Shown piece after piece: positions 1 through 64,000 of a stretch of 64,000 nucleotides of DNA. Below the pieces are notes generated by a model that searched no databases, was not told where the DNA came from, and saw only the letters and a program-made list of their open reading frames with translations. Origin of the DNA: Candidatus Latescibacterota bacterium (GTDB lineage: Bacteria; JAAXHH01); assembly GCA_022821085.1 (NCBI GenBank), contig JAJEEG010000006.1, positions 2,253,330 through 2,317,329 on the forward strand, read 5' to 3'. Made by a program: the position numbers and the translations under genes. The stretch's first letter is position 1. Each line of letters starts with the position of its first letter.

Positions 1-2
1 AG

Positions 3-641
3 TTCTTCACCCGCGCCGAGCTCATGGAGCGGTTCTCCCTGGACCAAGTCCACAAGCGGGACACCGTCTTCGACCTGCGCAAATTCGAGTGGCTCAACGG
101 CCAGCACATCATGGCCCTGTCCAACGAGGAACTGTGGACGCTGGCGAAGCCGTTTCTGATGCGCGCCGGCCTGATCGAGGACGGACTGCCAGGCGGACAG
201 GACGTAGACCACGACTACGCGATGGAAGTCGTCGGCCTGCTGCGGGAACGGTGCCGCACGCTGGCGGACTTCGCGGTACAGGGCAGGTTCTTCTTCACGG
301 ACGACTTCGACTACAATCCCAAGGCCGTCCGGAAGCACTGGTCGAAAGAACCGGATGCCGTGGCGGTGCGTATCGGATGGCTTCGTGATGAATTTACCGC
401 GCTAGCATCATTCGACACGGAGGCGGTGGAGGAGGTCGTCCGGAACCTGTCGGATCGGGAAGGATTGAAGGCGGCCCAGTTCATCCATCCCTGCCGCGTG
501 GCGCTGACCGGAGAAATGGCCGGACCGTCCCTGTTCCATTTGATCGTCGTCCTGGGGAAAGAGGCGTGTGTCGACCGTCTGGAAAAGGCACTGGTGCGCC
601 TGCCGGACGTTGTCGAGCAGTCGGCGGTGAGCGAGGGCTGA
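3..641 (+). CDS. gltX: Glutamate--tRNA ligase, C-terminal part (5' end outside window)
   Basis: Cytoplasmic class I aminoacyl-tRNA synthetase that charges tRNA-Glu. Only the last 212 residues are in the window, and the reading frame is open to the left edge, so the ATG at 24 is internal. The visible part opens with FFTRAELMERFSL and continues FEWLNGQHI, typical of the junction between the catalytic core and the all-helical anticodon-binding domain of GluRS. Near the end, PCRVALTGEMAGPSLFHLI matches the conserved end of that domain. The catalytic HIGH and KLSKR motifs lie upstream and cannot be checked. It ends 42 bases before an SRPBCC gene on the same strand. Confidence 0.93.
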   Translation, partial: FFTRAELMERFSLDQVHKRDTVFDLRKFEWLNGQHIMALSNEELWTLAKPFLMRAGLIEDGLPGGQDVDHDYAMEVVGLLRERCRTLADFAVQGRFFFTDDFDYNPKAVRKHWSKEPDAVAVRIGWLRDEFTALASFDTEAVEEVVRNLSDREGLKAAQFIHPCRVALTGEMAGPSLFHLIVVLGKEACVDRLEKALVRLPDVVEQSAVSEG

Positions 642-683
642 GTGAGTTGTAATCATGATGTATCGAAGTGAAAGGAAAGAACG

Positions 684-1142
684 ATGACCAAGTCCAATGC
701 CACTGAAAAACTCACCTACTCGATTACCATAAACGCTTCACGGGAACGGGTCTGGCATGCCCTGTTCGATGACGAACCGTTCAGGAAGTGGTCGAGTGTT
801 TTCGCCGAGGGATCTCACTTCGTGGGTGACTGGAGCGAGGGCAGCGAGATACGGTTCCTGACAAAGGACAATGACGGCATGGTCAGCATGATTGACGAGA
901 ACCGCCCGCATGCATTCATGTCGATCCGCCATATCGGATACATCCGGCAGGGCGTGGAGGACACGGAAAGCGACGAGGTGAAGTCGTGGACGCCGGCCTT
1001 TGAGAACTACACGCTGAAGGACTCCGGCGGGGGTACCCATTTGACCGTGGAAACGGACACGTTTAACGATTTCGTGGAGTATTTCAACGAAACGTGGCCC
1101 AAGGCGCTGTTGGTGGTCAAGGAAGTCGCCGAGGCGGAATGA
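684..1142 (+). CDS. SRPBCC (START-like / AHSA1-type) domain protein
   Basis: 152-residue protein that is a single helix-grip SRPBCC domain. The opening pattern (SITINASRERVWHALFDD, then FRKWSSVFAEGSHFVGDWSEG) is that of AHSA1/polyketide-cyclase-like proteins, which bind hydrophobic ligands or act as Hsp90 cochaperone-like modules. The ligand cannot be told from sequence. The start has a good ribosome site (AAAGGAAAG) about 5 bases upstream of ATG. There is no signal peptide, so it is cytoplasmic. It follows gltX closely and may share its transcript. Confidence 0.8.
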   Translation: MTKSNATEKLTYSITINASRERVWHALFDDEPFRKWSSVFAEGSHFVGDWSEGSEIRFLTKDNDGMVSMIDENRPHAFMSIRHIGYIRQGVEDTESDEVKSWTPAFENYTLKDSGGGTHLTVETDTFNDFVEYFNETWPKALLVVKEVAEAE

Positions 1143-1189
1143 TCGGGTCGTGCGGAACCCAACAACTCCGCCTGCACGCGAAGTGCTGG

Positions 1190-1660
1190 TCAAAGGTACT
1201 TCATCAAGCCAACGATCAGTGCGGACATGCTGATCATACAGACCAGCATCTTGTTGACGGCGCTGCCGATCTGCTTCTCCAGGTCCGACTTCATCGCAGC
1301 CATCTCGGCTCTCAAAACAACCAAGTCTTCCTTCGTGGCAAATCGCTCCAGGTCTTCCTTGGTCGCGAACCGATTCAGATCTTCCTTTGTGGCGAATTTC
1401 TCCAGGTAAGCCTTCGTTGCAAACCGCTCCATTTTCGCACTTAGCGAATCCAGACGGGAATTAAGCCGCTCCAGGTCTTCCTTCGTCGCGAAACGCTCAA
1501 AGTCTCTTTTCGTCGCGAATTCCGCCAGATCTGTCTTCGTCACAAGGTCGTTCCGGCTCCACGTCATCGCCTTGACGATGGCTTCCGCCTGCCTCGTCTC
1601 GATGCCCGCGGCTTCGAATTCGCGGACCGTGGCGTGGGTATCAATGGGATAATAGGACAC
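1190..1660 (-). CDS. DUF1640-like coiled-coil protein with C-terminal membrane anchor
   Basis: 156 residues. The first 45 residues (SYYPIDTHATVREFEAAGI, then QAEAIVKAM) match the N-terminal part of DUF1640/CCDC90-like proteins. The middle is an almost exact repeat of the unit FATKEDLERFATKEDL, at least six copies between about residues 46 and 112, which should form a long coiled coil. The C-terminus (MLVCMISMSALIVGLMKYL) is one hydrophobic segment that probably anchors it in the inner membrane. Bacterial members have no settled role. It is convergent with the SRPBCC gene. The repeats make copy-number change by recombination likely. Confidence 0.75.
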   Translation of the reverse strand: MSYYPIDTHATVREFEAAGIETRQAEAIVKAMTWSRNDLVTKTDLAEFATKRDFERFATKEDLERLNSRLDSLSAKMERFATKAYLEKFATKEDLNRFATKEDLERFATKEDLVVLRAEMAAMKSDLEKQIGSAVNKMLVCMISMSALIVGLMKYL

Positions 1661-1813
1661 GGCGTCACCTGCATCTGGTGAATGTGGTAAATCGGACTGT
1701 TTACGGATTAGTCAGATTTCATCGTAGCCATCTCGGCATCTTTTTTTATTAATCGTGACTGCTGTGTTCGATCAATCCCCAGGCCCTGATCCCCAGGCCC
1801 TGATCCCCAATCC

Positions 1814-2956
1814 CTAATCCCGCTTCCGGTACCACCGGTATTCGACGATCATTCCCGCGATCAGTACGATGCAGCACAGCACGTAGGGCATGCGCAGTCC
1901 GATGAGCTGCGCCAGCAGACCCCCGACCAGGGGTCCAGATACCATGCCCATGCCGACGATCATCTCGTTGCGTGCGCCTTTTTCCCCTTTGCGTTCCTCC
2001 TGGAAAAAAGAATAGAACTGGCTGGCCGAAAAGGCGGCACCGACCAGCAATCCGACCGTCCCGAAGGCGAAGGCCAGCACCACGGTGGCATCCTGCGTCG
2101 CGACGACCAACATGCCGATCACGGCGGCGATCTGGGGAATGACGAGGGGCCTGAGCCGGAACTGCCACCACGTCGTGTACCGCGCGATGAGGAAGACCGT
2201 CATTTGCAGGAGCCGGGGGATGGCGAGCAGTATGCCGAGTGTATCGGGCCGGATGAGGAGCTCGGTGGCGAGCTTGGGAAACTGGTTGTTGAGCATGCCG
2301 ATCATGAAGAATGCCGTGAAATTGGCCGTCCAGGCGATCCAGCGGAAGCGCGTGGTGTCCTCGCGCGCGTGTCCCCGCGCCTCCTCCGGCGGATCCTCTT
2401 CCTGCGCGGTGACGGCCCTGAAGCGCAGAAATACGATCGCCACCGTGAGCACGACCATGCCGATCGTGCCGGTGGCAAAAGGCACCTGCGGACCCACGAG
2501 GTAGAGATAGCCCCCCGCCAACGGGCCCAGCATGAACCCCAGGGTCCAGAACATGTTGAAGGTACCGAGCGTCCTTACCATCTGGGTTCGGCTGCGGCCC
2601 TCGGCCAGCATCGCCTGCACCGACGGCCAGAAGAGGGCCAGCAGTCCCCATCCCAGTGCCGTGCCGACGAGGAGCATCCAGTAGTTCACCGCGAAGAAAA
2701 GCATCCCGAACACCAGCGCGGTCAGGCCGGAGGCGATGGCTAGGAGCCGGCGACGATCGAACCGGTCGGCGAGCTTCCCCGTGAAGGTGCAGGCCAGGGT
2801 GAAGCTGAGGGAGCCCGCGGTGCCGATGAACCCGAGTTCCACCACGGAAGCGCCCAGGTCGAGGGCCCTGAGAGGCACGGCGAAGGACACCAGGCCCGTG
2901 CAGAAGTCCATGACAAAGGCGGCGATGAAGAGGAAGTAGTCGGAACGCTTCAGCAC
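1814..2956 (-). CDS. MFS transporter
   Basis: 380-residue polytopic membrane protein of the major facilitator superfamily with about 12 hydrophobic segments. The loop GKLADRFDRRRLLAI after the second segment is the family's motif A (GxxxDRxxRR). Its substrate cannot be inferred; drug- or sugar-efflux-like MFS proteins have this size. The start is GTG at 2956, with TTG/ATG alternatives absent nearby. It lies 53 bases downstream of the iron ABC permease on the same strand and may be the last gene of that operon. Just past its stop (about 1773-1818) the phrase CAGGCCCTGATCCC is repeated in tandem. Confidence 0.8.
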   Translation of the reverse strand: MLKRSDYFLFIAAFVMDFCTGLVSFAVPLRALDLGASVVELGFIGTAGSLSFTLACTFTGKLADRFDRRRLLAIASGLTALVFGMLFFAVNYWMLLVGTALGWGLLALFWPSVQAMLAEGRSRTQMVRTLGTFNMFWTLGFMLGPLAGGYLYLVGPQVPFATGTIGMVVLTVAIVFLRFRAVTAQEEDPPEEARGHAREDTTRFRWIAWTANFTAFFMIGMLNNQFPKLATELLIRPDTLGILLAIPRLLQMTVFLIARYTTWWQFRLRPLVIPQIAAVIGMLVVATQDATVVLAFAFGTVGLLVGAAFSASQFYSFFQEERKGEKGARNEMIVGMGMVSGPLVGGLLAQLIGLRMPYVLCCIVLIAGMIVEYRWYRKRD

Positions 2957-3009
2957 GGGTTACGTAATACTCCGGATGGCAGGGTCATGGCGGGCGCCGG
3001 CATGCCGGA

Positions 3010-4704
3010 CTACGACAGGCTTCGCTGAGCCGTGCCGCGCGAGAAGTAATTGGAACCCAGCAGCACGACGGACACGAGAAGCAGGAGCAGGACGGCGTAG
3101 GCCGCGGCGCTGCCGATGTTGAACTGGCGCAGGTGGGACAGGATCTCCATGGCGATGGGCCGGTTGTCGTAGACGTAGAGCAATATGGAGGCCACGAATT
3201 CGCCCAGGGCGGTGACGAAGGCCAGCAGCGTACCGGCGAGCACGCCCGGGCCGATGAGGGGCAGGGTGACCCGGCGGAAGGCGTAGAACCACCCCGCGCC
3301 CAGGTTGCGCGCAGCCTCCTCCAGGGAGTCGTCCAGCTGCCTGAAGGCCGCCGAGGAAGCCCGGAACACGATGGGCAGGTGGCGGACGAAGTACGCGATG
3401 GGCAGGAGCCAGAAGGAACCCACCAGCACCTGTCCGAAGCTGAAGGGCGTGCCCTGGCTGAAGGCGACAATCAGGTTGATGGCCACCACCGTGCCCGGCA
3501 GGGCCCACGGCACCATCACGAGGGCATCGAGCAACTTGCGCCCCCGGAACGTGCCCTTGACGACCAGGTAGGCCGCGGTGACGCCGATCGCCACGTCGGC
3601 CGCCGTGGAGACCACCGCCATGTTCAGGCTGTTCCGGATCGGCTCCCAGAAGGTGGGATCCTGGAAGAGGCGGCCGTAGTTGTCCGATGTATATACCTGG
3701 GGCAGGATCTGGTGCGTCCACGTGCCGTCCTGCACGAAAGACAGCAGGAGGATGGTCAGGTGGGGCAGCAGGAGCACCACCACCATGACGATCCCGGCGG
3801 CGCCCGCGAGCAGGCGCGCCCAGCGTCCCCGGATCTCGCGGCGGACGTTCGCCGTGCCCTTGGTGCTCATGGCGTACTGCCGCCGCCCCTCGTACCGGCG
3901 CATCCAGAACAGAAAGGCGATGGAGAAGGCGGAGAGGACCACCGTCTGCGTGACGGCCATGGCCATGTCGCCGTTCAGCTTGGACGTGTAGATGTTGAGG
4001 CTCAGGAAGCGGAATCCGCCCGCGAAGATGAAGGGCGCGCTGAAGGAGTTCATGGACGTCATGAAGACCAGGAGCGTCGCCCCCACCATGGCGGGCGTGA
4101 GCAGGGGCAGGGTGACGGTCCGGAAGCTGAACCAGGACGACGCGCCCAGGTTGCGGGCCGCCTCCATGACCGCCGGGTCGATGCCTCTCAGCGCGGCCGA
4201 CGTGAAGAGGTAGAAGAAGACGTACATGGTGTAGCCGTGGACGAGCAGCACGGCCCACACCCCATTCAGCGAAAAGGGCGGGCGCTCGAGACCCAGGGCG
4301 GCCTGGATGAGGCGCGGAATCATGCCGCTTTCGCTGTAGAGAAAAAGGAAGGCAAGCACGCCCACCAGGGGCGGGAGTACGATGGGCAGGATGGCCAGCG
4401 CGGAGAATACGGACCGGCCGGGAAACTCGTAATGGGTGAAGATGAGGGCCAGGGGGACGCCGATCAGGGCCGAGAGCAGGACGCTCCCCACGGAGACCAT
4501 GACGCTGTTGAAGAGACCTTCCATGTAGGACGGGCTGTCCGGATCGAAGAACTCCCCGTAGTTACCGAAACCGAACTGTCCGTCCCGGAACAGGCTCTCC
4601 CACAGGACGAGCGCGGCGGGATAGACGATGTAGCCGAGCAGGATGAATCCCAGGGGGACGAAGACGAGGGCGCGGGGTTGCCGGAGGACGGCGTACAGGT
4701 TCAT
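3010..4704 (-). CDS. Iron(III)-type ABC transporter permease (fused double permease)
   Basis: About 564 residues holding two homologous permease halves, each with about six membrane segments and an EAA loop (EAARNLGASSWFSFRTVTLP near residue 185 and EEAARNLGAGWFYAFRRVTL near 465) that docks on the ATPase. This FbpB-like fused layout is typical of Fe(III), thiosulfate or putrescine-type importers. ATG at 4704 is preferred over an upstream TTG at 4716 because the GAGGGA ribosome site would touch the TTG. It sits 8 bases after the ATPase stop, so the two are translationally linked. The binding protein upstream supports iron as substrate; this is inference. Confidence 0.88.
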   Translation of the reverse strand: MNLYAVLRQPRALVFVPLGFILLGYIVYPAALVLWESLFRDGQFGFGNYGEFFDPDSPSYMEGLFNSVMVSVGSVLLSALIGVPLALIFTHYEFPGRSVFSALAILPIVLPPLVGVLAFLFLYSESGMIPRLIQAALGLERPPFSLNGVWAVLLVHGYTMYVFFYLFTSAALRGIDPAVMEAARNLGASSWFSFRTVTLPLLTPAMVGATLLVFMTSMNSFSAPFIFAGGFRFLSLNIYTSKLNGDMAMAVTQTVVLSAFSIAFLFWMRRYEGRRQYAMSTKGTANVRREIRGRWARLLAGAAGIVMVVVLLLPHLTILLLSFVQDGTWTHQILPQVYTSDNYGRLFQDPTFWEPIRNSLNMAVVSTAADVAIGVTAAYLVVKGTFRGRKLLDALVMVPWALPGTVVAINLIVAFSQGTPFSFGQVLVGSFWLLPIAYFVRHLPIVFRASSAAFRQLDDSLEEAARNLGAGWFYAFRRVTLPLIGPGVLAGTLLAFVTALGEFVASILLYVYDNRPIAMEILSHLRQFNIGSAAAYAVLLLLLVSVVLLGSNYFSRGTAQRSLS

Positions 4705-4712
4705 GGTCCGGT

Positions 4713-5891
4713 TCAATCCCTCAGGATGATCGCCTGGTCGCCGGGGATGCAGACGCGCACGGCGTCGCCGGGTTGACGCTCGGCCATCGGGCCTTCCGCG
4801 TGCTCCACGACCTGGATGGAGACGCCTGCCGCATCGACGGTGAACTCGACCGTCGCGCCCTTGTAACGCCGGGTGACTACGACGCCGCTCACCGTGCCTT
4901 CAGAGTCCTCGTCCGTCAACCGCGCGGCCTGGGGATGGAGGGCCAGGTGAACGGGGCCAACGGCCGGCGCGTCGCTATCGGCTGGCGCGGTGCCATCGGT
5001 CGGCGCGGTAATATCGGCCGACGTGGCTTCGACATCGGCCGGCACAGCGTCCTCGGCCAGCGCGGGTGACGAGCGTGGCGCAGATGACGAGCGTGGCGCG
5101 GGCAAGACCACGGTCAATCCGCCGGCATGCCTGAACACCGGCCTTCCCTCTTCCGTCTTGAGCACGCCTTCCCAGAGGTTCATGTTGCCCATGAAGGCGG
5201 CCACGAAGCGGTTGGCCGGCCTGCGGTAGATCGCGTCGGGGCGGTCCAGCTGCCGGCACTCGCCCTCCTCCATCACCGCGATCCGATCGGAAACGGCCAG
5301 CGCCTCCTCCTGGTCGTGGGTGACGTAGATGGCCGTGATGCCCAGCTTGGTCTGCAGCTCCCGGATCTGGTCCCGGGTTTCTTCCCGCAGCTTGGCGTCC
5401 AGGTTGGACAGCGGCTCGTCGAGCAACAGCAGGTCGGGTTCGATGACCACGGCCCGGGCGAGGGCCACCCGCTGCTGCTGACCACCGGACAACTGCGGCA
5501 CGGGACGCTGTTCCAGACCGGCCAGTCCCACCAGGTCGAGCGCTCGCGCGACGCGGTCCGAAGTCTCGGCCGCCGCCACCTTCCGGGTGCGCAGGCCGAA
5601 GGCCACGTTCTCGAAGACGGTCATGTGGGGGAAAAGGGCGTAGTTCTGAAACACCATCCCGGTGTTCCGCCGGTTGGCGGGCACGTGGGTGACGTCCTGG
5701 TCGTTAAAGAGCACGGAACCGGAAGTGGGAAAGATAAACCCGGCGATCATGCGGAGAATGGTCGTCTTGCCGCATCCGCTCGGTCCAAGCAGACTGAAGA
5801 ACTCGCCGTCGGCCACGGTCAGGCTGATGCCCTTCACGACCGGGTTGTCATCGAAATGCTTGGTGAGGCGATTGAGGGTGACCTGGGCCAT
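4713..5891 (-). CDS. Iron(III)/spermidine-type ABC transporter ATP-binding protein
   Basis: 392-residue ABC ATPase of the FbpC/PotA type that powers import through the permease downstream. Walker A is GPSGCGKTT (about residue 36), signature LSGGQQQR (about 137), Walker [13 protein letters not shown] (about 157) and switch histidine VTHDQ. A C-terminal TOBE-like region follows. Between the ATPase core and TOBE is an unusual low-complexity stretch rich in Ala, Pro, Asp, Ser and Thr (about residues 265-320, for example APRSSSAPRSSP), absent from most relatives. It lies between the binding-protein gene and the permease in one minus-strand operon. Confidence 0.9.
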   Translation of the reverse strand: MAQVTLNRLTKHFDDNPVVKGISLTVADGEFFSLLGPSGCGKTTILRMIAGFIFPTSGSVLFNDQDVTHVPANRRNTGMVFQNYALFPHMTVFENVAFGLRTRKVAAAETSDRVARALDLVGLAGLEQRPVPQLSGGQQQRVALARAVVIEPDLLLLDEPLSNLDAKLREETRDQIRELQTKLGITAIYVTHDQEEALAVSDRIAVMEEGECRQLDRPDAIYRRPANRFVAAFMGNMNLWEGVLKTEEGRPVFRHAGGLTVVLPAPRSSSAPRSSPALAEDAVPADVEATSADITAPTDGTAPADSDAPAVGPVHLALHPQAARLTDEDSEGTVSGVVVTRRYKGATVEFTVDAAGVSIQVVEHAEGPMAERQPGDAVRVCIPGDQAIILRD

Positions 5892-5964
5892 GGGCGGAGA
5901 TCAGAATGGGGCGGAGATTGGTAACGAAGCGCCGGGATGCCGGGAGCGCGGCAGGCGAAAAGAG

Positions 5965-7014
5965 CTATCCCCGGTCCTTGATGTTGTCGTCCCAGTACTT
6001 CATCCAGGTTCTGGACTGTTCGGAGAAGACCTTCCAGTCGATGTCGAAGGGAGCGACGGAAAGATCGGCCATCCACGCGGGCAGGCGGTCCTTCGGGATA
6101 TCGCCGCGAGTCGGGATCCGGTAGTACTCCGTGGCCTGCAGGACGGTGTGGTCCACATTGGTGACGAATTCATAGAAGAGCCGGGCGTCGTCGGGGTTCT
6201 TGCTGTTGGCGATCAGCGCAATGCCGTCGGTCAGCACGGGCGCGCCGCTCCTCGGCACCACGAAATCGAAGGGATAGCCGTAGCGGTCCACCTGCAGCAT
6301 GATGTCGCTCATCAGCCAGATGGAGACCAGCCCTTCCTTCCGGGCGAGCTTCTGGAACATCATGTTCGGATCGGCGGCGTAGTCCTTGGTGTTGGCATCG
6401 AGCCGCGTGAGCCATTCATACCCCGCGTCGGGGTCCCGGGTGTCCCGGTACGTGCGCCAGATCATCCCCGAATAGACCGTCCGCATCGTGCCGGATGCGA
6501 GCGGGTACCGGATCACGATCAGGTCCCGCCAGCGGGGATCGAGGAGTTCGTCCCAGTCCCCGGGCGCCGTCTCCTTCGTCAGCTCGAGATTGTTGAAGGC
6601 GATGACCGGAATCAATTGCGCTGTGCCGTACCACCGGTCTTCCTCGTCCCTGAATTCGGGAAGCAGGGCGTCCGCCCAGGTCGGCCGGTAAGGGCTCAGC
6701 AGGCCCTCGTCGGCGGCCTGGATGAAGTTGGTCGCCGGTGCGCCCCACCAGACGTCGCCCTGGGGATTGGCACGCTCCGAGCGCACCCGGTCGAGCACGT
6801 CCTGCGAGCCCATGTCGAGCCACCGGACGTCCACATCGGGATGGGCGGCCTCGAAGAGCTTCTCGAATTCGGGCAGGATCGGCTTGCCGTGGGGCGAATA
6901 GACCGTCACGACGCGTCTGTCCGGATCACCGCCGGCGCAGCCCCAGGCCAGGACGGTCGTGCACACCAAAACAGCCGTGCAGAGCGCGATTTTTGGAAGG
7001 CGCAGACAGGTCAA
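5965..7014 (-). CDS. Iron(III)-type ABC transporter substrate-binding lipoprotein
   Basis: 349-residue extracytoplasmic binding protein. The N-terminus is a lipoprotein signal with lipobox LAWGC, cysteine at residue 26. The mature part begins VVTVYSPHGKPILPEFEKLF, the usual start of FbpA/AfuA-type proteins, and contains GDVWWGAPATNF. A pair of tyrosines near the C-terminus (ATEYYRIPTRGDIP) matches the iron-binding YY of FbpA, which supports Fe(III) as ligand. The start is probably TTG at 7014, because GGAGGA lies 9 bases upstream and no in-frame ATG precedes the signal. It is first in the operon with the ATPase and permease. Confidence 0.87.
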   Translation of the reverse strand: MTCLRLPKIALCTAVLVCTTVLAWGCAGGDPDRRVVTVYSPHGKPILPEFEKLFEAAHPDVDVRWLDMGSQDVLDRVRSERANPQGDVWWGAPATNFIQAADEGLLSPYRPTWADALLPEFRDEEDRWYGTAQLIPVIAFNNLELTKETAPGDWDELLDPRWRDLIVIRYPLASGTMRTVYSGMIWRTYRDTRDPDAGYEWLTRLDANTKDYAADPNMMFQKLARKEGLVSIWLMSDIMLQVDRYGYPFDFVVPRSGAPVLTDGIALIANSKNPDDARLFYEFVTNVDHTVLQATEYYRIPTRGDIPKDRLPAWMADLSVAPFDIDWKVFSEQSRTWMKYWDDNIKDRG

Positions 7015-7207
7015 TATTTCGATCCTCCGAATTCCTGGATAATCCTGTGTAATCCCCGCCGCGACACACCGTTTCTTCGGATCCGGGAAGGTCCGCGGCG
7101 TGGGTAGATATTACCACGGAGCGCGTCGAGTGTCAACGCGGATTTAGTGAAATGCCGGGCCGCGCGGGACCGCAAGAGCACGGCTGCCCGGTGTCGCGTG
7201 AGCCGAC

Positions 7208-8041
7208 TCAGGCCAACTGCGTTATCACTGCCGCCGACCGCTGTATATCCCCGCAGTAGACGCCTTCGAAAACCGAGCCGGGCACGGCCGCGAGGATTCG
7301 CCGCGCCAGCGCACGACTTTCCGCGTCTTCGGCACAGGAAAGGTATAGAGAAAGGGGTACGGATTCCGGAAACGCCCGCCTGTACGCTTCAGGATGACTC
7401 ACGACCCCGGCGATGACTTCGGGCGTCACCGGTTCGCCCTCTCCCAGCCCGGTAAGCCTGCCTACGCGCTCGGGCCGGTGCACCTGTCTTTCGACCAGGG
7501 GGATGCCGACGGCCCTCAGGCTGGCGACGATCACGCCCCGTGTCGTTCCTGCCGATACCACGGGCTCGTGGTCCCCGGGCGCCTTGAACAACCGGGCGCG
7601 GGCGCCGTCGGCCTTGATGAGCAGCAGGTCGGGCGCGCAGACTTTTCTCAAGCGCTCCAGTTCGTCCGCGTCCAGCCCCTTGAGCTTGTCGGGCCGGGGC
7701 CGGGCGCCCAGGACGGTCACGTGGCGGCGCCTCTTCAGTTCAGGAGGGACAAGCGTTGGCCAGTCCGGCGTTTCAGCGGTCACGTAGAATCCGCGCGTCT
7801 GCTTCGACGTCGGCGGATGCAGGTGCGTGGTGGACGTCGTGATGACGGCGTAACCCCGATCGACGGCCTCGCCGGCCAGCCGGTACATCAGCGTGGCCTT
7901 TCCGCCGCTGCCGACGATGGCCACGCAATCGCCCCGGTTGACGCCGAGCGTATCGAGAAAGGGTGATTCCGCCGCCGGTCCGCCTGGTCCGCCTGGTCCG
8001 CCTGGTCCGCCTGGTCCGCCTGGTCCACCTGGTCCGCTCAC
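7208..8041 (-). CDS. yqeC: YqeC-like selenium-dependent hydroxylase accessory protein
   Basis: About 277 residues. After a Gly/Pro leader the core begins SPFLDTLGVNRGDCVAIVGSGGKATLMYRLA, a P-loop (GSGGKAT), followed by VITTSTTHLHPP and LLIKADGARARLFKAPGDHEPVV, hallmarks of the YqeC family linked to maturation of selenium-dependent molybdenum hydroxylases. No hydroxylase gene is in the window. The frame is open far upstream inside the rhomboid gene, but translation most likely starts at GTG 8041, whose GTGA overlaps the rhomboid stop; GTG 8044 is also possible. GGGGGGCGA upstream can serve as ribosome site. The first 25 residues are a GGP tripeptide repeat. Confidence 0.78.
   Translation of the reverse strand: MSGPGGPGGPGGPGGPGGPGGPAAESPFLDTLGVNRGDCVAIVGSGGKATLMYRLAGEAVDRGYAVITTSTTHLHPPTSKQTRGFYVTAETPDWPTLVPPELKRRRHVTVLGARPRPDKLKGLDADELERLRKVCAPDLLLIKADGARARLFKAPGDHEPVVSAGTTRGVIVASLRAVGIPLVERQVHRPERVGRLTGLGEGEPVTPEVIAGVVSHPEAYRRAFPESVPLSLYLSCAEDAESRALARRILAAVPGSVFEGVYCGDIQRSAAVITQLA
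7979..8032. repeat. 9-bp tandem repeat in the yqeC start region
   Basis: Six head-to-tail copies of TCCGCCTGG (plus strand), the sixth with one change, continue into a partial seventh copy. On the minus strand they encode repeated Gly-Gly-Pro at the N-terminus of the YqeC-like protein, directly after its GTG start. Because the unit is 9 bases, gain or loss of copies keeps the frame. Confidence 0.9.
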
Positions 8042-8760
8042 CACTCGCCCCCCGGACTGATATGAATCGTTCGGGGCCGGCGTTGCAGGAAGCGCCGCAC
8101 GAGGACCATGCCGACGAGGAATCCCCCGATGTGGGCGTACCAGGCCACGCCGTCGCTGCCGATCCCCAGGATCTGCCGCAGGAACCAGATCCCGAGTACG
8201 ATGATCGCGGGCACGTGGATGATCTGGATGAAGATGAACAGCAGGACGAAGGTCTTGATGTAGGCCTTGGGATACAGGATGAAGTAAGCGCCCAGGATGC
8301 CCGCGATCGCCCCGCTGGCGCCGATCATCGGGATGGCGGAATCGGGCTCGGATATCACGTGGACCATGGTGGCGCACAGGCCGGTCAGGAGGTAGAAGAG
8401 CAGGTAGCGTCCCGCACCCATGGCGCTTTCCACGCTGTTGCCGAAGATCCACAAATAAAGCATGTTGCCGGCGAGGTGCATGAAGCCCCCGTGGACGAAC
8501 ATGGCCGTGAACAGGGTCAGGGGGAAGGGCACGAGGGCGTCCGGGTAGAGCAGGGAGGTGCCGGGAATGGGTATCTCGCCCCGTTCGACGAAATGGGTCA
8601 GTTCGTAGGGAATGGCCGCGGTCTTGAAGATGAAGATCTGTTCGCCCACCGGTCCCAGGACGAACTGGAAGAGGAAGACGGCCACATTGGCCGCGAGCAG
8701 CCCGTAGGTGATCACGGGCCGGCCATAGGACGGGCTTTCAGCCTGGAGAGGTAGGAGCAT
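8038..8760 (-). CDS. Rhomboid family intramembrane serine protease
   Basis: 240-residue membrane protein with about six hydrophobic segments. The catalytic serine lies in GASGAIAGILGAYF (GxSG motif) and the partner histidine in WYAHIGGFLVG in a later segment. The first loop has HGGFMHLAGNMLYLWIFG, the conserved HxxxN part of rhomboids. It should cleave transmembrane substrates within the inner membrane; the substrates are unknown. The stop overlaps the start of the yqeC-like gene by 4 bases, so the two are coupled. uvrB lies upstream on the same strand, 66 bases away. Confidence 0.9.
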   Translation of the reverse strand: MLLPLQAESPSYGRPVITYGLLAANVAVFLFQFVLGPVGEQIFIFKTAAIPYELTHFVERGEIPIPGTSLLYPDALVPFPLTLFTAMFVHGGFMHLAGNMLYLWIFGNSVESAMGAGRYLLFYLLTGLCATMVHVISEPDSAIPMIGASGAIAGILGAYFILYPKAYIKTFVLLFIFIQIIHVPAIIVLGIWFLRQILGIGSDGVAWYAHIGGFLVGMVLVRRFLQRRPRTIHISPGGEW

Positions 8761-8826
8761 GGGAAGTCGGACGGATCGCGGCCGGTCCGGGAGGGAGCGA
8801 ACCGACCCGGCAGGCGACGGCCCGTC

Positions 8827-10809
8827 TCATTTCGTGGGTTGGGACTCCAGCCGGTTGATCTCGTCGCGCAGCCTGGCCGCCTTCTCGAACTCCAGGTTCG
8901 CGGCGGCCTCGTACATGGCGTGCTTGAGTTCATCCACGACGGTGCTCTGGTCCATCTTCGCGATAGTATTGAGGATCGGCATGTCGTCGTCGACCGCCTT
9001 CACGTCGGCCACGGCCGTGGTCTTGATGATCTCCTCGATGGACTTGTACACGGTCTCGGGTTCGATCCCGTTCAGTTCGTTATACTCCTGCTGCAGCGTT
9101 CGCCGGCGGTTCGTCTCCTCCATAGCCCGGCGCATGGAATCGGTGATGTTGTCGGCGTAGAAGATCACCTCGCCGCGCACGTTCCGCGCCGCCCGTCCCG
9201 CCGTCTGGATCAGCGACCGCTCCGACCGCAGGAACCCCTCCTTGTCCGCGTCCAGGATGGCCACCAGGGAAACCTCGGGCAGGTCGAGCCCCTCGCGGAG
9301 GAGGTTGATGCCCACGAGCACGTCGAACTTGCCGAGGCGCAGGTCGCGCAGGATCTCCACGCGTTCGATGGAATCGATGGTGGAATGAAGATAGCGCACC
9401 CGCACATTCAACTGCCTGAGATAGTCGGTCAGATCCTCGGCCATCCGCTTGGTCAGCGTCGTCACGAGCACCCGCTCCTGACGGTCCGCGCGCTCCCGGA
9501 TCCGGGTCAGGAGATCGTCCATCTGGTTTTCCACGGACTGCACGCTGATCTCCGGGTCCATCAGCCCCGTCGGCCGGATGATCTGTTCGACCACGACGCC
9601 CTGGCACTGGTTCAGTTCGTAGTCGGCCGGCGTGGCCGACACGTAGATCACCTGGTTGACCATCGTCTCGAATTCCTCGAAGGTCAACGGCCGGTTGTCC
9701 AGCGCCGACGGCAGGCGGAAGCCGTGCTCCACCAGCGTGGTCTTCCGCGAACGGTCGCCGTTGTACATCGCCCGGAGCTGGGGCAGGGAGACGTGGGACT
9801 CGTCGATGACCAGCAGGAAATCGTTGGGAAAGAAGTCGAAGAGGCAGAAGGGGCGATCACCGGGCGACCGGCCCGACAGGTGCATGGAGTAGTTCTCGAT
9901 GCCGGCGCAGAACCCGATCTCCCGCATCATCTCCAGGTCGAACCGCGTGCGCTGTTCCAGCCGCTGGGCCTCGAGGAGCTTGTTCTCGTCGTACAGCACC
10001 CGAAGCCGTTCGTCCAGTTCCTCCTCGATGGCCTTCATGGCCTGATCCAGGCGCGGCGCCGTGGTGACGAAGTGGCGTGCCGGGTAGACGGCGATGCGAT
10101 CCCGTTCGGCCAGCACCTCGCCCGTAAGTGGATCGAATTCGGTGATGCGATCGACTTCGTCGCCGAACATCTCGATGCGGATGCCCTTTTCCTGGTCCGC
10201 GGGCAGGATGTCGAGGGTGTCGCCCCGCACGCGGAACGTGCCGCGCGCGAAATCGTAATCGTTCCGGTTGTAGTGCATGTCGATCAGCTTGCGCATGATC
10301 TGGTCCCGCTCGTACGCCTCGCCCCGGTCCACGAGGAGGATGAACTCCTTCCACTCGTCGGTCGATCCCAGGCTGTAGATGGACGACACGGACGCCACGA
10401 TCACCACGTCCCGCCGTTCCAGCAGCGCGCTCGTCGCCCGCAGCCGAAGCTTGTCCAGGTCCTCGTTGACCGACGAATCCTTCTCGATATACGTATCGGT
10501 CACCGGCATGTACGCTTCGGGCTGGTAGTAGTCGTAGTAACTGATGAAGTATTCGACGGCGTTTTTCGGGAAGAACCCCTTGAACTCGCCGTAAAGCTGG
10601 GCGGCCAGGGTCTTGTTGGGCGAAATGACCAGGGCCGGCTTCTGCAGCTCGGCAATGACCTGGGCCATGGTGTAGGTCTTGCCGCTGCCCGTAATGCCGA
10701 GGAGGCACTGGTGCCTGTCCCCCCGGTGCACGCCCTGGACGAGTTCCTCGATCGCCCTGGGCTGGTCACCCCGGGGTTCGTAATCGGAGACGACGGTGAA
10801 GGGAGGCAT
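8827..10809 (-). CDS. uvrB: UvrABC system protein B
   Basis: 660-residue damage-recognition helicase of nucleotide excision repair, working with UvrA and UvrC. Walker A is [13 protein letters not shown], the DNA-gripping beta-hairpin is [12 protein letters not shown], the DEAD-type motif is DESHVSLPQ, and helicase motif VI is QTAGRAARN. The C-terminal UVR domain ([21 protein letters not shown]), which binds UvrC, is intact. The frame is open further upstream, but ATG 10809 ([16 protein letters not shown]) gives the usual UvrB N-terminus and length. No clear LexA box is visible in the 105-base gap to the divergent SDR gene. Confidence 0.96.
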
Positions 10810-10869
10810 TCGATAGTCCGTCGAGAAGACAGCCGTAAATACGACTGGATAAATGGGTGCAAAGACCCA

Positions 10870-10875
10870 TATAAT
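10870..10875 (+). promoter_or_regulatory. Candidate -10 box for the SDR gene
   Basis: TATAAT, 39 bases upstream of the SDR start codon, in a short AT-rich patch of the gap between divergent uvrB and the SDR gene. It directly follows a small hairpin (TGGGT-GCAAAG-ACCCA). The -35 position (about 10847) has no clear match, so this is a weak call. Confidence 0.35.
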
Positions 10876-10914
10876 ATATGCCGAAGAAGCCTCAAATGCA
10901 AAGGGGGAGTGGCA

Positions 10915-11742
10915 ATGTCTCATCCAATTTTCGACCTGAGCGGACGCGTGGCCCTGGTCTCCGGCGCGGCCGCCGGCATGGGCAGGGCGACATCTATCGG
11001 CTATGCCGAGGCAGGCGCGGATCTCATGCTGGCCGATATCAATGAAGAAGGCCTGGAGGATACGGTCCGGGAGATCGAGCGCCGGGGCCGCCGCGCCGAA
11101 CCGGTGGTGTGCGACGTCTCCAACGGCGCGCAGATACGAGCGATGTTCGCGCAACTGGACGAAACCTACGGACGTATCGACGTACTGGCCAACATCGCCG
11201 GGGAAGGCGGTATCAACGAGTTACCGCTGGAGATCACGGAAGCCGGGCTCATACAGACCCTGAACAACCTGGTCGTTGGACGGTACGTCTGCTGCCAGGA
11301 AGCGGCGAAGCGCATGATCGAGGCCGGCCGGGGCAGCATCTTCAACATCGTGTCCATCGCCGGGCTGTCGGCCCTCGGCCGCGGCCACATGGCCTACAGC
11401 ATCGCCATGGGCGGCGTGGCCCAGATGACGCGGGAGATGAGCACGGAGTGGAGCGGCAAGGGCGTGCGCGTCAACGCCATCGTATGCGCCCAGATCATGA
11501 ACGAGGGCCTGCGCAAGCGCATCGACGCCGATTCCAAGCTGGGCGATACCTACCTGCGCGGCATCCCCATCGGCCGGTTGGGTAAATCGGAAGACATCCA
11601 GGGCCTGGCCATCTTCCTCGCCTCTGACGCCTCCAGCTGGGTCACCGGGGCGTTGATGCCGCTCGACGGCGGCAACACGGCCAAGAACGCGGGCGGATCG
11701 CATCCGGGGCAGCCCAATGCGCCGGATGAACAGAAGTATTGA
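10915..11742 (+). CDS. SDR family NAD(P)-dependent oxidoreductase
   Basis: 275-residue classical short-chain dehydrogenase. The cofactor motif is [19 protein letters not shown] (TGxxxGxG class), the NNAG-like motif is LANIAGEGG, and the active site is [21 protein letters not shown], with catalytic Ser, Tyr and a position where Lys is normally expected replaced by Met (YSIAM instead of YxxxK). The LDGGN end of the fold is present. The loss of the YxxxK lysine is notable and could mean altered or no oxidoreductase activity. ATG 10915 has an AAGGGGGA ribosome site; the same frame is open far upstream, antisense to uvrB, which is not coding. Confidence 0.87.
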
Positions 11743-11790
11743 ACAGTTATCTTTTATTAGCGATCATTTGTGAGGAAGAAGGGAGGGAAA

Positions 11791-12783
11791 ATGGGACCGG
11801 AGAAGGAACCGTTTAAACGATTGGATGTTCGCTCCAGGTGGCCGCGCGAAGACTTGGATTTCACACCGTGGTTGGCGGGAAAACTCGACCTTGTCGGAAA
11901 TCTTATTGGCAAAAACCTAGAACTTGTTGGACAGGAGAAGCAAGTCGGCTCATTTTTTAAACTCGATATCTTGGCCAAAGAGACCGATACTGACACGTTG
12001 GTCGCGATCGAGAACCAGCTGGAGCGGTCAGATACCGATCATCTGGGCCGCCTCATTGCCTATTCAACACTTCTCAATGCTCGTACCGCAATCTGGGTTG
12101 CACCTGAGTTCACGTACGAGCACGCTGAAGTCCTGAATCGTCTCAACGAGTGGTCAATTAAAGATATTGAGTTCTATGGACTAAAACTCGAAGTTATAAT
12201 AAAATCCGCTGGCTCGGAGCCCGAACCCAGTTTACTGAAGGTGGTTTACCCGGGTTGTTGGGATCGGGATATTACCCTACCGGTTGATCCACCAACTCCA
12301 CCCCATATCCAGAAATACACCGACTTCTTCGAGCCTTTAATTACGGAATTTCTCAAGAATGGATTTGCTCACAGACCACCCAGAAAGATGTTTGGCAACT
12401 CTGGACGATACTTTCCTTCCATGGTGAATGACGGAATTTGGTATGCTGGGTCCCTTGAGGGTAAAAACGAGGCGTGGGTAACCGTATATATCCAAACCGA
12501 TAACAACGAGAAGACGAAACAAATCTACTGTCAATTGGAAGCTGCAAAAGATCAGCTCGAATCAGAGGTTCAAGCCCATCCCGAACCCGAATGGCACTGG
12601 CGTCCTCATGAAAGACACACGTTTTCCAGCATAAACATAAGAAAGGACGGCAGCATTGACGACCCAGCGGACAAACTCGAAGATACCAGGGCGTGGATGC
12701 TGGACCTTCTTCCCAAGCTCAAGAAGGTATTTGACCCGAAGATTGCAGAATTGCTTTCGGATCAGCAAAAGTGCAGTAGGTAA
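11791..12783 (+). CDS. DUF4268 domain protein with nuclease-like N-terminus
   Basis: 330 residues. The first half (LAKETDTDTLVAIENQLERS, then HLGRLIAYSTLL) has the D...xE(N/K)Q pattern of PD-(D/E)XK-like nuclease folds; the second half (FFEPLITEFLKNGF, then WYAGSLEGKNEAWVTVYI) matches DUF4268, often found beside restriction or defence genes. Its real function is unknown. The gene is less GC-rich than its neighbours, which suggests transfer. ATG 11791 is chosen over GTG 11770 because GGGAGGG stands 4 bases upstream of it. It stands alone, between the SDR gene and the convergent sugar ABC operon. Confidence 0.75.
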   Translation: MGPEKEPFKRLDVRSRWPREDLDFTPWLAGKLDLVGNLIGKNLELVGQEKQVGSFFKLDILAKETDTDTLVAIENQLERSDTDHLGRLIAYSTLLNARTAIWVAPEFTYEHAEVLNRLNEWSIKDIEFYGLKLEVIIKSAGSEPEPSLLKVVYPGCWDRDITLPVDPPTPPHIQKYTDFFEPLITEFLKNGFAHRPPRKMFGNSGRYFPSMVNDGIWYAGSLEGKNEAWVTVYIQTDNNEKTKQIYCQLEAAKDQLESEVQAHPEPEWHWRPHERHTFSSINIRKDGSIDDPADKLEDTRAWMLDLLPKLKKVFDPKIAELLSDQQKCSR

Positions 12784-12826
12784 TTTGCAGGATGAGTTAG
12801 TTTATACGAGAAAGGACGTGCCGGTC

Positions 12827-13963
12827 TTAAGATTCGGAAATCAGAGACTCACCACTCTCTCCATTAAATAGGTGAATCTTCCCCGGGTCAAAGTAAAGTC
12901 CCACATTGTCACCCCGGTCCAACAGGTTTTCCGGCCGCGTACGAACCTTGACGTTGGTGCCTCCGACATCCACCGTCAGGTACAGATCACTGCCCATGGG
13001 CTCGCGTACCACGACCTTTGCCCGAACTCCGGTTGGATCAAAATTGCCCGCCGCGGCGTCCGGTTCGATTGATGACGTCGCCTCGCCAATCCCGATATCC
13101 TCCGCCCGAACGCCCAGAAACACCTCCCGCCCTTCCGGCGGTTTCATCCGCTCGATCATGGAGACCGGCACTCCACACGCGTAACCCTCGCCGACCACCC
13201 GCCAGGCACCTTCGGCCGACTGCTCCAGTGTGCCTCGCAGCAGATTGATGGGCGGACTCCCTACGAATCCGGCCACGAAGGTGTTGGCCGGGCAGTCGTA
13301 GATGGACTCGGGTGTGCCGATCTGCTGGATCTGCCCGTCCTGCATCACCACGATCCGGTCGGCGAGGATGAGCGATTCGGCCTGGTCGTGCGTGACGTAG
13401 ACGAAGGTCATTTCCAGTTCGCCGTGAAGGCGCTTCAGTTCGGTGCGCATCACGACCCGCAACTGCGCGTCCAGGTTGGATAGCGGTTCGTCGAGGAGGA
13501 ACACGCCCGGATCGCGGACGATGGCGCGGGCCAGGGCGACCCGCTGGCGCTGCCCGCCGCTGAGTGCCCGGGGCTTGCGATCCAGCAGGTGTTCGATCTC
13601 CATGGTCTTTGACGCCGCCAGCACGAGCCTTTTGCGATCCTCCGCGGGCACGCCGCGCATCTTGAGTCCGAAGGCGACGTTGTCGAAGACGCTCATGTGG
13701 GGATAGAGGGCGTAAGTCTGGAAGACCATGGCGATGTCTCGCCGCTCGGGCGGCACGGCCGTGACGTTCCGGTCGTCGAACCACACCTCGCCTGCCGTCG
13801 GCGATTCCAGCCCGGCGATCATGTTGAGCAGGGTGGTCTTGCCGCAACCCGAAGGTCCAAGGAGCGTCAGGAACTCGCGGTCGGCGATGTCGAGCGTCAC
13901 GTTGTCCACGGCCACTACGTCGCCGAAGTGCTTCGTTAGGTTTTTCAAACGGACTCGTGCCAA
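12827..13963 (-). CDS. Carbohydrate ABC transporter ATP-binding protein (UgpC/MalK type)
   Basis: 378-residue ATPase of the MalK/UgpC group. Walker A is GPSGCGKTT, the Q-loop lies in [17 protein letters not shown], the signature is [14 protein letters not shown] and Walker B is [12 protein letters not shown]. After about residue 235 a TOBE/OB-fold region follows with the FLGVRAEDI motif typical of the group. TTG 13963 is the probable start, since TTGGAGGA lies 4 bases upstream; a TTG four codons earlier would overlap that site. It is the last gene of the minus-strand sugar importer operon and should energise the two permeases upstream. Confidence 0.92.
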
Positions 13964-14033
13964 TGAATCCTCCAAAATTAGACGATGATCCTCCCGCGGG
14001 ATTACCTGTTCACCACACTACCCCGCCTACCGC

Positions 14034-14879
14034 TCACCCCGTCACCGAACCACCTATACCCTGGATGATGAGCCGCTGGAACAGGAAGGACAGCACCAGG
14101 GGCAGCAGGATGACCAGCACGCCGCCCGCCGCGATTACGGTGAAAGGCACCTGCAGTTCCTGTGCGAAGTCCGACGCCAGCACTGTCACCGGCCGGGAGG
14201 CGATGGTGGTGGTGAAAAGCAGGGCGAAGAGAAATTCACCCCAGGATGCGATGAAGGCGAAAATGCCCACGGCCACCAGTCCCGGCGTCGTCACGGGCAG
14301 AAAGACCCGCACGAGCGCGCCCAGTGGCGTGCAGCCGTCGACCCTTGCGGCCCGTTCCAGGTCCAGCGGCACGGTCTGGAAGTAGCCCTTCAGGATCCAG
14401 ATGGTGAAGGGCAGGGTGAAGGTCGTGTGGGACAGGATCACCGACAGGTGCGTGTCCAGCAGTCCGTAGCTTCGCATGAGCAGGTACATGGGGATCATGA
14501 TGGCCACGCCGGGCACGCTGCGAGAGCCCAGGTAGAAGAGCAGGAGCAACAGGTTGCCCCGGAACGGCAGGCGCGCCAGGGCGTAGGCCGCCAGGGAACC
14601 GCAGGTCAGGTTGAGCAGCATCACTGCCGTGCCGATGATCAGGCTGTTGACGATGGCCCGGGGGAACTGCCGGGCGATGGCGGCGCCCACGTCCGCCGAC
14701 TGGCCTTCCACGTCGAAATAGAGGCTGTAATTCCCGATGGTGGGTTCCTCGGGCCACCAACGCTGCTGCGTCACCTCCCGTTCGGGCATGAAGCTGACGG
14801 CCGCCACCCAGGCAAAGGGCAGGGTCAGGTAGATCACGGCCGCCAGGGCGTAAATGTAGAGCGATGCGCGTCGCCACAT
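14034..14879 (-). CDS. Carbohydrate ABC transporter permease (MalG type)
   Basis: 281-residue inner-membrane permease with six hydrophobic segments. The EAA loop is LERAARVDGCTPLGALVRVF (about residue 180), where E. coli MalG has EAAALDGA. The N-terminal periplasmic loop contains REVTQQRWWPEEPTIGNY, typical for the CUT1 family MalG-like half. It pairs with the MalF-like permease 9 bases upstream and the ATPase downstream. The sugar is unknown. Confidence 0.9.
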   Translation of the reverse strand: MWRRASLYIYALAAVIYLTLPFAWVAAVSFMPEREVTQQRWWPEEPTIGNYSLYFDVEGQSADVGAAIARQFPRAIVNSLIIGTAVMLLNLTCGSLAAYALARLPFRGNLLLLLFYLGSRSVPGVAIMIPMYLLMRSYGLLDTHLSVILSHTTFTLPFTIWILKGYFQTVPLDLERAARVDGCTPLGALVRVFLPVTTPGLVAVGIFAFIASWGEFLFALLFTTTIASRPVTVLASDFAQELQVPFTVIAAGGVLVILLPLVLSFLFQRLIIQGIGGSVTG

Positions 14880-14888
14880 GATGGTCCC

Positions 14889-15818
14889 CTATCCCTGTAC
14901 GAGTCCGCGGCGGTACAGCAGCCGGATGTAGATGATGGCCAGGGTCATGGTAATCAGCGTGATCAGGTAGGAATAGGCGTTGGCACCGCCGAAATCGAGC
15001 CGAGCGAAGGCCTCCTTGTAGGTCTGCCAGGCGATCACGTGAGTCGCGTCGCCGGGGCCGCCGCCGGTGAGCGCGTAGATCAGGTCGAAGGCACGGAAGC
15101 CGTTCATGGTCTCGAAGATAGCCACGACGAGCACGGCGTGGTACAGCCAGGGCAGGGTAATGAACCGGAAGCGGTTCCACGACGTGGCGCCGTCCACCCG
15201 CGCGGCCCGGTACTGTTCCGTCGGAATGGCCTGGATGGCCGCCAGGAAAATGATGCAGGCGAAGGGCACGCTGCGCCACACGTGGGCGCCGATGGCGGCG
15301 TTCAGCGCGACGAAGGGCGAGGCCATGCCTGTATATACAATGTTGATACCGAACAGGTAGTTGACAGCGGCGACCGTATCCTCCAGCATGGCGTTGAAGG
15401 CACCGTAGTCGCCGAGCAGGCCCACCCACATCAGGCCGTTGACCACGCCCGGTATGGCCCAGGGTATGAGCAGCAGGGCGCGCACGACGCCGCGGCCTCG
15501 GAAGGATTCGTGGAGTAACAGAGCGATGGCCATGGCGATCACGATTACCAGGAGGACCGCCATGAAGGTGAAGTACAGCGAGATCCACAGAGCGTTCCAG
15601 AATTCTGAGCTCGCCAGGATGGTCGCGTAGTTCTCCAGGCCGTGAAAGTACACCTGGTCGGGCCGCCGCAGGTTGTACCGGTGCAGGCTCATCCAGAAGG
15701 AGATGCCGATGGGGTAGGCGATGAAGGCGAGGAGCAGGATCACCGCCGGCAGGTTCAGCAGCAGGGGAAGGAGATCCCGCGTCCGCGACATGAAAAGGGA
15801 GGGTCTCAATACGGTCAT
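14889..15818 (-). CDS. Carbohydrate ABC transporter permease (MalF type)
   Basis: 309-residue inner-membrane permease with six hydrophobic segments; EAA-type loop YRAARVDGATSWNRFRFITLP near residue 225. It resembles the MalF/UgpA half of CUT1 importers. No strong ribosome site precedes ATG 15818, nor the alternative ATG 15791, so the start is uncertain. The 84-base gap to the upstream binding-protein gene is filled by tandem copies of the end of that gene. Confidence 0.88.
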   Translation of the reverse strand: MTVLRPSLFMSRTRDLLPLLLNLPAVILLLAFIAYPIGISFWMSLHRYNLRRPDQVYFHGLENYATILASSEFWNALWISLYFTFMAVLLVIVIAMAIALLLHESFRGRGVVRALLLIPWAIPGVVNGLMWVGLLGDYGAFNAMLEDTVAAVNYLFGINIVYTGMASPFVALNAAIGAHVWRSVPFACIIFLAAIQAIPTEQYRAARVDGATSWNRFRFITLPWLYHAVLVVAIFETMNGFRAFDLIYALTGGGPGDATHVIAWQTYKEAFARLDFGGANAYSYLITLITMTLAIIYIRLLYRRGLVQG

Positions 15819-15837
15819 ATATGCGTGTTCCGCTCTG

Positions 15838-15939
15838 TTCCGCGATCAGCTGGCGGCAGCGCAACTCAGCTCCATTCCGCGATCAGTTGACGGCAGCGCA
15901 ACTCAGGTCCATTCCGCGATCAGTTGGCGGCAGCGCCGC
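15838..15939. repeat. 37-bp tandem repeat made from the end of the binding-protein gene
   Basis: Three copies with period 37 start at 15838, 15875 and 15912; each opens TTCCGCGATCAG and continues (T/C)TGNCGGCAGCGC. The third copy codes for the C-terminus RCRQLIAEW of the sugar-binding protein. The other two lie after its stop codon, between it and the permease start, and differ by only a few bases. Confidence 0.9.
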
Positions 15940-17273
15940 GCGATCCGGGCGAGGCCGTCGCGGGGGGACTGCTGCCCCAGTAGGACCTTCTGGATCTCCG
16001 GCTGGTAGTAGATCTTGAAATCGGGGAACCACGGCGCCTTGATGTTCTCCCTTGGCCGGACGTGCCGGGCCTGTTCCCGAATCTTGTCGATCTCGCCCCA
16101 CTGCTCGGTCTGGGCGATCACGTCCGGATCGTCCAGCAGCGACCGGTAGGCGAATCCCAGGCCACGCAGACGGAACCAGCGCCGCGCCGTGTAGTACTCG
16201 CCTTCCGCGTCCTTCGCGCCAAGGAACTTCATCAGGGCCCACGCGTCCTGCATCCGGTCTTCCCGGCACCGGGACGTCAGGCTGTACATGCGCGTCCAGC
16301 CCAGGGTGCCGTTCTGCTCCGGTGAGATCGAGGGAACCGGCGCCATGCGGTACACCTTGGCGTGCAACGCGTCGGATCCTCTTCGCTTCAGTTCCTCGTC
16401 CGTGGCGACCGAATTCCGGCGGTTGTTGGCGTACTCCAGGTCGTATTTGTTGAGGATGCCGTACACCTGGCGGCCGCCGGCGACATGATCCCGCATTTGC
16501 CCCACGGTCAGCGATGAGGGAGAGATGATGCGGTGCCGGTGGATGCCGTCTGTGAGCCATTGGAGCACTGTTTCGGCCCGGCGGCCTTCATCATCGGGAA
16601 ACGTGGGGTTGAGGTCGTCGTCAAACAGCGAAATCTCGCTCGCGTAATTGAGGGTCCACCAGTCGGCGAACCCGAGTACGCTCTGCCGGAAGTTCAGCAT
16701 GATCGGATACTCGATGACGTCCCCGTCCGGCGTGCGGATCCGGGCCTCCCGGACCTTGACGGCCTGCTCGGTCAGTTCGTCCAGCGTGCGGGCCGGCGCG
16801 TCGAATCCCGCCGCCTCGAGCATGGGCGCGTTGTAGATCCAGATGTTGAAGTCGGTGTAGTACGGCAGCCCGTAGCGTTTGCCGCCGTAGGTCATGGACG
16901 AGAGGTTGTAGGAGAAGAGATCCGCCGTCGTCGCCGACGTATCGGGATCGGCGGCCAGGAGGTCGTCGCAGGGACGCAGCCAGCCGGCCTCGACCCATTC
17001 CGCGAAGTCGTCATCGCGGACGTAGCAGCATTCCATGGGCGCTCCGCCCACGTGCAGCGCCACCATCTTGTCGTGGTAGTTGCCCGACACCGCGTTGTAG
17101 TCTACCCGAATACCAGTCTGGCGCTCGAAGTAGTCGAGGTTCTCCCGGACCAGGTCAGGTTCGTACACCCATCCCTTGAAGATGACGCCGGGCGACGGCG
17201 CCGGGCTGCAGCCGGCCGCCAGGCCCAGGCCCGCGGCGGTCGACGACTGCAGGAATGCGCGGCGCGTCATCAT
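15903..17273 (-). CDS. Sugar ABC transporter substrate-binding protein (Tat/lipoprotein signal)
   Basis: About 456 residues, extracytoplasmic solute-binding protein family 1. The N-terminus MMTRRAFLQSSTAAGLGLAA has a twin-arginine motif, and a lipobox-like LAAGC follows, so it is probably exported folded and then lipid-anchored. The body (TLGWTRMYSLTSRCREDRMQ, WIYNAPMLEAAGFDAP) matches CUT1 sugar-binding proteins. ATG 17273 overlaps the stop of the MORN gene as ATGA; ATG 17279 is also possible. It leads the transporter genes and defines the substrate, which is not known. Confidence 0.87.
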   Translation of the reverse strand: MMTRRAFLQSSTAAGLGLAAGCSPAPSPGVIFKGWVYEPDLVRENLDYFERQTGIRVDYNAVSGNYHDKMVALHVGGAPMECCYVRDDDFAEWVEAGWLRPCDDLLAADPDTSATTADLFSYNLSSMTYGGKRYGLPYYTDFNIWIYNAPMLEAAGFDAPARTLDELTEQAVKVREARIRTPDGDVIEYPIMLNFRQSVLGFADWWTLNYASEISLFDDDLNPTFPDDEGRRAETVLQWLTDGIHRHRIISPSSLTVGQMRDHVAGGRQVYGILNKYDLEYANNRRNSVATDEELKRRGSDALHAKVYRMAPVPSISPEQNGTLGWTRMYSLTSRCREDRMQDAWALMKFLGAKDAEGEYYTARRWFRLRGLGFAYRSLLDDPDVIAQTEQWGEIDKIREQARHVRPRENIKAPWFPDFKIYYQPEIQKVLLGQQSPRDGLARIARRCRQLIAEWT

Positions 17274-17716
17274 GCGCATGCCGGACAGCGGTCCGTATCG
17301 GGATCGTGGATGGGATCGCCGCAGGCGGAGCACGGTCCAAGGGGATGCTCGTCGGGTCGGGTGCGGGTGCCGTGCTTGTATTCAATGGTCCGCCAGACCG
17401 TCTCGCCATCCTTCGCCGAGTAGCACATCCAACGGCCTTCCTTCTTGCCGTCGTAGGACTTGCCCACGTGGGGACCGTAGTCGCCTTCCCACTGTTTGGT
17501 CCCGTTCTCGTGCCAGCAGGTGTACCAGCCTTCGTTGAGGCCGTTCTTGAACCTCCCCTCGCTCTTCTTGTTGCCGTTGCTGAAATACTGGATCCAGTTA
17601 CCGTTCTTCACGCCCATCTCGTAATTGCCCTCGCTGCGCTTGTTCCCGTTGGCGAAGTAGGTGATCCAGTAGCCGTGTTTTTTACCGTTTACGGTTTTGC
17701 CTTCGGTAAGGGCCAT
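17270..17716 (-). CDS. MORN-repeat protein with C-terminal zinc-ribbon-like end
   Basis: About 148 residues with four to five MORN-like repeats of the kind GYWITYFANGNKRSEGNYEMG and GNWIQYFSNGNKKSEG between residues 10 and 115. The C-terminus has CSACGDPIHDPDTDRCPACA, two CxxC pairs that could hold one zinc. Such bacterial MORN proteins are thought to act in protein or membrane contacts; the role is unknown. ATG 17716 is chosen because it directly precedes the repeats; the frame is open to 17890. Its stop overlaps the start of the sugar-binding-protein gene by 4 bases, so it appears to be the first gene of that operon. Confidence 0.75.
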   Translation of the reverse strand: MALTEGKTVNGKKHGYWITYFANGNKRSEGNYEMGVKNGNWIQYFSNGNKKSEGRFKNGLNEGWYTCWHENGTKQWEGDYGPHVGKSYDGKKEGRWMCYSAKDGETVWRTIEYKHGTRTRPDEHPLGPCSACGDPIHDPDTDRCPACA

Positions 17717-17888
17717 GGTCGATGCATCCTGTAGCTGGATAACTGCGTACAGCCGTTTTCGGATTAATCTTGCGGTGCGAGATGCACTCATGTTATTAAG
17801 GATACAACGTTTATTCAAGACCTTCTTGCGACTTCGCGCCTGCGACATCGCACGACCGCATGAACCGCCACACGACAGGGATGCCGCC

Positions 17889-18677
17889 ATGCTGACGGAA
17901 GACCAGATACATCACTTCCGGGTGTTTGGATTCATCGTGCTCCGGCAGGCTTTCGATGCAGGGGAGATCGACGCGCTCGGTCGACACGCGGACGAAATCT
18001 GGACGGCCGAACTGGGGCACACGCCCGACGCCGGGGAGCAGGTCTCCGTTGCACCTTTTCTCGAACTGCGCCCCGACACCCTTGCGCTGATCGAGGACGA
18101 CCGGATCTACACGCCCATGGTGCAGTTGCTGGGACAGGACATGATCTGGTCCGGATCGGAAGGGGTGCAGGGCACCATGACCCGGCGGCCCTACCATCAC
18201 TGGCACGCGGATCGTCCCGGTCCGCAGGAACTCGGCTACCTGCGTATCAAGATCATGATGTACCTGGATCCGATGCGGAAGGACGGGGGCGCCCTGCGCG
18301 TCATCCCCGGGTCACACCGGTCGCCGTTCCACGAGGAGCTCGCGCCGTTCCAGCAGCGGCACGGACTCGATGACCCGGCGTTCTTTGGCTCTCCCGGCAG
18401 CGAGGTACCCTGTCACGCCGTGGAGACGGACCCGGGAGATGCGTTGGTCTTCAACCAGAGTCTATATCACGCCGTATACGGCAAGGCCGGCCGGCGGCGT
18501 TACATCGCGCTGAAATACGCGGCCCGGCCCACCTCGGACGCCCACCTGGCGTCGATCAAGCGCCATAGTCCCTATACGTTGACGCCCCACGAGCGGATCG
18601 TTCAGTCTGAAAGTCCGCGCCTGCGGGCGATGACGGCTGGCGTCGACGAACTACGGGCGTGGGCGGAGGCGATCTGA
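17889..18677 (+). CDS. Phytanoyl-CoA dioxygenase family protein (1)
   Basis: 262-residue Fe(II)/2-oxoglutarate dioxygenase. The iron-binding HxD is in HHWHADRPGPQELGYL, the distal histidine in NQSLYHAVYG, and the 2-oxoglutarate arginine is probably in GKAGRRRYIALKY. The opening MLTEDQIHHFRVFGFIVLRQ is the standard PhyH N-terminus, which fixes ATG 17889 although the frame is open back to 17697. Substrates of bacterial PhyH enzymes are mostly unknown small molecules. It is divergent from the MORN/sugar importer operon. Confidence 0.9.
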   Translation: MLTEDQIHHFRVFGFIVLRQAFDAGEIDALGRHADEIWTAELGHTPDAGEQVSVAPFLELRPDTLALIEDDRIYTPMVQLLGQDMIWSGSEGVQGTMTRRPYHHWHADRPGPQELGYLRIKIMMYLDPMRKDGGALRVIPGSHRSPFHEELAPFQQRHGLDDPAFFGSPGSEVPCHAVETDPGDALVFNQSLYHAVYGKAGRRRYIALKYAARPTSDAHLASIKRHSPYTLTPHERIVQSESPRLRAMTAGVDELRAWAEAI

Positions 18678-18721
18678 CAGGCAACGCGTAGGCTCTTATG
18701 AAATCCGCCGGCCCGACAAAC

Positions 18722-18738
18722 TCCGCCGGACCGGCGGA
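18722..18738. terminator. GC-rich palindrome between convergent genes
   Basis: TCCGCCGGACCGGCGGA is a perfect 17-base palindrome, preceded at 18704 by a further copy of TCCGCCGG. It sits between the ends of a PhyH gene (+) and glnK (-), where a two-way terminator would be expected. There is no T tract, so a factor-independent terminator is uncertain; a REP-like element is the alternative. Confidence 0.4.
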
Positions 18739-18753
18739 ATCAATTATACTCTC

Positions 18754-19098
18754 CTACACCGCTTCCTCGCCTCGTTCCCCACTGCTGATGCGGACGCTCT
18801 CTTCCACGGGAACGACGAAGATCTTTCCGTCTCCCGTCCGGTCGCCTCCGGACTGGGCGGCCTTCCAGATCACGTCGACGATCTCGTCCTTCTGATCGTT
18901 GGTGACGGCGATTTCCATGCGGATCTTGGCCGCGAGGGGGATATCGACTTCCTGCCCCCGGTAGAGACCCCTGCGGTGTGCGGTGCGGCCATGCCCCGAC
19001 ACCCTGGACAGGGTCATGCCGGGGATGCCTTTCTCGACGAGCGCGTTTCTGACGTCGTCGAGTTTCTCCGGTCTGATGATGGCTATGATCAGTTTCAT
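18754..19098 (-). CDS. glnK: P-II family nitrogen regulatory protein
   Basis: 114-residue PII signal protein (GlnB/GlnK). It opens MKLIIAIIRPEKLDDVRNAL, has the T-loop region GHGRTAHRRGLYRGQEVDIP and the C-terminal KIFVVPVEESVRI pattern (family GKIFVxPVExAVRIRTGE). It senses ATP/ADP and 2-oxoglutarate and, when next to amtB, normally plugs the ammonium channel. The T-loop has Val where GlnB/GlnK carry the uridylylated Tyr51 (RGQEV versus RGAEY). AGGAG lies upstream of ATG. It follows amtB by 87 bases on the same strand. Confidence 0.93.
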   Translation of the reverse strand: MKLIIAIIRPEKLDDVRNALVEKGIPGMTLSRVSGHGRTAHRRGLYRGQEVDIPLAAKIRMEIAVTNDQKDEIVDVIWKAAQSGGDRTGDGKIFVVPVEESVRISSGERGEEAV

Positions 19099-19185
19099 GG
19101 GTCTGACGTCTCCTGAAGTAATAGTCCTTTAGGTAGCATCGGGCCGCTTCGAACTGCCCGTGCACTGCGCTGATTCCGAGGCCGA

Positions 19186-20487
19186 CTACAGGTGAGTCAG
19201 ACCGTAACCATCCTCTCCGTGCTGGGAGTGGTCCAGGCCGACCTGCTGCTCTTCTTCCGTGGCGCGGAGCCCGATCGTCCGATCGATCAACCATACGAGG
19301 ACGCCCGTACCGACGGCCGACAGCGCGATGGCGATGACCACGCCCTTGATCTGGATCAGGAACTGCGACCAACCGCCGACGTCGGTGGCGACCAGGCCGA
19401 CGAGCAGGGCGCCGAACATGCCGCCGATGCCGTGGATGGCAAAGACGTCGAGCGTATCGTCGTAGCCCAGCTTGCCCTTGAGCTGCACCATCAGGAAGCA
19501 CACTACGGCCGCGCCGAAACCGAACACCAGGGCCCAGGCCGGGGTCACACTGCCGGCGGCCGGCGTGATGGCGACCAGGCCGGCCAGGATGCCGGAGACG
19601 ATACCGAGGCTCGAGGCCCTGCCGTGGTGGATCAGCTCCGTTACGATCCAGCCCACGGCCCCCGCCGCGGCGGAGATCTGGGTCACCGTCAGGGCCTGGA
19701 CGGCCGTTTCACCCGCGGACACGGCGGAACCGGCGTTGAAGCCGAACCAGCCGATCCAGAGCAGGCCCGCGCCGATGAGGGTCATGGTCAGGTTGTTGGG
19801 CTTCATGGCCCGCGAGGGATAGCCGAGCCGGGGGCCGAGTACCATGGCGGCCACCAGGCCCGCCACGCCGGAAGATATGTGCACCACCGTGCCGCCGGCG
19901 AAGTCGATGGCGCCGTCCTTGAAGAGCATGCCGTCCGCGTTCCACACCATGTAGCACAGGGGTTCATACACCACGAAACCCCAGAGCAGGATCAGCAGGC
20001 AGTAGGCGCCGAATTTCACGCGTTCGGCGATGGCCCCGGCGATCAGGGCGGGGGTGATGATGGCGAACATGCCCTGGAACATGGCGAACAGGTAAGTGGG
20101 GATGTTCGTTCCGTCCCAGAGGGTTCCGGGATCGACGCCACCCAGCAGGAAATAGTCGGAACTCCAGCCGAGGACGCCCGGAATGATCGTGCTCGCGCCG
20201 AAGGCCAGGGCGAATCCGAAGATCACCCATTGCACGCCCATGATGCCCATGGCCGCGAAACTGTGCATCATGGTGCCCAGCACGTTCCGGGTGCGCGTGA
20301 GCCCGCCGTAGAACATGGCCAGACCGGGCAACATGAGCAGCACCAGGGCGCAGCTGACGAGCATCCAGGCGGTATCTCCGGAGTTCAGCACGGCCGCCGG
20401 GGCCGCCGCCTCTTCCTGCGCGAAGGCCGCGGCGGGAACAGCAAGCGCCAGGCACGCAGTGATACGTAATATGCCGCTAAGGGACAT
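19186..20487 (-). CDS. amtB: Ammonium transporter
   Basis: 433 residues: a signal peptide (to about residue 23, AFA) and 11 membrane segments of the Amt/Mep/Rh family. Family motifs FYGGLTRTRNVLGTMMHSFA and DFAGGTVVHISSG are present; the latter carries the first pore histidine, and FAIHGIGGMFG carries the second. It conducts ammonium into the cell, and its cytoplasmic C-tail (TEEEQQVGLDHSQHGEDGYG) is the conserved contact for GlnK. GGGAGG precedes ATG. It is co-directional with and upstream of glnK. Confidence 0.96.
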   Translation of the reverse strand: MSLSGILRITACLALAVPAAAFAQEEAAAPAAVLNSGDTAWMLVSCALVLLMLPGLAMFYGGLTRTRNVLGTMMHSFAAMGIMGVQWVIFGFALAFGASTIIPGVLGWSSDYFLLGGVDPGTLWDGTNIPTYLFAMFQGMFAIITPALIAGAIAERVKFGAYCLLILLWGFVVYEPLCYMVWNADGMLFKDGAIDFAGGTVVHISSGVAGLVAAMVLGPRLGYPSRAMKPNNLTMTLIGAGLLWIGWFGFNAGSAVSAGETAVQALTVTQISAAAGAVGWIVTELIHHGRASSLGIVSGILAGLVAITPAAGSVTPAWALVFGFGAAVVCFLMVQLKGKLGYDDTLDVFAIHGIGGMFGALLVGLVATDVGGWSQFLIQIKGVVIAIALSAVGTGVLVWLIDRTIGLRATEEEQQVGLDHSQHGEDGYGLTHL

Positions 20488-20810
20488 ACGGAAAACCTCC
20501 CTGTTGTGATGGATTGGAAACTAACCTGTAAAACTGAGCTCCTAATATAGTCCCCATCTGTTACAGGGATATTTCCCGGAGGTTAAATCCTTGTAAAATG
20601 CGATGAAATGTGAAATAACGCCCGGCGCTGATCGAAGCAGCGCAACCGGTGTGGAGCGTCGCGGGACGCAGTATATTGACGGGCCGTGTGCGGATATCTA
20701 TATTTGCGCAATCCCCGTCCGGGGCAGACTCTTTTCACGCTTGAGTCCGTACCTGCGCCCAAGCTCCTGGAGTCGGACGCTTGCCATCTTCTTAACAGGA
20801 ATGAAACAAC
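20488..20810. other. Intergenic region between divergent amtB and PhyH genes
   Basis: 323 bases with no convincing gene. On the amtB side there is a TATATT (minus strand, about 20536-20541) that could be a -10 box, without a good -35, and no TGGCAC-N5-TTGC sigma-54 site as seen upstream of many amtB genes. Open frames crossing this region run on in the wrong frame of the PhyH gene and look spurious. Confidence 0.5.
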
Positions 20811-21638
20811 ATGGAGTTCACGCCCCTTACCCCCGAGCAGCACGAACACTTCAGGGAGCACGGCTACCTGATCGTCAAGAACGCCCTCGACGAGGAGCTG
20901 CGCAGCCGTGTGGTGGCCGTCGGCGACCGGTTCATGGAGACCGCCGGGCCCATACACAACTACTACGCCAACCGCTACATCGACCTCGCCCTGGACGACG
21001 CCCTGGTCGAACTCACCACCAACAGCCGCACGGTGCCCCTGGTCGTACAACTGCTGTCCTACAACATCCACCTCATGCGGGGACACCTCATTTACAAGTA
21101 TCCCCAGCCTGCCTCTGACGAGCCGCTCTATCCCGACGGCGACGGCCGGTCCTTCCGCAACTGGCATCGCGATCTGAACAACTTCACGCCGGACCACCCC
21201 ATCCGGGGCACCGTGGCGATCCGCGTCGGCTACTGCTTGACGGATTTCCCATCGCCCGACGCGGGAGTAACCATGCTCGTCCCCGGCAGCCACAGGCTGA
21301 ACGAGGCCCTGCGCTTCAAGCAGGGCGCCCTCGACCCCCCGGAATTCGTCGAGCCGGCGCTCGAGGCGGGCGACGCCTACCTCTTCAGCACCAGCACTTA
21401 TCACACGCCCGCCGTCAACTTCACCCGCGATACCACCAAGGCCCTGCTGGTCAGCTACGCCTACCGCTGGTGGGCCCAGCAGCATCCCACGCCACCCGAC
21501 GACGTGCTCGAATCCATGGATCCCATCACGGCGCAGCTCTTCTGCCAGCCCTGGGAAGGGGACGACGTACCCCTGCGCGCCTGGGCGGCGGAACACGGCC
21601 TTCCGGTGGAAGATCCGCCCATGCGGGTGTTTGTGTAA
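20811..21638 (+). CDS. Phytanoyl-CoA dioxygenase family protein (2)
   Basis: 275-residue Fe(II)/2-oxoglutarate dioxygenase. HxD is in FRNWHRDLNNFTPDHP; the distal histidine is probably in STSTYHTPAVNFT followed by the arginine of FTRDTTKALLVSY. The N-terminus MEFTPLTPEQHEHFREHGYL is standard for PhyH. AGGA is 11 bases from ATG. The downstream methyltransferase starts 10 bases after the stop, so the two are probably one operon modifying the same type of compound; that is inference. Confidence 0.9.
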   Translation: MEFTPLTPEQHEHFREHGYLIVKNALDEELRSRVVAVGDRFMETAGPIHNYYANRYIDLALDDALVELTTNSRTVPLVVQLLSYNIHLMRGHLIYKYPQPASDEPLYPDGDGRSFRNWHRDLNNFTPDHPIRGTVAIRVGYCLTDFPSPDAGVTMLVPGSHRLNEALRFKQGALDPPEFVEPALEAGDAYLFSTSTYHTPAVNFTRDTTKALLVSYAYRWWAQQHPTPPDDVLESMDPITAQLFCQPWEGDDVPLRAWAAEHGLPVEDPPMRVFV

Positions 21639-21648
21639 AGGAGCCAAC

Positions 21649-22485
21649 ATGCCCACGTTAGACTGGCCGGAACTGGCCGAAGACGCGCAGAGTAGATGGA
21701 ACCTGAACGCCGGGTTCTGGGACGACTACATGGGCGAACACAGCAACGATTTCCACAACCTGCTGGTGAGGCCCGCCATGGATCGGCTGCTGGCCGTTGA
21801 AGCCGGGGACGAAGTGCTGGACATTGCTTGCGGGAACGGGAACTTCTCGCGGTATCTTGCCGGGCTGGGTGCCCGGGTTACGGCGATCGACGGAAGCGCC
21901 GGGATGATCGAAAAGGCGCGGAATCGTTCGGAAGGCCATGGGACCGGCGCATCAGAAAATGAAACCGCGGGCGAAATCGATTACCGCGTAATCGACGTGA
22001 CGGATACGAAGGAGTTGGAAAGACTGGGGGCGAATAGCTTCGATGCGGTGGTGTCCAATATGGCCGTCATGGACATGGCCGAGGTCGGACCGATGTTCAC
22101 CGCCGTTCACGGCCTGCTCAAACCTGCCGGCGTTTTCGTCTTCAGCCTCACGCACCCGTGCTTCCAGGCGCCGTACGCCGTTCGGTATGCGGAACAGGTA
22201 GACCAGGATGGGAGAATGATCCAGAAAGTCGGGATCAAGATCGACCGTTATCTGACGCCGCAGCCCTTCGAGGGATTGGCCATCGTGGGCCAGCCCGTGC
22301 CCAACTTGATCTTTCACCGGCCCCTGTCCGCACTGCTGGCCTCGTGTTTCGAAGCGGGGTTCGTGCTGGACGGCCTGGAGGAACGGGCCTTCGACGAAAG
22401 CGTGGAAGCCGACCGCGAGCTTTCCTGGGCGAACTTCAGGGAAACTCCGCCCATGATGGCCGTGCGGCTGCGGCGGATGGACTAA
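21649..22485 (+). CDS. Class I SAM-dependent methyltransferase
   Basis: 278-residue methyltransferase. Motif I is VLDIACGNGNFSRYLAGLGA (SAM-binding), with the acidic end AIDGSAGMIEKA and motif IV-like FDAVVSNMAVMDMAEV. The N-terminal WNLNAGFWDDYMGEHSNDFH and C-terminal HRPLSALLASCFEAGF resemble small-molecule methyltransferases of the UbiE/bioC-like group. The start at 21649 has AAAGGAG at ideal distance. Its last 4 bases overlap the convergent MBL-fold gene. Confidence 0.88.
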   Translation: MPTLDWPELAEDAQSRWNLNAGFWDDYMGEHSNDFHNLLVRPAMDRLLAVEAGDEVLDIACGNGNFSRYLAGLGARVTAIDGSAGMIEKARNRSEGHGTGASENETAGEIDYRVIDVTDTKELERLGANSFDAVVSNMAVMDMAEVGPMFTAVHGLLKPAGVFVFSLTHPCFQAPYAVRYAEQVDQDGRMIQKVGIKIDRYLTPQPFEGLAIVGQPVPNLIFHRPLSALLASCFEAGFVLDGLEERAFDESVEADRELSWANFRETPPMMAVRLRRMD

Positions 22486-23168
22486 ATCCGGACCGACTCG
22501 CCAGGCTTCAGCACGACGCAGCGGGCCAGGTCGCCCACCTTGTCGACGAATTCAGCCGGGTCCTGCTCGATCACCGGGAAGGTGTTGTAGTGGACCGGGA
22601 TCACGGTTCCTGCGCCGATCATCCGCACCGCTTCCACGGCGTCGTCGATCCCCATGGTGTAGTTGTCCCCGATGGGCATGATCACCACGTCCGGCTTCTC
22701 CAGCCGGCCGATCAGGGCCATGTCGCCGAAGAGCCCCGTGTCGCCCGTGTTGTAGATCGTCTTCCCGTCGAATCGCACGATGATGCCCGCCGGATTGCCC
22801 AGGTACACGATGGTCCCGTCGTCCGTGGTGACCGACGAACTGTGGGTCGCCTGCGTGAGCTTGACCCGTCCGAAGGGAAAGGTGTACGAACCGCCGATCC
22901 CCAGGTCGTGCGTCTCGGCGCCCTGGGCCTCGCAGTAGTTGGCGAGTTCGAAGGAGGCGATGATCGTCGCGTCGCAGCGCGTGGCGATGGGCACTGCGTC
23001 GCCGATATGGTCGCCGTGCCCGTGGGTCAGCAGGATGTAGTCGGGATTCAGGTCGTCCGCTGAAATCGTCGCCAGTGGGTTGCCCGTAATGAAGGGATCG
23101 AACAGCAGGTCGTGGCTGCCGTCCGACAGCGAGTAACTGGCGTGGGCGTGATAGGTGAGTTCGGCCAT
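22482..23168 (-). CDS. Metal-dependent hydrolase, MBL fold (UPF0173 type)
   Basis: 228-residue metallo-beta-lactamase-fold protein. The metal site is LLTHGHGDHIGDAVPIA (HxHxDH), with further histidines in QATHSS and VIPVHYNTFP, and the aspartate in YNTGDTGLFGDMALIG. The MAELTYHAHASYSLSDGSH opening is typical of UPF0173 (YtkL-like) hydrolases, whose substrate is unsettled. GAGGT precedes ATG. It is 16 bases downstream of tpx on the same strand and probably co-transcribed with it. Confidence 0.87.
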   Translation of the reverse strand: MAELTYHAHASYSLSDGSHDLLFDPFITGNPLATISADDLNPDYILLTHGHGDHIGDAVPIATRCDATIIASFELANYCEAQGAETHDLGIGGSYTFPFGRVKLTQATHSSSVTTDDGTIVYLGNPAGIIVRFDGKTIYNTGDTGLFGDMALIGRLEKPDVVIMPIGDNYTMGIDDAVEAVRMIGAGTVIPVHYNTFPVIEQDPAEFVDKVGDLARCVVLKPGESVRI

Positions 23169-23184
23169 AGCTTATGTACCTCGA

Positions 23185-23703
23185 TCAGACGGCGGCGCGG
23201 GCGGCCGCCAGGGCGGCGTCGTAATCCGGTTCCTCGGTGATTTCCGTCACGTACTCCACGTAACGCACGGTGTCGGAAGCGTCGATGACGAAGACGGCGC
23301 GCGACAGCAGGCGCAGTTCCTTGATCACGGCGCCGTAGGCCACACCCAGGGAAGTGTCGCGGTGGTCGGACAGCGCCCTGACGTTGTCGGCCCCCGCGTC
23401 GCCGCACCAGCGCTTCTGGGCGAAGGGCAGGTCCGCGCTGACCGCCAGCACCGCGACGTTGTCGCCGAGGCCCGCGGCTTCCTGGTTGAACCGGCGGATT
23501 TCGGTGTCGCAGACCGGTGTGTCGAGGGACGGCACGAGGCAGATGACCTTCACCTTGCCCGCGTAATCCGCCAGGGTAACGGCGGAGAGATCGTCGCCCA
23601 GTACGGAGAAGTCCGGCGCCGCGTCTCCCACCTTCACCTCGTCGCCCACCAGGGTCAAACCATTGCCTTGAAAGGTCGCCGCACCGGCTCTTTCTGTCGC
23701 CAT
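23185..23703 (-). CDS. tpx: Thiol peroxidase (atypical 2-Cys peroxiredoxin)
   Basis: 172-residue peroxidase that reduces hydrogen and lipid peroxides using thioredoxin. The peroxidatic cysteine lies in [15 protein letters not shown], with the resolving cysteine in [19 protein letters not shown]; the Tpx-type opening [12 protein letters not shown] is present. AAGGAGAGCA precedes ATG. With the thioredoxin-like protein at 25.4 kb this gives a small redox-defence set. Confidence 0.94.
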
Positions 23704-23787
23704 GATATCTGCTCTCCTTGATCGAATCGTTATGATGGAATAGTCGTGCTCAACACCGGCGCAACCTACGCGCGCACACCCCCGCTG

Positions 23788-25101
23788 TCAAGGGATTATC
23801 CCGTCCCTTTTCAACAGCGAAATCGCCCCGTCAAAGGCCTCGGCCGTACGCTCCACGTCCTCGGTGGTATGGACCGACGAAGTGAGCCCGTCGACACCCA
23901 TGCAGTCCACGCCGTTCAGGAGCAGCGCCTGGCGGATGGCGTGCAACATGTCCGCGTCGCCGCGGCGGTCCGCGGTGGCCGTGCCCGCCGACAGGATCTT
24001 GAACCCGGAGAAGGAACCGTAGACCCGCCAGCCGTCCAGCCTGTTGGCGGTCAGCACCTCAGACATGCGCTTACGCAGATCCGCCGCCCGTTCGTTGGCC
24101 ACGGCGATGTCACGTCCGTCGGCGATACGCCTGAGCATGGCGATCCCCGCGGCCGCGGAAAGGGGGTTCGCGTTGAAGGTCCCGTAGTGCAGCATCTTCT
24201 TGTCCGCCTGCCACTCTGCGTCGTCCCGGAGTTCCAACAGTTCAAGGATGTCCGCGCGACCCACAAGAGCGCCGCCGTTCAATCCCGCGGCCACGATCTT
24301 GGCCAGCGTGCTCAGGTCCGGCCGGACTCCGTAATGTTCCTGCGCACCGCCCGGCGCGCACCGGAACCCCGTGACCACCTCGTCCATGACGAAGATCACG
24401 CCGTGCCGCTCGGTAAGCTCCCGCAGGCCCGGGACGATGTCGTCGGACAGTTCCACGCCCCCGAACATGGCCCCCGTGGGTTCCAGGATGAGACAGGCGA
24501 CATCGTTGTCGCGCCTGAGGATGTTCGCCACGCGGTCCAGGTTGACCTCCGGCAGGCTGATCAGCGTATCGAACACCTCCCGCAGCACACCCGGCATGGG
24601 TTGCTTGTTCCCCGGTCCCACCCCGTCCAGCACCTGGTCGTGCCAGCCGTGGTAATGACCGCGGAACTTGATGACCTTGCGCCGACCCGTGAAGGTCCGC
24701 GCCAGCCGGATGGCCATGAGCGTGGCTTCCGTGCCGGAAGAAACGAATCGGACCGTCTCCGCCGAGGGCATGAGCTGCCGGATCATGTCCGCCCATTCGA
24801 TCTCGAGTTCGTGGCAGGCGCCGTAGTGGGTGCCCCGGGCCGCCTGCTCCGCGATCGCCTCGACGATCACCGGATGGCTGTGGCCCAGGATCAGGGATCC
24901 GTGCCCCATCCAGTAGTCGATGATCTCCCGGCCCTCCACCGACCACTTGCGCGATCCCTGGGCGCGGTCGATATACACCGGGAAGGGGCGCATGAAACGG
25001 CCGTCGTGGGTCACTCCGTTGGGGAACCGCTCGAGGGCGCGCTCATACAGCGCGGCCGACTGGGCGAAGGCCTGCCGATAGGTTGATTCGAGCGTCGTCA
25101 T
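23788..25101 (-). CDS. Class III aminotransferase (glutamate-1-semialdehyde aminomutase-like)
   Basis: 437-residue PLP enzyme of fold type I. The motifs RFVSSGTEATLMAIRLAR (phosphate grip), KFRGHYHGWHDQ, LILEPTGAM and FVMDEVVTGFRCAPGGAQ are those of HemL-like proteins. The PLP lysine is in STLAKIVAAGLNGGALVG. The motifs are near-HemL, but the active-site context differs (LAK rather than LGK), so it is more likely an aminotransferase or aminomutase of secondary metabolism than HemL itself. It lies upstream of tpx on the same strand with 84 bases between. Confidence 0.85.
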   Translation of the reverse strand: MTTLESTYRQAFAQSAALYERALERFPNGVTHDGRFMRPFPVYIDRAQGSRKWSVEGREIIDYWMGHGSLILGHSHPVIVEAIAEQAARGTHYGACHELEIEWADMIRQLMPSAETVRFVSSGTEATLMAIRLARTFTGRRKVIKFRGHYHGWHDQVLDGVGPGNKQPMPGVLREVFDTLISLPEVNLDRVANILRRDNDVACLILEPTGAMFGGVELSDDIVPGLRELTERHGVIFVMDEVVTGFRCAPGGAQEHYGVRPDLSTLAKIVAAGLNGGALVGRADILELLELRDDAEWQADKKMLHYGTFNANPLSAAAGIAMLRRIADGRDIAVANERAADLRKRMSEVLTANRLDGWRVYGSFSGFKILSAGTATADRRGDADMLHAIRQALLLNGVDCMGVDGLTSSVHTTEDVERTAEAFDGAISLLKRDGIIP

Positions 25102-25303
25102 GGAAGCTTCCCGCAGATACCGCCATGCACCGATACCATATTACACCGAAACCGCCGGATGTACCGGGTTTCGGAAGTGCGTAAATATCGCTGCAACTGA
25201 ATGGCGTGCCGCACTTATTGAAGTCTGCCGAATCCCTACAATATGGAGGGATAAGAAGGGGATGACAAGGCCTATCTAAACGGTGCGGTGCGGGGGTTTC
25301 GGC

Positions 25304-25331
25304 TTGACATGCAGTGTGTAAACGGTAGGTT
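25304..25331 (+). promoter_or_regulatory. Candidate sigma-70-type promoter for the thioredoxin gene
   Basis: TTGACA at 25304-25309, 16 bases, then TAGGTT at 25326-25331, about 93 bases upstream of the thioredoxin start. The rest of the 322-base gap from the divergent aminotransferase (25102-25423) holds nothing else I can name. Confidence 0.35.
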
Positions 25332-25423
25332 AAATAAAAAGGCAAACCCAAGAAACAAGACGATCACGACCTGCCCAACCGGATTTCCAATCTATGCTGT
25401 CCAGGCAATCTGCAGGAATCGAA

Positions 25424-25996
25424 ATGCAGCCCGAGGAAAGATGCACAGGACGACGGCCAGGTGTCGCCCTTGCGGCCTTCCTCGTGGCCATATGCTGCAT
25501 GGCGATCGGTGCCGGCACGACCATTGGCGTTCCGGTCGCCACGGCTGGCGAAGTCAATGAGAAAAAGCCGGCCGAACCCGACTGGCAGCGGCTCGACAAG
25601 GCCCTGGCGCTGGCCAAGGAATCCGGCAAGCTCATCATCGTCAACTTCTACACCGACTGGTGCCCCAACTGCAGAAGGATGAACGAGAAGACCTACCGCG
25701 ACGAGGTTGTCCTGAAGCAACTGAGCAAATCCTTCATCCCGGTAAAGCTGAACGCGGAGTCCTCCCGCCCGCTGATCATCGAAGGCCAGACCGTAACGGA
25801 ATACCAGGTGGCCCTGATGTTCCGGGTGGGCAGCTATCCCACCACGTGGTTTCTTACCTCGGAAGGCCGCCCCCTCCTGCCCGTCAAGGGATACTACGGT
25901 CCCGATCTCTTCGCGCCCATGTTGCGTTTCGTCGAAGGCGGATGGTACGAGAAGATGGACTTCGACATGTACATGGAGCGGGAGAAGAAGAAGTAA
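25424..25996 (+). CDS. Exported thioredoxin-fold protein
   Basis: 190 residues with an N-terminal membrane or signal segment (ALAAFLVAICCMAIGAGTTIG) followed by a DsbD-gamma-like thioredoxin domain. The redox motif is WCPNC in NFYTDWCPNCRRMNEK (CPNC in place of CGPC), the cis-proline is in GSYPTTWFLTSEG. It is expected to act in thiol exchange outside the cytoplasm. ATG 25424 has AGGA upstream, better than ATG 25394. The downstream gene is unrelated. Confidence 0.85.
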   Translation: MQPEERCTGRRPGVALAAFLVAICCMAIGAGTTIGVPVATAGEVNEKKPAEPDWQRLDKALALAKESGKLIIVNFYTDWCPNCRRMNEKTYRDEVVLKQLSKSFIPVKLNAESSRPLIIEGQTVTEYQVALMFRVGSYPTTWFLTSEGRPLLPVKGYYGPDLFAPMLRFVEGGWYEKMDFDMYMEREKKK

Positions 25997-26109
25997 GCAA
26001 AGCCTGGATTCTTAATTCAACCCTATACTTAAAACCTGAAGCGGTGACGCAAATCCGCCGGACTGTTTCGATTTCCCGTCATTGAAGTGTCCATGTCATT
26101 GAGGTGTCC

Positions 26110-27162
26110 ATGCCGATTTATAAAATAAACGATAAACAGCTCGTAAAACTCGATGAGACTACATTCAGAGACCAGGATCTTAAAGAAAGAGACCTGCAGA
26201 ATATGCTTAAGTCCCAGATCAGCGCGATTTCTCCAGATACACTGATCGTATCCGAGGAATTCAGTGACTGGGAAGATAACAGGAACCGGATAGATCTGTT
26301 GGGAATCGACAAAGACGCCAGTCTGGTTGTGATTGAACTCAAACGCACAACCGATGGCGGTTACATGGAACTTCAGGCGCTGAGATATTCAGCAATGATC
26401 TCTGCGCTGACCTTCGACAAGCTGGTGGAAATCTACGGAAACTACCTGAGCAAAAACGGCAGTAGGATCAATCCAGAAGAAGGATTGCTGGATTTCCTGG
26501 GTTGGGAAGATCAGCGTGAAGAAGAATTCGCTCAGGATGTTAGAATCGTGCTTGCCTCCGCGGAATTCTCAAAGGAACTCTATACATCGGTAATGTGGCT
26601 GAACAACCTTGGACTGGATATCCGTTGCGTACGTATGAAACCGTATGCGAACAAGGATGGTACATTTCTCGATATCCAAACGGTCATACCGTTGCCGGAA
26701 GCAGAGGAATACCAGGTGAGAATCCGGGAGAAAACGATGAAAGAGCGGGAGATTAGAAAAAGATCGAGGGATACGGTACGTTTTGAGGTTACAACGGAAG
26801 GGAATCAGCAGCCTAACCTGAGCAGTCGTAAGATGATACATCATGTCACACGGTACGTTATTTCGAAGGGTAAGCCCATTGAAGAGGTGGTTTCCACGAT
26901 AGAAAAGGTGAAAGCCAACCCGTTTCACGTAATCGGAAGAAATGTTAGTTCGGTGGAGTTCAGGCGTGAACTGCGAGCAATAACTAAAGACAGGCCAAGA
27001 CGATTCTTTATAGACAAAGGTGAGTTGTTCGAAGTAGATGGTAAAACTTACGCATTGACTAATCAGTGGACGACAGAAGATGCAATAAATGCTGCTGATT
27101 CTCTGTCATCAAGGTACCCCGATCTCGACGTTCAGATCGATCGGTCTGATTCCCCGACTTAG
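26110..27162 (+). CDS. PD-(D/E)XK-type nuclease-like protein of unknown function
   Basis: About 350 residues. The N-terminal region has FRDQDLKERDLQNMLKSQI, then RIDLLGIDKDASLVVIELKR, the D...ExK core of the PD-(D/E)XK fold seen in NucS-like nucleases, followed by YMELQALRYSAMISALT. The C-terminal half (residues 235-345) is unfamiliar, with a small winged-helix-like tail. GC content is visibly lower than around it, suggesting transfer. ATG 26110 (GAGGTGTCC upstream) is preferred to GTG 26104. Just before the start, CATTGA(A/G)GTGTCCATG occurs twice in a row (26083-26112). Confidence 0.7.
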   Translation: MPIYKINDKQLVKLDETTFRDQDLKERDLQNMLKSQISAISPDTLIVSEEFSDWEDNRNRIDLLGIDKDASLVVIELKRTTDGGYMELQALRYSAMISALTFDKLVEIYGNYLSKNGSRINPEEGLLDFLGWEDQREEEFAQDVRIVLASAEFSKELYTSVMWLNNLGLDIRCVRMKPYANKDGTFLDIQTVIPLPEAEEYQVRIREKTMKEREIRKRSRDTVRFEVTTEGNQQPNLSSRKMIHHVTRYVISKGKPIEEVVSTIEKVKANPFHVIGRNVSSVEFRRELRAITKDRPRRFFIDKGELFEVDGKTYALTNQWTTEDAINAADSLSSRYPDLDVQIDRSDSPT

Positions 27163-27210
27163 AGCCTTGTAAAGAGCATGCAGTCATCCGGTCTGCTATC
27201 TTAAATAAAC

Positions 27211-27293
27211 AAAAAAGCGGCGCCGGTGAACTCCCGCCGGGGCAATGGCAGACGGACTGTGTCAAGTCCGTTCAAGAGTTCACGTGACGCCGC
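27211..27293 (-). terminator. Long structured hairpin ending in a T run, downstream of the sigma gene
   Basis: On the minus strand, arms GCGGCGTCACGTGAACTC (27293-27276) and GAGTTCACCGGCGCCGC (27233-27217) pair as 6 + 8 bp around a small internal loop; the enclosed part has a second hairpin ACGGACT-TGACAC-AGTCCGT. TTTTTT follows at 27216-27211. This ends transcripts from the sigma factor gene, 90 bases beyond its stop, and is larger than a plain terminator, so a stable small RNA is possible. Confidence 0.6.
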
Positions 27294-27383
27294 AGTTTCT
27301 TCGCAGCCGACCGCTATGTCTTTCGCCGGCCGGCCCTGTCGGCCACATCCCGAGCCCACCGGATCTTACCTTCCTAACTCCCT

Positions 27384-28250
27384 TTAGTCCGCGTAGGCGG
27401 CCAGGCGGCTGCCGTGACGGGTATGGCGAAGCTTGTTGATGGCCTTCTGCTTGATCTGGCGGATCCGTTCCCGCGTCAGGCCGAACCGAACCCCGATCTC
27501 TTCCAGCGTGTACGCCCGGTCCGAATTCAGACCGAAGTACAGGTTCAACACCTCGCTCTCGCGATCGGTCAGGTTCGATACCGCACGCCGCACTTCCGTC
27601 CGCAGCAGCTCTTCCTGCAGTGCATCGTCAGGCATCTTGCTGTCCTGGTCCCGGAGCCGGTCCATCAGGGTATAGGCATCCTGGTCGCCAACCGGCGCGT
27701 CCAGCGAAAGCGGCGTGCTTGCCCACTCCGGCAGGGCGGGATGGCGGCCCTTGCCGTAACTCCGCGCTTCGCCCTCGTCACCGCCGTCACCGGAAGCTTC
27801 CCCGGCCTGGGCCATTTCGGCTTCGCGCTTCTTGATGGAACGCTCGATCCGGCGCAGTTCCTCGATCTTGTTGACGGGCAGCCGGATCAGCCGGGCCTGC
27901 TCGGCCAGCGCGTGGAGGATCGCCTGCCGGATCCACCAGACCGCGTAGGAGATAAACTTGAACCCCTTTTTCTCGTCGAAACGGCGCGCGGCTTTCATCA
28001 GGCCGATGTTCCCCTCGCTGATCAGATCGGAAAGGGCCAGGCCCTGGTTCTGGTACTGCTTTGCGACCACGACGACGAAACGAAGGTTCGCGTGAATCAT
28101 GGTCTCCAGCGCCTTCTCGTCGCCGTCCCGGATGCGGCGGGCCAGTTCCTCCTCATCCTCGGGCGTGAGCAGTTCCGTATCGCCGATCTCTTTCAGGTAT
28201 AGGTCGAGCGACTCGTCATCTCTGACCTGGATCTTCGTGGTCAGTTTCAT
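27384..28250 (-). CDS. RNA polymerase sigma factor, RpoD/SigA family (short form)
   Basis: 288 residues. Region 1.2 begins DESLDLYLKEIGDTELLTPEDEEEL, region 2 has RFVVVVAKQYQNQGLALSDLISEGNIGLMKAARRFD and FKFISYAVWWIRQAI (-10 recognition), region 4 has TLEEIGVRFGLTRERIRQIKQKA (-35 recognition). There is no region 1.1, as in Bacteroidetes-type primary or group 2 sigma factors. The region 3 linker holds an odd Gly/Asp/Glu-rich insertion (AGEASGDGGDEGEARSYGKG, about residues 150-169). GGAGGTGAT is an excellent ribosome site. It is divergent from hsp20-dnaK and may drive stress or housekeeping transcription. Confidence 0.92.
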   Translation of the reverse strand: MKLTTKIQVRDDESLDLYLKEIGDTELLTPEDEEELARRIRDGDEKALETMIHANLRFVVVVAKQYQNQGLALSDLISEGNIGLMKAARRFDEKKGFKFISYAVWWIRQAILHALAEQARLIRLPVNKIEELRRIERSIKKREAEMAQAGEASGDGGDEGEARSYGKGRHPALPEWASTPLSLDAPVGDQDAYTLMDRLRDQDSKMPDDALQEELLRTEVRRAVSNLTDRESEVLNLYFGLNSDRAYTLEEIGVRFGLTRERIRQIKQKAINKLRHTRHGSRLAAYAD

Positions 28251-28290
28251 TCCGTATCACCTCCCTGCCAGCCCTGTTGCACGTTTTTGT

Positions 28291-28340
28291 GTTGGCAGTC
28301 ACGATATGCCAATTTGTCATGTTCTGCCAATTTGGCATAT
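28291..28340. promoter_or_regulatory. Cluster of TGCCAA/TTGGCA operator-like sites
   Basis: TTGGCA at 28292, TGCCAATTTG at 28307 and the 13-base palindrome TGCCAATTTGGCA at 28325-28337; the outer arms ATATGCCAA and TTGGCATAT form a perfect 9-base inverted repeat (28304-28312, 28332-28340). The cluster lies immediately downstream of the sigma gene's -10 box and about 140-180 bases upstream of the hsp20 sigma-54-like promoter, so it could be an operator for one or an activator site for the other. Confidence 0.6.
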
Positions 28341-28368
28341 TCTATATGCGCTTACTCAGATTAGTCAA
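28339..28368 (-). promoter_or_regulatory. Sigma-70-type promoter of the sigma factor gene
   Basis: On the minus strand, TTGACT (28368-28363), 18 bases, TAGAAT (28344-28339), about 90 bases upstream of the sigma ATG. The TGCCAA site cluster starts where transcription would begin. Confidence 0.6.
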
Positions 28369-28376
28369 ATATCACC

Positions 28377-28400
28377 ACGCAAATCTTGCGCTTTTTTTAA
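28377..28400 (+). terminator. Small terminator-like hairpin
   Basis: CGCAA-ATC-TTGCG followed by C and seven T, on the plus strand between the sigma promoter and the hsp20 promoter. The stem is only 5 bp, so this is tentative; it would stop plus-strand transcripts before hsp20. Confidence 0.35.
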
Positions 28401-28473
28401 AATAGACTAACCAGCTCATTATCAACGACTTACGGTGCTCCCCTTACTTTCTTTCGGATGCATCCATTCGAAC

Positions 28474-28489
28474 TGGCACGCTCTTTGCG
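28474..28489 (+). promoter_or_regulatory. Candidate sigma-54 promoter of hsp20
   Basis: TGGCAC at 28474-28479, 5 bases, TTGC at 28485-28488: the -24 GG and -12 GC are exactly 10 bases apart, as required for sigma-54. The hsp20 start codon is 153 bases downstream with GGAGGAG before it. No CIRCE element is visible. Confidence 0.6.
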
Positions 28490-28640
28490 CTAACTATATC
28501 GCAGATGACGGAGCTGCCGTATCGCCCGCGTTCTAAACTAATGTACGCCGGCGATGGCCATTCGGTTCCGAAAGGCGGCAAAGAGATTGTGAAGAGGACA
28601 GTTTGTAACTTTAGTGGTAACTTTAAAACGGAGGAGCATC

Positions 28641-29063
28641 ATGAGAGCGACGACCATTTTCCCGCTGGCGAACCTGCATAACCTGCGGACCGAACTCGAC
28701 GGCTTGTTCCGGCCGTTCCCGCTGCGGTCCGGATTCCCGGGCCGCTGGTCGCCTCGCGTGGACACCCACAAGACCGAGGACGCTTTTCTGGTCGCGGTCG
28801 ACCTCCCGGGCGTGGCTTCGGAGGACGTGTCGATCAACCTGGACAAGGGCGTGCTGACCGTAAGCGGCGAGCGCAAGAGCCCCTTCGGTCTCAACGGCGA
28901 GGCGGAGCAACGGCCCCTCGGAAAGTTCGAGCACGCGTTTCCGGTGCCGGACGCGGTGGATACCGAATCGATCGACGCCACGTACAAGGACGGCGTCATG
29001 ACGATCACGCTGCGGAAGTCGAAGGAATCGCAGCCCAGGCAGATTCCGATCAACGTTGGTTGA
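28641..29063 (+). CDS. Hsp20/alpha-crystallin family small heat-shock protein
   Basis: 140-residue cytoplasmic holdase chaperone. The alpha-crystallin domain spans residues 38-132: VDTHKTEDAFLVAVDLPGV, then VSINLDKGVLTVSGER, FEHAFPVPD and ATYKDGVMTITLRK, which is the conserved A-x-x-x-n-G-v-L/M end of the fold. The C-terminal IPI of RQIPINVG matches the I-x-I assembly motif. ATG 28641 is fixed by GGAGGAG 6 bases upstream; the earlier GTG/ATG in frame at 28614 lacks a ribosome site. It stands 180 bases before dnaK on the same strand, making a stress-chaperone pair. Confidence 0.94.
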   Translation: MRATTIFPLANLHNLRTELDGLFRPFPLRSGFPGRWSPRVDTHKTEDAFLVAVDLPGVASEDVSINLDKGVLTVSGERKSPFGLNGEAEQRPLGKFEHAFPVPDAVDTESIDATYKDGVMTITLRKSKESQPRQIPINVG

Positions 29064-29243
29064 GATCCGGACGAACCCGGCCGGCCCTCCAACCGGGGGG
29101 GCTGGAAGGGTCCAGGCAGGTCCAGGCCAGTCCGGCAAAACCCGGGGCGGGAGCACCCGCCTCATCACGAAAGCGGGCACGGCTCGTCTCCACGCGGAGG
29201 CGGGCTTTACCCGTTTCTAAGGAGCAAATAAGGAGCAAGACAC

Positions 29244-31214
29244 ATGGGCAAGATCATTGGAATCGACCTGGGCACGACCAACTCCTGCGTGGCGGTGGTG
29301 GAGGGCGGCGAGCCGACCGTGGTGCCGAACGCGGAAGGCAGCCGGACCACTTCCTCCGTCGTGGGCTTTTCGAAAGACGGCGAGCGGCTCGTCGGCGCGA
29401 CGGCGAAGCGCCAGGCGGTAACCAATCCCGACGCGACGGTCTACTCCGTCAAGCGGTTCATGGGACGCCGCTTCGAAGAGGTGCCCGACGAGCGCACCCG
29501 CATGCCCTACAGCGTGGTGGAAGGATCGAACGGCCAGGTCAGCATACAGATCAGCGACAAGACGTACTCGCCCCCGGAGATCTCCGCGGCGGTCCTGCAG
29601 AAGATGAAGCAGACGGCCGAGGACTACCTGGGCGAGACGGTGGACGAGGCCGTGATTACCGTACCGGCATATTTCAACGACAGCCAGCGCCAGGCCACCA
29701 AGGACGCGGGACGCATCGCGGGCCTGGACGTCAAGCGCATCATCAACGAGCCGACGGCCGCGTCGCTGGCCTACGGGCTCGACAAGAAGAGCAACGAGAA
29801 GATCGCGGTCTTCGACCTCGGCGGCGGCACCTTCGACATTTCGATCCTCGAAATCGGCGACGGCGTCTTCGAGGTCATGGCGACCAACGGCGACACCCAC
29901 CTGGGCGGCGACGATCTGGACGATGCGGTGGTGGACTACCTGGCGGACGAGTTCAATAAGGAGGCCGGTATCGACCTCCGCAACGACGCCATGGCCCTCC
30001 AGCGGCTCAAGGAAGCGGCCGAGAAGGCCAAGTGCGAGCTGTCGACCGCGGGACAGACCGAAGTGGCCCTGCCCTTCATCACGGCGGACGCCTCCGGTCC
30101 CAAGCACCTGAACCGCACCATGACGCGGGCCCAGCTCGAGCAGCTCGTGGATCCGCTGATCCAGCGGGTGGTGGCGCCGTGCCGGCAGGCGATTTCAGAC
30201 GCCGGACTGTCCGCTTCCGACATCGACGAGGTGGTGCTCGTGGGCGGCTCGACACGCATGCCGAAGGTACAGGAAATCGTCAAGGAACTCTTCGGCAAGG
30301 ACCCCAACCGGGGCGTGAACCCGGACGAAGTCGTGGCCATCGGCGCGGCGATCCAGGGCGCGGTGCTGTCCGGCGAAGTGAAGGACGTGCTCCTGCTCGA
30401 CGTCACGCCGCTTTCCCTCGGCATCGAGACCCTGGGCGGCGTCTTCACGCGGCTCATCGACCGGAACACGACGATTCCCACGAAGAAGAGCCAGGTCTTC
30501 TCTACCGCGGCGGACAACCAGCCGTCGGTGGAGGTGCACGTCCTCCAGGGCGAGCGCGACATGGCCCTCTACAACCGGACGCTCGGCAAGTTCCACCTGG
30601 ACGGCATCCCGCCGGCGCCCCGGGGCATGCCCCAGATCGAGGTGACCTTCGACATAGACGCGAACGGCATCCTCCACGTCTCGGCCAAGGACATGGGCAC
30701 GGGCAAGGAGCAGCAGATCCGCATCGAGGCGTCCAGCGGCCTGTCGGAATCCGAGATCGACAAGATGGTGAAGGACGCCGAGGCGCACGCGGACGAGGAC
30801 TCGAAGAAGAAGGAAGAGGTGGAAGCCCGCAACCAGGCCGACCAGCTCGTGTACTCGACGGAGAAGTCGCTGGAGGAACACGGCGATAAGCTCTCCGCGG
30901 AGGACCGTGGCGCCATCGATTCGGCCCTGGCCGAGTTGAAGACGGCCCTGGAGGGCAGCGACCCGGCGGCCATCAAGGCGGGCACCGATAAACTGGCCCA
31001 GGCTTCCCAGAAGCTCGCGGAGGTCCTCTACCAGCAGGCCCAGGCCGAGCAGGCCGCCGCCCAGGCAGCCCAGGCGGGCGCGGCCGGTCCCGAGGGGCCG
31101 CAGGACGGTCCGCAGGGACCGCCGCCGGGCGCCCAGCAGGGCGACGATCCGCAGGCGCAGAAGAAGAAGAAGAAAGACGGCGCTATCGACGCGGATTACG
31201 AGGTGGTGAACTGA
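29244..31214 (+). CDS. dnaK: Chaperone protein DnaK (Hsp70)
   Basis: 656-residue ATP-driven chaperone. The N-terminal ATPase has [31 protein letters not shown] and [15 protein letters not shown]; the linker and substrate-binding start are [16 protein letters not shown]. The lid is followed by a Gln/Ala/Gly/Pro-rich tail that ends [17 protein letters not shown], close to the usual DVVDADFEEV-type end. AAGGAGCAAATAAGGAG gives two possible ribosome sites. dnaJ and grpE are not adjacent. Confidence 0.97.
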
Positions 31215-31261
31215 GGGAGGGCCCAGGTCGGGCCGAAGTTCATCAACCTGGATGAAACTAA

Positions 31262-31297
31262 AAACGCGGGGCTCGAAGTGAGTCCCGCGTTTTTTTG
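31262..31297 (+). terminator. Intrinsic terminator after dnaK
   Basis: AAACGCGGG and CCCGCGTTT arms close an 11-base loop and run into seven T. It lies 48 bases after the dnaK stop. Confidence 0.85.
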
Positions 31298-31398
31298 TGT
31301 TTAATCAAATGGCGCGCGCGAATGCCGGCGGCACACTCGGCGGCACACTGCCGCAACAGCACACTACCGCAATAGCGTGCCTGAATCCCGAAAGTCAG

Positions 31399-31962
31399 TC
31401 ATACCCTGAACCGATACGAGACCCCTAGATTCGCATATCTCCAAAGATCATTGCTCAAGCCGAGCGATGCGACCAGGGCCAGTCTCGGGGAGACGGAGAA
31501 ACCGGCGCCTATGGCCAGCACTGGATGGATCGTTAAAGTCTGGTCTTTATCGTCGAATGGGTCCAGGTCGCCCCGCTTGATCTCCAGGCCAAAATGTCCT
31601 TCGGTGTAGAATAACCGGTCCTGATCGTAATACAACCTGGCGCCCGCGGTGATCGGAATGCCCTGGTACACCGAGTCGACGATTCTCACGATTTCGCGTC
31701 GCTCAACCTCGCCAGACTTGGTGCCGTATTGATTGAATCCAACCTTGCCGATGATGTTGAACATACTCGAAGGCTGAACCGGATAGACGACCGCCACAAG
31801 TCCTCCGACCCCCTGTCCGTCCGCCAGCCTGCTCAGTTCTTCCAGGGCGAAAGTCGCATGCCCCTCGATTTCAAGTGATACCTGGGCTTGGGCTTTGCCG
31901 GCCGTCATAAAAGGCATCGCCAGCATACAGGGCATCGCCAGCAGGAAGAATAAACGTCGCAT
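31399..31962 (-). CDS. Predicted outer-membrane beta-barrel protein
   Basis: 187 residues with a clear signal peptide (FFLLAMPCMLAMPFMTAGKAQA), then alternating beta strands such as GIPITAGARLYYDQDRLFYTEGHFGLEIKRG and a C-terminal WRYANLGVSYRFRV ending in an aromatic-x-aromatic-x pattern, as in small OmpA/OmpW-type barrels. Function unknown. AAAGGAAA precedes ATG. Confidence 0.65.
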   Translation of the reverse strand: MRRLFFLLAMPCMLAMPFMTAGKAQAQVSLEIEGHATFALEELSRLADGQGVGGLVAVVYPVQPSSMFNIIGKVGFNQYGTKSGEVERREIVRIVDSVYQGIPITAGARLYYDQDRLFYTEGHFGLEIKRGDLDPFDDKDQTLTIHPVLAIGAGFSVSPRLALVASLGLSNDLWRYANLGVSYRFRV

Positions 31963-31992
31963 GGTGGTTTCCTTTATTGGATTACTAAGCGT

Positions 31993-32469
31993 CTATCGAG
32001 ACGACTTCAGACCACTTCGGTTCCCTTCCAGCATCTCCAGGTCCGCCAAATCCCGTTGCCTCCCCGTTGCCCGCTTGTTTTTGATAAGTTGGTCACGACC
32101 GATGTAATGAACCTGGATATCACCATATGTACCCTTCACTCGCCCAGTGTACGCTTCGTTCCACGAAACGCCCGTCAGTGAGTTTAAGAAATCCAATCGC
32201 CGTGGAGGCACACCTAATTGCAGAACCGATTCGGCTGTCAGGAAATCATCCGCGGTTAATCCCATATCACCAAAACCGAACTCCGCAATAACTGTGGCCA
32301 TGCGCTTGGCGTTCACAGCGTCCGCTTTGTAATATACATCCAGATCCCCGGTGAACCGTGGCGAACCGTGAAGGGCCAAAGCATGTCCACCAACGATCAT
32401 GTACTCAACGTGATGAGCGTTTAACAAAGCGAGCAACGCGCTGAAATCGGGGTCTGCCTTCATTGCCAT
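31993..32469 (-). CDS. MNT-like nucleotidyltransferase (toxin-antitoxin-like pair, partner 2)
   Basis: 158 residues. VEYMIVGGHALALHGSPRFTGDLDVYY has the nucleotidyltransferase GG(H)...DxD active-site pattern (DLDV), as in DUF6036/AbiEii-type proteins, some of which act as NMPylating toxins or their antidotes. Expected role: transfer of a nucleotide to a protein or RNA, unproven here. It overlaps the end of the small gene upstream by 65 bases, so both are translated together. ATG 32463 is an alternative start. Confidence 0.8.
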   Translation of the reverse strand: MAMKADPDFSALLALLNAHHVEYMIVGGHALALHGSPRFTGDLDVYYKADAVNAKRMATVIAEFGFGDMGLTADDFLTAESVLQLGVPPRRLDFLNSLTGVSWNEAYTGRVKGTYGDIQVHYIGRDQLIKNKRATGRQRDLADLEMLEGNRSGLKSSR

Positions 32470-32599
32470 AGAACTGGTTTCGGAGGTATTCGACCGCGGC
32501 GACCCGCTCTTCTGGTGTTTTACTCATCCAGTAGGCAAGATCGTCCGCCGCAGCGGTTTTGTCATTCAGAGGACGTTTTCGTACTTTTTTCTCAATCAT
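32405..32599 (-). CDS. Small conserved protein paired with the nucleotidyltransferase
   Basis: 64 residues, MIEKKVRKRPLNDKTAAADD, then LAYWMSKTPEERVAAVEYLR, then QRVARFVKRSS. Homologous small proteins usually precede MNT-like nucleotidyltransferases, with the same EERVAAVEYLRxQFYG phrase. Ribosome site AAGGAGGT is near-perfect before ATG 32599. It could be the antitoxin partner of the pair; this is inference from gene order. Confidence 0.72.
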   Translation of the reverse strand: MIEKKVRKRPLNDKTAAADDLAYWMSKTPEERVAAVEYLRNQFYGNEGRPRFQRVARFVKRSSR

Positions 32600-32696
32600 A
32601 AAGCGACCTCCTTCGACTCTGGTGGGCCAATTCAATTTACTTGTTGGACCTCGCTATGTCAAACCGATAGGCAAGTAAAACCAGGTTGGCGATTTG

Positions 32697-32759
32697 TTGA
32701 CATTCCCAGGGAATTAACGTACTATAATGCGAATGCAATTAACTGACATTATTTCAGTT
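32697..32759 (+). promoter_or_regulatory. Promoter and operator candidate of the RelE-type pair
   Basis: TTGACA (32697) and TATAAT (32723) are both perfect, but 20 bases apart, longer than the ideal 17. AACTGA (32741-32746) and TCAGTT (32754-32759) form an inverted repeat that an RHH antitoxin could bind. Confidence 0.5.
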
Positions 32760-32781
32760 CACTTGTAATCAGGGTACTGCC

Positions 32782-33003
32782 ATGAGTCAAATTTCTGCAA
32801 GGGTTCCGGACAACCTCGTCGAAGCACTTGATGCAGCGGCCGCGGAACTCAAACGAAGTAGAGCTGCCCTCGTACGCCAGGCGCTGGAGCGGTATCTAGA
32901 GGACTATAACGACCTCAGCGTAGCGATCGAACGACTACGTGACCCTTCCGATCCCGTGCTAGACTGGGACAAGGTCAGAAATGAGCTACTCGATTCGCAT
33001 TAA
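32782..33003 (+). CDS. Ribbon-helix-helix antitoxin
   Basis: 73 residues. SARVPDNLVEALDAAAAELKRSRA is the ribbon-helix-helix DNA-binding part (residues 3-30), and LRDPSDPVLDWDKVRNELL is the typical toxin-wrapping tail. It should neutralise the toxin encoded next and repress the operon. The toxin start lies inside its last 23 bases. Confidence 0.85.
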   Translation: MSQISARVPDNLVEALDAAAAELKRSRAALVRQALERYLEDYNDLSVAIERLRDPSDPVLDWDKVRNELLDSH

Positions 33004-33241
33004 GAAAAGCGCGGTCAAAGAGCTGGCTCGTATTCCTTCGAACGACCGTGTTCGTGTCATTCGTGCGATCGATCACCTAAAAGACCATCCTCACTCCGGC
33101 GGTTCTTTAAAGGGTGAGTATCGCGGCATCCGGCGAATCCGTGTGGGCGATTATCGTGTGCTTTACGAAGTCAGCGACGAAGACCTCATCATACTCGTAA
33201 TACGTGTAGCCACTCGTGAGGAAGCATACCGGGGTCGATGA
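32981..33241 (+). CDS. RelE/ParE-type toxin
   Basis: 86 residues, RelE superfamily. SYSIRIKKSAVKELARIP, LKDHPHSGGSLKGEYRGIRRIRVGDYRVLYEV and IILVIRVATREEAYR match RelE-like mRNA interferases (GxYRxRxGDYRxxY). It should cut mRNA at the ribosome when free. No catalytic residue is obviously lost. Confidence 0.88.
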   Translation: MSYSIRIKKSAVKELARIPSNDRVRVIRAIDHLKDHPHSGGSLKGEYRGIRRIRVGDYRVLYEVSDEDLIILVIRVATREEAYRGR

Positions 33242-33337
33242 GCTTAGCCGTTCCCGTCGAATCTCCAACCAAGATACGCGTTGACTATGCCATCCCCGCC
33301 ATGTAAAATCTCCCCGGAAACCAGCCCGGGAGGTACC

Positions 33338-34507
33338 ATGACGGAAGGCAAAATCGCGGATCCCCTCTCCATCACACTCGGCGTCGAGGAAGAGTTCTTT
33401 CTGGTCGACCCGGTATCGCGCGACCTGCTGCCCGATCCCGATCCACGCATCTTCGAGGCGTGCGACAGCAACCGTGGGGAACACAAGGTCGTGGCCGAGT
33501 TCCTCCGGTCTCAGATCGAGACCACCACCCGGGTCTGCACGTCGGTGGCGGACGTCCATTCGGCCCTCATCGAGACCCGCCGCCTCGTCATCGACGCGGC
33601 CGCGCAGCACGGCGCCGGGGTGCTGGCCGCCTCCACCCATCCCTTCGCGGCCTGGCACAGCCAGGTCGTCACGGCCGGACGGCGCTACGAACAGTTCGCC
33701 ATGACCTACCAGCAGGCCGTAAGGGAACTGCTCGTGGGCGGGATGCACATCCACGCGGGATTCGGGGACGGCGGCAGCCGCGTCCGGGTGATGACGGCCA
33801 TGCGCCGCTACCTGCCGCTGCTCCACGCGCTCTCGGCTTCCTCGCCCTTCAGCAGCGGGCGGGAGACCGGCTTCAAGTCCTACCGCCTGACCCTCTTCGG
33901 CAGCATGCCGCGCACGGGGCTGCCCGGGCCGCTGCACTCCTGGGAGGAATTCGAGAAGCTGGTCGAAGACTACCAGCGGATGGAGTTCATCCAGGACAGC
34001 AGCGAGCTCTGGTGGGACATCCGCCCCTCCCGGGCCTTCCCCACCCTGGAACTGCGCATCTGCGACATCTGCCAGACCGTTGCCGACGCCATGGGCGTGG
34101 TGGCGCTATATGCCTGCCTCGTACGGTACCTGCTGCGTCTCGACCTGGAAGGACGGCTGCCACCGGAACCGCCGACGGAACTGATCAAGGAGAACTGCTG
34201 GCTCGCCCAGCGTTACGGCGTGGTCGCGTTCCTGGGGGATACGGAGGGGTCGGGCCGGCTCGATATCGACGAGTACGCCGAAGCCCTGGTCGAAACACTG
34301 TCAGACGACGCGCGCGCCCTGGGGTGCGAGGATCAGTTGCGCCACATCCTGGACCTTATCCGCTACGGCACCGGGTCGGACCGCCAGATCGACCACTACC
34401 GGTTGCGCCGCCTCGAAGGGGACACGGAAGAGGAGGCCCTGCGGGCCGTGGTGGATCTCGTGGTCGAGGAAACCGGCAGCGGCCTGGATGCGCCGACCGC
34501 GGCGTAA
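33338..34507 (+). CDS. ybdK: Carboxylate-amine ligase, YbdK family (GCS2-type)
   Basis: 389-residue GCS2-family enzyme related to glutamate-cysteine ligase. SITLGVEEEFFLVDP is the family's ATP/Mg start, and EFLRSQIETTTRVC, GMHIHAGF and WWDIRPSRAFPTLELRICDIC follow. It may make gamma-glutamyl compounds; the exact product is unknown. GGGAGG before ATG 33338 fixes the start; the frame is also open from 33281. Confidence 0.9.
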   Translation: MTEGKIADPLSITLGVEEEFFLVDPVSRDLLPDPDPRIFEACDSNRGEHKVVAEFLRSQIETTTRVCTSVADVHSALIETRRLVIDAAAQHGAGVLAASTHPFAAWHSQVVTAGRRYEQFAMTYQQAVRELLVGGMHIHAGFGDGGSRVRVMTAMRRYLPLLHALSASSPFSSGRETGFKSYRLTLFGSMPRTGLPGPLHSWEEFEKLVEDYQRMEFIQDSSELWWDIRPSRAFPTLELRICDICQTVADAMGVVALYACLVRYLLRLDLEGRLPPEPPTELIKENCWLAQRYGVVAFLGDTEGSGRLDIDEYAEALVETLSDDARALGCEDQLRHILDLIRYGTGSDRQIDHYRLRRLEGDTEEEALRAVVDLVVEETGSGLDAPTAA

Positions 34508-34725
34508 ACACTGCACTTCTTCGCAATATCTCGCCTTAAATATCATCGTACTAGTACTATTAAATATTGCAACCATCACACCGTCGTTGTAGTATGGCCC
34601 ATCGGCTAAGATCATTGCGACGACCTCGCGAGTCCACCTATGGTATCCTTCCGTTCTTCGCGACCCAGCCGAAGAGCACCAGACCAACCGGGGATCCTCT
34701 TCTCGCATCGAAAGGAGACCGAATC

Positions 34726-35670
34726 ATGATACACAGAATCGGTATTTTGACTCTGTGCCTGGCAGTGGCGGCCGTCACCGGACGGGCGACCGCGCAGGCA
34801 ACCACGCCGGCATCCGCACAGACCGCCACTTCGGCATACGCGCAGGACGGCTGGTACCTGCGGACCAACCTGGGTTTCGCGGTGGCCCCGGGCCTGACCG
34901 TCAATGCCCGGGACAATGACTGGAGCACCCGGTGCGACAAGCTTTCCAACCCCGGCCTCGCCGAGACGAGCGCGGAAGAATGCGCGAGCGCGCCGCCGAT
35001 CACGGGGTGGAGCCACGAAGTCGGAGCTGGCGACGGCGTGCAGAGCGTGCTGGCTCTGGGATACACCTGGAAAGGCCTGCGTTTCGAGGGCGAATACCTC
35101 TACCGGACCACGACCTATACACGCGGCGAGGGCGGAAGCCAGGTCCTGGATGCGGTGACCCAGGAAAAGCAGCAACAGGAAATTGAAATCATCGATGGCG
35201 GGTTGGAAGACTTGCTGGCGCATAGCGTCTTTGCCAACGTGTATTACGAGTTCAAAAGCAACTCGCCTTACACGCCCTATTTCGGGGTCGGAGTGGGGCT
35301 CTCCAGCACCTCGCTCGATTATTACGGACGATTCAAACGCAATGACGACCCGGCCGCGATCACGACCTTCCTTCATCCGGAGCGAAAAGCGCGGCTTGCC
35401 GGAACCACGACCATCGGCCGGAGCAAATTGAACGATCTCCTGACCGCCTACCAGGCTGTCGTGGGCGTGGATTACGCGCTCAGCGACAACATGGGGATCG
35501 GGGCAAAGGTCCGCTGGACGAGATTCAGCGAATTCGATGGCGAGGAACGGTGGACGCAGCTTCGGAGCCACGCCTCGTCGGTGGGCCGGGGGTTCGACGT
35601 CATATACGGCGTTTCGACCAACGAGCTCTCGATGATCGGCGCCAGCCTGAATATGATGTATAGCTTCTGA
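34726..35670 (+). CDS. Outer-membrane beta-barrel protein (Omp25/porin-like)
   Basis: 314 residues: a signal peptide (GILTLCLAVAAVTGRATAQA) and beta strands such as DGWYLRTNLGFAVAPGLTV, LALGYTWKGLRFEGEYLYR and TPYFGVGVGLSSTSLDYYG; the C-terminus ends IGASLNMMYSF, an outer-membrane insertion-like end. Function unknown. AAAGGAGA before ATG 34726 fixes the start. Confidence 0.75.
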   Translation: MIHRIGILTLCLAVAAVTGRATAQATTPASAQTATSAYAQDGWYLRTNLGFAVAPGLTVNARDNDWSTRCDKLSNPGLAETSAEECASAPPITGWSHEVGAGDGVQSVLALGYTWKGLRFEGEYLYRTTTYTRGEGGSQVLDAVTQEKQQQEIEIIDGGLEDLLAHSVFANVYYEFKSNSPYTPYFGVGVGLSSTSLDYYGRFKRNDDPAAITTFLHPERKARLAGTTTIGRSKLNDLLTAYQAVVGVDYALSDNMGIGAKVRWTRFSEFDGEERWTQLRSHASSVGRGFDVIYGVSTNELSMIGASLNMMYSF

Positions 35671-35776
35671 TTCGTCGGCCGTCGGACAGCTTACATATCG
35701 CTTGACACAGAGGCGTCTACGCTCTATATTTGGTTGCTGTTGTGACCGCCATTTTAGCATTGCGCGGACAGCATTT

Positions 35777-35848
35777 TCCTCGGTAGCTCAATGGCAGAGC
35801 GGGTGGCTGTTAACCACTAGGTTGTTGGTTCGAATCCAACCCGAGGAG
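35777..35848 (+). tRNA. tRNA-Asn (GTT)
   Basis: Cloverleaf of 72 bases without encoded CCA. Acceptor arms TCCTCGG and CCGAGGA pair fully; the T arm is GTTGG-TTCGAAT-CCAAC; the anticodon loop is CTGTTAA with GTT at 35809-35811. A terminator follows at 35891. The AT-rich helicase gene starts 196 bases downstream, a common spot for insertions. Confidence 0.95.
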
Positions 35849-35890
35849 TTGCATTCGAGTGTAGTAAACGTACCTCGACGACTAACGCCG

Positions 35891-35920
35891 AACCCCGACT
35901 TTCCAAAAATCGGGGTTTTG
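35891..35920 (+). terminator. Intrinsic terminator after tRNA-Asn
   Basis: AACCCCGA and TCGGGGTT arms with an 11-base loop, followed by a short T run. Confidence 0.75.
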
Positions 35921-36044
35921 TCATTTCTGGCGATTTCATTTTCTTTCCCTCTCGACTTCCAAATCACTGTTTGATTTAATCATTCGGCAAGTTTTGGGTT
36001 GATAGTAAGGAATCATATCAAACCGGCAGAAGGTGGTGAAAACA

Positions 36045-39014
36045 ATGTTGAACGGTTCCAATTTAAGTCGAGGTGTGCCTCAACAAGTTGGTCGTAAAGG
36101 ACTTGCTACTTTCGTTTTCGCGATCTTTTGCCCACAAGACGCAAATGGTGCTGTGGTATCAGTGGACGGCTTGATACTACAGCAAAGGTTCATATCAACA
36201 AAAATCTCCTTTCAAAAAATAGAAAAAACAGAGGTAATATCCGGGTGGATCTGGACCAAAATACGGATCCATTTTTGCTCAGGAAACATAACCATCTCTG
36301 GATTGGCACGTCGACCAGCATTCGCGTTTACTAATGCACTCGAGAGTGCGCGGATTGACTGGTGGCGGATGATGTTAGCCTCACACGAAGATAAACTTCG
36401 TTCTACCTGCCACCGCCTAATGGAACTCTCAGACCCTCCCAGGTACGTATCTAGAAGGATCTTCAAAACTATTGAAAACGAAGCCAAAGATGTATCGGCT
36501 GGTTTCCCAGCTAACTGGCCAGACGTTTTAACTGGTAGTTCTGCAATCCGCAAGTATCAGGAGATCAGAACCTTCTTGTCTGATCCCGATAAACGAAGGA
36601 TAGAGGCCAACAAGACCTATGTAGAGAACGAGCTCAGTCGGTCAAAGGAGTTCTTCGACCAAATCGGGACAAACCCTCTCACCGACGAACAAAGGCGAGC
36701 AGTCGTTGTTGATGAAGACTGCAATCTGGTTGTTGCCGCTGCCGGCAGTGGAAAGACCTCCGTCGCGGCAGCCAAGACCGCCTGGTTGATCCATAAGAAC
36801 TATAGTCAGCCATCTGAAATACTCGTTCTAGCTTTCGCAAGAGACGCTCAACAGGAAATGGAGGAAAGAGTTAAAGCCTATCTCGCCGATAGCGATGGGA
36901 GCAGCGTAACGGTACGAACGTTCCATAGTTTGGGGACAACCATTATAGGAGACGTCGAGGGTAAACGTCCGACTCTTTCAAAGGTTGCAGAGGATAGAAA
37001 GGCTCTGTTTGATCAGTTGAAAGCCATCATTGCCGATTTAGTCACCGACCCCAGATTCTCAAAAACAATGCTAAGGTGGTTTCGGGAGCATTTCGCACCA
37101 TACCATAGCGAGCACGACTTTGAATCCATGGGAGACTATTGGGATTACATCCAATCACAAGAGATCCGGTCATTGAAAGGCGATCTGGTGAAGAGTTACG
37201 AGGAATGCGAGATCGCGAATTTCCTCTATCTCAACGGCATACCCTACGAGTACGAACCTCCATACGAGCACAATACTGCGACATCCGAAAAACGTCAGTA
37301 CCAACCTGATTTCTTTCTTACAGATGCAGCAGTATACATAGAGCATTTCGCGATATCTGCTTCGGGAGACACGCCGCCGTTTATTGACCGTAAGGAATAC
37401 CTCGAGGGGAGAAACTGGAAACGGCAACAGCACGTAAAAAACGGAACCGTACTCATAGAAACCTATAGTCATGAAAAGGCTTCCGGCAAACTGACCGAGA
37501 ACTTAGCTGGTAAACTAGCTTCTCACGGAATTTCATTATCTCCGATACCTCAGGACGATGTGTTTGCTCTCCTGGAACAGCAAGGCCGTATCGATCCGTT
37601 TACACGCGTAGTTGGCACCTTCATAGAACACTTCAAGGGAGCAAATCTTACAATCGAAGAACTTACCAGACGGGTAGCAACAGCGTCTGATGTCCAAAGA
37701 TCCAAGGCATTTGTTTCTGTCTTCCTACCGATATTTGAGCAGTATCAAGCATTCCTGGACGATGAGGGACAGATCGATTTCCACGACATGATCAACAAAG
37801 CGACGGCCCACACGGAGTGCGGACGCTATCAGTCTCCATACCGCTATATCCTTGTAGACGAATTCCAAGACATTTCGCCGGGAAGAGCTCGGCTCCTACA
37901 AGCTTTGACTGATCAATCCGAATCGACGCAACTGTTCGCGGTTGGTGACGATTGGCAGGCGATCTATCGATTTGCCGGTGCGGATATCGCTATCATGCGT
38001 GAGTTTCAACAACGCTTCGGCGAATCAGAACTTATTGAACTAGGAACGACATTCCGCTGTGCCGAAAGCATAGCAAACGTTGCCACTCAGTTTGTTTTAA
38101 AAAACCCGGCTCAAATTCGCAAGAATGTCTTCTCAGTACTGAAGACCGACAAGCTATGTGTGCATGTCGGTATTTCCGGTACGGATCAAGTTAATCTACT
38201 TGAAGAAGCCCTGGATCAAATATCCACCGATACATCTGAACGAAATCTCCAATCTACAGTCCTGATGCTTGGACGATACCGGCACAATCACCCCGATAAT
38301 CTAGACAAACTTTCGAGAAAATTTCCCAGCTTACAATTAAACTTCAAAACTGTGCACGCCTCGAAGGGCATGGAGGCTGACTACGTCGTTGTGCTAAATT
38401 TGAGTGCGGGGAAGTATGGCTTTCCGAGCGAGATCGTAGATGAACCACTGCTTGCGCTCGTACTTGCTGATTCCGAACAGCATCCAAATGCAGAGGAGCG
38501 ACGTCTGTTCTATGTTGCCATGACTCGTGCCAGGTACGGTGTCTATCTTATTGCAGATGGTGAGACGCATTCTACGTTCGTCACAGAATTGCTACGTGAT
38601 GGTTATGATGTTTCTGTTATTGGTCAATCATCGGAAGAGCGTGTCGCGGCGTGCCCAAAATGTACAACGGGACGTCTCAGGTGTCGGACTAGCTTAAAAA
38701 CCGGTTTCAAGTATTATGACTGTTCGCACCAGCCATATTGTAACTACATACTGTCCGCTTGTCCCAACTGCGGGATTGGATTTCCAGTTAGATTAAAGGA
38801 TTACTACTGTTGTCAACACTGTGGGCAACAAGTCAGAAAATGCCCGGCTTGCGACGGATGGCTGAAAGTGCGGACCGGTAAACATGGTCCGTTTCTGGGT
38901 TGCTCAAATTGGCCTGACTGTAATCACACTCAACGAATCCCAAAGCCGGACAACACCCGGGGAACTATTCGAAGGAAAGATCATCCACTATCAACAAATA
39001 CTAAGTCTGTTTAA
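36045..39014 (+). CDS. HelD-like UvrD-family helicase with nuclease-like insertion and topoisomerase zinc fingers
   Basis: About 989 residues. Residues 1-130 match the N-terminal part of DNA helicase IV (HelD). Helicase motifs: Walker A AAAGSGKTS (about 235), DEFQDISPGRARLL (about 603), VGDDWQAIYRFAGAD, TVHASKGMEADYVVVLNL and YVAMTRAR. Between motifs Ia and II (about 330-480) lies an insertion with CEIANFLYLNGIPYEYEPPY, YQPDFFL and VYIEHFAI, the PD-x(n)-ExH pattern of a restriction-like nuclease. Residues 869-985 hold three or four CxxC-type topoisomerase zinc fingers (CPKC, CPNCGIG, CCQHCG, CPACDGWL). It is AT-rich relative to its neighbours and probably transferred. The start ATG 36045 has AAGGTGG upstream. 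Confidence 0.88.
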   Translation: MLNGSNLSRGVPQQVGRKGLATFVFAIFCPQDANGAVVSVDGLILQQRFISTKISFQKIEKTEVISGWIWTKIRIHFCSGNITISGLARRPAFAFTNALESARIDWWRMMLASHEDKLRSTCHRLMELSDPPRYVSRRIFKTIENEAKDVSAGFPANWPDVLTGSSAIRKYQEIRTFLSDPDKRRIEANKTYVENELSRSKEFFDQIGTNPLTDEQRRAVVVDEDCNLVVAAAGSGKTSVAAAKTAWLIHKNYSQPSEILVLAFARDAQQEMEERVKAYLADSDGSSVTVRTFHSLGTTIIGDVEGKRPTLSKVAEDRKALFDQLKAIIADLVTDPRFSKTMLRWFREHFAPYHSEHDFESMGDYWDYIQSQEIRSLKGDLVKSYEECEIANFLYLNGIPYEYEPPYEHNTATSEKRQYQPDFFLTDAAVYIEHFAISASGDTPPFIDRKEYLEGRNWKRQQHVKNGTVLIETYSHEKASGKLTENLAGKLASHGISLSPIPQDDVFALLEQQGRIDPFTRVVGTFIEHFKGANLTIEELTRRVATASDVQRSKAFVSVFLPIFEQYQAFLDDEGQIDFHDMINKATAHTECGRYQSPYRYILVDEFQDISPGRARLLQALTDQSESTQLFAVGDDWQAIYRFAGADIAIMREFQQRFGESELIELGTTFRCAESIANVATQFVLKNPAQIRKNVFSVLKTDKLCVHVGISGTDQVNLLEEALDQISTDTSERNLQSTVLMLGRYRHNHPDNLDKLSRKFPSLQLNFKTVHASKGMEADYVVVLNLSAGKYGFPSEIVDEPLLALVLADSEQHPNAEERRLFYVAMTRARYGVYLIADGETHSTFVTELLRDGYDVSVIGQSSEERVAACPKCTTGRLRCRTSLKTGFKYYDCSHQPYCNYILSACPNCGIGFPVRLKDYYCCQHCGQQVRKCPACDGWLKVRTGKHGPFLGCSNWPDCNHTQRIPKPDNTRGTIRRKDHPLSTNTKSV

Positions 39015-39164
39015 GACCCACATTCCTGCTTACTGGTATTGCCGTACAACGGTAATTCAGGAGAAATCCACCGCTACCTAAGAATCCCTCATTCCTTAGT
39101 CACCCTCCCGCCGGATACCGTATGAGCCCTTGACCTGCCGTCAGGTCCGCAGGTATTCCCACAC

Positions 39165-40115
39165 CTACCAGGCAAACACCGTTCCCATCAGCTGATCGGG
39201 GGCGTCCCGCAATGTGTCGTAAATCCTCTTGGCTTCGCTGACCGGGACGACATCGCGGATCAAAGGTCCGATCTCTATCAACCCCCTGGCGACCAGGCGG
39301 CAGGTGTTGTGCAAGTCGTCTCGATCAAAATGGCTGTTCTGCCTGATCCGGACCTCCCGGCCCTGTCCCAGATTGAAGGAATAAGTCACTTTGTCCCGGC
39401 CGGCGATGAACAGCACCCTGCCTTGCGGACGCAACGCGGAAATCAGCTGGTCTTCCATTCCAGGAACGCCGGCAAAATCGATCACGACGTCAAATGAAGC
39501 CTCACCGACTTGCTGCTTCCATTGCTCCCCCGTAACATCCAGCAAGGCTTCCGCCGCGCCGATCTCCCTGGCGATCGCCAGCCGCGTCCCATCGATGTCG
39601 CAGATCGTAGCGCGCGCGCCCATGCCGGCGGCGACCTGCACGGCGACTTGTCCGAGGATACCCGCGCCTACGATCAACACGCGTTCGCCCATGCTTAGTT
39701 CCGCGTTGCGGCAGGTACGCATGGCGACACTGCATATGCCCAGCAGGGCGGCCTCTGTACGATCCATCGAATCGGGCAGCCTCACGAGCAGGCCGTCTTC
39801 CGGCATCACGGCATACTCGGCATGGACCGCGCTCATGAACAGCACGTCGCCGATCTTCAGTTCGCAGACGTCCGGCCCGACCTCGATGACTTTCCCCACG
39901 TTCTGGTAGCCGTTGCCCCCGGTGGGCAGTTCGCTATCGGCGGGCGCGTAATTGCCGCCGGTCAGCTGATTGCGTTCCGTTCCGTTTGTCACTCCCGTGT
40001 AGATCGTTCTGGTCTTTACTTCGTTGCCCGTTGGCCCTTCCGGGTCCGGCCAATCCGGCACGAGTACCTTCTGCCTTCTCTTGTCAGGCAAGCCCTGAAG
40101 ACTCAGTGAACGCAC
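39165..40115 (-). CDS. Zinc-type/MDR alcohol dehydrogenase-like oxidoreductase
   Basis: About 316 residues of the medium-chain dehydrogenase/reductase family. The Rossmann motif is VLIVGAGILGQVAVQVAAGMGA followed by CDIDGTRLAIAREIGA. The catalytic GHE zinc motif of true alcohol dehydrogenases is not seen (GYQNVGKVIEVG in its place), so it is probably a zinc-free member such as a bacteriochlorophyllide- or sugar-type dehydrogenase. GTG 40115 is preferred over TTG 40139, as AAGGAG lies 8 bases upstream. Confidence 0.82.
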   Translation of the reverse strand: MRSLSLQGLPDKRRQKVLVPDWPDPEGPTGNEVKTRTIYTGVTNGTERNQLTGGNYAPADSELPTGGNGYQNVGKVIEVGPDVCELKIGDVLFMSAVHAEYAVMPEDGLLVRLPDSMDRTEAALLGICSVAMRTCRNAELSMGERVLIVGAGILGQVAVQVAAGMGARATICDIDGTRLAIAREIGAAEALLDVTGEQWKQQVGEASFDVVIDFAGVPGMEDQLISALRPQGRVLFIAGRDKVTYSFNLGQGREVRIRQNSHFDRDDLHNTCRLVARGLIEIGPLIRDVVPVSEAKRIYDTLRDAPDQLMGTVFAW

Positions 40116-40214
40116 GGCCCGGCTCCTTCCTGGGATCAATACAATAAATACCGTCTTCGAACGCTTACTTAAATACCCAAAGGCCCGGAACTCGTCACTT
40201 GTCCAACCGCAGCA

Positions 40215-40928
40215 TTACCCAGCCCGAGTCAACGTCATCACCCGCTTGATCCGGTCAAGATGAGCGGCCTCGACCTCGGGCCATCGACCTTCGTGCTCCC
40301 CACCTTCGCGCAATGATTCGCCGGTCCAGCCCGTTGGCGCCAGATCTTCCATGAAGATGATGAGCAGTTCCTTGCGGCTGGCGTCGTCCGGAATGTGCAC
40401 AAGCCGCGCGTAGGCGTAGTCGGCCGGCATGGCATACCCTTTATCCGCCGCAAGCTTGCGGGCGAGATAACCGTCGGTTCCTGGCCAGCCGAGTGGCATT
40501 AACCTGTTCGTTACTCCGGCCGCAGTGTCGGTATAGAAATCGAAGTCCCCGATCTGCAATCGCAAGGGAGAGCTGGAATAGTCGTAGGTGTAGTCGTTAT
40601 CGGGCAGGAAGCCTTCGAACTGCAACCAGAAGAAGCTTTTCAGGGTTCCGTCCGGATGTTCTTCGACGAAGAAGTGTTGCTCGACGGCGGCGGTGCCATA
40701 AAGAATGAACTTCTGCCCACCGATGTACTCGAATCCCTCGTCAAATGTCATCCGTACCGGCGGATCGTTCTGTGAGAAGAGCGTGTTTCCGGTAACGGAT
40801 CGGCTCAATTCGGAATATACGGGCTCGGTCGTGCGCCGCGCCGGATCGAACCAGTAAATGTGCGTGATGAGAGAAACAAGCGCTGCCAGCACAGCGCCGC
40901 CCGCCCGCCAGACCCACTTTCTCTTCAT
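40215..40928 (-). CDS. Membrane-anchored protein of unknown function
   Basis: 237 residues with an N-terminal membrane segment (RAGGAVLAALVSLITHIYWF). The rest, with FDEGFEYIGGQKFILYGTAAVEQHFFVEEHPDG and FWLQFEGFLPDNDYTYDYS, resembles no family I can name; it is probably outside the cytoplasm. ATG 40928 has AGGA 8 bases upstream; GTG 40943 would overlap the stop of the preceding lipoprotein gene. The two genes are adjacent on the minus strand and probably one operon. Confidence 0.7.
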   Translation of the reverse strand: MKRKWVWRAGGAVLAALVSLITHIYWFDPARRTTEPVYSELSRSVTGNTLFSQNDPPVRMTFDEGFEYIGGQKFILYGTAAVEQHFFVEEHPDGTLKSFFWLQFEGFLPDNDYTYDYSSSPLRLQIGDFDFYTDTAAGVTNRLMPLGWPGTDGYLARKLAADKGYAMPADYAYARLVHIPDDASRKELLIIFMEDLAPTGWTGESLREGGEHEGRWPEVEAAHLDRIKRVMTLTRAG

Positions 40929-40939
40929 CGTCCGGTCCT

Positions 40940-43660
40940 TCACTCCTTTATCACCCTCACCACAGGCACAACTTTCCGCGCCGACACTTCCCGCGCCAGC
41001 GAAGCCAGTCCCGTCGGGGCGTCCTCCTCAACGCCGAATTGGCTCACCTCCTCATCTTCGTTCCCGACTGGCGATGCGATCCCCGTCGTCGCGTCCAGCG
41101 TATACAGTTTCGCCGTCCATCCGCCGGCCATGTACAACACGCCTCGGTGAGAAGTCAGTCCCGTCGGCAGGTCTTCTCCGACGCCGAAGTCGGCCGCGTC
41201 GCCCACGGGTGTCGCGGTCCCCGTGGCGGGATCGAGTATGTACAGCCTGGCCGAGTTGTAGCCGACCATGAACAGATCGCCCATGTGGGACGCGAGGCCG
41301 AAGGGATGGTCTTCACCTATCCCGAATTCCACGGCATTACCAACCGGGGTCGCTTCCCCCGTCACGGTGTCCAGCGCGAAAAGCCTCGTAATCGTTCCGC
41401 CAGCCATGTACAGCGTTCCGTTGTGGGAGGCCAGGCCCATGGGCTGGGATTCGCCGACCCCGAATTCCACGGCGTCGCCGACGCGCGTGGCCACGCCGGT
41501 CTCCGGATCCAGCGTGTACAGCGCCGCGTTCCATCCGCCCGTCATGTACAACTCGCCGTGATGCGCGGCCAGTCCGTAGGGCTGATACTCGTCCACGTCG
41601 AACCGCACGGCTTCGCCCACGGGTTTGGCTTCCCCCGTATTCGGATTCAGCCTGTACAGCCGGTCCGCGCCTTCGCCCACCATGAGCAGTCCTTCGGCGA
41701 AACCGGCTTCGTCGCACCGCGACCCCGTCCATTCGTCCAGGCCATCGACCCAGGTCAGCAAGGCCGGGGTACTCGGCAGGCACAGCCCGTCATTTTCGTG
41801 AAATAAAAAGTGGGTGACGTCCGAAAGGCTCGAAAACGTGTCCGGTATCATGCCGGTGAGCTGGTTTTCATGAAGGTAAATGACTTCCAGATCGTCGAGC
41901 TGGCCCAGCTCGGATGGCACGGGTCCGGACAGTTCGTTGCCAAAAAGGTACAGCGCTTCGAGGTCCTGGAGCCGTCCTAACTCGGATGGAATAGGTCCGG
42001 ACAACTGGTTTCTATGGAGGTAGAGGAATTCGAGATTGGGGAGTTGACCCAGTTCCATGGGAATGGGTCCCGTCAGTTCGTTTCCATAGAGACTCAGCAG
42101 GCGTAACCTGGGAAGATCGCCCAACACCGGCGGGATTTCGCCCGAGAGCTTGTTGGAGTTGAGATAGAGTATCTCGAGATTATGGAGCAGTCCCAGTTCG
42201 GCAGGAACCGGCCCGGTCAACTGGTTCTCATCGAGGTCTATGCGTTGCAGGTTCGTCAGTTGACTCAACTCGACCGGAATCGTGCCTGACAACTCGTTTC
42301 GCCAGAGCACCAGATCCTCCATGGCGGTCATATTACCCAGTTCCGGGGGGATCGGACCGGTCAGCTTGTTCGTGTCCAGGTGCATTAACTCCAGACTCGA
42401 CAGGTCCCCCAGTTCGGCGGGTATCGATCCGGTGAGTTCGTTTCGGTCCAGGTTCAGGAACTCGAGATCGGCGAGTTGACCCAGTTCCGCCGGGATCGAA
42501 CCGGTCAGATCGTTGCCGCCCAGGTCCAGTCGCTTGAGGCTGGCCACCTGTCCCAGTTCCGCGGGGATCGATTCCGTCAGGTGGTTGTTGCCGAGATTTA
42601 GTGTTTCCAGGTTGGCGAGCGATGCGAGCTCACCGGGTACGGCGCCCGACATTTCGTTGCCACCCAGATCGAGGATCCTGAGCGCTTCGAATTGAGTCAG
42701 TACGGCCGGGATGACCCCCGATACCCGGTTGCCCGCCAGATCCAGTTCCCTCAGCAACGCAAGATTGACGAGGTTTTCGGGCAACCGGCCCGACAGGTTG
42801 TTCGCGCGCAGTTCCAGCCGGATCACCCTGCCGTTGGCGTCGGTCGTCACGCCGTGCCACTCGGTCAGGGGTTCTTCACTCAGCCAGTGCTCGCTGTCAT
42901 CCCAGTTCGCACCGTCCATGGCGTGGTAGAAATCGATCAGCGTGGTGCGATCGCTGATATCGATGGACACCGTTACGGACACACTGGCCGAAATCACTCC
43001 GGAGGTCGCGGTAACGGTCGCGCTGCCGCTTCGCACGGCCGTGACCGTGCCGTCGTCGCTCACCGTAGCCACGGATTCGTCGCTGATCGCCCAACTTACT
43101 ACCGCGCCATCGACGACCTGGCCGTTTACGTCCAGCACCGAGGCCTTCAGCCTGGCGGTCTCGTCGGCTTTTGTCAGCATTACCGACGACGGTTCGATGG
43201 TGATCGTTCGCGCAGCCTGGGATACCGTAACCGTGGACCTACCCTGTTTCTGTCCCGCGGTGGCCGTGATATCCGCCGTACCGTTGCCGAGTGCGGTGAC
43301 GAGCCCACCAGCGCTCACGGATGCCACGGACGGATTCCGGCTCAACCAGACCACCGTGTGCCCCGATGATGTCGCGCCGGCCTCGTACTGCACCTGCGCG
43401 TCGAGCTGCACGGTCTGGCCGATCGCGTTCAACGTAACCGATTCTGGCGTCACGACCACGTTTGCCGGTCCGGTGGGTCCGGTGGGACTGTCCTTTCCGC
43501 AGGAGGCCAGGGCAAGTAGCGCGACTGTAATCGGTGCGAGAGCGAGAGAGCAGAAGAGGGGGCGGAGCGGATTTCGTCGGGTAGGCTTTTTAGGGGGTGG
43601 AGTCGTACGGGTGGAAGAAGGCGGAGGCGATTCGCGGGTGGATTGACAGTTGAATTGCAT
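40940..43660 (-). CDS. Large lipoprotein with bacterial Ig, leucine-rich repeats and a beta-propeller-like end
   Basis: 906 residues. A long N-region ends in a lipobox LASC (Cys 54). Residues about 65-235 form two BIG2-like Ig domains (VVVTPESVTLNAIGQTVQL and ITIEPSSVMLTKADETARL). Residues 240-640 are plant-type leucine-rich repeats, about 16 copies of the LxxLxLxxNxLTGxIPxELGxL kind. Residues 650-890 are five or six repeats of LYMAGG...LYTLDxxTGxATxVGD, a propeller-like fold. Probably a surface adhesion or recognition protein. Start ATG 43660 has AGAGGG upstream. Confidence 0.85.
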   Translation of the reverse strand: MQFNCQSTRESPPPSSTRTTPPPKKPTRRNPLRPLFCSLALAPITVALLALASCGKDSPTGPTGPANVVVTPESVTLNAIGQTVQLDAQVQYEAGATSSGHTVVWLSRNPSVASVSAGGLVTALGNGTADITATAGQKQGRSTVTVSQAARTITIEPSSVMLTKADETARLKASVLDVNGQVVDGAVVSWAISDESVATVSDDGTVTAVRSGSATVTATSGVISASVSVTVSIDISDRTTLIDFYHAMDGANWDDSEHWLSEEPLTEWHGVTTDANGRVIRLELRANNLSGRLPENLVNLALLRELDLAGNRVSGVIPAVLTQFEALRILDLGGNEMSGAVPGELASLANLETLNLGNNHLTESIPAELGQVASLKRLDLGGNDLTGSIPAELGQLADLEFLNLDRNELTGSIPAELGDLSSLELMHLDTNKLTGPIPPELGNMTAMEDLVLWRNELSGTIPVELSQLTNLQRIDLDENQLTGPVPAELGLLHNLEILYLNSNKLSGEIPPVLGDLPRLRLLSLYGNELTGPIPMELGQLPNLEFLYLHRNQLSGPIPSELGRLQDLEALYLFGNELSGPVPSELGQLDDLEVIYLHENQLTGMIPDTFSSLSDVTHFLFHENDGLCLPSTPALLTWVDGLDEWTGSRCDEAGFAEGLLMVGEGADRLYRLNPNTGEAKPVGEAVRFDVDEYQPYGLAAHHGELYMTGGWNAALYTLDPETGVATRVGDAVEFGVGESQPMGLASHNGTLYMAGGTITRLFALDTVTGEATPVGNAVEFGIGEDHPFGLASHMGDLFMVGYNSARLYILDPATGTATPVGDAADFGVGEDLPTGLTSHRGVLYMAGGWTAKLYTLDATTGIASPVGNEDEEVSQFGVEEDAPTGLASLAREVSARKVVPVVRVIKE

Positions 43661-43730
43661 ATTGGGGATACCCTCTTTCTACAATTTCAATACACGTTCA
43701 ATACAAGCATTGAGCAAAGAACGAACTGGG

Positions 43731-44042
43731 TCAGGCCGGAAGGTGCTCGTAACGCTGAACTTCAATCTCACCTGCACGTGCACGCATCTGAGAGGCGTCA
43801 TACCACGCCTGCATCCTCAATAGCATGTCCATGTTTACGGCAAAGGCCTTTTCGATACGCAAGGCCATCTCCGCAGACAGAGACGCATTGCCGTTGAGCA
43901 AAGCGGAGAGTGTTGCCCGGCGGACGCGTAGAATCCCGGCAGCCTTCGTGACGCTGAGATCAAATTCCTCGATAATCTCAGCGCGAATAAAGTCTCCCGG
44001 GTGGGAAGGGGTCATTTTAACATTGATCCCAACAGCGGCCAT
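43731..44042 (-). CDS. higA: HigA-type antitoxin (XRE helix-turn-helix)
   Basis: 103 residues. HPGDFIRAEIIEEFDLSVTKAAGILRVRRATLSALLNG is the HigA helix-turn-helix (residues 14-50), and the C-terminal MLLRMQAWYDASQMRA is the standard family end. It follows the toxin gene with a one-base overlap, the toxin-first order of higBA. Confidence 0.9.
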   Translation of the reverse strand: MAAVGINVKMTPSHPGDFIRAEIIEEFDLSVTKAAGILRVRRATLSALLNGNASLSAEMALRIEKAFAVNMDMLLRMQAWYDASQMRARAGEIEVQRYEHLPA

Positions 44043-44332
44043 CAGTGGTAATCCTCCAGGTTCAAGCGGTCGATATAGCCGTCCGCTTCTTCAAATGTAA
44101 TTCGCCAGTTGGCGGAAACGGAGACGCTCCATACCTGTTTACGGTCACCTGTGAGACGGTGAATCCGCCATCCGCGAGCCGCATCGGCCACAAAATCATC
44201 AAGGTCCTTGGATAGTACAAGTAGCGTCAAAACCCTCCGAACTCGACCGATCAGGTCTGGCCTAACAAATCTGGAATCGTCACTCTCCAATAATCTGCGT
44301 AGTCCTCTATGACTTACTGAGCGTATTACCAT
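44042..44332 (-). CDS. higB: HigB-type toxin (RelE superfamily)
   Basis: 96 residues, HigB family: MVIRSVSHRGLRRLLES, LVLSKDLDDFVADAARGWRIHRL and VWSVSVSANWRITFEEAD match, with the conserved end LNLEDYH. mRNA interferase expected. The start codon sits inside a palindrome (44326-44349). Confidence 0.88.
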   Translation of the reverse strand: MVIRSVSHRGLRRLLESDDSRFVRPDLIGRVRRVLTLLVLSKDLDDFVADAARGWRIHRLTGDRKQVWSVSVSANWRITFEEADGYIDRLNLEDYH

Positions 44333-44349
44333 ACCTTAGTGTACGGTAA
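44326..44349. promoter_or_regulatory. Operator candidate of higBA
   Basis: TTACC (44326-44330) and GGTAA (44345-44349) inverted arms, with GTAC inside; it overlaps the higB start, as expected for HigA autorepression. Confidence 0.45.
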
Positions 44350-44638
44350 CACCGTTCACTGCACAAGTCTTTTCGACATACACTACAACCTCACTGTTGA
44401 GTCAAGACGGTATGCTCAAACTCAAACGCTCGCACTCAACCAGAGTATCTCGGATTTACGATATTGAGTTAAATTACTCAAAGCGTCTTTTTTGGGGTTG
44501 GCACCTGGTGAAACGTTCTAACCAGAACCAACTCACTCCCCTGTCGGCGGCAGTCCGCGCATCACGTGAGCGCGTATCTCATGATATTCCGAGTACTACA
44601 CGGCAGTTCGTGTATCTCTTGCGGCCAGTCCGCTCAAC
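44343..44638. other. Intergenic region, no gene recognised
   Basis: About 300 bases between the start of higB and the end of the CPA2 antiporter. It is AT-richer than average. One open frame (44397-44705) is not typical of a gene and overlaps the end of the antiporter in antisense. Nothing else is recognisable. Confidence 0.5.
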
Positions 44639-46246
44639 TCACGGCACTTCCGCACTCGTCTGCTCGGTCACGTGCGCGGCGAAACCGGATCCCGCCTCGG
44701 CGTAGATGTAGTACACGCTTGATGCACCGGCTGCTCTGAGCGGCTCGATCTCATCGGGGAATCGGGCGGTGGCGGCGACCCGTCCACTGAACGAGGCCGC
44801 CTTGAGCTGATCGAGGACGGCGAGGTTGGCGGCCAGGTTCGGCAGCGTCAGCATGACCAGTTCAAGGGTGTGGGCGGCCTGCACGCGATCCCAGAAGTCC
44901 GCGTCACTGGCGTCGCCCAGAAGCACGTGGCGGCCATTCGACTGCTGACGATCCACCTTTACCGCGTCGGTGTCCACGCCGACGACGGTCCCGCCGTGGA
45001 GTTGATGCATGTTGTCGTAAGCGGAGGTGCCCACGCGGCCCATGCCGATCACCGCGATTTTGGACCCACCGATATCGAACAGCCGGTCATCGGCGAGACG
45101 CTCGGGCCGTTGAAGGCGGTTCCACCACGTCCGGTAGCGGGAGTGGATCTGCTGGGACCAGACGTTGAGGCCCGCCGCGACGACGCAGGACAGGGCCAGG
45201 GCGATCGCGATGGCGATCAGCCAGCTCCCGTCGAGCCAGCCGTTGCCGACGCCGATGGCCGCGACGATGAGGCCGAATTCACTGAAGTTGGTCAGGTTGA
45301 GCGACGCCATGAGCGCGGTCCGGGCCCGCAACTTGAATCCCGTCAGCAGGGCGTAGAAGAACGCGGCCTTGAGCAGCACCAGCGGCGTGATGGCCGCGCC
45401 GACGAGCACTGCGTCCAGCGTCAGCGGGCCGGACAAGCCGACGGAGAGGAAGAAGGCGAGCAGGAAGAGATCTTTGAAGCCGAGCATGGTCTTGGCCATT
45501 TCGTCGGCCTTGCTGTTGTTGGCGATCAGCACGCCCAGGGCGAGGGCGCCCAGGTCGCCCTTCAGGCCGACCAGCTCGAATATCTCCGCGCCGCCCAGCG
45601 CGAGCAGAAAGCCGTAGAGGACCAGGAGTTCGCCGTGGCCGACGCGCAGTAGCACGAAAATCAGCAGCGGCCGCATCGGTATGAGGAGCAGCACCAGCAG
45701 TGCCGTGAAAGACGGACTCAGGCCCGTCGAGAGCGCGATGAAGACGACGGCGACCAGGTCCTGTACGATGAGTATGCCCACGGCGATCCGGCCATGCAGC
45801 GAAGCCGTCTCCCCCTTTTCTTCCAGTACCTTCACGACAAACACCGTGCTCGAAAAACTCAATGCAAAAGCGATCAGCAATGACCGGCCGATATCGAGAC
45901 CGGAGAAGAGCGACGTCCCCCAAAGGGCAAAGGCGAAGATGGCCGTTCCGAAGACCAGGGCGACGATGGCCATATGCAGTCCCGTGACGGCCCAGACCTG
46001 CGGCCGCGCGAAGGTGCGGAGGTTCAGCTTGAGGCCGACGATGAACAGTAGAAGGGTGATGCCGAGGTCCGACAGCCTCCGGAGCACTTCGCCGCCGCCG
46101 ATTCCGTACAGGTTGAGCACGAATCCCGCGCAGAGGAATCCGACCAGGGGCGGCAGCCCTACGGCCCTGGACAGCAGTCCCAGCGCGAACGCTATGACGA
46201 GCCAGGCCAGGTCTCCGAAGGCAAAAGCGATCTGTTCGAAATCCAT
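44639..46246 (-). CDS. CPA2-family monovalent cation:proton antiporter with TrkA-N domain
   Basis: 535 residues: 11-13 membrane segments of the Na+/H+ exchanger CPA2 type (GLPPLVGFLCAGFVLNLYG, SFSSTVFVVKVLEEKGE, LGALALGVLIANNS), then from about residue 395 a TrkA-N Rossmann domain (KIAVIGMGRVGTSAYDNMHQL, VGVDTDAVKVDRQ). It resembles KefB/YbaL potassium efflux proteins, which may be regulated by NAD(H) or glutathione. It is divergent from the DUF1801 gene. Confidence 0.92.
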   Translation of the reverse strand: MDFEQIAFAFGDLAWLVIAFALGLLSRAVGLPPLVGFLCAGFVLNLYGIGGGEVLRRLSDLGITLLLFIVGLKLNLRTFARPQVWAVTGLHMAIVALVFGTAIFAFALWGTSLFSGLDIGRSLLIAFALSFSSTVFVVKVLEEKGETASLHGRIAVGILIVQDLVAVVFIALSTGLSPSFTALLVLLLIPMRPLLIFVLLRVGHGELLVLYGFLLALGGAEIFELVGLKGDLGALALGVLIANNSKADEMAKTMLGFKDLFLLAFFLSVGLSGPLTLDAVLVGAAITPLVLLKAAFFYALLTGFKLRARTALMASLNLTNFSEFGLIVAAIGVGNGWLDGSWLIAIAIALALSCVVAAGLNVWSQQIHSRYRTWWNRLQRPERLADDRLFDIGGSKIAVIGMGRVGTSAYDNMHQLHGGTVVGVDTDAVKVDRQQSNGRHVLLGDASDADFWDRVQAAHTLELVMLTLPNLAANLAVLDQLKAASFSGRVAATARFPDEIEPLRAAGASSVYYIYAEAGSGFAAHVTEQTSAEVP

Positions 46247-46372
46247 TATGCAACCACTCTTTTCTACAACTCGTTATCTTTAGAGAACGTATCGTTAGAG
46301 AATGTAACGTCAGAGATCGTATCGTCCGTCCACGCTCGTACAACAATTATCCGCCGCGCACTACCGGTGTCA

Positions 46373-46432
46373 ACGCAAAACCACGGCCGGCATGGCGCGT
46401 AGTTGAGTGAACGCAAAACCACGGCCGGCATG
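46373..46432. repeat. Direct repeat upstream of the DUF1801 gene
   Basis: ACGCAAAACCACGGCCGGCATG occurs at 46373-46394 and 46411-46432, 38 bases apart, in the gap between the antiporter and DUF1801 genes. The stretch between copies is also close to a third half-copy. Confidence 0.8.
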
Positions 46433-46451
46433 CGCAGCATGGAGTGAACCA

Positions 46452-46880
46452 ATGGCAGGCAAATCGTCCGGAAAGCCAACGAAGCCGACAGCGAAGGCCG
46501 CTTCGGGAAAGGCCGGCGTTATGACCACCTCGAAAAAGACCGGCGCAAGGGCCGCCCCCAAAGGGGCTGGCGTGAAGCCGGTCCTCCTGTCAGGCGGCAA
46601 CCCGCAGATCGCCAAGGCTGACGGCGACGCTCCCGTGCAGGCCTACATCGCCGCCATGCCGGGCTGGAAGAGCGATTTGGGACGCCGCCTCGACGCGCTC
46701 ATCGTCCGCACCGTGCCCGACGTGCGCAAAGCCGTGCGGTGGAACTCGCCCTTCTATGGCGTTGAGGACCAGGGCTGGTTCCTGAGTTACCACGTTTTCA
46801 CGCGCTATGTGAAGGTGACGTTCTTCCAGGGCGCGGCGCTGATGCCCGTGCCCCCCGGTTCGGGAAAGGACAAGGACTAG
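46452..46880 (+). CDS. DUF1801 domain protein, ended early by an in-frame amber codon
   Basis: 142 residues up to TAG at 46878. After a Lys/Ala-rich leader the DUF1801 core is VQAYIAAMPGWKSDLGRRLD, VRKAVRWNSPFYGVEDQGWF and YVKVTFFQGAALMPVPPGSG. The stop falls just where relatives continue into their conserved C-terminus, and the same frame goes on after TAG (see next entry). It may be a recent nonsense mutation, a sequencing error or a readthrough site. The function of DUF1801 proteins is not known. Confidence 0.8.
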   Translation: MAGKSSGKPTKPTAKAASGKAGVMTTSKKTGARAAPKGAGVKPVLLSGGNPQIAKADGDAPVQAYIAAMPGWKSDLGRRLDALIVRTVPDVRKAVRWNSPFYGVEDQGWFLSYHVFTRYVKVTFFQGAALMPVPPGSGKDKD

Positions 46881-46976
46881 CGCTGGATCGACATCTACGA
46901 GGATGAATTCGACGAGGAGCAGATGGAGCGTTGGATCCGGCAGGCGGCCGACATACCCGGTTGGCGAGGGTTCTGA
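46881..46976 (+). pseudogene. C-terminal remnant of the DUF1801 gene after the amber codon
   Basis: Reading on in frame after TAG gives RWIDIYEDEFDEEQMERW and then IRQAADIPGWRGF, 31 residues ending in TGA at 46974. This matches the usual DUF1801 C-terminus, in which a basic pair is followed by (Y/W)xDIxEDxxxDExQ and ends with PGWG. It shows that the gene was longer. Confidence 0.75.
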
Positions 46977-46983
46977 GGGTTTC

Positions 46984-47979
46984 ATGATCGAATCGCGGCC
47001 GTCGCATCCATCGACACCAGAAACCGTCCTGCTGACCGGGGCCACGGGATACATTGGGAGCCGGCTGCTTAAGCGCCTGGAAGCAGGGTCGCACCGGGTG
47101 CGATGCCTTGTTCGGCATCCGGATGCACTGTCATCGGTGGAATCGACCGATGTCGAGGTAGCGGAAGGCGACCTGCTGCGACCGGAAACGCTTCCGGCTG
47201 CCATGCGAGGTATATCAACAGCCTGTTATCTGGTCCATTCCATGGCGTCCGGCGGCGACTTCGAACTGGAAGATCGTAAGGCTGCGACAAACTTCGCGGA
47301 GGCAGCGCGCGCGGCAGGGCTACAGCGTATCGTCTACCTGGGAGGCCTGGGTAATGGACGACAACTGTCCGGCCACCTTGAAAGCCGGCGGGAAGTCGGG
47401 GAAATCCTCAGGAACTCCGGCGTGCCTACGATCGAGTTCAGGGCATCCATCATTATCGGCTCGGGCAGTCTTTCTTTTGAAATGATCCGCGCCCTTGTCG
47501 AGAAGCTCCCGGTGATGTTGACGCCGAAATGGGTACACACCCAGTGTCAACCCATCGCCGTCGATGACGTACTCGACTACCTGGTCAACGCCCTCGATTT
47601 GCCCAGCTCGGTATCCGACCACGGCCAGATCTTCGAAATCGGTGGTCCGGACCGTGCCTCCTATCGGGATCTGATGTTGGAATATGCCCGGCAGCGCGGC
47701 CTGAAGCGTATGCTGATCTCTGTACCGCTCCTTTCACCCCGTCTTTCCAGCCTGTGGCTCAACCTGTTCACGCCCGTCTACGCACGGATCGGACGAAAGC
47801 TCGTCGAGAGCCTCCGAAACGAAACAGTCGTTGTCGATGAGTCTGCGTTGGACGCGTTTCCAATTCGGCCCCGGAGTATGGCCGATGCGGTGCGAAGGGC
47901 GTTGGACAACGAGGAGATGGATGATCCTAAGGCCACGGCGCGATCAGACACGGACAAGGCTTCTCCGTCAACATCCTGA
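46984..47979 (+). CDS. NAD(P)-binding NmrA/epimerase-like protein (complex I NDUFA9-like SDR)
   Basis: 331 residues, atypical SDR. TVLLTGATGYIGSRLLKRLEAG is the NAD(P)-binding glycine motif; CYLVHSMASGGDFELEDRKAATNFA and IVYLGGLG match the a5-type subfamily of NAD-binding proteins (NDUFA9-like). GAGGG stands just upstream of ATG 46984; the same frame is open from 46903 but overlaps the DUF1801 tail. Its last 53 bases overlap the convergent gene at 47927. Confidence 0.82.
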   Translation: MIESRPSHPSTPETVLLTGATGYIGSRLLKRLEAGSHRVRCLVRHPDALSSVESTDVEVAEGDLLRPETLPAAMRGISTACYLVHSMASGGDFELEDRKAATNFAEAARAAGLQRIVYLGGLGNGRQLSGHLESRREVGEILRNSGVPTIEFRASIIIGSGSLSFEMIRALVEKLPVMLTPKWVHTQCQPIAVDDVLDYLVNALDLPSSVSDHGQIFEIGGPDRASYRDLMLEYARQRGLKRMLISVPLLSPRLSSLWLNLFTPVYARIGRKLVESLRNETVVVDESALDAFPIRPRSMADAVRRALDNEEMDDPKATARSDTDKASPSTS

Positions 47980-48268
47980 CCTGTTCATCCAGGCTATCAA
48001 TCAGGATATTCTGCTCTTCGAGCCCATCGGTAAGTGAATCATCGAGCGGCGTCTTGTGCCGGTAGCCACGCCGATGCATCTCCGCGACTAAGGCCTCGTG
48101 CCGGCCGTACAACGCCGCCAGCCGACCGACCCAACGTTTCGTCTCCGGATGCTCCCGGTATCCTGTTTTCCCAAGCGTAATAACGTTCCAGAGCCCGTGC
48201 AACTCCCGGTGCTCACCCAGTAGGTGCTGCCGGCACAGGATTTCAGGAGGAAGGTCCCAGATTCGCAT
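47927..48268 (-). CDS. Pyrimidine-dimer DNA glycosylase-like (endonuclease V type) protein
   Basis: 113 residues starting MRIWDLPPEILCRQHLLGEH, then RELHGLWNVI and YREHPETKRWVGRLAALYGRH. This is the pattern of small proteins annotated as pyrimidine dimer DNA glycosylases of the T4 endonuclease V fold; the T4 enzyme uses its N-terminal Thr2, while here residue 2 is Arg, so chemistry may differ. The frame is open to 48385, but MRIW is the family start. It overlaps the end of the SDR gene by 53 bases. Confidence 0.65.
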   Translation of the reverse strand: MRIWDLPPEILCRQHLLGEHRELHGLWNVITLGKTGYREHPETKRWVGRLAALYGRHEALVAEMHRRGYRHKTPLDDSLTDGLEEQNILIDSLDEQVRMLTEKPCPCLIAPWP

Positions 48269-48454
48269 AACATCAGTCTCCAGAATGGACCAATCGTCTT
48301 TCCTTCTGAAACCTACACCGATTTCGATAACCTGGGCAAGCATTCCACAATCACACGTCTTAGTCTGATATGCGGATGTCGACACAATTGGGACGTCTGG
48401 AAATCAGCCCGACATCCGGTGAACAAACCAGGTATCGCACTCGACAATCTTGAA

Positions 48455-48473
48455 GTATGACGTATTATCATAC
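48455..48473. promoter_or_regulatory. Operator-like inverted repeat before the RHH gene
   Basis: GTATGA (48455-48460) and TCATAC (48468-48473) are perfect inverted arms separated by 7 bases, directly before the ribosome site AGGAGG. A ribbon-helix-helix antitoxin would be expected to bind there. Confidence 0.6.
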
Positions 48474-48488
48474 CAGGAGGATTATGTT

Positions 48489-48716
48489 ATGAAATCCAAA
48501 ATCTTGATTACGCTGGACGAGGAAATCGTCAAGCAACTCGACATTCTAATCATGCAGCAGTCATACAGTAACAGAAGTCAGGCGATTGAGGAAGCTGTGT
48601 CGGAAAAGCTGGATCGTCTCAAGCGGGGACGGCTGGCGCGGGAATGTGCGAAACTGGACCCGGTAGAGGAACGGGAACTGGCTGAAGAAGGATTTTGCGA
48701 GGATGCAGGTCGGTAA
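48489..48716 (+). CDS. Orphan ribbon-helix-helix antitoxin (MazE/CopG type), C-terminus altered
   Basis: 75 residues. KSKILITLDEEIVKQLDILI and SNRSQAIEEAVSEKLDRLKR are the RHH DNA-binding part; AKLDPVEERELAEEG is the usual start of the toxin-binding tail, but the typical EWPEY end is replaced by FCEDAGR. A MazF-type toxin normally follows; none is found. The start has AGGAGG and an operator. Its 3' part overlaps the open frame of the opposite decayed antitoxin. Confidence 0.8.
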   Translation: MKSKILITLDEEIVKQLDILIMQQSYSNRSQAIEEAVSEKLDRLKRGRLARECAKLDPVEERELAEEGFCEDAGR

Positions 48717-48910
48717 CGTCCAAATAACAGTGAGACGAGCCAGCACCCGTGATTGATGGTTTCCATGGCTACGTTTGATCGTTCTTCCCGTTGAACATAA
48801 CGCTCCAGCCATAGTCGGAACTGCTCGTTCAAAGTCGTATATTCCAAAGACGCCCTACGCCGCGCGGATTCAATCAGGTGCTCATCTGCACTGAATGTGA
48901 TGTTCTTCAT
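48578..48910 (-). pseudogene. Truncated VapB/RHH-type antitoxin
   Basis: Opens MKNITFSADEHLIESARRRA and has TTLNEQFRLWLERYVQREE, the usual start of small VapB-like antitoxins; homology ends near residue 53. The rest of the frame is the antisense of the RHH gene at 48489-48716 and is not expected to be real. No PIN/VapC toxin follows. The intact part covers about 48751-48910. Confidence 0.65.
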
Positions 48911-48938
48911 GGTCGCGTCCGTCTCATTTTGACACCGC

Positions 48939-50588
48939 CTACCGGCAGAAGCAGGACGTCTCAATGGGGATGTCGGCGCGGGCTTTCGCGAACGCCAGCC
49001 GCTGTCGCAGGACGTGAAGCTCGTTCGCGTCTCCCGCGTGTTCGACGCATTCTACCAGCCCCTGGAGTGCCCACACGTTATCGGGATGCTGGCAGCAGCG
49101 GGGCAGGCTTTCGTCGTAGCCGAGGTCGGCGCGAAACACGGCTTCGGCTTCATCGAACTCGCCCTGTTCGGCAAGCAGCGCGCCGAGGGCGTGACGCGGG
49201 GGATGCATCCACGCCCAGGGTTCGGTGTAGTTGAGCGCGTCGTCCCGCGAGACGGCGAGACGCAGGCTGTCGAACGCCCGGTCGTAATTCCCCTTGCGGT
49301 ATTCGAGTTCGCCATCGAGCATGGCCTCGCCGATGCGGAGCATGTCGCGCACCGTGTTGCTGAGAAAGATCGCGTCCTCGGGGATTGCGGCCGCCGCTAG
49401 TTCGAACGCGTCACGGGCGGCTTCGGCCGCTTCGATCCGACCGAGGGCGGCGTGCGCCACGCCCTGTCCGTAGGCGTGCATGGCGGTTTCGATCGGGCGC
49501 AGCGTGCGCTCTTCGGGTACGGGCGATGCGATCAGGTCGTGCCAGCGGCCGAAGCGAACCGAAACGTGGATGCTCATGGCGGAGTAGCCGTCGAGGATGG
49601 CGGCCATGAATGGCGCGCTCCCGGCGATCAATTCGGGCGTGGCCATCGCGCGGATCCGGTCCGCGGCATGGGTGGCCTTGCCGTACTGCCCGAGAAACAT
49701 GGCCACGTACATGTAGAGGTGGAGGTCGTGACACCGCATGGTGGTGTAGAAGTTCTGGTCTCCGGCGTAGTCGAGGTACCTGTCGTCGGCAGCGACCGCG
49801 CGTTCGCTCTGGACCACCGACTGCGCCCAGTCGCCGCAGAGCACGTAGAAGTGCGCCGACATGTGCTCCAGGTGACCGGCGTCGGGCAGCAGCCCGCGCA
49901 ACAGGTCGGCCGCGTTGAGCCCGCGTTCCGGCATGGGCGACATTTCCAGCATATGGATATACAGGTGGCAGATCCCCGGATGGACGGGTCCGTCACGCGC
50001 GATCCGTTCCATCCAGGATTCCATCACCGGCAACACCTCGGCCGTGTGGCCGCGCGGGTTGGGCAGCCCGGTCTGTAGATTCCAGAGCTGACGGGGTGTG
50101 CAGTTCAGCGCCGCGTCGAAATAGAAGGCGGCAATGTCGGGATCGTCCTCATGTGCCTGGTACGCGTCGCGCATCGCGTCGGCGAAATCCCGGTGCCAGG
50201 CGTCCAGCACCCCGGTGTCGCGCTCATCGCCATTCCGGTACCGCTTCGCCAGCGCCTCGATGAGGGCCTGTTCGGCCGCCGTGCCGTCACCGGCGAGCGA
50301 GATAGCGGTCGTCACCGCGTCGTGGCAGACCGGCAGGACCCTGGCGATCTCGGCTTCGGTGAATCTGATCCACGCCCGGTTGTAGTGCGGTCCGTTCGCA
50401 TAGGCGATCCCCCACCAAGCCATGGCGCAGGCCGGGTCCGCGTCGGCCGCACGCCTGAAGCAGTCCACCGCTTCTTCGTGATTGAAACCGTAGGTCCAGT
50501 TCAACCCGCGGTCGAACCAGCGTTGGGCGGCATCCGAATCCGTCGTGACCTTCCGGGACCAGTTTCCTAAATCGAATGGATAGTTCAT
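48939..50588 (-). CDS. Tetratricopeptide-repeat protein
   Basis: 549 residues with TPR-like helices. The opening NYPFDLGNWSRKVTTDSDAAQRWFDRGLNWTYGFNHEEAVDCFRRAADADPACAMAWWGIAYANG shows the first repeats; further repeats run to about residue 530. No signal peptide; no enzyme domain. The start ATG 50588 lacks a clear ribosome site; the frame is open to 50663. It is 30 bases downstream of the PhnD-like gene on the same strand, probably one operon. Confidence 0.78.
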   Translation of the reverse strand: MNYPFDLGNWSRKVTTDSDAAQRWFDRGLNWTYGFNHEEAVDCFRRAADADPACAMAWWGIAYANGPHYNRAWIRFTEAEIARVLPVCHDAVTTAISLAGDGTAAEQALIEALAKRYRNGDERDTGVLDAWHRDFADAMRDAYQAHEDDPDIAAFYFDAALNCTPRQLWNLQTGLPNPRGHTAEVLPVMESWMERIARDGPVHPGICHLYIHMLEMSPMPERGLNAADLLRGLLPDAGHLEHMSAHFYVLCGDWAQSVVQSERAVAADDRYLDYAGDQNFYTTMRCHDLHLYMYVAMFLGQYGKATHAADRIRAMATPELIAGSAPFMAAILDGYSAMSIHVSVRFGRWHDLIASPVPEERTLRPIETAMHAYGQGVAHAALGRIEAAEAARDAFELAAAAIPEDAIFLSNTVRDMLRIGEAMLDGELEYRKGNYDRAFDSLRLAVSRDDALNYTEPWAWMHPPRHALGALLAEQGEFDEAEAVFRADLGYDESLPRCCQHPDNVWALQGLVECVEHAGDANELHVLRQRLAFAKARADIPIETSCFCR

Positions 50589-50617
50589 GGTGGATTGCTC
50601 GTGGTTGATTAGCGGCT

Positions 50618-51430
50618 TCAGGCAGGTTCCAGGTAACCCGCGGCCTCGGCGGCCCGCGCCCATTCCAAAGTACGAAGAAACGCCCCGCGCGTCACCAGCT
50701 CAAATCCCTCGATCAGGAGCGATGCCCGGAACGGGACGAACCAGGGCCGCGTATGGGCTGCCGCGAAAGCTTCGCGAAGACGATCGACCGTATGTTCGGG
50801 CACCGCGGGCGCAGCTACGAATGCCGGCATCGGTACGGTCTCTGTCGATTCGAGTATGCGGACTTTCTCAGTAAGCTCCGGCAGGTACTTCCTGACCAGC
50901 ATGTGCCAGTAGGCATCCAGCGGCCCTACGTCAATACTGCCGTCCGCCACGCTGTCGATGATCCGCCGTGCCGTAACGAGATGGCCGACGGAGCGGCGAA
51001 ACAGGCACGGGCGGTCGTCGCTGCGGTAGGGCAACAGATGATAGCGCAGCGCATTGAAGCCCGACTGCGAGTGTGCGACCGTCCAGCCCACGGTCCCGCC
51101 AAAGGTGTCGGACAGCGAGCGAAAGGGCGCATCGTCGCGCACGATCAGGTCGGTCCGGGAGAGCGCTTTGCCACCGGCCCAGGCCGCGGCGGGGATGGGC
51201 GATGCCAGGGGCACGACGTAGGCGAGGTCGAGTGCGATCGGGTAACCGCACATCTGCACGCAACCGAGGTCGGCGCGGCGCCATAGGCTCTCGAGCGGCT
51301 TCGGTGCCGGGTAGGTGACGTATTCGAACGCCGTACCGGCATCCTCGGCGACGCAAGCGATGAGATCCTTCCAGGCCGTCTCGGCTTCGGGACTCACGGC
51401 GTACATGCGGGCGTTGGATACGAATGCCAT
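50618..51430 (-). CDS. PhnD-like phosphate/phosphonate-type binding protein
   Basis: 270 residues, periplasmic-binding type II fold. LGCVQMCGYPIALDLAYVVPL, DLIVRDDAPFRSLSDTFGGTVGW and GSIDVGPLDAYWHMLVRKYLP resemble PhnD/SsuA-type proteins. No signal peptide is seen, so it may be cytoplasmic, or the start may be wrong. No permease is nearby. Divergent from the FAD amine oxidase. Confidence 0.75.
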   Translation of the reverse strand: MAFVSNARMYAVSPEAETAWKDLIACVAEDAGTAFEYVTYPAPKPLESLWRRADLGCVQMCGYPIALDLAYVVPLASPIPAAAWAGGKALSRTDLIVRDDAPFRSLSDTFGGTVGWTVAHSQSGFNALRYHLLPYRSDDRPCLFRRSVGHLVTARRIIDSVADGSIDVGPLDAYWHMLVRKYLPELTEKVRILESTETVPMPAFVAAPAVPEHTVDRLREAFAAAHTRPWFVPFRASLLIEGFELVTRGAFLRTLEWARAAEAAGYLEPA

Positions 51431-51570
51431 CAGTTTTGTTGAGACCCCCTTGCACTATATTGAAACTGAATGACGCGTTGACGGCAAGCGTCATCCCTGC
51501 CGCAACTTTATTGTGGATATCTTACTTTTAACATTGAAGTATACTGAATCAATCGTTTAAACTACATAGA

Positions 51571-52911
51571 ATGACCGCCCACAAGAAAAAGACCACGCTC
51601 AGCCGCCGGATCTTTCTCGCCCGGGGAGGTACCGCCCTGGTTCCTCTGTTCCTGGGCACCGGTTGCTCGGACAACGTCATGGGTCCGGACGAAAGTGACT
51701 CGACCGAGCCGACGACACCCGAACCGACACCGACACCACCTGAAGACCGGGTCGACGTGATCGTGGTGGGCGCCGGTCTGTCCGGGCTGGTCTCCGCATA
51801 CGAGTTGGTCCGGGCGGGGCACGACGTCCGGGTCCTGGAAGCATCAAACACGATCGGGGGCCGTGCACAGACGTTACGCGAGCCCTTCGACGACGGGCTC
51901 ATCGCCGAAACCGGCCCGGCCCGCATCCCGCCCTCGCATGATCTGACGCTCGGTTACATCGACCACTTCGGCATCGAGACATCGCCCTTCTATACGCAGG
52001 AGGGTGAGTACCTCGTCGTTAACGATCAGGGAGTCCGCCAACGGCAGTCACCGGGCGTGTTCCTCAGTGGCGGGCGGGACGCGTGGCTCAAGATCCCGGC
52101 CGGGATCGATGCTTTGCCAATGGCCTTCGCCGAAGCGCTCGGAGACCGAGTGCAGACCGGCTTGCCGGTGACGAAAGTGGTGCGGGACGAGAACGGGGTG
52201 GCGGCCACCTACGGACCCGCCGCGAAGGAACTGAGGGGCAGCAAACTCATCTGCACGGTCCCCCTCCCCGTCATTGGCAAGATCGAGTTCGACCCCGTCC
52301 TCTCGGCCTCGAAGCAAGCGGCCTTCGAAGCCACATCCTACCAGGACGTCACCCGGGTTTACGTCCAGTATGCGCAGCGAATCTGGGAGGACGACGGCTT
52401 GAACGGATGGGGGTTGACGTTCGCGGAGGGGTACTCGGAGATCTGGCATCCCACCTGGAACCAGGAAGGGCCTCGGGGTATTCTGATGTCCTACATGTTC
52501 GGAGAATTGGCACGCAGGATCGCGGCGACGTCTCCCAGCGCCATCGTGCCCGGTTTCATCGGTCGGTTCAATGCCCTGTTCCCCGGCACACGCGAAGTCG
52601 CGGAACACGGAACCCACTTCGCGTGGGAGCATCAGCCCTGGATAGGGGCGGCCTTCGCCAATTACAATCCTCCGTTCTCGGAGCATCCGGAACTGGCATC
52701 GCCCGAGGGCCCCATTCACTTCGCCGGCGAGCACGCTTCGGGGCATCGGGGGTGGATGCAGGGCGCCCTCGAGTCGGGCCTGCGGGCTGCCAGGGAGATC
52801 GATGGGTCGGTCACCGAGGAGCGCTCCCGCGCGACCGTGGTGATCTCGCGGCGGCAGATGGTGCGCCGTATCGCGGGCATCCCGAACATGCCGGGGTGGC
52901 TGGTGCCCTGA
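51571..52911 (+). CDS. FAD-dependent amine oxidase (flavin monoamine/L-amino-acid oxidase-like)
   Basis: 446 residues. The N-terminus has a twin-arginine [12 protein letters not shown] and a lipobox LFLGTGC, then a Ser/Thr/Pro/Glu-rich linker, so it is probably Tat-exported and anchored. The FAD motif is [29 protein letters not shown], followed by GGRAQTL, and the C-terminal FAD contact is [22 protein letters not shown]. The substrate amine is unknown. ATG 51571 has only a weak ribosome site. Confidence 0.87.
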
Positions 52912-53003
52912 ACCGTTTGAGCCTTGACGCTCCGCTCCCGTCCGCCTACCTTCCTCCCCATAGCCGAACAGCCAAAACCCCACGAAGCCCCCGGAGGCTC
53001 AGC

Positions 53004-53849
53004 ATGTTCACCCCGGATCAAATCGATCACTACAACCGCGAAGGCTATGTCGTCTACCCGGATTTCATATCCGGTGAAGACCTCGCGGCGCTGAAGTCAG
53101 CAATAGACCGGGTATCGGAAGGTAACACGAAGGCAAATCACGACGCCGCGCGCATGGAGATGGAACCGAACCAGGGGCCGGATGGCACGTTGGTGCGGCG
53201 TATCTATGAACCGTGTACGTATTACGACGCCTTCCGGGATTTTTCGGAATCGACCGCCCTGCTGGACTGTGTCGAACAACTTTTCGGCCCGAACCTGCTC
53301 TTCCATTACAGCAAGATCAACATGAAGCCCCAGAACATCGGGTCCATCGTGGAGTGGCACCAGGACCTGTCCTACTACCCTCTGACCAACCGGGATTCGG
53401 TGTCCATCCTCTTCTACCTCGACGACACGTCCGAGGAGAACGGCTGCCTGAAGGTCATTCCGCGGCGCCACACGAAAGCGTTGATGAGCCACAGCACCGA
53501 GGGTTTCTTCCGGGGCAAGGTCACGGAGGAGGTGGACGACTCCGAGGCTGTGCTGCTGGAAGGCACCGGGGGCACGGCGATCTTCATGAGCGCCATGACA
53601 CCCCACGCATCGGCCATCAACTCGTCGGATCGGCCGCGGAAGACGCTCATCCTCAGTTACCGCGCGGCAGACGCCTTCCCCATCCACTGCGGGGTCATGT
53701 CGGACAAGGTCGAGGCGCACAGCCGGCTGGTCCGCGGCGAACGGGCTTCACAGGCCCGTTTTACCATGACGGATTTCCCAATTCCGCGCTATGAAGACGA
53801 GGTCGCGTCGCTGTACGATCTGCAGGAAAGGTCGAGGAAGTCTGCGTAG
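53004..53849 (+). CDS. Phytanoyl-CoA dioxygenase family protein (3)
   Basis: 281-residue Fe(II)/2-oxoglutarate dioxygenase. HxD is in IVEWHQDLSYYPLTNRDSV, the distal histidine in MTPHASAINSSD, the arginine in SDRPRKTLILSYR. The start MFTPDQIDHYNREGYVVYP is standard; GGAGG lies before ATG 53004. It follows the amine oxidase by 92 bases on the same strand and may act on the same substrate class. Confidence 0.92.
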   Translation: MFTPDQIDHYNREGYVVYPDFISGEDLAALKSAIDRVSEGNTKANHDAARMEMEPNQGPDGTLVRRIYEPCTYYDAFRDFSESTALLDCVEQLFGPNLLFHYSKINMKPQNIGSIVEWHQDLSYYPLTNRDSVSILFYLDDTSEENGCLKVIPRRHTKALMSHSTEGFFRGKVTEEVDDSEAVLLEGTGGTAIFMSAMTPHASAINSSDRPRKTLILSYRAADAFPIHCGVMSDKVEAHSRLVRGERASQARFTMTDFPIPRYEDEVASLYDLQERSRKSA

Positions 53850-53907
53850 AGGTAAACACCTACATCTGCTGTATCCGCATGTAGGTGTCTACAAGGTTGT
53901 ATTTCCA

Positions 53908-54885
53908 CTAACAGGGTAGATTCTGCTGTAAAGGTAAAGGTCCTTGAACAGGAACTGGCTGTTGTTGCTTGATCCACCACTTTCCTCTATCGCTAGCGAT
54001 GAATTTCAACCCAGGGCCGTGCTCAAATAGTAGAGTCATTAAGTGGTAGGCTGTAAGTACGTGGTTCTGTAGGTTCTGATCATTCTCAAGATTAACTACA
54101 TTTAGACCCAATTCTCTTACTTTATCAGTGCCTATCCTTTGGCCATGGACATGTATCTGTCCGTGACTCTCCGTATCCTCAGCATTAAAATACGCAGCAA
54201 CAGTTTCAACAATTGCCCTTCTTTCAGAATCTTCATCGGCACATACAAGTTTCCTGCTACTCAACCACTTTACGACAAGTTCCTTACTGTATGCCAAGGC
54301 CTTGTCGGCCTCCAACACCAGAGATGGTCCCATATTCTGCAATATGGGCGCCCAGAGATGCGCAAGTTTGATATCGCTCGTTATATCTTCTCTTGCCTTT
54401 TCAAAACCTTCCTGAATTGCCCTTGCTGAATGCATTTGATTACCGATACTAAAGTGCGGATCAATTGGGCCTAGTTGACTCTGTCTGCCTAGTATTAACA
54501 AATCTCCCGCTAAACTGATCATTGCACCGCCCGACATAGCTAAATACGGTACAATCACTTCTAGCTTAGAATACTTGGAATGTAAGTACTCGACTATGCT
54601 TTCAACAGCATTTGGGTCTCCACCAGGCGTATGAAGTATCAAAGTAAGCCCATTGCCCGTTGGTGCTTCATAAAGTGCGTTCATAAATCCATTGATATCT
54701 TCTCGGGTTATTGACACATCTCCAAATGCTTTTTGTAGAAAAGCAGACGCATAAAACATAACAGAAGTATTATTGCGAATTTGGGAGATCGCACCAAGAT
54801 GCTCTTGTAACTTTGTACTAAGCCAATTTGGATCTGACTGGAAATTCCGTTGGAATTCATCCAGCAGGTCACTCCAAGAAGCCAT
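53908..54885 (-). CDS. ClpP-fold serine dehydrogenase-type protease (SDH family)
   Basis: 325 residues, AT-rich. LTLILHTPGGDPNAVESIVEYL and VIVPYLAMSGGAMISLAGDLLILG, with SQLGPIDPHF, match the SDH/ClpP-like serine protease family; the nucleophile is the serine of MSGGAM. No signal peptide is seen. It follows a small protein gene by 19 bases. The AT content suggests transfer. Confidence 0.82.
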   Translation of the reverse strand: MASWSDLLDEFQRNFQSDPNWLSTKLQEHLGAISQIRNNTSVMFYASAFLQKAFGDVSITREDINGFMNALYEAPTGNGLTLILHTPGGDPNAVESIVEYLHSKYSKLEVIVPYLAMSGGAMISLAGDLLILGRQSQLGPIDPHFSIGNQMHSARAIQEGFEKAREDITSDIKLAHLWAPILQNMGPSLVLEADKALAYSKELVVKWLSSRKLVCADEDSERRAIVETVAAYFNAEDTESHGQIHVHGQRIGTDKVRELGLNVVNLENDQNLQNHVLTAYHLMTLLFEHGPGLKFIASDRGKWWIKQQQPVPVQGPLPLQQNLPC

Positions 54886-54904
54886 GCTGACTCCATCTTA
54901 ATAC

Positions 54905-55102
54905 TTATTTAATACGAAACGAGTTTGTCGTGAGGGGGTTTTCTGGACTGGCGGGCAGATTTTGATTGGGCTCTTGATGCTTCTCGGTAGGTAAGTCATA
55001 GAGTTTGCTTACTTCTACATACTGCACATATTGCTTTTTTACTTTTTCCAACGTCTCCAGATAATCTTCGGAAACCGTGCTCTGTTTTTCTATCCCAGCC
55101 AT
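54905..55102 (-). CDS. Small protein upstream of the SDH-type protease
   Basis: 65 residues, MAGIEKQSTVSEDYLETLEK, then VKKQYVQYVEVSKLYDLPTE and a Pro/Asn-rich tail. It has no family I recognise; the first half could be a helix. It precedes the protease by 19 bases, on the same strand and with the same low GC, so it is likely translated with it, perhaps as a partner or adaptor. Confidence 0.6.
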   Translation of the reverse strand: MAGIEKQSTVSEDYLETLEKVKKQYVQYVEVSKLYDLPTEKHQEPNQNLPASPENPLTTNSFRIK

Positions 55103-55493
55103 GACAGTAATCCCTTGTTTACTAAATTACTCGTCCATAACACCACTGGATCGAATCAACTTACGAGTTTGTAGTTTCAAGTTTAGTTTCTCTAAGGTGA
55201 GATTGGCGAAATTCAAGAGTGCGCAAACACAGTTATGTAGGCAATAGCCGGAGAATGTCAATGTAATATCGTAATTTACAACGTTTGGTATTAAATTCAT
55301 CGCGAAAACATCTCGATGTACTGGCCTAACACTAAAGATGCGATGATTTGACGATATTTCACTGATTTACTTGGTATCACATCTCTTCAAGTACAATACA
55401 ACCCAATAAAACATACACCCTTCACCTGTCGCCAATTCCAACTGTATTAATGAGTTAGAGTGCAAAGTGTGCTAGAGGTTCCATCGGATGCTA
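55103..55493. other. AT-rich intergenic region
   Basis: About 390 bases between the SDH pair and the end of gltD, much richer in A and T than the surroundings. No gene, hairpin with T run or repeat is convincing. It is probably part of the transferred segment. Confidence 0.5.
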
Positions 55494-56990
55494 CTACGGC
55501 AGGTCCGTGCTCCCCATGAGGTAGCGGTCCACTTCCCGGGCGGCGCCCCGGCCTTCGTGGATGGCCCAGACCACGAGGCTCTGGCCGCGGCGGGCATCGC
55601 CGGCCGCGAAGACGTTCTCCACGCTCGTGGCGTACTTCCCGTATTCGGCCTGGGCGTTTGACCGGGCGTCTCGTTCCACTTCAAGCTGCTCGATCACCGG
55701 ATCCTCCGGACCGGAGAAGCCCATCGCCAGGAGGACGAGGTCGGCGGGCCACTCCTGCTCCGTGCCCTTCTTGGGGCTGAAGGGCGCTCCGTTGCTGGGG
55801 ACCGACCAGTCGAGGTCGATGGTGCGCAGGGCCTTGACCCGGCCCTGGCCGTCGTCGATGAACTCGACGGTGCTGGTGTCGTAGCGCCGGGGGTCGGCGC
55901 CGAAGAGGGCCTTGCCTTCTTCCTGGCCGTAGTCGAGCTTGTAGACCACGGGCCACTGGGGCCAGGGATTGCTCGGTGCGCGTTCGGGAGGCGGTTTGGG
56001 GATCACGTCGAACTGGTTCATCGTCTTGCAGCCGTGGCGGATAGCCGTACCCACGCAGTCCGTCCCCGTATCGCCGCCGCCCAGTACGATCACGTGCTTG
56101 TCCTTAGCCGAAATGTAATTCCCGTCCTCGTGGCCCGAGTCCAGCAGGCTCTTCGTGTTCGCGTGGAGGAAATCCATGGCGAAATGGACGCCGTCCAGGC
56201 CGCGGCCCGGCGCGTTGCGGACGAAGTCGTTGGGCTTGGTGGCGCCGGTGCAGATCACCACGGCGTCGTTTTCGTTCCGCAGGTCCGCCGCGGGCACGTC
56301 CCTGCCGATCTCGACGCCGGTCACGAACTCGACGCCCTCGGCCGTCATCTGGTCGAGGCGGCGCCGGACGACCTTTTCCTTGTCGAGCTTCATGTTGGGG
56401 ATGCCGTACATGAGCAGTCCGCCGGGCCGGTCGGCCCGTTCGTAGACCGTCACGTGGTGGCCGGCGCGGTTGAGCTGGGCGGCGCAGGCCAGGCCGGCGG
56501 GACCGGATCCGATGACGGCCACCTTCTTGCCGGTCCGCTTCGGCGGCGGCTCGGGCTGGATCCAGCCTTCCTCGAAACCGCGGTCGACGATGGCGCACTC
56601 GATGCTCTTGATAGTAACCGGATCGGCGTTGATGCCCAGGACGCAGGAGCCCTCGCAAGGCGCGGGGCAGACCCGTCCGGTGAACTCGGGGAAATTATTG
56701 GTCTTGTGGAGTTGCTGGAGGGCTTCCTTCCAGTGGTTCCGGTAGACCAGGTCGTTCCAGTCGGGAATGAGGTTGTTCAGGGGGCAGCCCGACGCACCGG
56801 GACCCTTGCCCATCGGAACCCCGGTGTGGCAGAAGGGGATGCCGCAGTCCATGCAGCGGGCGCCCTGCTCCTGAAGCGAATCTTCCGCCATGGGCAGGAC
56901 GAACTCTTCCCAGTCGCCGACGCGTTCGAGGGGGTCACGATAACCTGCCGTTCCCCGCTCGTACTCCATGAAGCCGGTTGTTTTACCCAT
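55494..56990 (-). CDS. gltD: Glutamate synthase small subunit
   Basis: 498-residue FAD/NAD(P)H oxidoreductase subunit of glutamate synthase, passing electrons to GltB. The N-terminal [4Fe-4S] cysteines are in [32 protein letters not shown] and [16 protein letters not shown] motif [19 protein letters not shown] and NAD(P)H motif [18 protein letters not shown] follow. It lies 43 bases downstream of gltB in the same operon. Confidence 0.96.
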
Positions 56991-57033
56991 AAATCCGTTA
57001 ATCCGTCCAGATCCCGGTCGCGACGTCCGCGCG

Positions 57034-60000
57034 CTATCCCTTGCCGCCGTTCACGCCCACGGGGACCACTTCGGGCACCGTCTCGGCGGGATGTCCGTTG
57101 GTCTCGGCCTCCTGCGCCGCCCGTTCCGCCATTTCCTTGAGCGCGCGGCGGTAGTCCACGGGCATGACCTTGACGAAGGCGTCCCTGAGTTCGGGCCACC
57201 GGACCAGCACGTCCTCGCCGCGGTCGCTGCCGGTATACCGCACGTGGGCTTCGATCAGCCGCCGCACCTCGGCGACGTCCTCTTCCTCGATCAGCGGTTC
57301 CAGGTCCACCATCTCCTGGTTGCACAGCGCGGGGAAGACGCCCTTTTCATCGAGGACGTAGGCCACGCCACCGCTCATGCCCGCGGCGAAGTTGCGGCCC
57401 ACCGGACCGATGACGACCACGCGGCCGCCGGTCATGTACTCGCAGCCGTGGTCGCCGACGCCTTCGATCACGGTCTCGGCGCCGCTGTTCCGCACGGCGA
57501 ACCGTTCCCCGGCCCGGCCGCGGAAGTAGGCCTGCCCTCCGGTGGCGCCGTAGAGGGCCACGTTGCCGATGATCACGTTCTCGGTGGGCTCAAAGCTTGC
57601 GTTCTCGGGCGGGAAAACGGCCATGATGCCGCCGGAGAGTCCCTTGCCCGTATAGTCGTTGGATTCGCCTTCCAGGAGGAAGGTGATGCCCGGTGCCAGG
57701 AAGGCGCCGAAACTCTGTCCGGCCGACCCATGCAGCCTGGCCCGGATCGTGTTTTCCGGAAGGCCTTCCTCGCCGTGCCTCCGCGACACCTCCGCGCTGA
57801 GCATGGCGCCGGCCGTCCGGTCGATGTTGTGGATCGCGTGCCGAAGCACGACCGGCTGGCGGTCCTCCAGGGCCTCTGTAGATAATTCGATGAGCCGCTG
57901 GTCGAGCTTCTTCTCCAGGCCGTGGTCCTGGCTCTGGCAGCAGTAGCGGGCGACACGGTCGGGCGCTTCGACGGGCGCGAGCATCCGGGTGAAGTCCAGG
58001 CCCTTCGCCTTCCAGTGGTCGACGGCCTTGCGCGTGTCGAGGCAGTCGGTACGGCCCACCATCTCGTTCACCGTCCGGAAGCCCAGCCGGGCCATCTGCT
58101 CGCGCATCTGCTCGGCGATGAACATCATGAAGTTGATGACGTGTTCGGGCTTGCCCGTGAAGCGCTTGCGGAGCTCCTCGTCCTGCGTGGCCACGCCCAC
58201 GGAGCAGGTGTTCAGGTGGCACTTGCGGAGCATGATGCAGCCGCTCACCACCAGGGCGGCCGTGGCGAAGCCGAACTCCTCGGCGCCCAGCATGCAGGCG
58301 ATGACCACGTCGCGGCCCGTCTTGAGCTGGCCGTCGGTCTGCACCACGATGCGGCCCCGAAGGTCGTTCTGGACCAGCACCTGCTGGGTCTCGGCGACGC
58401 CCAGTTCCCAGGGCACGCCCGCGTGCTTCATGGACGATTCCGGCGAAGCGCCGGTACCGCCGTCGTACCCGCTGATGAGGACCACGTCGGCCTTGCCCTT
58501 GGACACGCCGGCCGCCACGGTGCCCACGCCGACTTCGGCCACCAGCTTGACGTGGATGCGGGCCCGGTCGTTGGCGCTCTTCAGATCGTGAATCAGCTGC
58601 GCCAGGTCCTCGATGGAATAGATGTCGTGGTGGGGCGGCGGCGAGATGAGACCCACGCCGGGGGTCGACTTGCGCACGCGCGCGATCTCTTCGAAGACCT
58701 TGTGGCCCGGCAGCTGACCGCCTTCCCCGGGCTTCGCGCCCTGGGCCATCTTGATCTGCAGGTCCGTGGCGTTCACCAGGTAGTTGCTCGTCACCCCGAA
58801 CCGGCCCGAGGCCACCTGCTTGATGGCGCTGTTCCGCCAGTCGCCGTTCTCGTCCGGGTAGTAGCGGTCCGGGTCCTCGCCCCCCTCGCCCGAATTGCTC
58901 CGGCCGCCGATGCGGTTCATGGCGATGGCCAGCGTCTCGTGGGCCTCCTTGCTGATGGAGCCGTAGGACATGGCGCCTGTGGAGAAGCGCTTGACGATCT
59001 CCGAGGCCGGCTCCACCTCCTCGATGGGCACCGGAGGCTGCACCTGCCTGTAGTCGAACAGGCCGCGCAGTGTGCCCAGAAGGCGCGTCTGATCGTCGAT
59101 CTGGTCCGTGTACTGGCGGAAGAGTTCATAATCGCCGGTGCGCGTCGACGACTGCAGGAGCGCGATGGTCTGGGGGTTGAAGAGGTGGTGCTCGCCGTCG
59201 CTCCGCCACTGGTAGTAGCCCCCAACGTCCAGCGTATGGCCGTTCGCCACGGGACGATCGGGATAGCCGTGGTGGTGGTGCTGGCGGTACTCCGCCTCAA
59301 TCTCGGGCAGCCCGATACCCTCGATGCGGGACGCGGTCCACGTGAAGTACTTGTCGATGACCGACTGCTTCAGGCCGATGGCCTCGAAGATCTGCGCACC
59401 GTGATAGGACTTGATGGTGGAGATGCCCATCTTGGACATGGTCTTCAGGACGCCCTTGCACAGGGCATTGATCAGGTTCTCCCGCGCCTTGTCCGCACCG
59501 GCCGAGCCCGCCGGGCTGACCGCGCCGGCCGGGCCGACCGGGCTGACCAGGCTGGCCGGAGGTTCGATCAGGCCGTCGATGCTCATCCATTCGACCGTTT
59601 CGAGGGTCAGGTAGGGATTGATGGCGTTGGCCCCGTACCCAATGAGCAGGCAGAAGTGCATGACCTCCCGCGGCTCGCCCGATTCCACGACGATGGCCGC
59701 GCTGGTCCGCAGCCCTTCCCGTATGAGATAATGATGCACGGCGGCGGTGGCGATCAGGCTCGGGATCTGGACCCATTCCGGTCCGACTTTCCGGTCCGAC
59801 AGGATGAGCAGCGTCGCGCCCCGTTCCCGGATGGCCCTACCCGCTTCGCGACAGAGCGCGTCCACGGCTTCCTCGAGGGTTCCGGTCGACCGCCGGAACA
59901 CGGCCGGAAGCGTCTCCGATTTCAGTCCGGGAAGGTCGAGCTCCCGGATGCGGGCGAGTTCCCCGTTGGACAACACGGGGCGGGGGATCCGGAGTTGCCG

Positions 60001-61692
60001 GCAGTGATCGGGCGTTTCGGCAAAGAGGTCCTGCTCGGACCCGATCGACGTATCCACGGACGTGACCAGTTCTTCGCGGATGGCGTCCAGTGGGGGATTG
60101 GTGACCTGGGCGAACAGCTGCTTGAAGTAGTGGAACAGCAGTTGCGGCTTGTTGGACAGGACGGCGATCGGCGCGTCGTTGCCCATGGAACCCACGGGTT
60201 CGTACCCCGTCGCCGCCATGGGGCCGATGAGGATCTTGAGCTCCTCGCTGGTGTATCCGAAGGCCCGCTGCCGTTCTTCCAGCGTCGCCAGGTCGAGCGC
60301 GGGCACGTCGTCCGGCTCCGGCAGGTCGTCCAGGTTCGCCATGTGCTCGTCCAGCCAGGCGCGATAGGGCTTGCGCGAACTGATCTCGTGCTTGATCTCG
60401 TCGTCGGTGACGATGCGGCCGCGGATCGTGTCGATCAGGAACAGGCGTCCGGGCTGCAGCCGGCCCCGCGTGAGGATCCGTTCGGGCGGGATATCCAGCA
60501 CGCCGGCTTCCGACGCACCGACGACGAAATCATCCTTCGTCACCACGTACCGGAAGGGCCGCAGTCCGTTGCGGTCCAGGGTCGTGCAGATGCGGTCCCC
60601 GTCGCACGCCGCGATGAGGGCGGGACCGTCCCACGGTTCCATGAGGCAGGCGTGGTATTCGTAGAAGGCCTTCTTCTCGTCCGTCATGGACTCGTGGTTT
60701 TCCCAGGCTTCCGGGATCATCATCATGAGGGCGTGGGGCAGCGACCGTCCCGTGGAGACCAGCAGTTCCAACGCGTTGTCGAACCCCGCCGTGTCGCTCG
60801 CGCCCTCGCGAATGATCGGACTCAACTTGGCCATGTCGTCGCCGAACAGCGGTGACGCGAAGAGCGCCTCCCGGGCGCGCATCCAGTTCTGGTTCCCCCG
60901 GATCGTATTGATTTCGCCGTTGTGGCAGAGCAGCCGGTAGGGATGGGCCAGGCGCCACGACCCCAGCGTGTTCGTGCTGTACCTGGAATGCACCAGGGCC
61001 AGGGACGTGACAATGGACTCGTCGGACAGGTCGCGGTAGAAGGAGTCCAGCTGATCCGCCCGAAGCAGGCCCTTGTAGACGATGGTCTTGCTTGAAAGGC
61101 TGGCGATGTAGAAGTCGTCGCGGTTGTCCTCGGGAAGCTTCGCGTCGACCGCGTTTTCAATGACCTTGCGGATGACGTACAGCTTGCGCTCGAAACGGTC
61201 CTGATCGGACACCTGTTCGCCGCTTCCGATGAAGAACTGCCGGATCAGCGGGGACACCTGGGTCGCCAGTTCCCCGGCCTGTGAGAAATCCACCGGCACG
61301 TCGCGCCACCCCAGGAACACCTGGTCTTCCTCCCAGACGGTCTTCTCGATCGCCCGTTCGCACCAGCGGCGGTGTTCGGCGCCCCTGGGCAGGAACACCA
61401 TGCCCACGGCGTACTGGCCCGCTTCCGGCAGCGAAATGCCGGAAAGCCCGCACTGCCGCTTGAAGAAGTCATGGGGAAGCTGGAACAGCAGGCCCGCGCC
61501 GTCACCCGTGTGGGGATCGCATCCGCACGCGCCGCGATGCTCCAGGTTGACCAGCACCCGGATGGCGTTGCGAATGATGGCGTACGATTTCTCGCCGCTC
61601 AGATTCGCCACGACACCCACGCCGCACGCGTCGTGCTCATAGGCCGGATCGTAGAGACCCCGGGGTTTTTTCATATAAGGATCGCCCCTCAT
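57034..61692 (-). CDS. gltB: Glutamate synthase large subunit
   Basis: About 1552 residues. The glutaminase part starts at the nucleophile cysteine in [16 protein letters not shown] (about residue 24), followed by the ammonia channel and FMN barrel ([42 protein letters not shown]) and the 3Fe-4S cysteines in [15 protein letters not shown]. It converts glutamine and 2-oxoglutarate to two glutamates. A roughly 20-residue Gly/Pro/Ala-rich insertion ([20 protein letters not shown]) stands before the [13 protein letters not shown] segment. The third codon ATG 61692 is chosen for its AAAGG ribosome site; 61698 and 61674 are alternatives. Confidence 0.95.
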
Positions 61693-61944
61693 TCGCATCC
61701 TTTCGGTTGCGAAAATCGAATACGGGAACGCGATTTCCAGTTTCTCAATTCAAACCGGAGTACTGGAATACCGTTGATTCGCAATAACAGACACGGTTTC
61801 TTGAAGGAGGAAAAAGAGAGGATAGTCCGTTATTCGCACTTGTACCAAATTCCGGTTGAAACCCTGTATATAACCCGCGCGATCAACAAAGTAAAGTAGA
61901 AAATGCAACGCCGCATCGATAAATCCAAATGACAAGATTTGTAC

Positions 61945-61973
61945 TTGACAGGTGGGCCGGTATCATGTATATT
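61945..61973 (+). promoter_or_regulatory. Sigma-70-type promoter of the transposase
   Basis: TTGACA (61945-61950), 17 bases, TATATT (61968-61973): near-perfect, 49 bases upstream of the transposase start. Confidence 0.7.
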
Positions 61974-62007
61974 GTGAGTAGTTAAGGATGATAAACGCAC
62001 TACTTAC
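61974..62007 (+). promoter_or_regulatory. Inverted repeat in the transposase leader
   Basis: GTGAGTAGT (61974-61982) and ACTACTTAC (61999-62007) pair with one mismatch. It begins right after the -10 box and ends at the AAGGAG ribosome site, so it may limit transposase translation or bind a regulator. Confidence 0.45.
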
Positions 62008-62021
62008 AAGGAGATACCGCC

Positions 62022-62903
62022 ATGAACTTGCACGAAGTGTTTACCCGCTTCCCAGACCAACAATCCTGCATCGACCACCTTGAAGCGATCCGGTTCAAGA
62101 ATGGCCCTTACTGCCCGCAATGCGGTTGCGCCGATCCCGACAAGGTACGCCGTTCAAACCTGAAAAGCCGTGTCGGTCGGTGGAACTGCCACGACTGTAA
62201 ATCCTCGTTTAACGTCCTGTCGAAAACGCCGCTCTCCGGAACACACATTCCCCTGCCCCGATGGTTCGCGGTGCTGGCCCTCATGGTCAATGCCAAGAAG
62301 TCGTTATCGTCCCACCAGATCGCCCGGGACCTGGGATTGACGCAACCGACCGCCCTTTTCATGCAGGAACGCCTGCGGGCGGTCATGGCGTCGGATCAGG
62401 CCGGTCTGCTGGGCGGCATCGTGGAAGCGGACGAAACCTACGTGGGAGCCAAGCGCCGTAAGAAGAACAAGCGGGACGACTTCCCGCACGGCGGACAAGG
62501 CAAGTCGGACAAAACGCCCGTAGTCGGTGCGGTATCACGAGGCGGCAAGGTCGTTGCGAAAGTCGCGAACGACACGAAAGCCAAGACCATCCTGAACTTC
62601 ATCCGGTCGAACGTAAGCCCCGCCGCCCGGTTCGTCGTTACCGACGAGAGCTCCGCGTATCATGGCGTGCGCGGTCTGTGGCCGCATTCGGTCATCAACC
62701 ACAGTCGCCAGTACGTCAACGGCCCGGTCCATACCAACACGATCGAGGGCTTTTGGTCGCTCTTGAAGCGGGCGTGGTACGGCAGCCATCACAAATACAC
62801 GGTGGGGCGTATGCCTTTGTTTGTTGCGGAAGCCGCGTGGAAGTACAACCACCGCGAAGACGCTTGCCCGTGGGATTCGTTCCTCAACGGCTTATTCGCG
62901 TAG
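62022..62903 (+). mobile_element. IS1595-family transposase (ISXO2-like)
   Basis: 293 residues. The N-terminus has a zinc ribbon (YCPQCGCADP and WNCHDCKSSFNV), then the helix-turn-helix-like SSHQIARDLGLTQPTALFMQERL. The DDE-type catalytic part has IVEADETYVGAKRR, FVVTDESSAYHGV and HTNTIEGFWSLLKR, typical of IS1595. AAGGAG precedes ATG. Its end overlaps the end of the convergent DNA methyltransferase by 12 bases. No terminal inverted repeat could be placed with confidence. Confidence 0.9.
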
Positions 62904-64000
62904 TCGGGCGATCAGGTACTCCATGCCCCGGTCCCCTTTGACCGCGTTGCAAGCGCCGCACAACAATTGCAGGTTGTCGATGTGATCAGTCCCGCCCTGC
63001 TTGCGGCCGATGATATGGTCAATCGTCATGTTGCGGATCGGGAACAGCACGTCGCACCCGGCGCACTCGCCGCCTTGCTCGCCGTACAGTCGGGTTTTGT
63101 TCTCCGGCGCGTTGTACGGCGGCACTTTCCCCAGATCCTCGCGCTTCGGCACGTCCTTCCTGTTTACGATGTCGTAGAAAAGACCGCCTACCGCTTCGAT
63201 ACGCCGCCGTACAAGGTCGAACGCCACCGGAGACACGTCAATGCCAGCCCATTGCCTGTTAAGGTCGTTAGCGGCCACGCACGCGGTCGCACAACCCGCA
63301 AACGGATCAAGCACCATATCGCCCTCGTTACTGGATGCTTTGATAATGCGTTGTAGCAGGGACAAGGGTTTTTGGGTCGGGTAGCCGGTTTCCTCTCTTT
63401 CCGTAGTCGGAAACCAACCCCGGCGACTGGACAATTGCATGATGTCTGACCATACGGTTGAAAGCGGCATTCCCGGGCTTTCATCCAAGTACTGCCTGAT
63501 GATAACCCCCCCCCGACTACGTGTCTGGTATGCCCTTCCCTGTTCATCCTCATGCCGGAACCATTTTTTGACATACTCCGTGCTGTATGGCGTGTATTGC
63601 CGGACGTACAAATGCTTGCCGTAATCGACCGCGTAAACCAGTAACACATCGTGGACCTTGACAGGTTTCTGGCCGCCAGTTCGCCCGCCCGATGGCGTAC
63701 CGTAATTCCATACGATTTCGTTGAGGAAGTTACCCCTTCCGAATACGGCATCCATGAGCAGTTTCAGGTAGTGGCTTGCATGCTGGTTGCAATGCAGGTA
63801 GATGCTTCCCGTAGGCTTCAACAGTCTGTGCATCTCCAACAGGCGCGGCGCCATGTAGATCAGGTAGGACTTATCCGAATCCGTCATGGCCGCGTCAATA
63901 ACCCGGTTCAACTTCGGGTGTTTCAACTGGATCAGGTCGAGCCATGCAATATCCACGTCCTGCAACGTCCACGTGTCCTTAAACTCGGCCCCGGCCGCCA
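62892..64000 (-). CDS. DNA methyltransferase fused to HNH endonuclease domain (5' end outside window)
   Basis: At least 369 residues; the frame runs off the right edge (AAGAEFKDTWTLQDVDIAWL). The methyltransferase part has LLKPTGSIYLHCNQHASHYLK, GYPTQKPLSLLQRIIKASSNEGDMVLDPFAGCATA (SAM-binding FxG) and is of the beta/D21-like class, with its DPPY motif expected outside the window. The last 60 residues carry an HNH domain: CAGCDVLFPIRNMTIDHI, then GRKQGGTDHIDNLQLLCGACN. Both domains in one protein suggest a modification plus cleavage enzyme. It converges on the transposase. Confidence 0.85.
   Translation of the reverse strand, partial: AAGAEFKDTWTLQDVDIAWLDLIQLKHPKLNRVIDAAMTDSDKSYLIYMAPRLLEMHRLLKPTGSIYLHCNQHASHYLKLLMDAVFGRGNFLNEIVWNYGTPSGGRTGGQKPVKVHDVLLVYAVDYGKHLYVRQYTPYSTEYVKKWFRHEDEQGRAYQTRSRGGVIIRQYLDESPGMPLSTVWSDIMQLSSRRGWFPTTEREETGYPTQKPLSLLQRIIKASSNEGDMVLDPFAGCATACVAANDLNRQWAGIDVSPVAFDLVRRRIEAVGGLFYDIVNRKDVPKREDLGKVPPYNAPENKTRLYGEQGGECAGCDVLFPIRNMTIDHIIGRKQGGTDHIDNLQLLCGACNAVKGDRGMEYLIARLRE

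Follow-up and report, generated by a model that had tools for sequence, protein, structure and literature searches.

The control of the bacterial heat-shock response is taught as being based either on sigma-32 or on repressors (HrcA, HspR and CtsR). It is also established, for the sigma-54 family, that RNA polymerase is held at the promoter as a closed complex, that an enhancer-binding protein (bEBP) assembles upstream of it, and that DNA looping and ATP hydrolysis lead to opening of the complex. The enhancers of such activators conventionally consist of paired dyad-symmetric sites located approximately 80–200 bp upstream of the -24/-12 promoter.

Concerning the involvement of sigma-54 in the expression of chaperones, a survey of Bacteroidota and Planctomycetota (Carrera-Reyna et al. 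2025; PMC12316311) found predicted sigma-54 promoters to be enriched before the genes for GroEL/GroES, IbpA (Hsp20), GrpE, DnaJ and DnaK, and before those of the protease COGs 0542 and 0466 (the ClpB/Clp ATPase and Lon families). That survey operates at the COG level using promoter matrices, makes no use of the terms UAS and upstream activating, states that bEBP specificity was not available for all of its organisms, and refers, for sigma-54-dependent groES/grpE in Bacteroides, to a Blattabacterium genome paper (PMC12316311). In E. coli, the small heat-shock gene ibpB possesses a sigma-54-dependent promoter (cited in PMC4316790), and the hrcA-grpE operon of Chlamydia carries a tandem sigma-54 promoter (PMC8762339). 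Many of these genes are heat-induced in Rhodopirellula baltica, where rpoN itself is not regulated (PMC2754498).

The genome analysed in the current study shares with the Bacteroidota and Planctomycetota sets the placing of sigma-54 promoters in front of several genes for core chaperones and proteases, as was predicted for those groups, and differs from them in offering a paired enhancer, five promoters and a shortlist of three bEBPs in a phylum sampled by 16 genomes. Whereas in E. coli a single gene pair is subject to sigma-54 in addition to sigma-32, in the present genome sigma-54 would cover groESL, lon, clpB and two hsp20 genes, with no RpoH match over the cut-off. The Chlamydia system is alike in that one bEBP drives the sigma-54 promoter of a heat-shock operon, but it differs in its tandem promoter, in that rpoN falls on heat shock, and in concerning a single operon rather than the core set (PMC8762339). 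The principle of sigma-54 chaperone promoters is consequently already known; a compact core-chaperone regulon with paired enhancers and three candidate activators is, as far as could be searched, new.

The locus lies within a window of 64 kb (the whole stretch of DNA that was analysed) and comprises the following features:

27384–28250, minus strand: sigma-70 family gene, RpoD/RpoS-like, 288 aa, with regions 1.2, 2 and 4
28251–28640: gap separating the sigma gene (minus strand) from the divergent hsp20 (plus strand)
28292–28297, plus strand: half-site TTGGCA, invariant in 11 genomes
28307–28319, plus strand: site 1, putative distal enhancer palindrome TGCCAATTTGTCA, one mismatch
28325–28337, plus strand: site 2, putative proximal enhancer palindrome TGCCAATTTGGCA, exact
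28339–28368, minus strand: candidate sigma-70 promoter of the sigma gene, -35 TTGACT at 28368–28363 and -10 TAGAAT at 28344–28339
28474–28488, plus strand: sigma-54 (-24/-12) promoter of hsp20, TGGCACGCTCTTTGC, an exact match to TGGCAC-N5-TTGC
28500–28640, plus strand: predicted hsp20 5' leader, its start placed from the -12 box
28641–29063, plus strand: hsp20 (hsp20A), alpha-crystallin family, 140 aa, PF00011 (E=1.9e-19)
29244–31214, plus strand: dnaK, downstream of hsp20A

All of the motifs that had originally been proposed for the gap between the sigma gene and hsp20, namely the sigma-54 site, the palindrome, the half-sites and the minus-strand promoter, were found to be present. An independent scan recovered the minus-strand TTGACT-N18-TAGAAT at 28368–28339, and TGGCACGCTCTTTGC is the sole exact TGGCAC-N5-TTGC sequence in the 64 kb window. 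The chance expectation in the same window is 2.0 for the palindrome at up to two mismatches and 4.1 for the sigma-54 site at up to one; since the motifs are singly weak in 64 kb, the case rests on their context and conservation. The latter was assessed in an alignment of the 11 genus genomes with the same sigma/hsp20 arrangement, in which none of the ten defined bases of the sigma-54 site varies (one spacer base does) and 12 of the 13 columns of each palindrome are invariant, compared to 81 of 243 in the remainder of the region. Sites 1 and 2, which are 18 bp apart, with site 2 situated 136 bp before the -24 box, form a conserved pair upstream of hsp20A. The candidate promoter of the sigma gene presents a mixed picture: the GACT core of its -35 element is retained in 11 of 11 genomes, its -10 element varies among them (TAGAAT, TTGAAT, TTTGAT, CAAGAT, TAAAAT, TCGGAT, TGCGAT, TTGGAT and TCGGGT), and the spacing between the two ranges from approximately 17 to 19.

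A ribosome-binding site, GGAGG, was read in the hsp20 leader. A search of the gap between hsp20A and dnaK for promoter-like or terminator-like sites returned none, for which reason these two genes are probably co-transcribed. The leader also contains a block (28536–28578, AACTAATGTACGCCGG.GA.GGCCATTCGGTTCCGAAAG), located between the sigma-54 promoter and hsp20, that is conserved in the 11 genomes and could represent either a short ORF or an RNA element. The reading frame of the former (MYAGDGHSVPK...) is uninterrupted in each of the 11 genomes, but conservation does not extend to the C-terminus and no clear ribosome-binding site accompanies it. Rfam yielded nothing relevant for the leader, and because RNAalifold gave no base pair with changes on both sides, the predicted fold being without covariation support, no RNA thermometer is claimed.

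The palindrome was then considered at the level of the genome. The pattern TGCCA-N3-TGGCA occurs eight times in the whole 3.75 Mb genome; seven of these copies are situated 90–155 bp upstream of five near-perfect sigma-54 promoters, and the eighth is intragenic (L002). The number of copies is itself not enriched (eight versus six for a reversed control); it is their placement that is, with P ~1e-22 for seven of eight copies falling at these promoters under uniform placement, a value which treats paired sites as though they were independent, and with P still <1e-12 by our own arithmetic when counted per promoter. The five promoters, each with two palindrome sites, are:

hsp20A(-dnaK): TGGCACGCTCTTTGC
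hsp20B, the second hsp20: TGGCACGGCAGTTGC
lon: TGGCATGGTGTTTGC
groES-groEL: TGGCACGGAAATTGC
clpB: TGGCACACGTTTTGC

An independent search for TGGCAYR-N4-TTGC identified ten sites in 3.75 Mb, half of which are these same five heat-shock promoters; two of the others precede BBP2 porin or TonB-receptor genes and the rest appear to be intragenic. The original prediction had recognised a single promoter where there would be a five-promoter regulon: the gap would seem to be one of five matching switches that place Hsp20, DnaK, GroES-GroEL, Lon and ClpB under the enhancer-dependent, ATP-driven sigma-54 promoter type in place of the customary bacterial heat-shock controls.

The palindrome sites are positioned 90–170 bp upstream of the -24 box at all five loci. 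In a survey of 30 promoter regions from 12 genus genomes, aligned on the -24 box and with sites scored as matches out of 12, no region was without a site of 10 matches or better and 29 held two sites with at least 9, the start of the proximal site being 90–162 bp upstream of the -24 box. The centres of the paired sites are separated by 17–19 bp at hsp20A, hsp20B and clpB and by 27–32 bp at groES and lon, two classes which differ by approximately one helical turn, so that the paired, dyad-symmetric and helically phased arrangement sought in an enhancer (UAS) was encountered in 29 of the 30 genus promoter regions. A further genome (L036) displays the same site pair and sigma-54 promoter at clpB. 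At hsp20B, a gene of the MS_channel_2nd mechanosensitive-channel family (L004:1677-2705) is divergently oriented across the paired palindromes.

The phylum sample consisted of 16 genomes, 12 belonging to the genus and four to other genera. Exact copies of TGCCAANTTGGCA were present in 12 of 12 genus genomes, with zero reversed-control matches, whereas the four genomes from other genera contained no exact copy; every exact palindrome checked in the sister genomes was located at hsp20A, lon or clpB. In all four of the other genera, groES is preceded by a sigma-54 promoter that is perfect or nearly so (TGGCATAATCATTGC, TGGCACGCGCTTTGC, TGGCACGCACTTTGC and TGGCACACGCTTTGC). Site-like sequences upstream of groES were significant in G014 (19 of 1000 shuffles) and marginal in G001 (87 of 1000 shuffles), and no palindrome could be clearly made out upstream of groES in G013 or G015. 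Sigma-54 control of groESL thus looks phylum-wide at the level of predicted promoters, and the enhancer sequence looks to have drifted, or to be a different one, outside the genus. The groES of G014 (G014:C1101, L145) was observed to have a matching frame with 80% identity and one internal TAA, possibly reflecting an assembly error or a break.

Sigma-54 control presupposes rpoN and at least one bEBP, and the genome encodes both; the absence of rpoN, which would have refuted the original proposal, therefore does not apply. The rpoN product is complete (518 aa, with activator-interacting, core-binding and DNA-binding domains), and a full sigma-54 interaction domain is found in only three proteins of the genome, which are the three true bEBPs (L012, L013 and L014). 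Together with the recurrence of the same site pair and promoter at four further proteostasis loci, this strongly supports the proposal that hsp20 is controlled by sigma-54 and a bEBP. The TGGCAC-N5-TTGC core itself has the fixed spacing of such promoters. What can be read directly from the sequence is the recurrence of the paired sites, the promoters, the set of loci that share them, the presence of rpoN, and the conservation.

Other heat-shock controls were also looked for. The sigma gene of the window is assigned to the group 2/3 sigma factors rather than to RpoH because all NCBIfam equivalogs fell below their cut-offs; no match over the TIGR02392 cut-off for RpoH was found in the genome, in which four sigma-70-family genes lie below it. 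HrcA is encoded in an hrcA-grpE-dnaJ cluster (L235:3175-6462). The CIRCE pattern (TTAGCACTC-N9-GAGTGCTAA) was not found with three or fewer mismatches in the window, which covers hsp20 and dnaK, or with five or fewer of 18 mismatches at groES, clpB, lon, hsp20B or hrcA. The HAIR pattern (CTTGAGT-N7-ACTCAAG) was not found near these promoters; one match with three mismatches in the window, at 12166, is unrelated, and one with two mismatches (L022:2068) lies over 2 kb away from the promoter of lon. The targets groESL, dnaK, clpB, lon and hsp20 are those of the HrcA/CIRCE, sigma-32 (RpoH) and HspR/HAIR regulons, but at these thresholds neither CIRCE nor HAIR elements were found at the promoters, no RpoH exceeds the cut-off and hrcA-grpE-dnaJ is without a recognisable CIRCE.

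Based on these findings, a sigma-54-dependent proteostasis (heat-shock) regulon, driven by a bEBP acting on paired palindromes, is very probably the best explanation. Sigma-54 polymerase would wait in the closed state at the -24/-12 site while a bEBP assembles on the two 13-bp palindromes (TGCCAANTTGGCA) upstream of the promoter; the DNA would loop, and ATP hydrolysis by the bEBP would open the polymerase complex at hsp20A(-dnaK), hsp20B, groESL, lon and clpB. We infer that the palindromes are bEBP enhancers, and stress or heat would be the signal to which the regulon responds. The enhancers of NtrC, NifA and PspF type show similarly paired dyad sites approximately 90–200 bp upstream of -24/-12 promoters; TGCCAANTTGGCA is not known to match any bEBP site, and a text search of the literature for both half-sites retrieved no relevant regulon.

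The weakest step of this explanation concerns the divergent gene: in the window the enhancer also extends over the place where transcription of the sigma gene probably begins, so that its occupancy could also lower transcription of that gene. It had originally been proposed that the two genes are linked, the same bEBP repressing the sigma gene while activating hsp20. The activation half of this proposal is strongly supported, while for the repression half the evidence consists of the overlap of the sites with a sigma-70-like promoter. Such a reciprocal switch would agree with the predicted start of the sigma transcript inside site 2 and with the GACT core of the -35 element being retained throughout, but neither the -10 hexamer nor the spacing is conserved, and the hsp20 promoter by itself accounts for palindromes that are found equally at loci without a sigma gene. 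Repression of the sigma gene is therefore possible but unproven, because its -10 element is poorly conserved, and we regard the switch as a whole as somewhat doubtful.

The identity of the activator was addressed by comparing the three bEBPs. L012 (C1:730918) belongs to the NtrC-type response regulators; its receiver is intact, a HAMP histidine kinase is encoded next to it, and its orthologues are clear in four of the five genera (including G001, G013 and G015). L013 (L020:4916-6571) and L014, which follows it directly, are adjacent orphan bEBPs (G000:C1:2056915-2059785) with no histidine kinase gene seen beside them, and both their conservation and their adjacency extend across genera. In these two proteins the GAFTGA motif is replaced, by GAFTNA in L013 and GAFTDA in L014, while L013 shows two AAA-lid matches and a degenerate receiver, in which the phospho-acceptor Asp is changed to Glu in several orthologues and the acidic pocket and Lys are lost. 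Co-occurrence across genomes did not separate the candidates cleanly. Autoregulation was rejected, as no copy of the palindrome is present in front of the orphan pair or at the bEBP genes; this absence, the wide conservation of L012 and the drift or difference of the palindrome outside the genus all count against the favoured explanation.

Were L012 and its kinase to drive the regulon, its cue would come from the envelope and not from damaged proteins in the cytoplasm, a reading which the intact receiver, the kinase partner and the orthologues in G001, G013 and G015 favour, but which appears unlikely for two reasons. An envelope kinase is better suited to the second promoter class, that of the BBP2 porin and TonB-receptor genes, and no clear L012 orthologue was found in G014, an incomplete genome, which nevertheless retains both a sigma-54 promoter before groES and site-like sequences, together with a 64% identical L013 fragment. 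Because the regulon is cytoplasmic, and because the envelope-type kinase system is a better fit to the porin/TonB class, the L013/L014 orphan pair is taken, by inference, as the best candidate activator in preference to L012. In the second class, TGGCACG-N4-TTGC precedes the BBP2 porin and TonB-receptor genes at L044 (G000:C1:1798191) and L051 (G000:C2:133463), which share a near-identical upstream block of approximately 110 bp including GGACTTGTTTC[A/G]CCTAGAGTCC that differs from the heat-shock palindromes.

Alternatively, the palindromes could be operator sites for a dimeric regulator of the ordinary kind (a repressor or an activator, but no bEBP), with the sigma-54 promoters being driven separately. 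Their length would suit many repressors, and the sigma transcript probably starts within site 2; an operator at the observed distance from the -24 box, common to all five loci, would however not block RNA polymerase, the sites are nearly always paired, and it is established that sigma-54 promoters require a bEBP in any event, rendering this explanation improbable. That the sigma-54 matches arose by chance, hsp20 being expressed from an ordinary sigma-70, sigma-32 or HrcA-controlled promoter, is scarcely credible: some of the ten genome-wide consensus matches are intragenic and chance-like and hrcA is present, but the site is invariant in 11 genomes and recurs at five proteostasis loci, where neither an RpoH over the cut-off nor a CIRCE element (at the thresholds given above) speaks for such control.

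In its broadest form the sigma-54 regulon would imply that the core heat-shock response of this poorly known phylum has been rewired to sigma-54, with the orphan bEBP pair, one member of which has a degenerate receiver and a duplicated AAA+ lid, sensing protein damage without phosphorylation and acting through paired TGCCAANTTGGCA enhancers to activate hsp20, dnaK, groESL, lon and clpB while shutting off the divergent sigma-70-family gene; taken in its entirety this proposition is speculative and probably goes too far. Placing the core chaperones under sigma-54 means that their promoters should be silent without ATP-driven activation, and that the activator must read stress. Where the survey of Bacteroidota and Planctomycetota leaves the enhancer site and the cognate activator unnamed (PMC12316311), this genome provides a defined paired enhancer and only three candidates, and the question of which bEBP senses protein damage here becomes a directly testable one.
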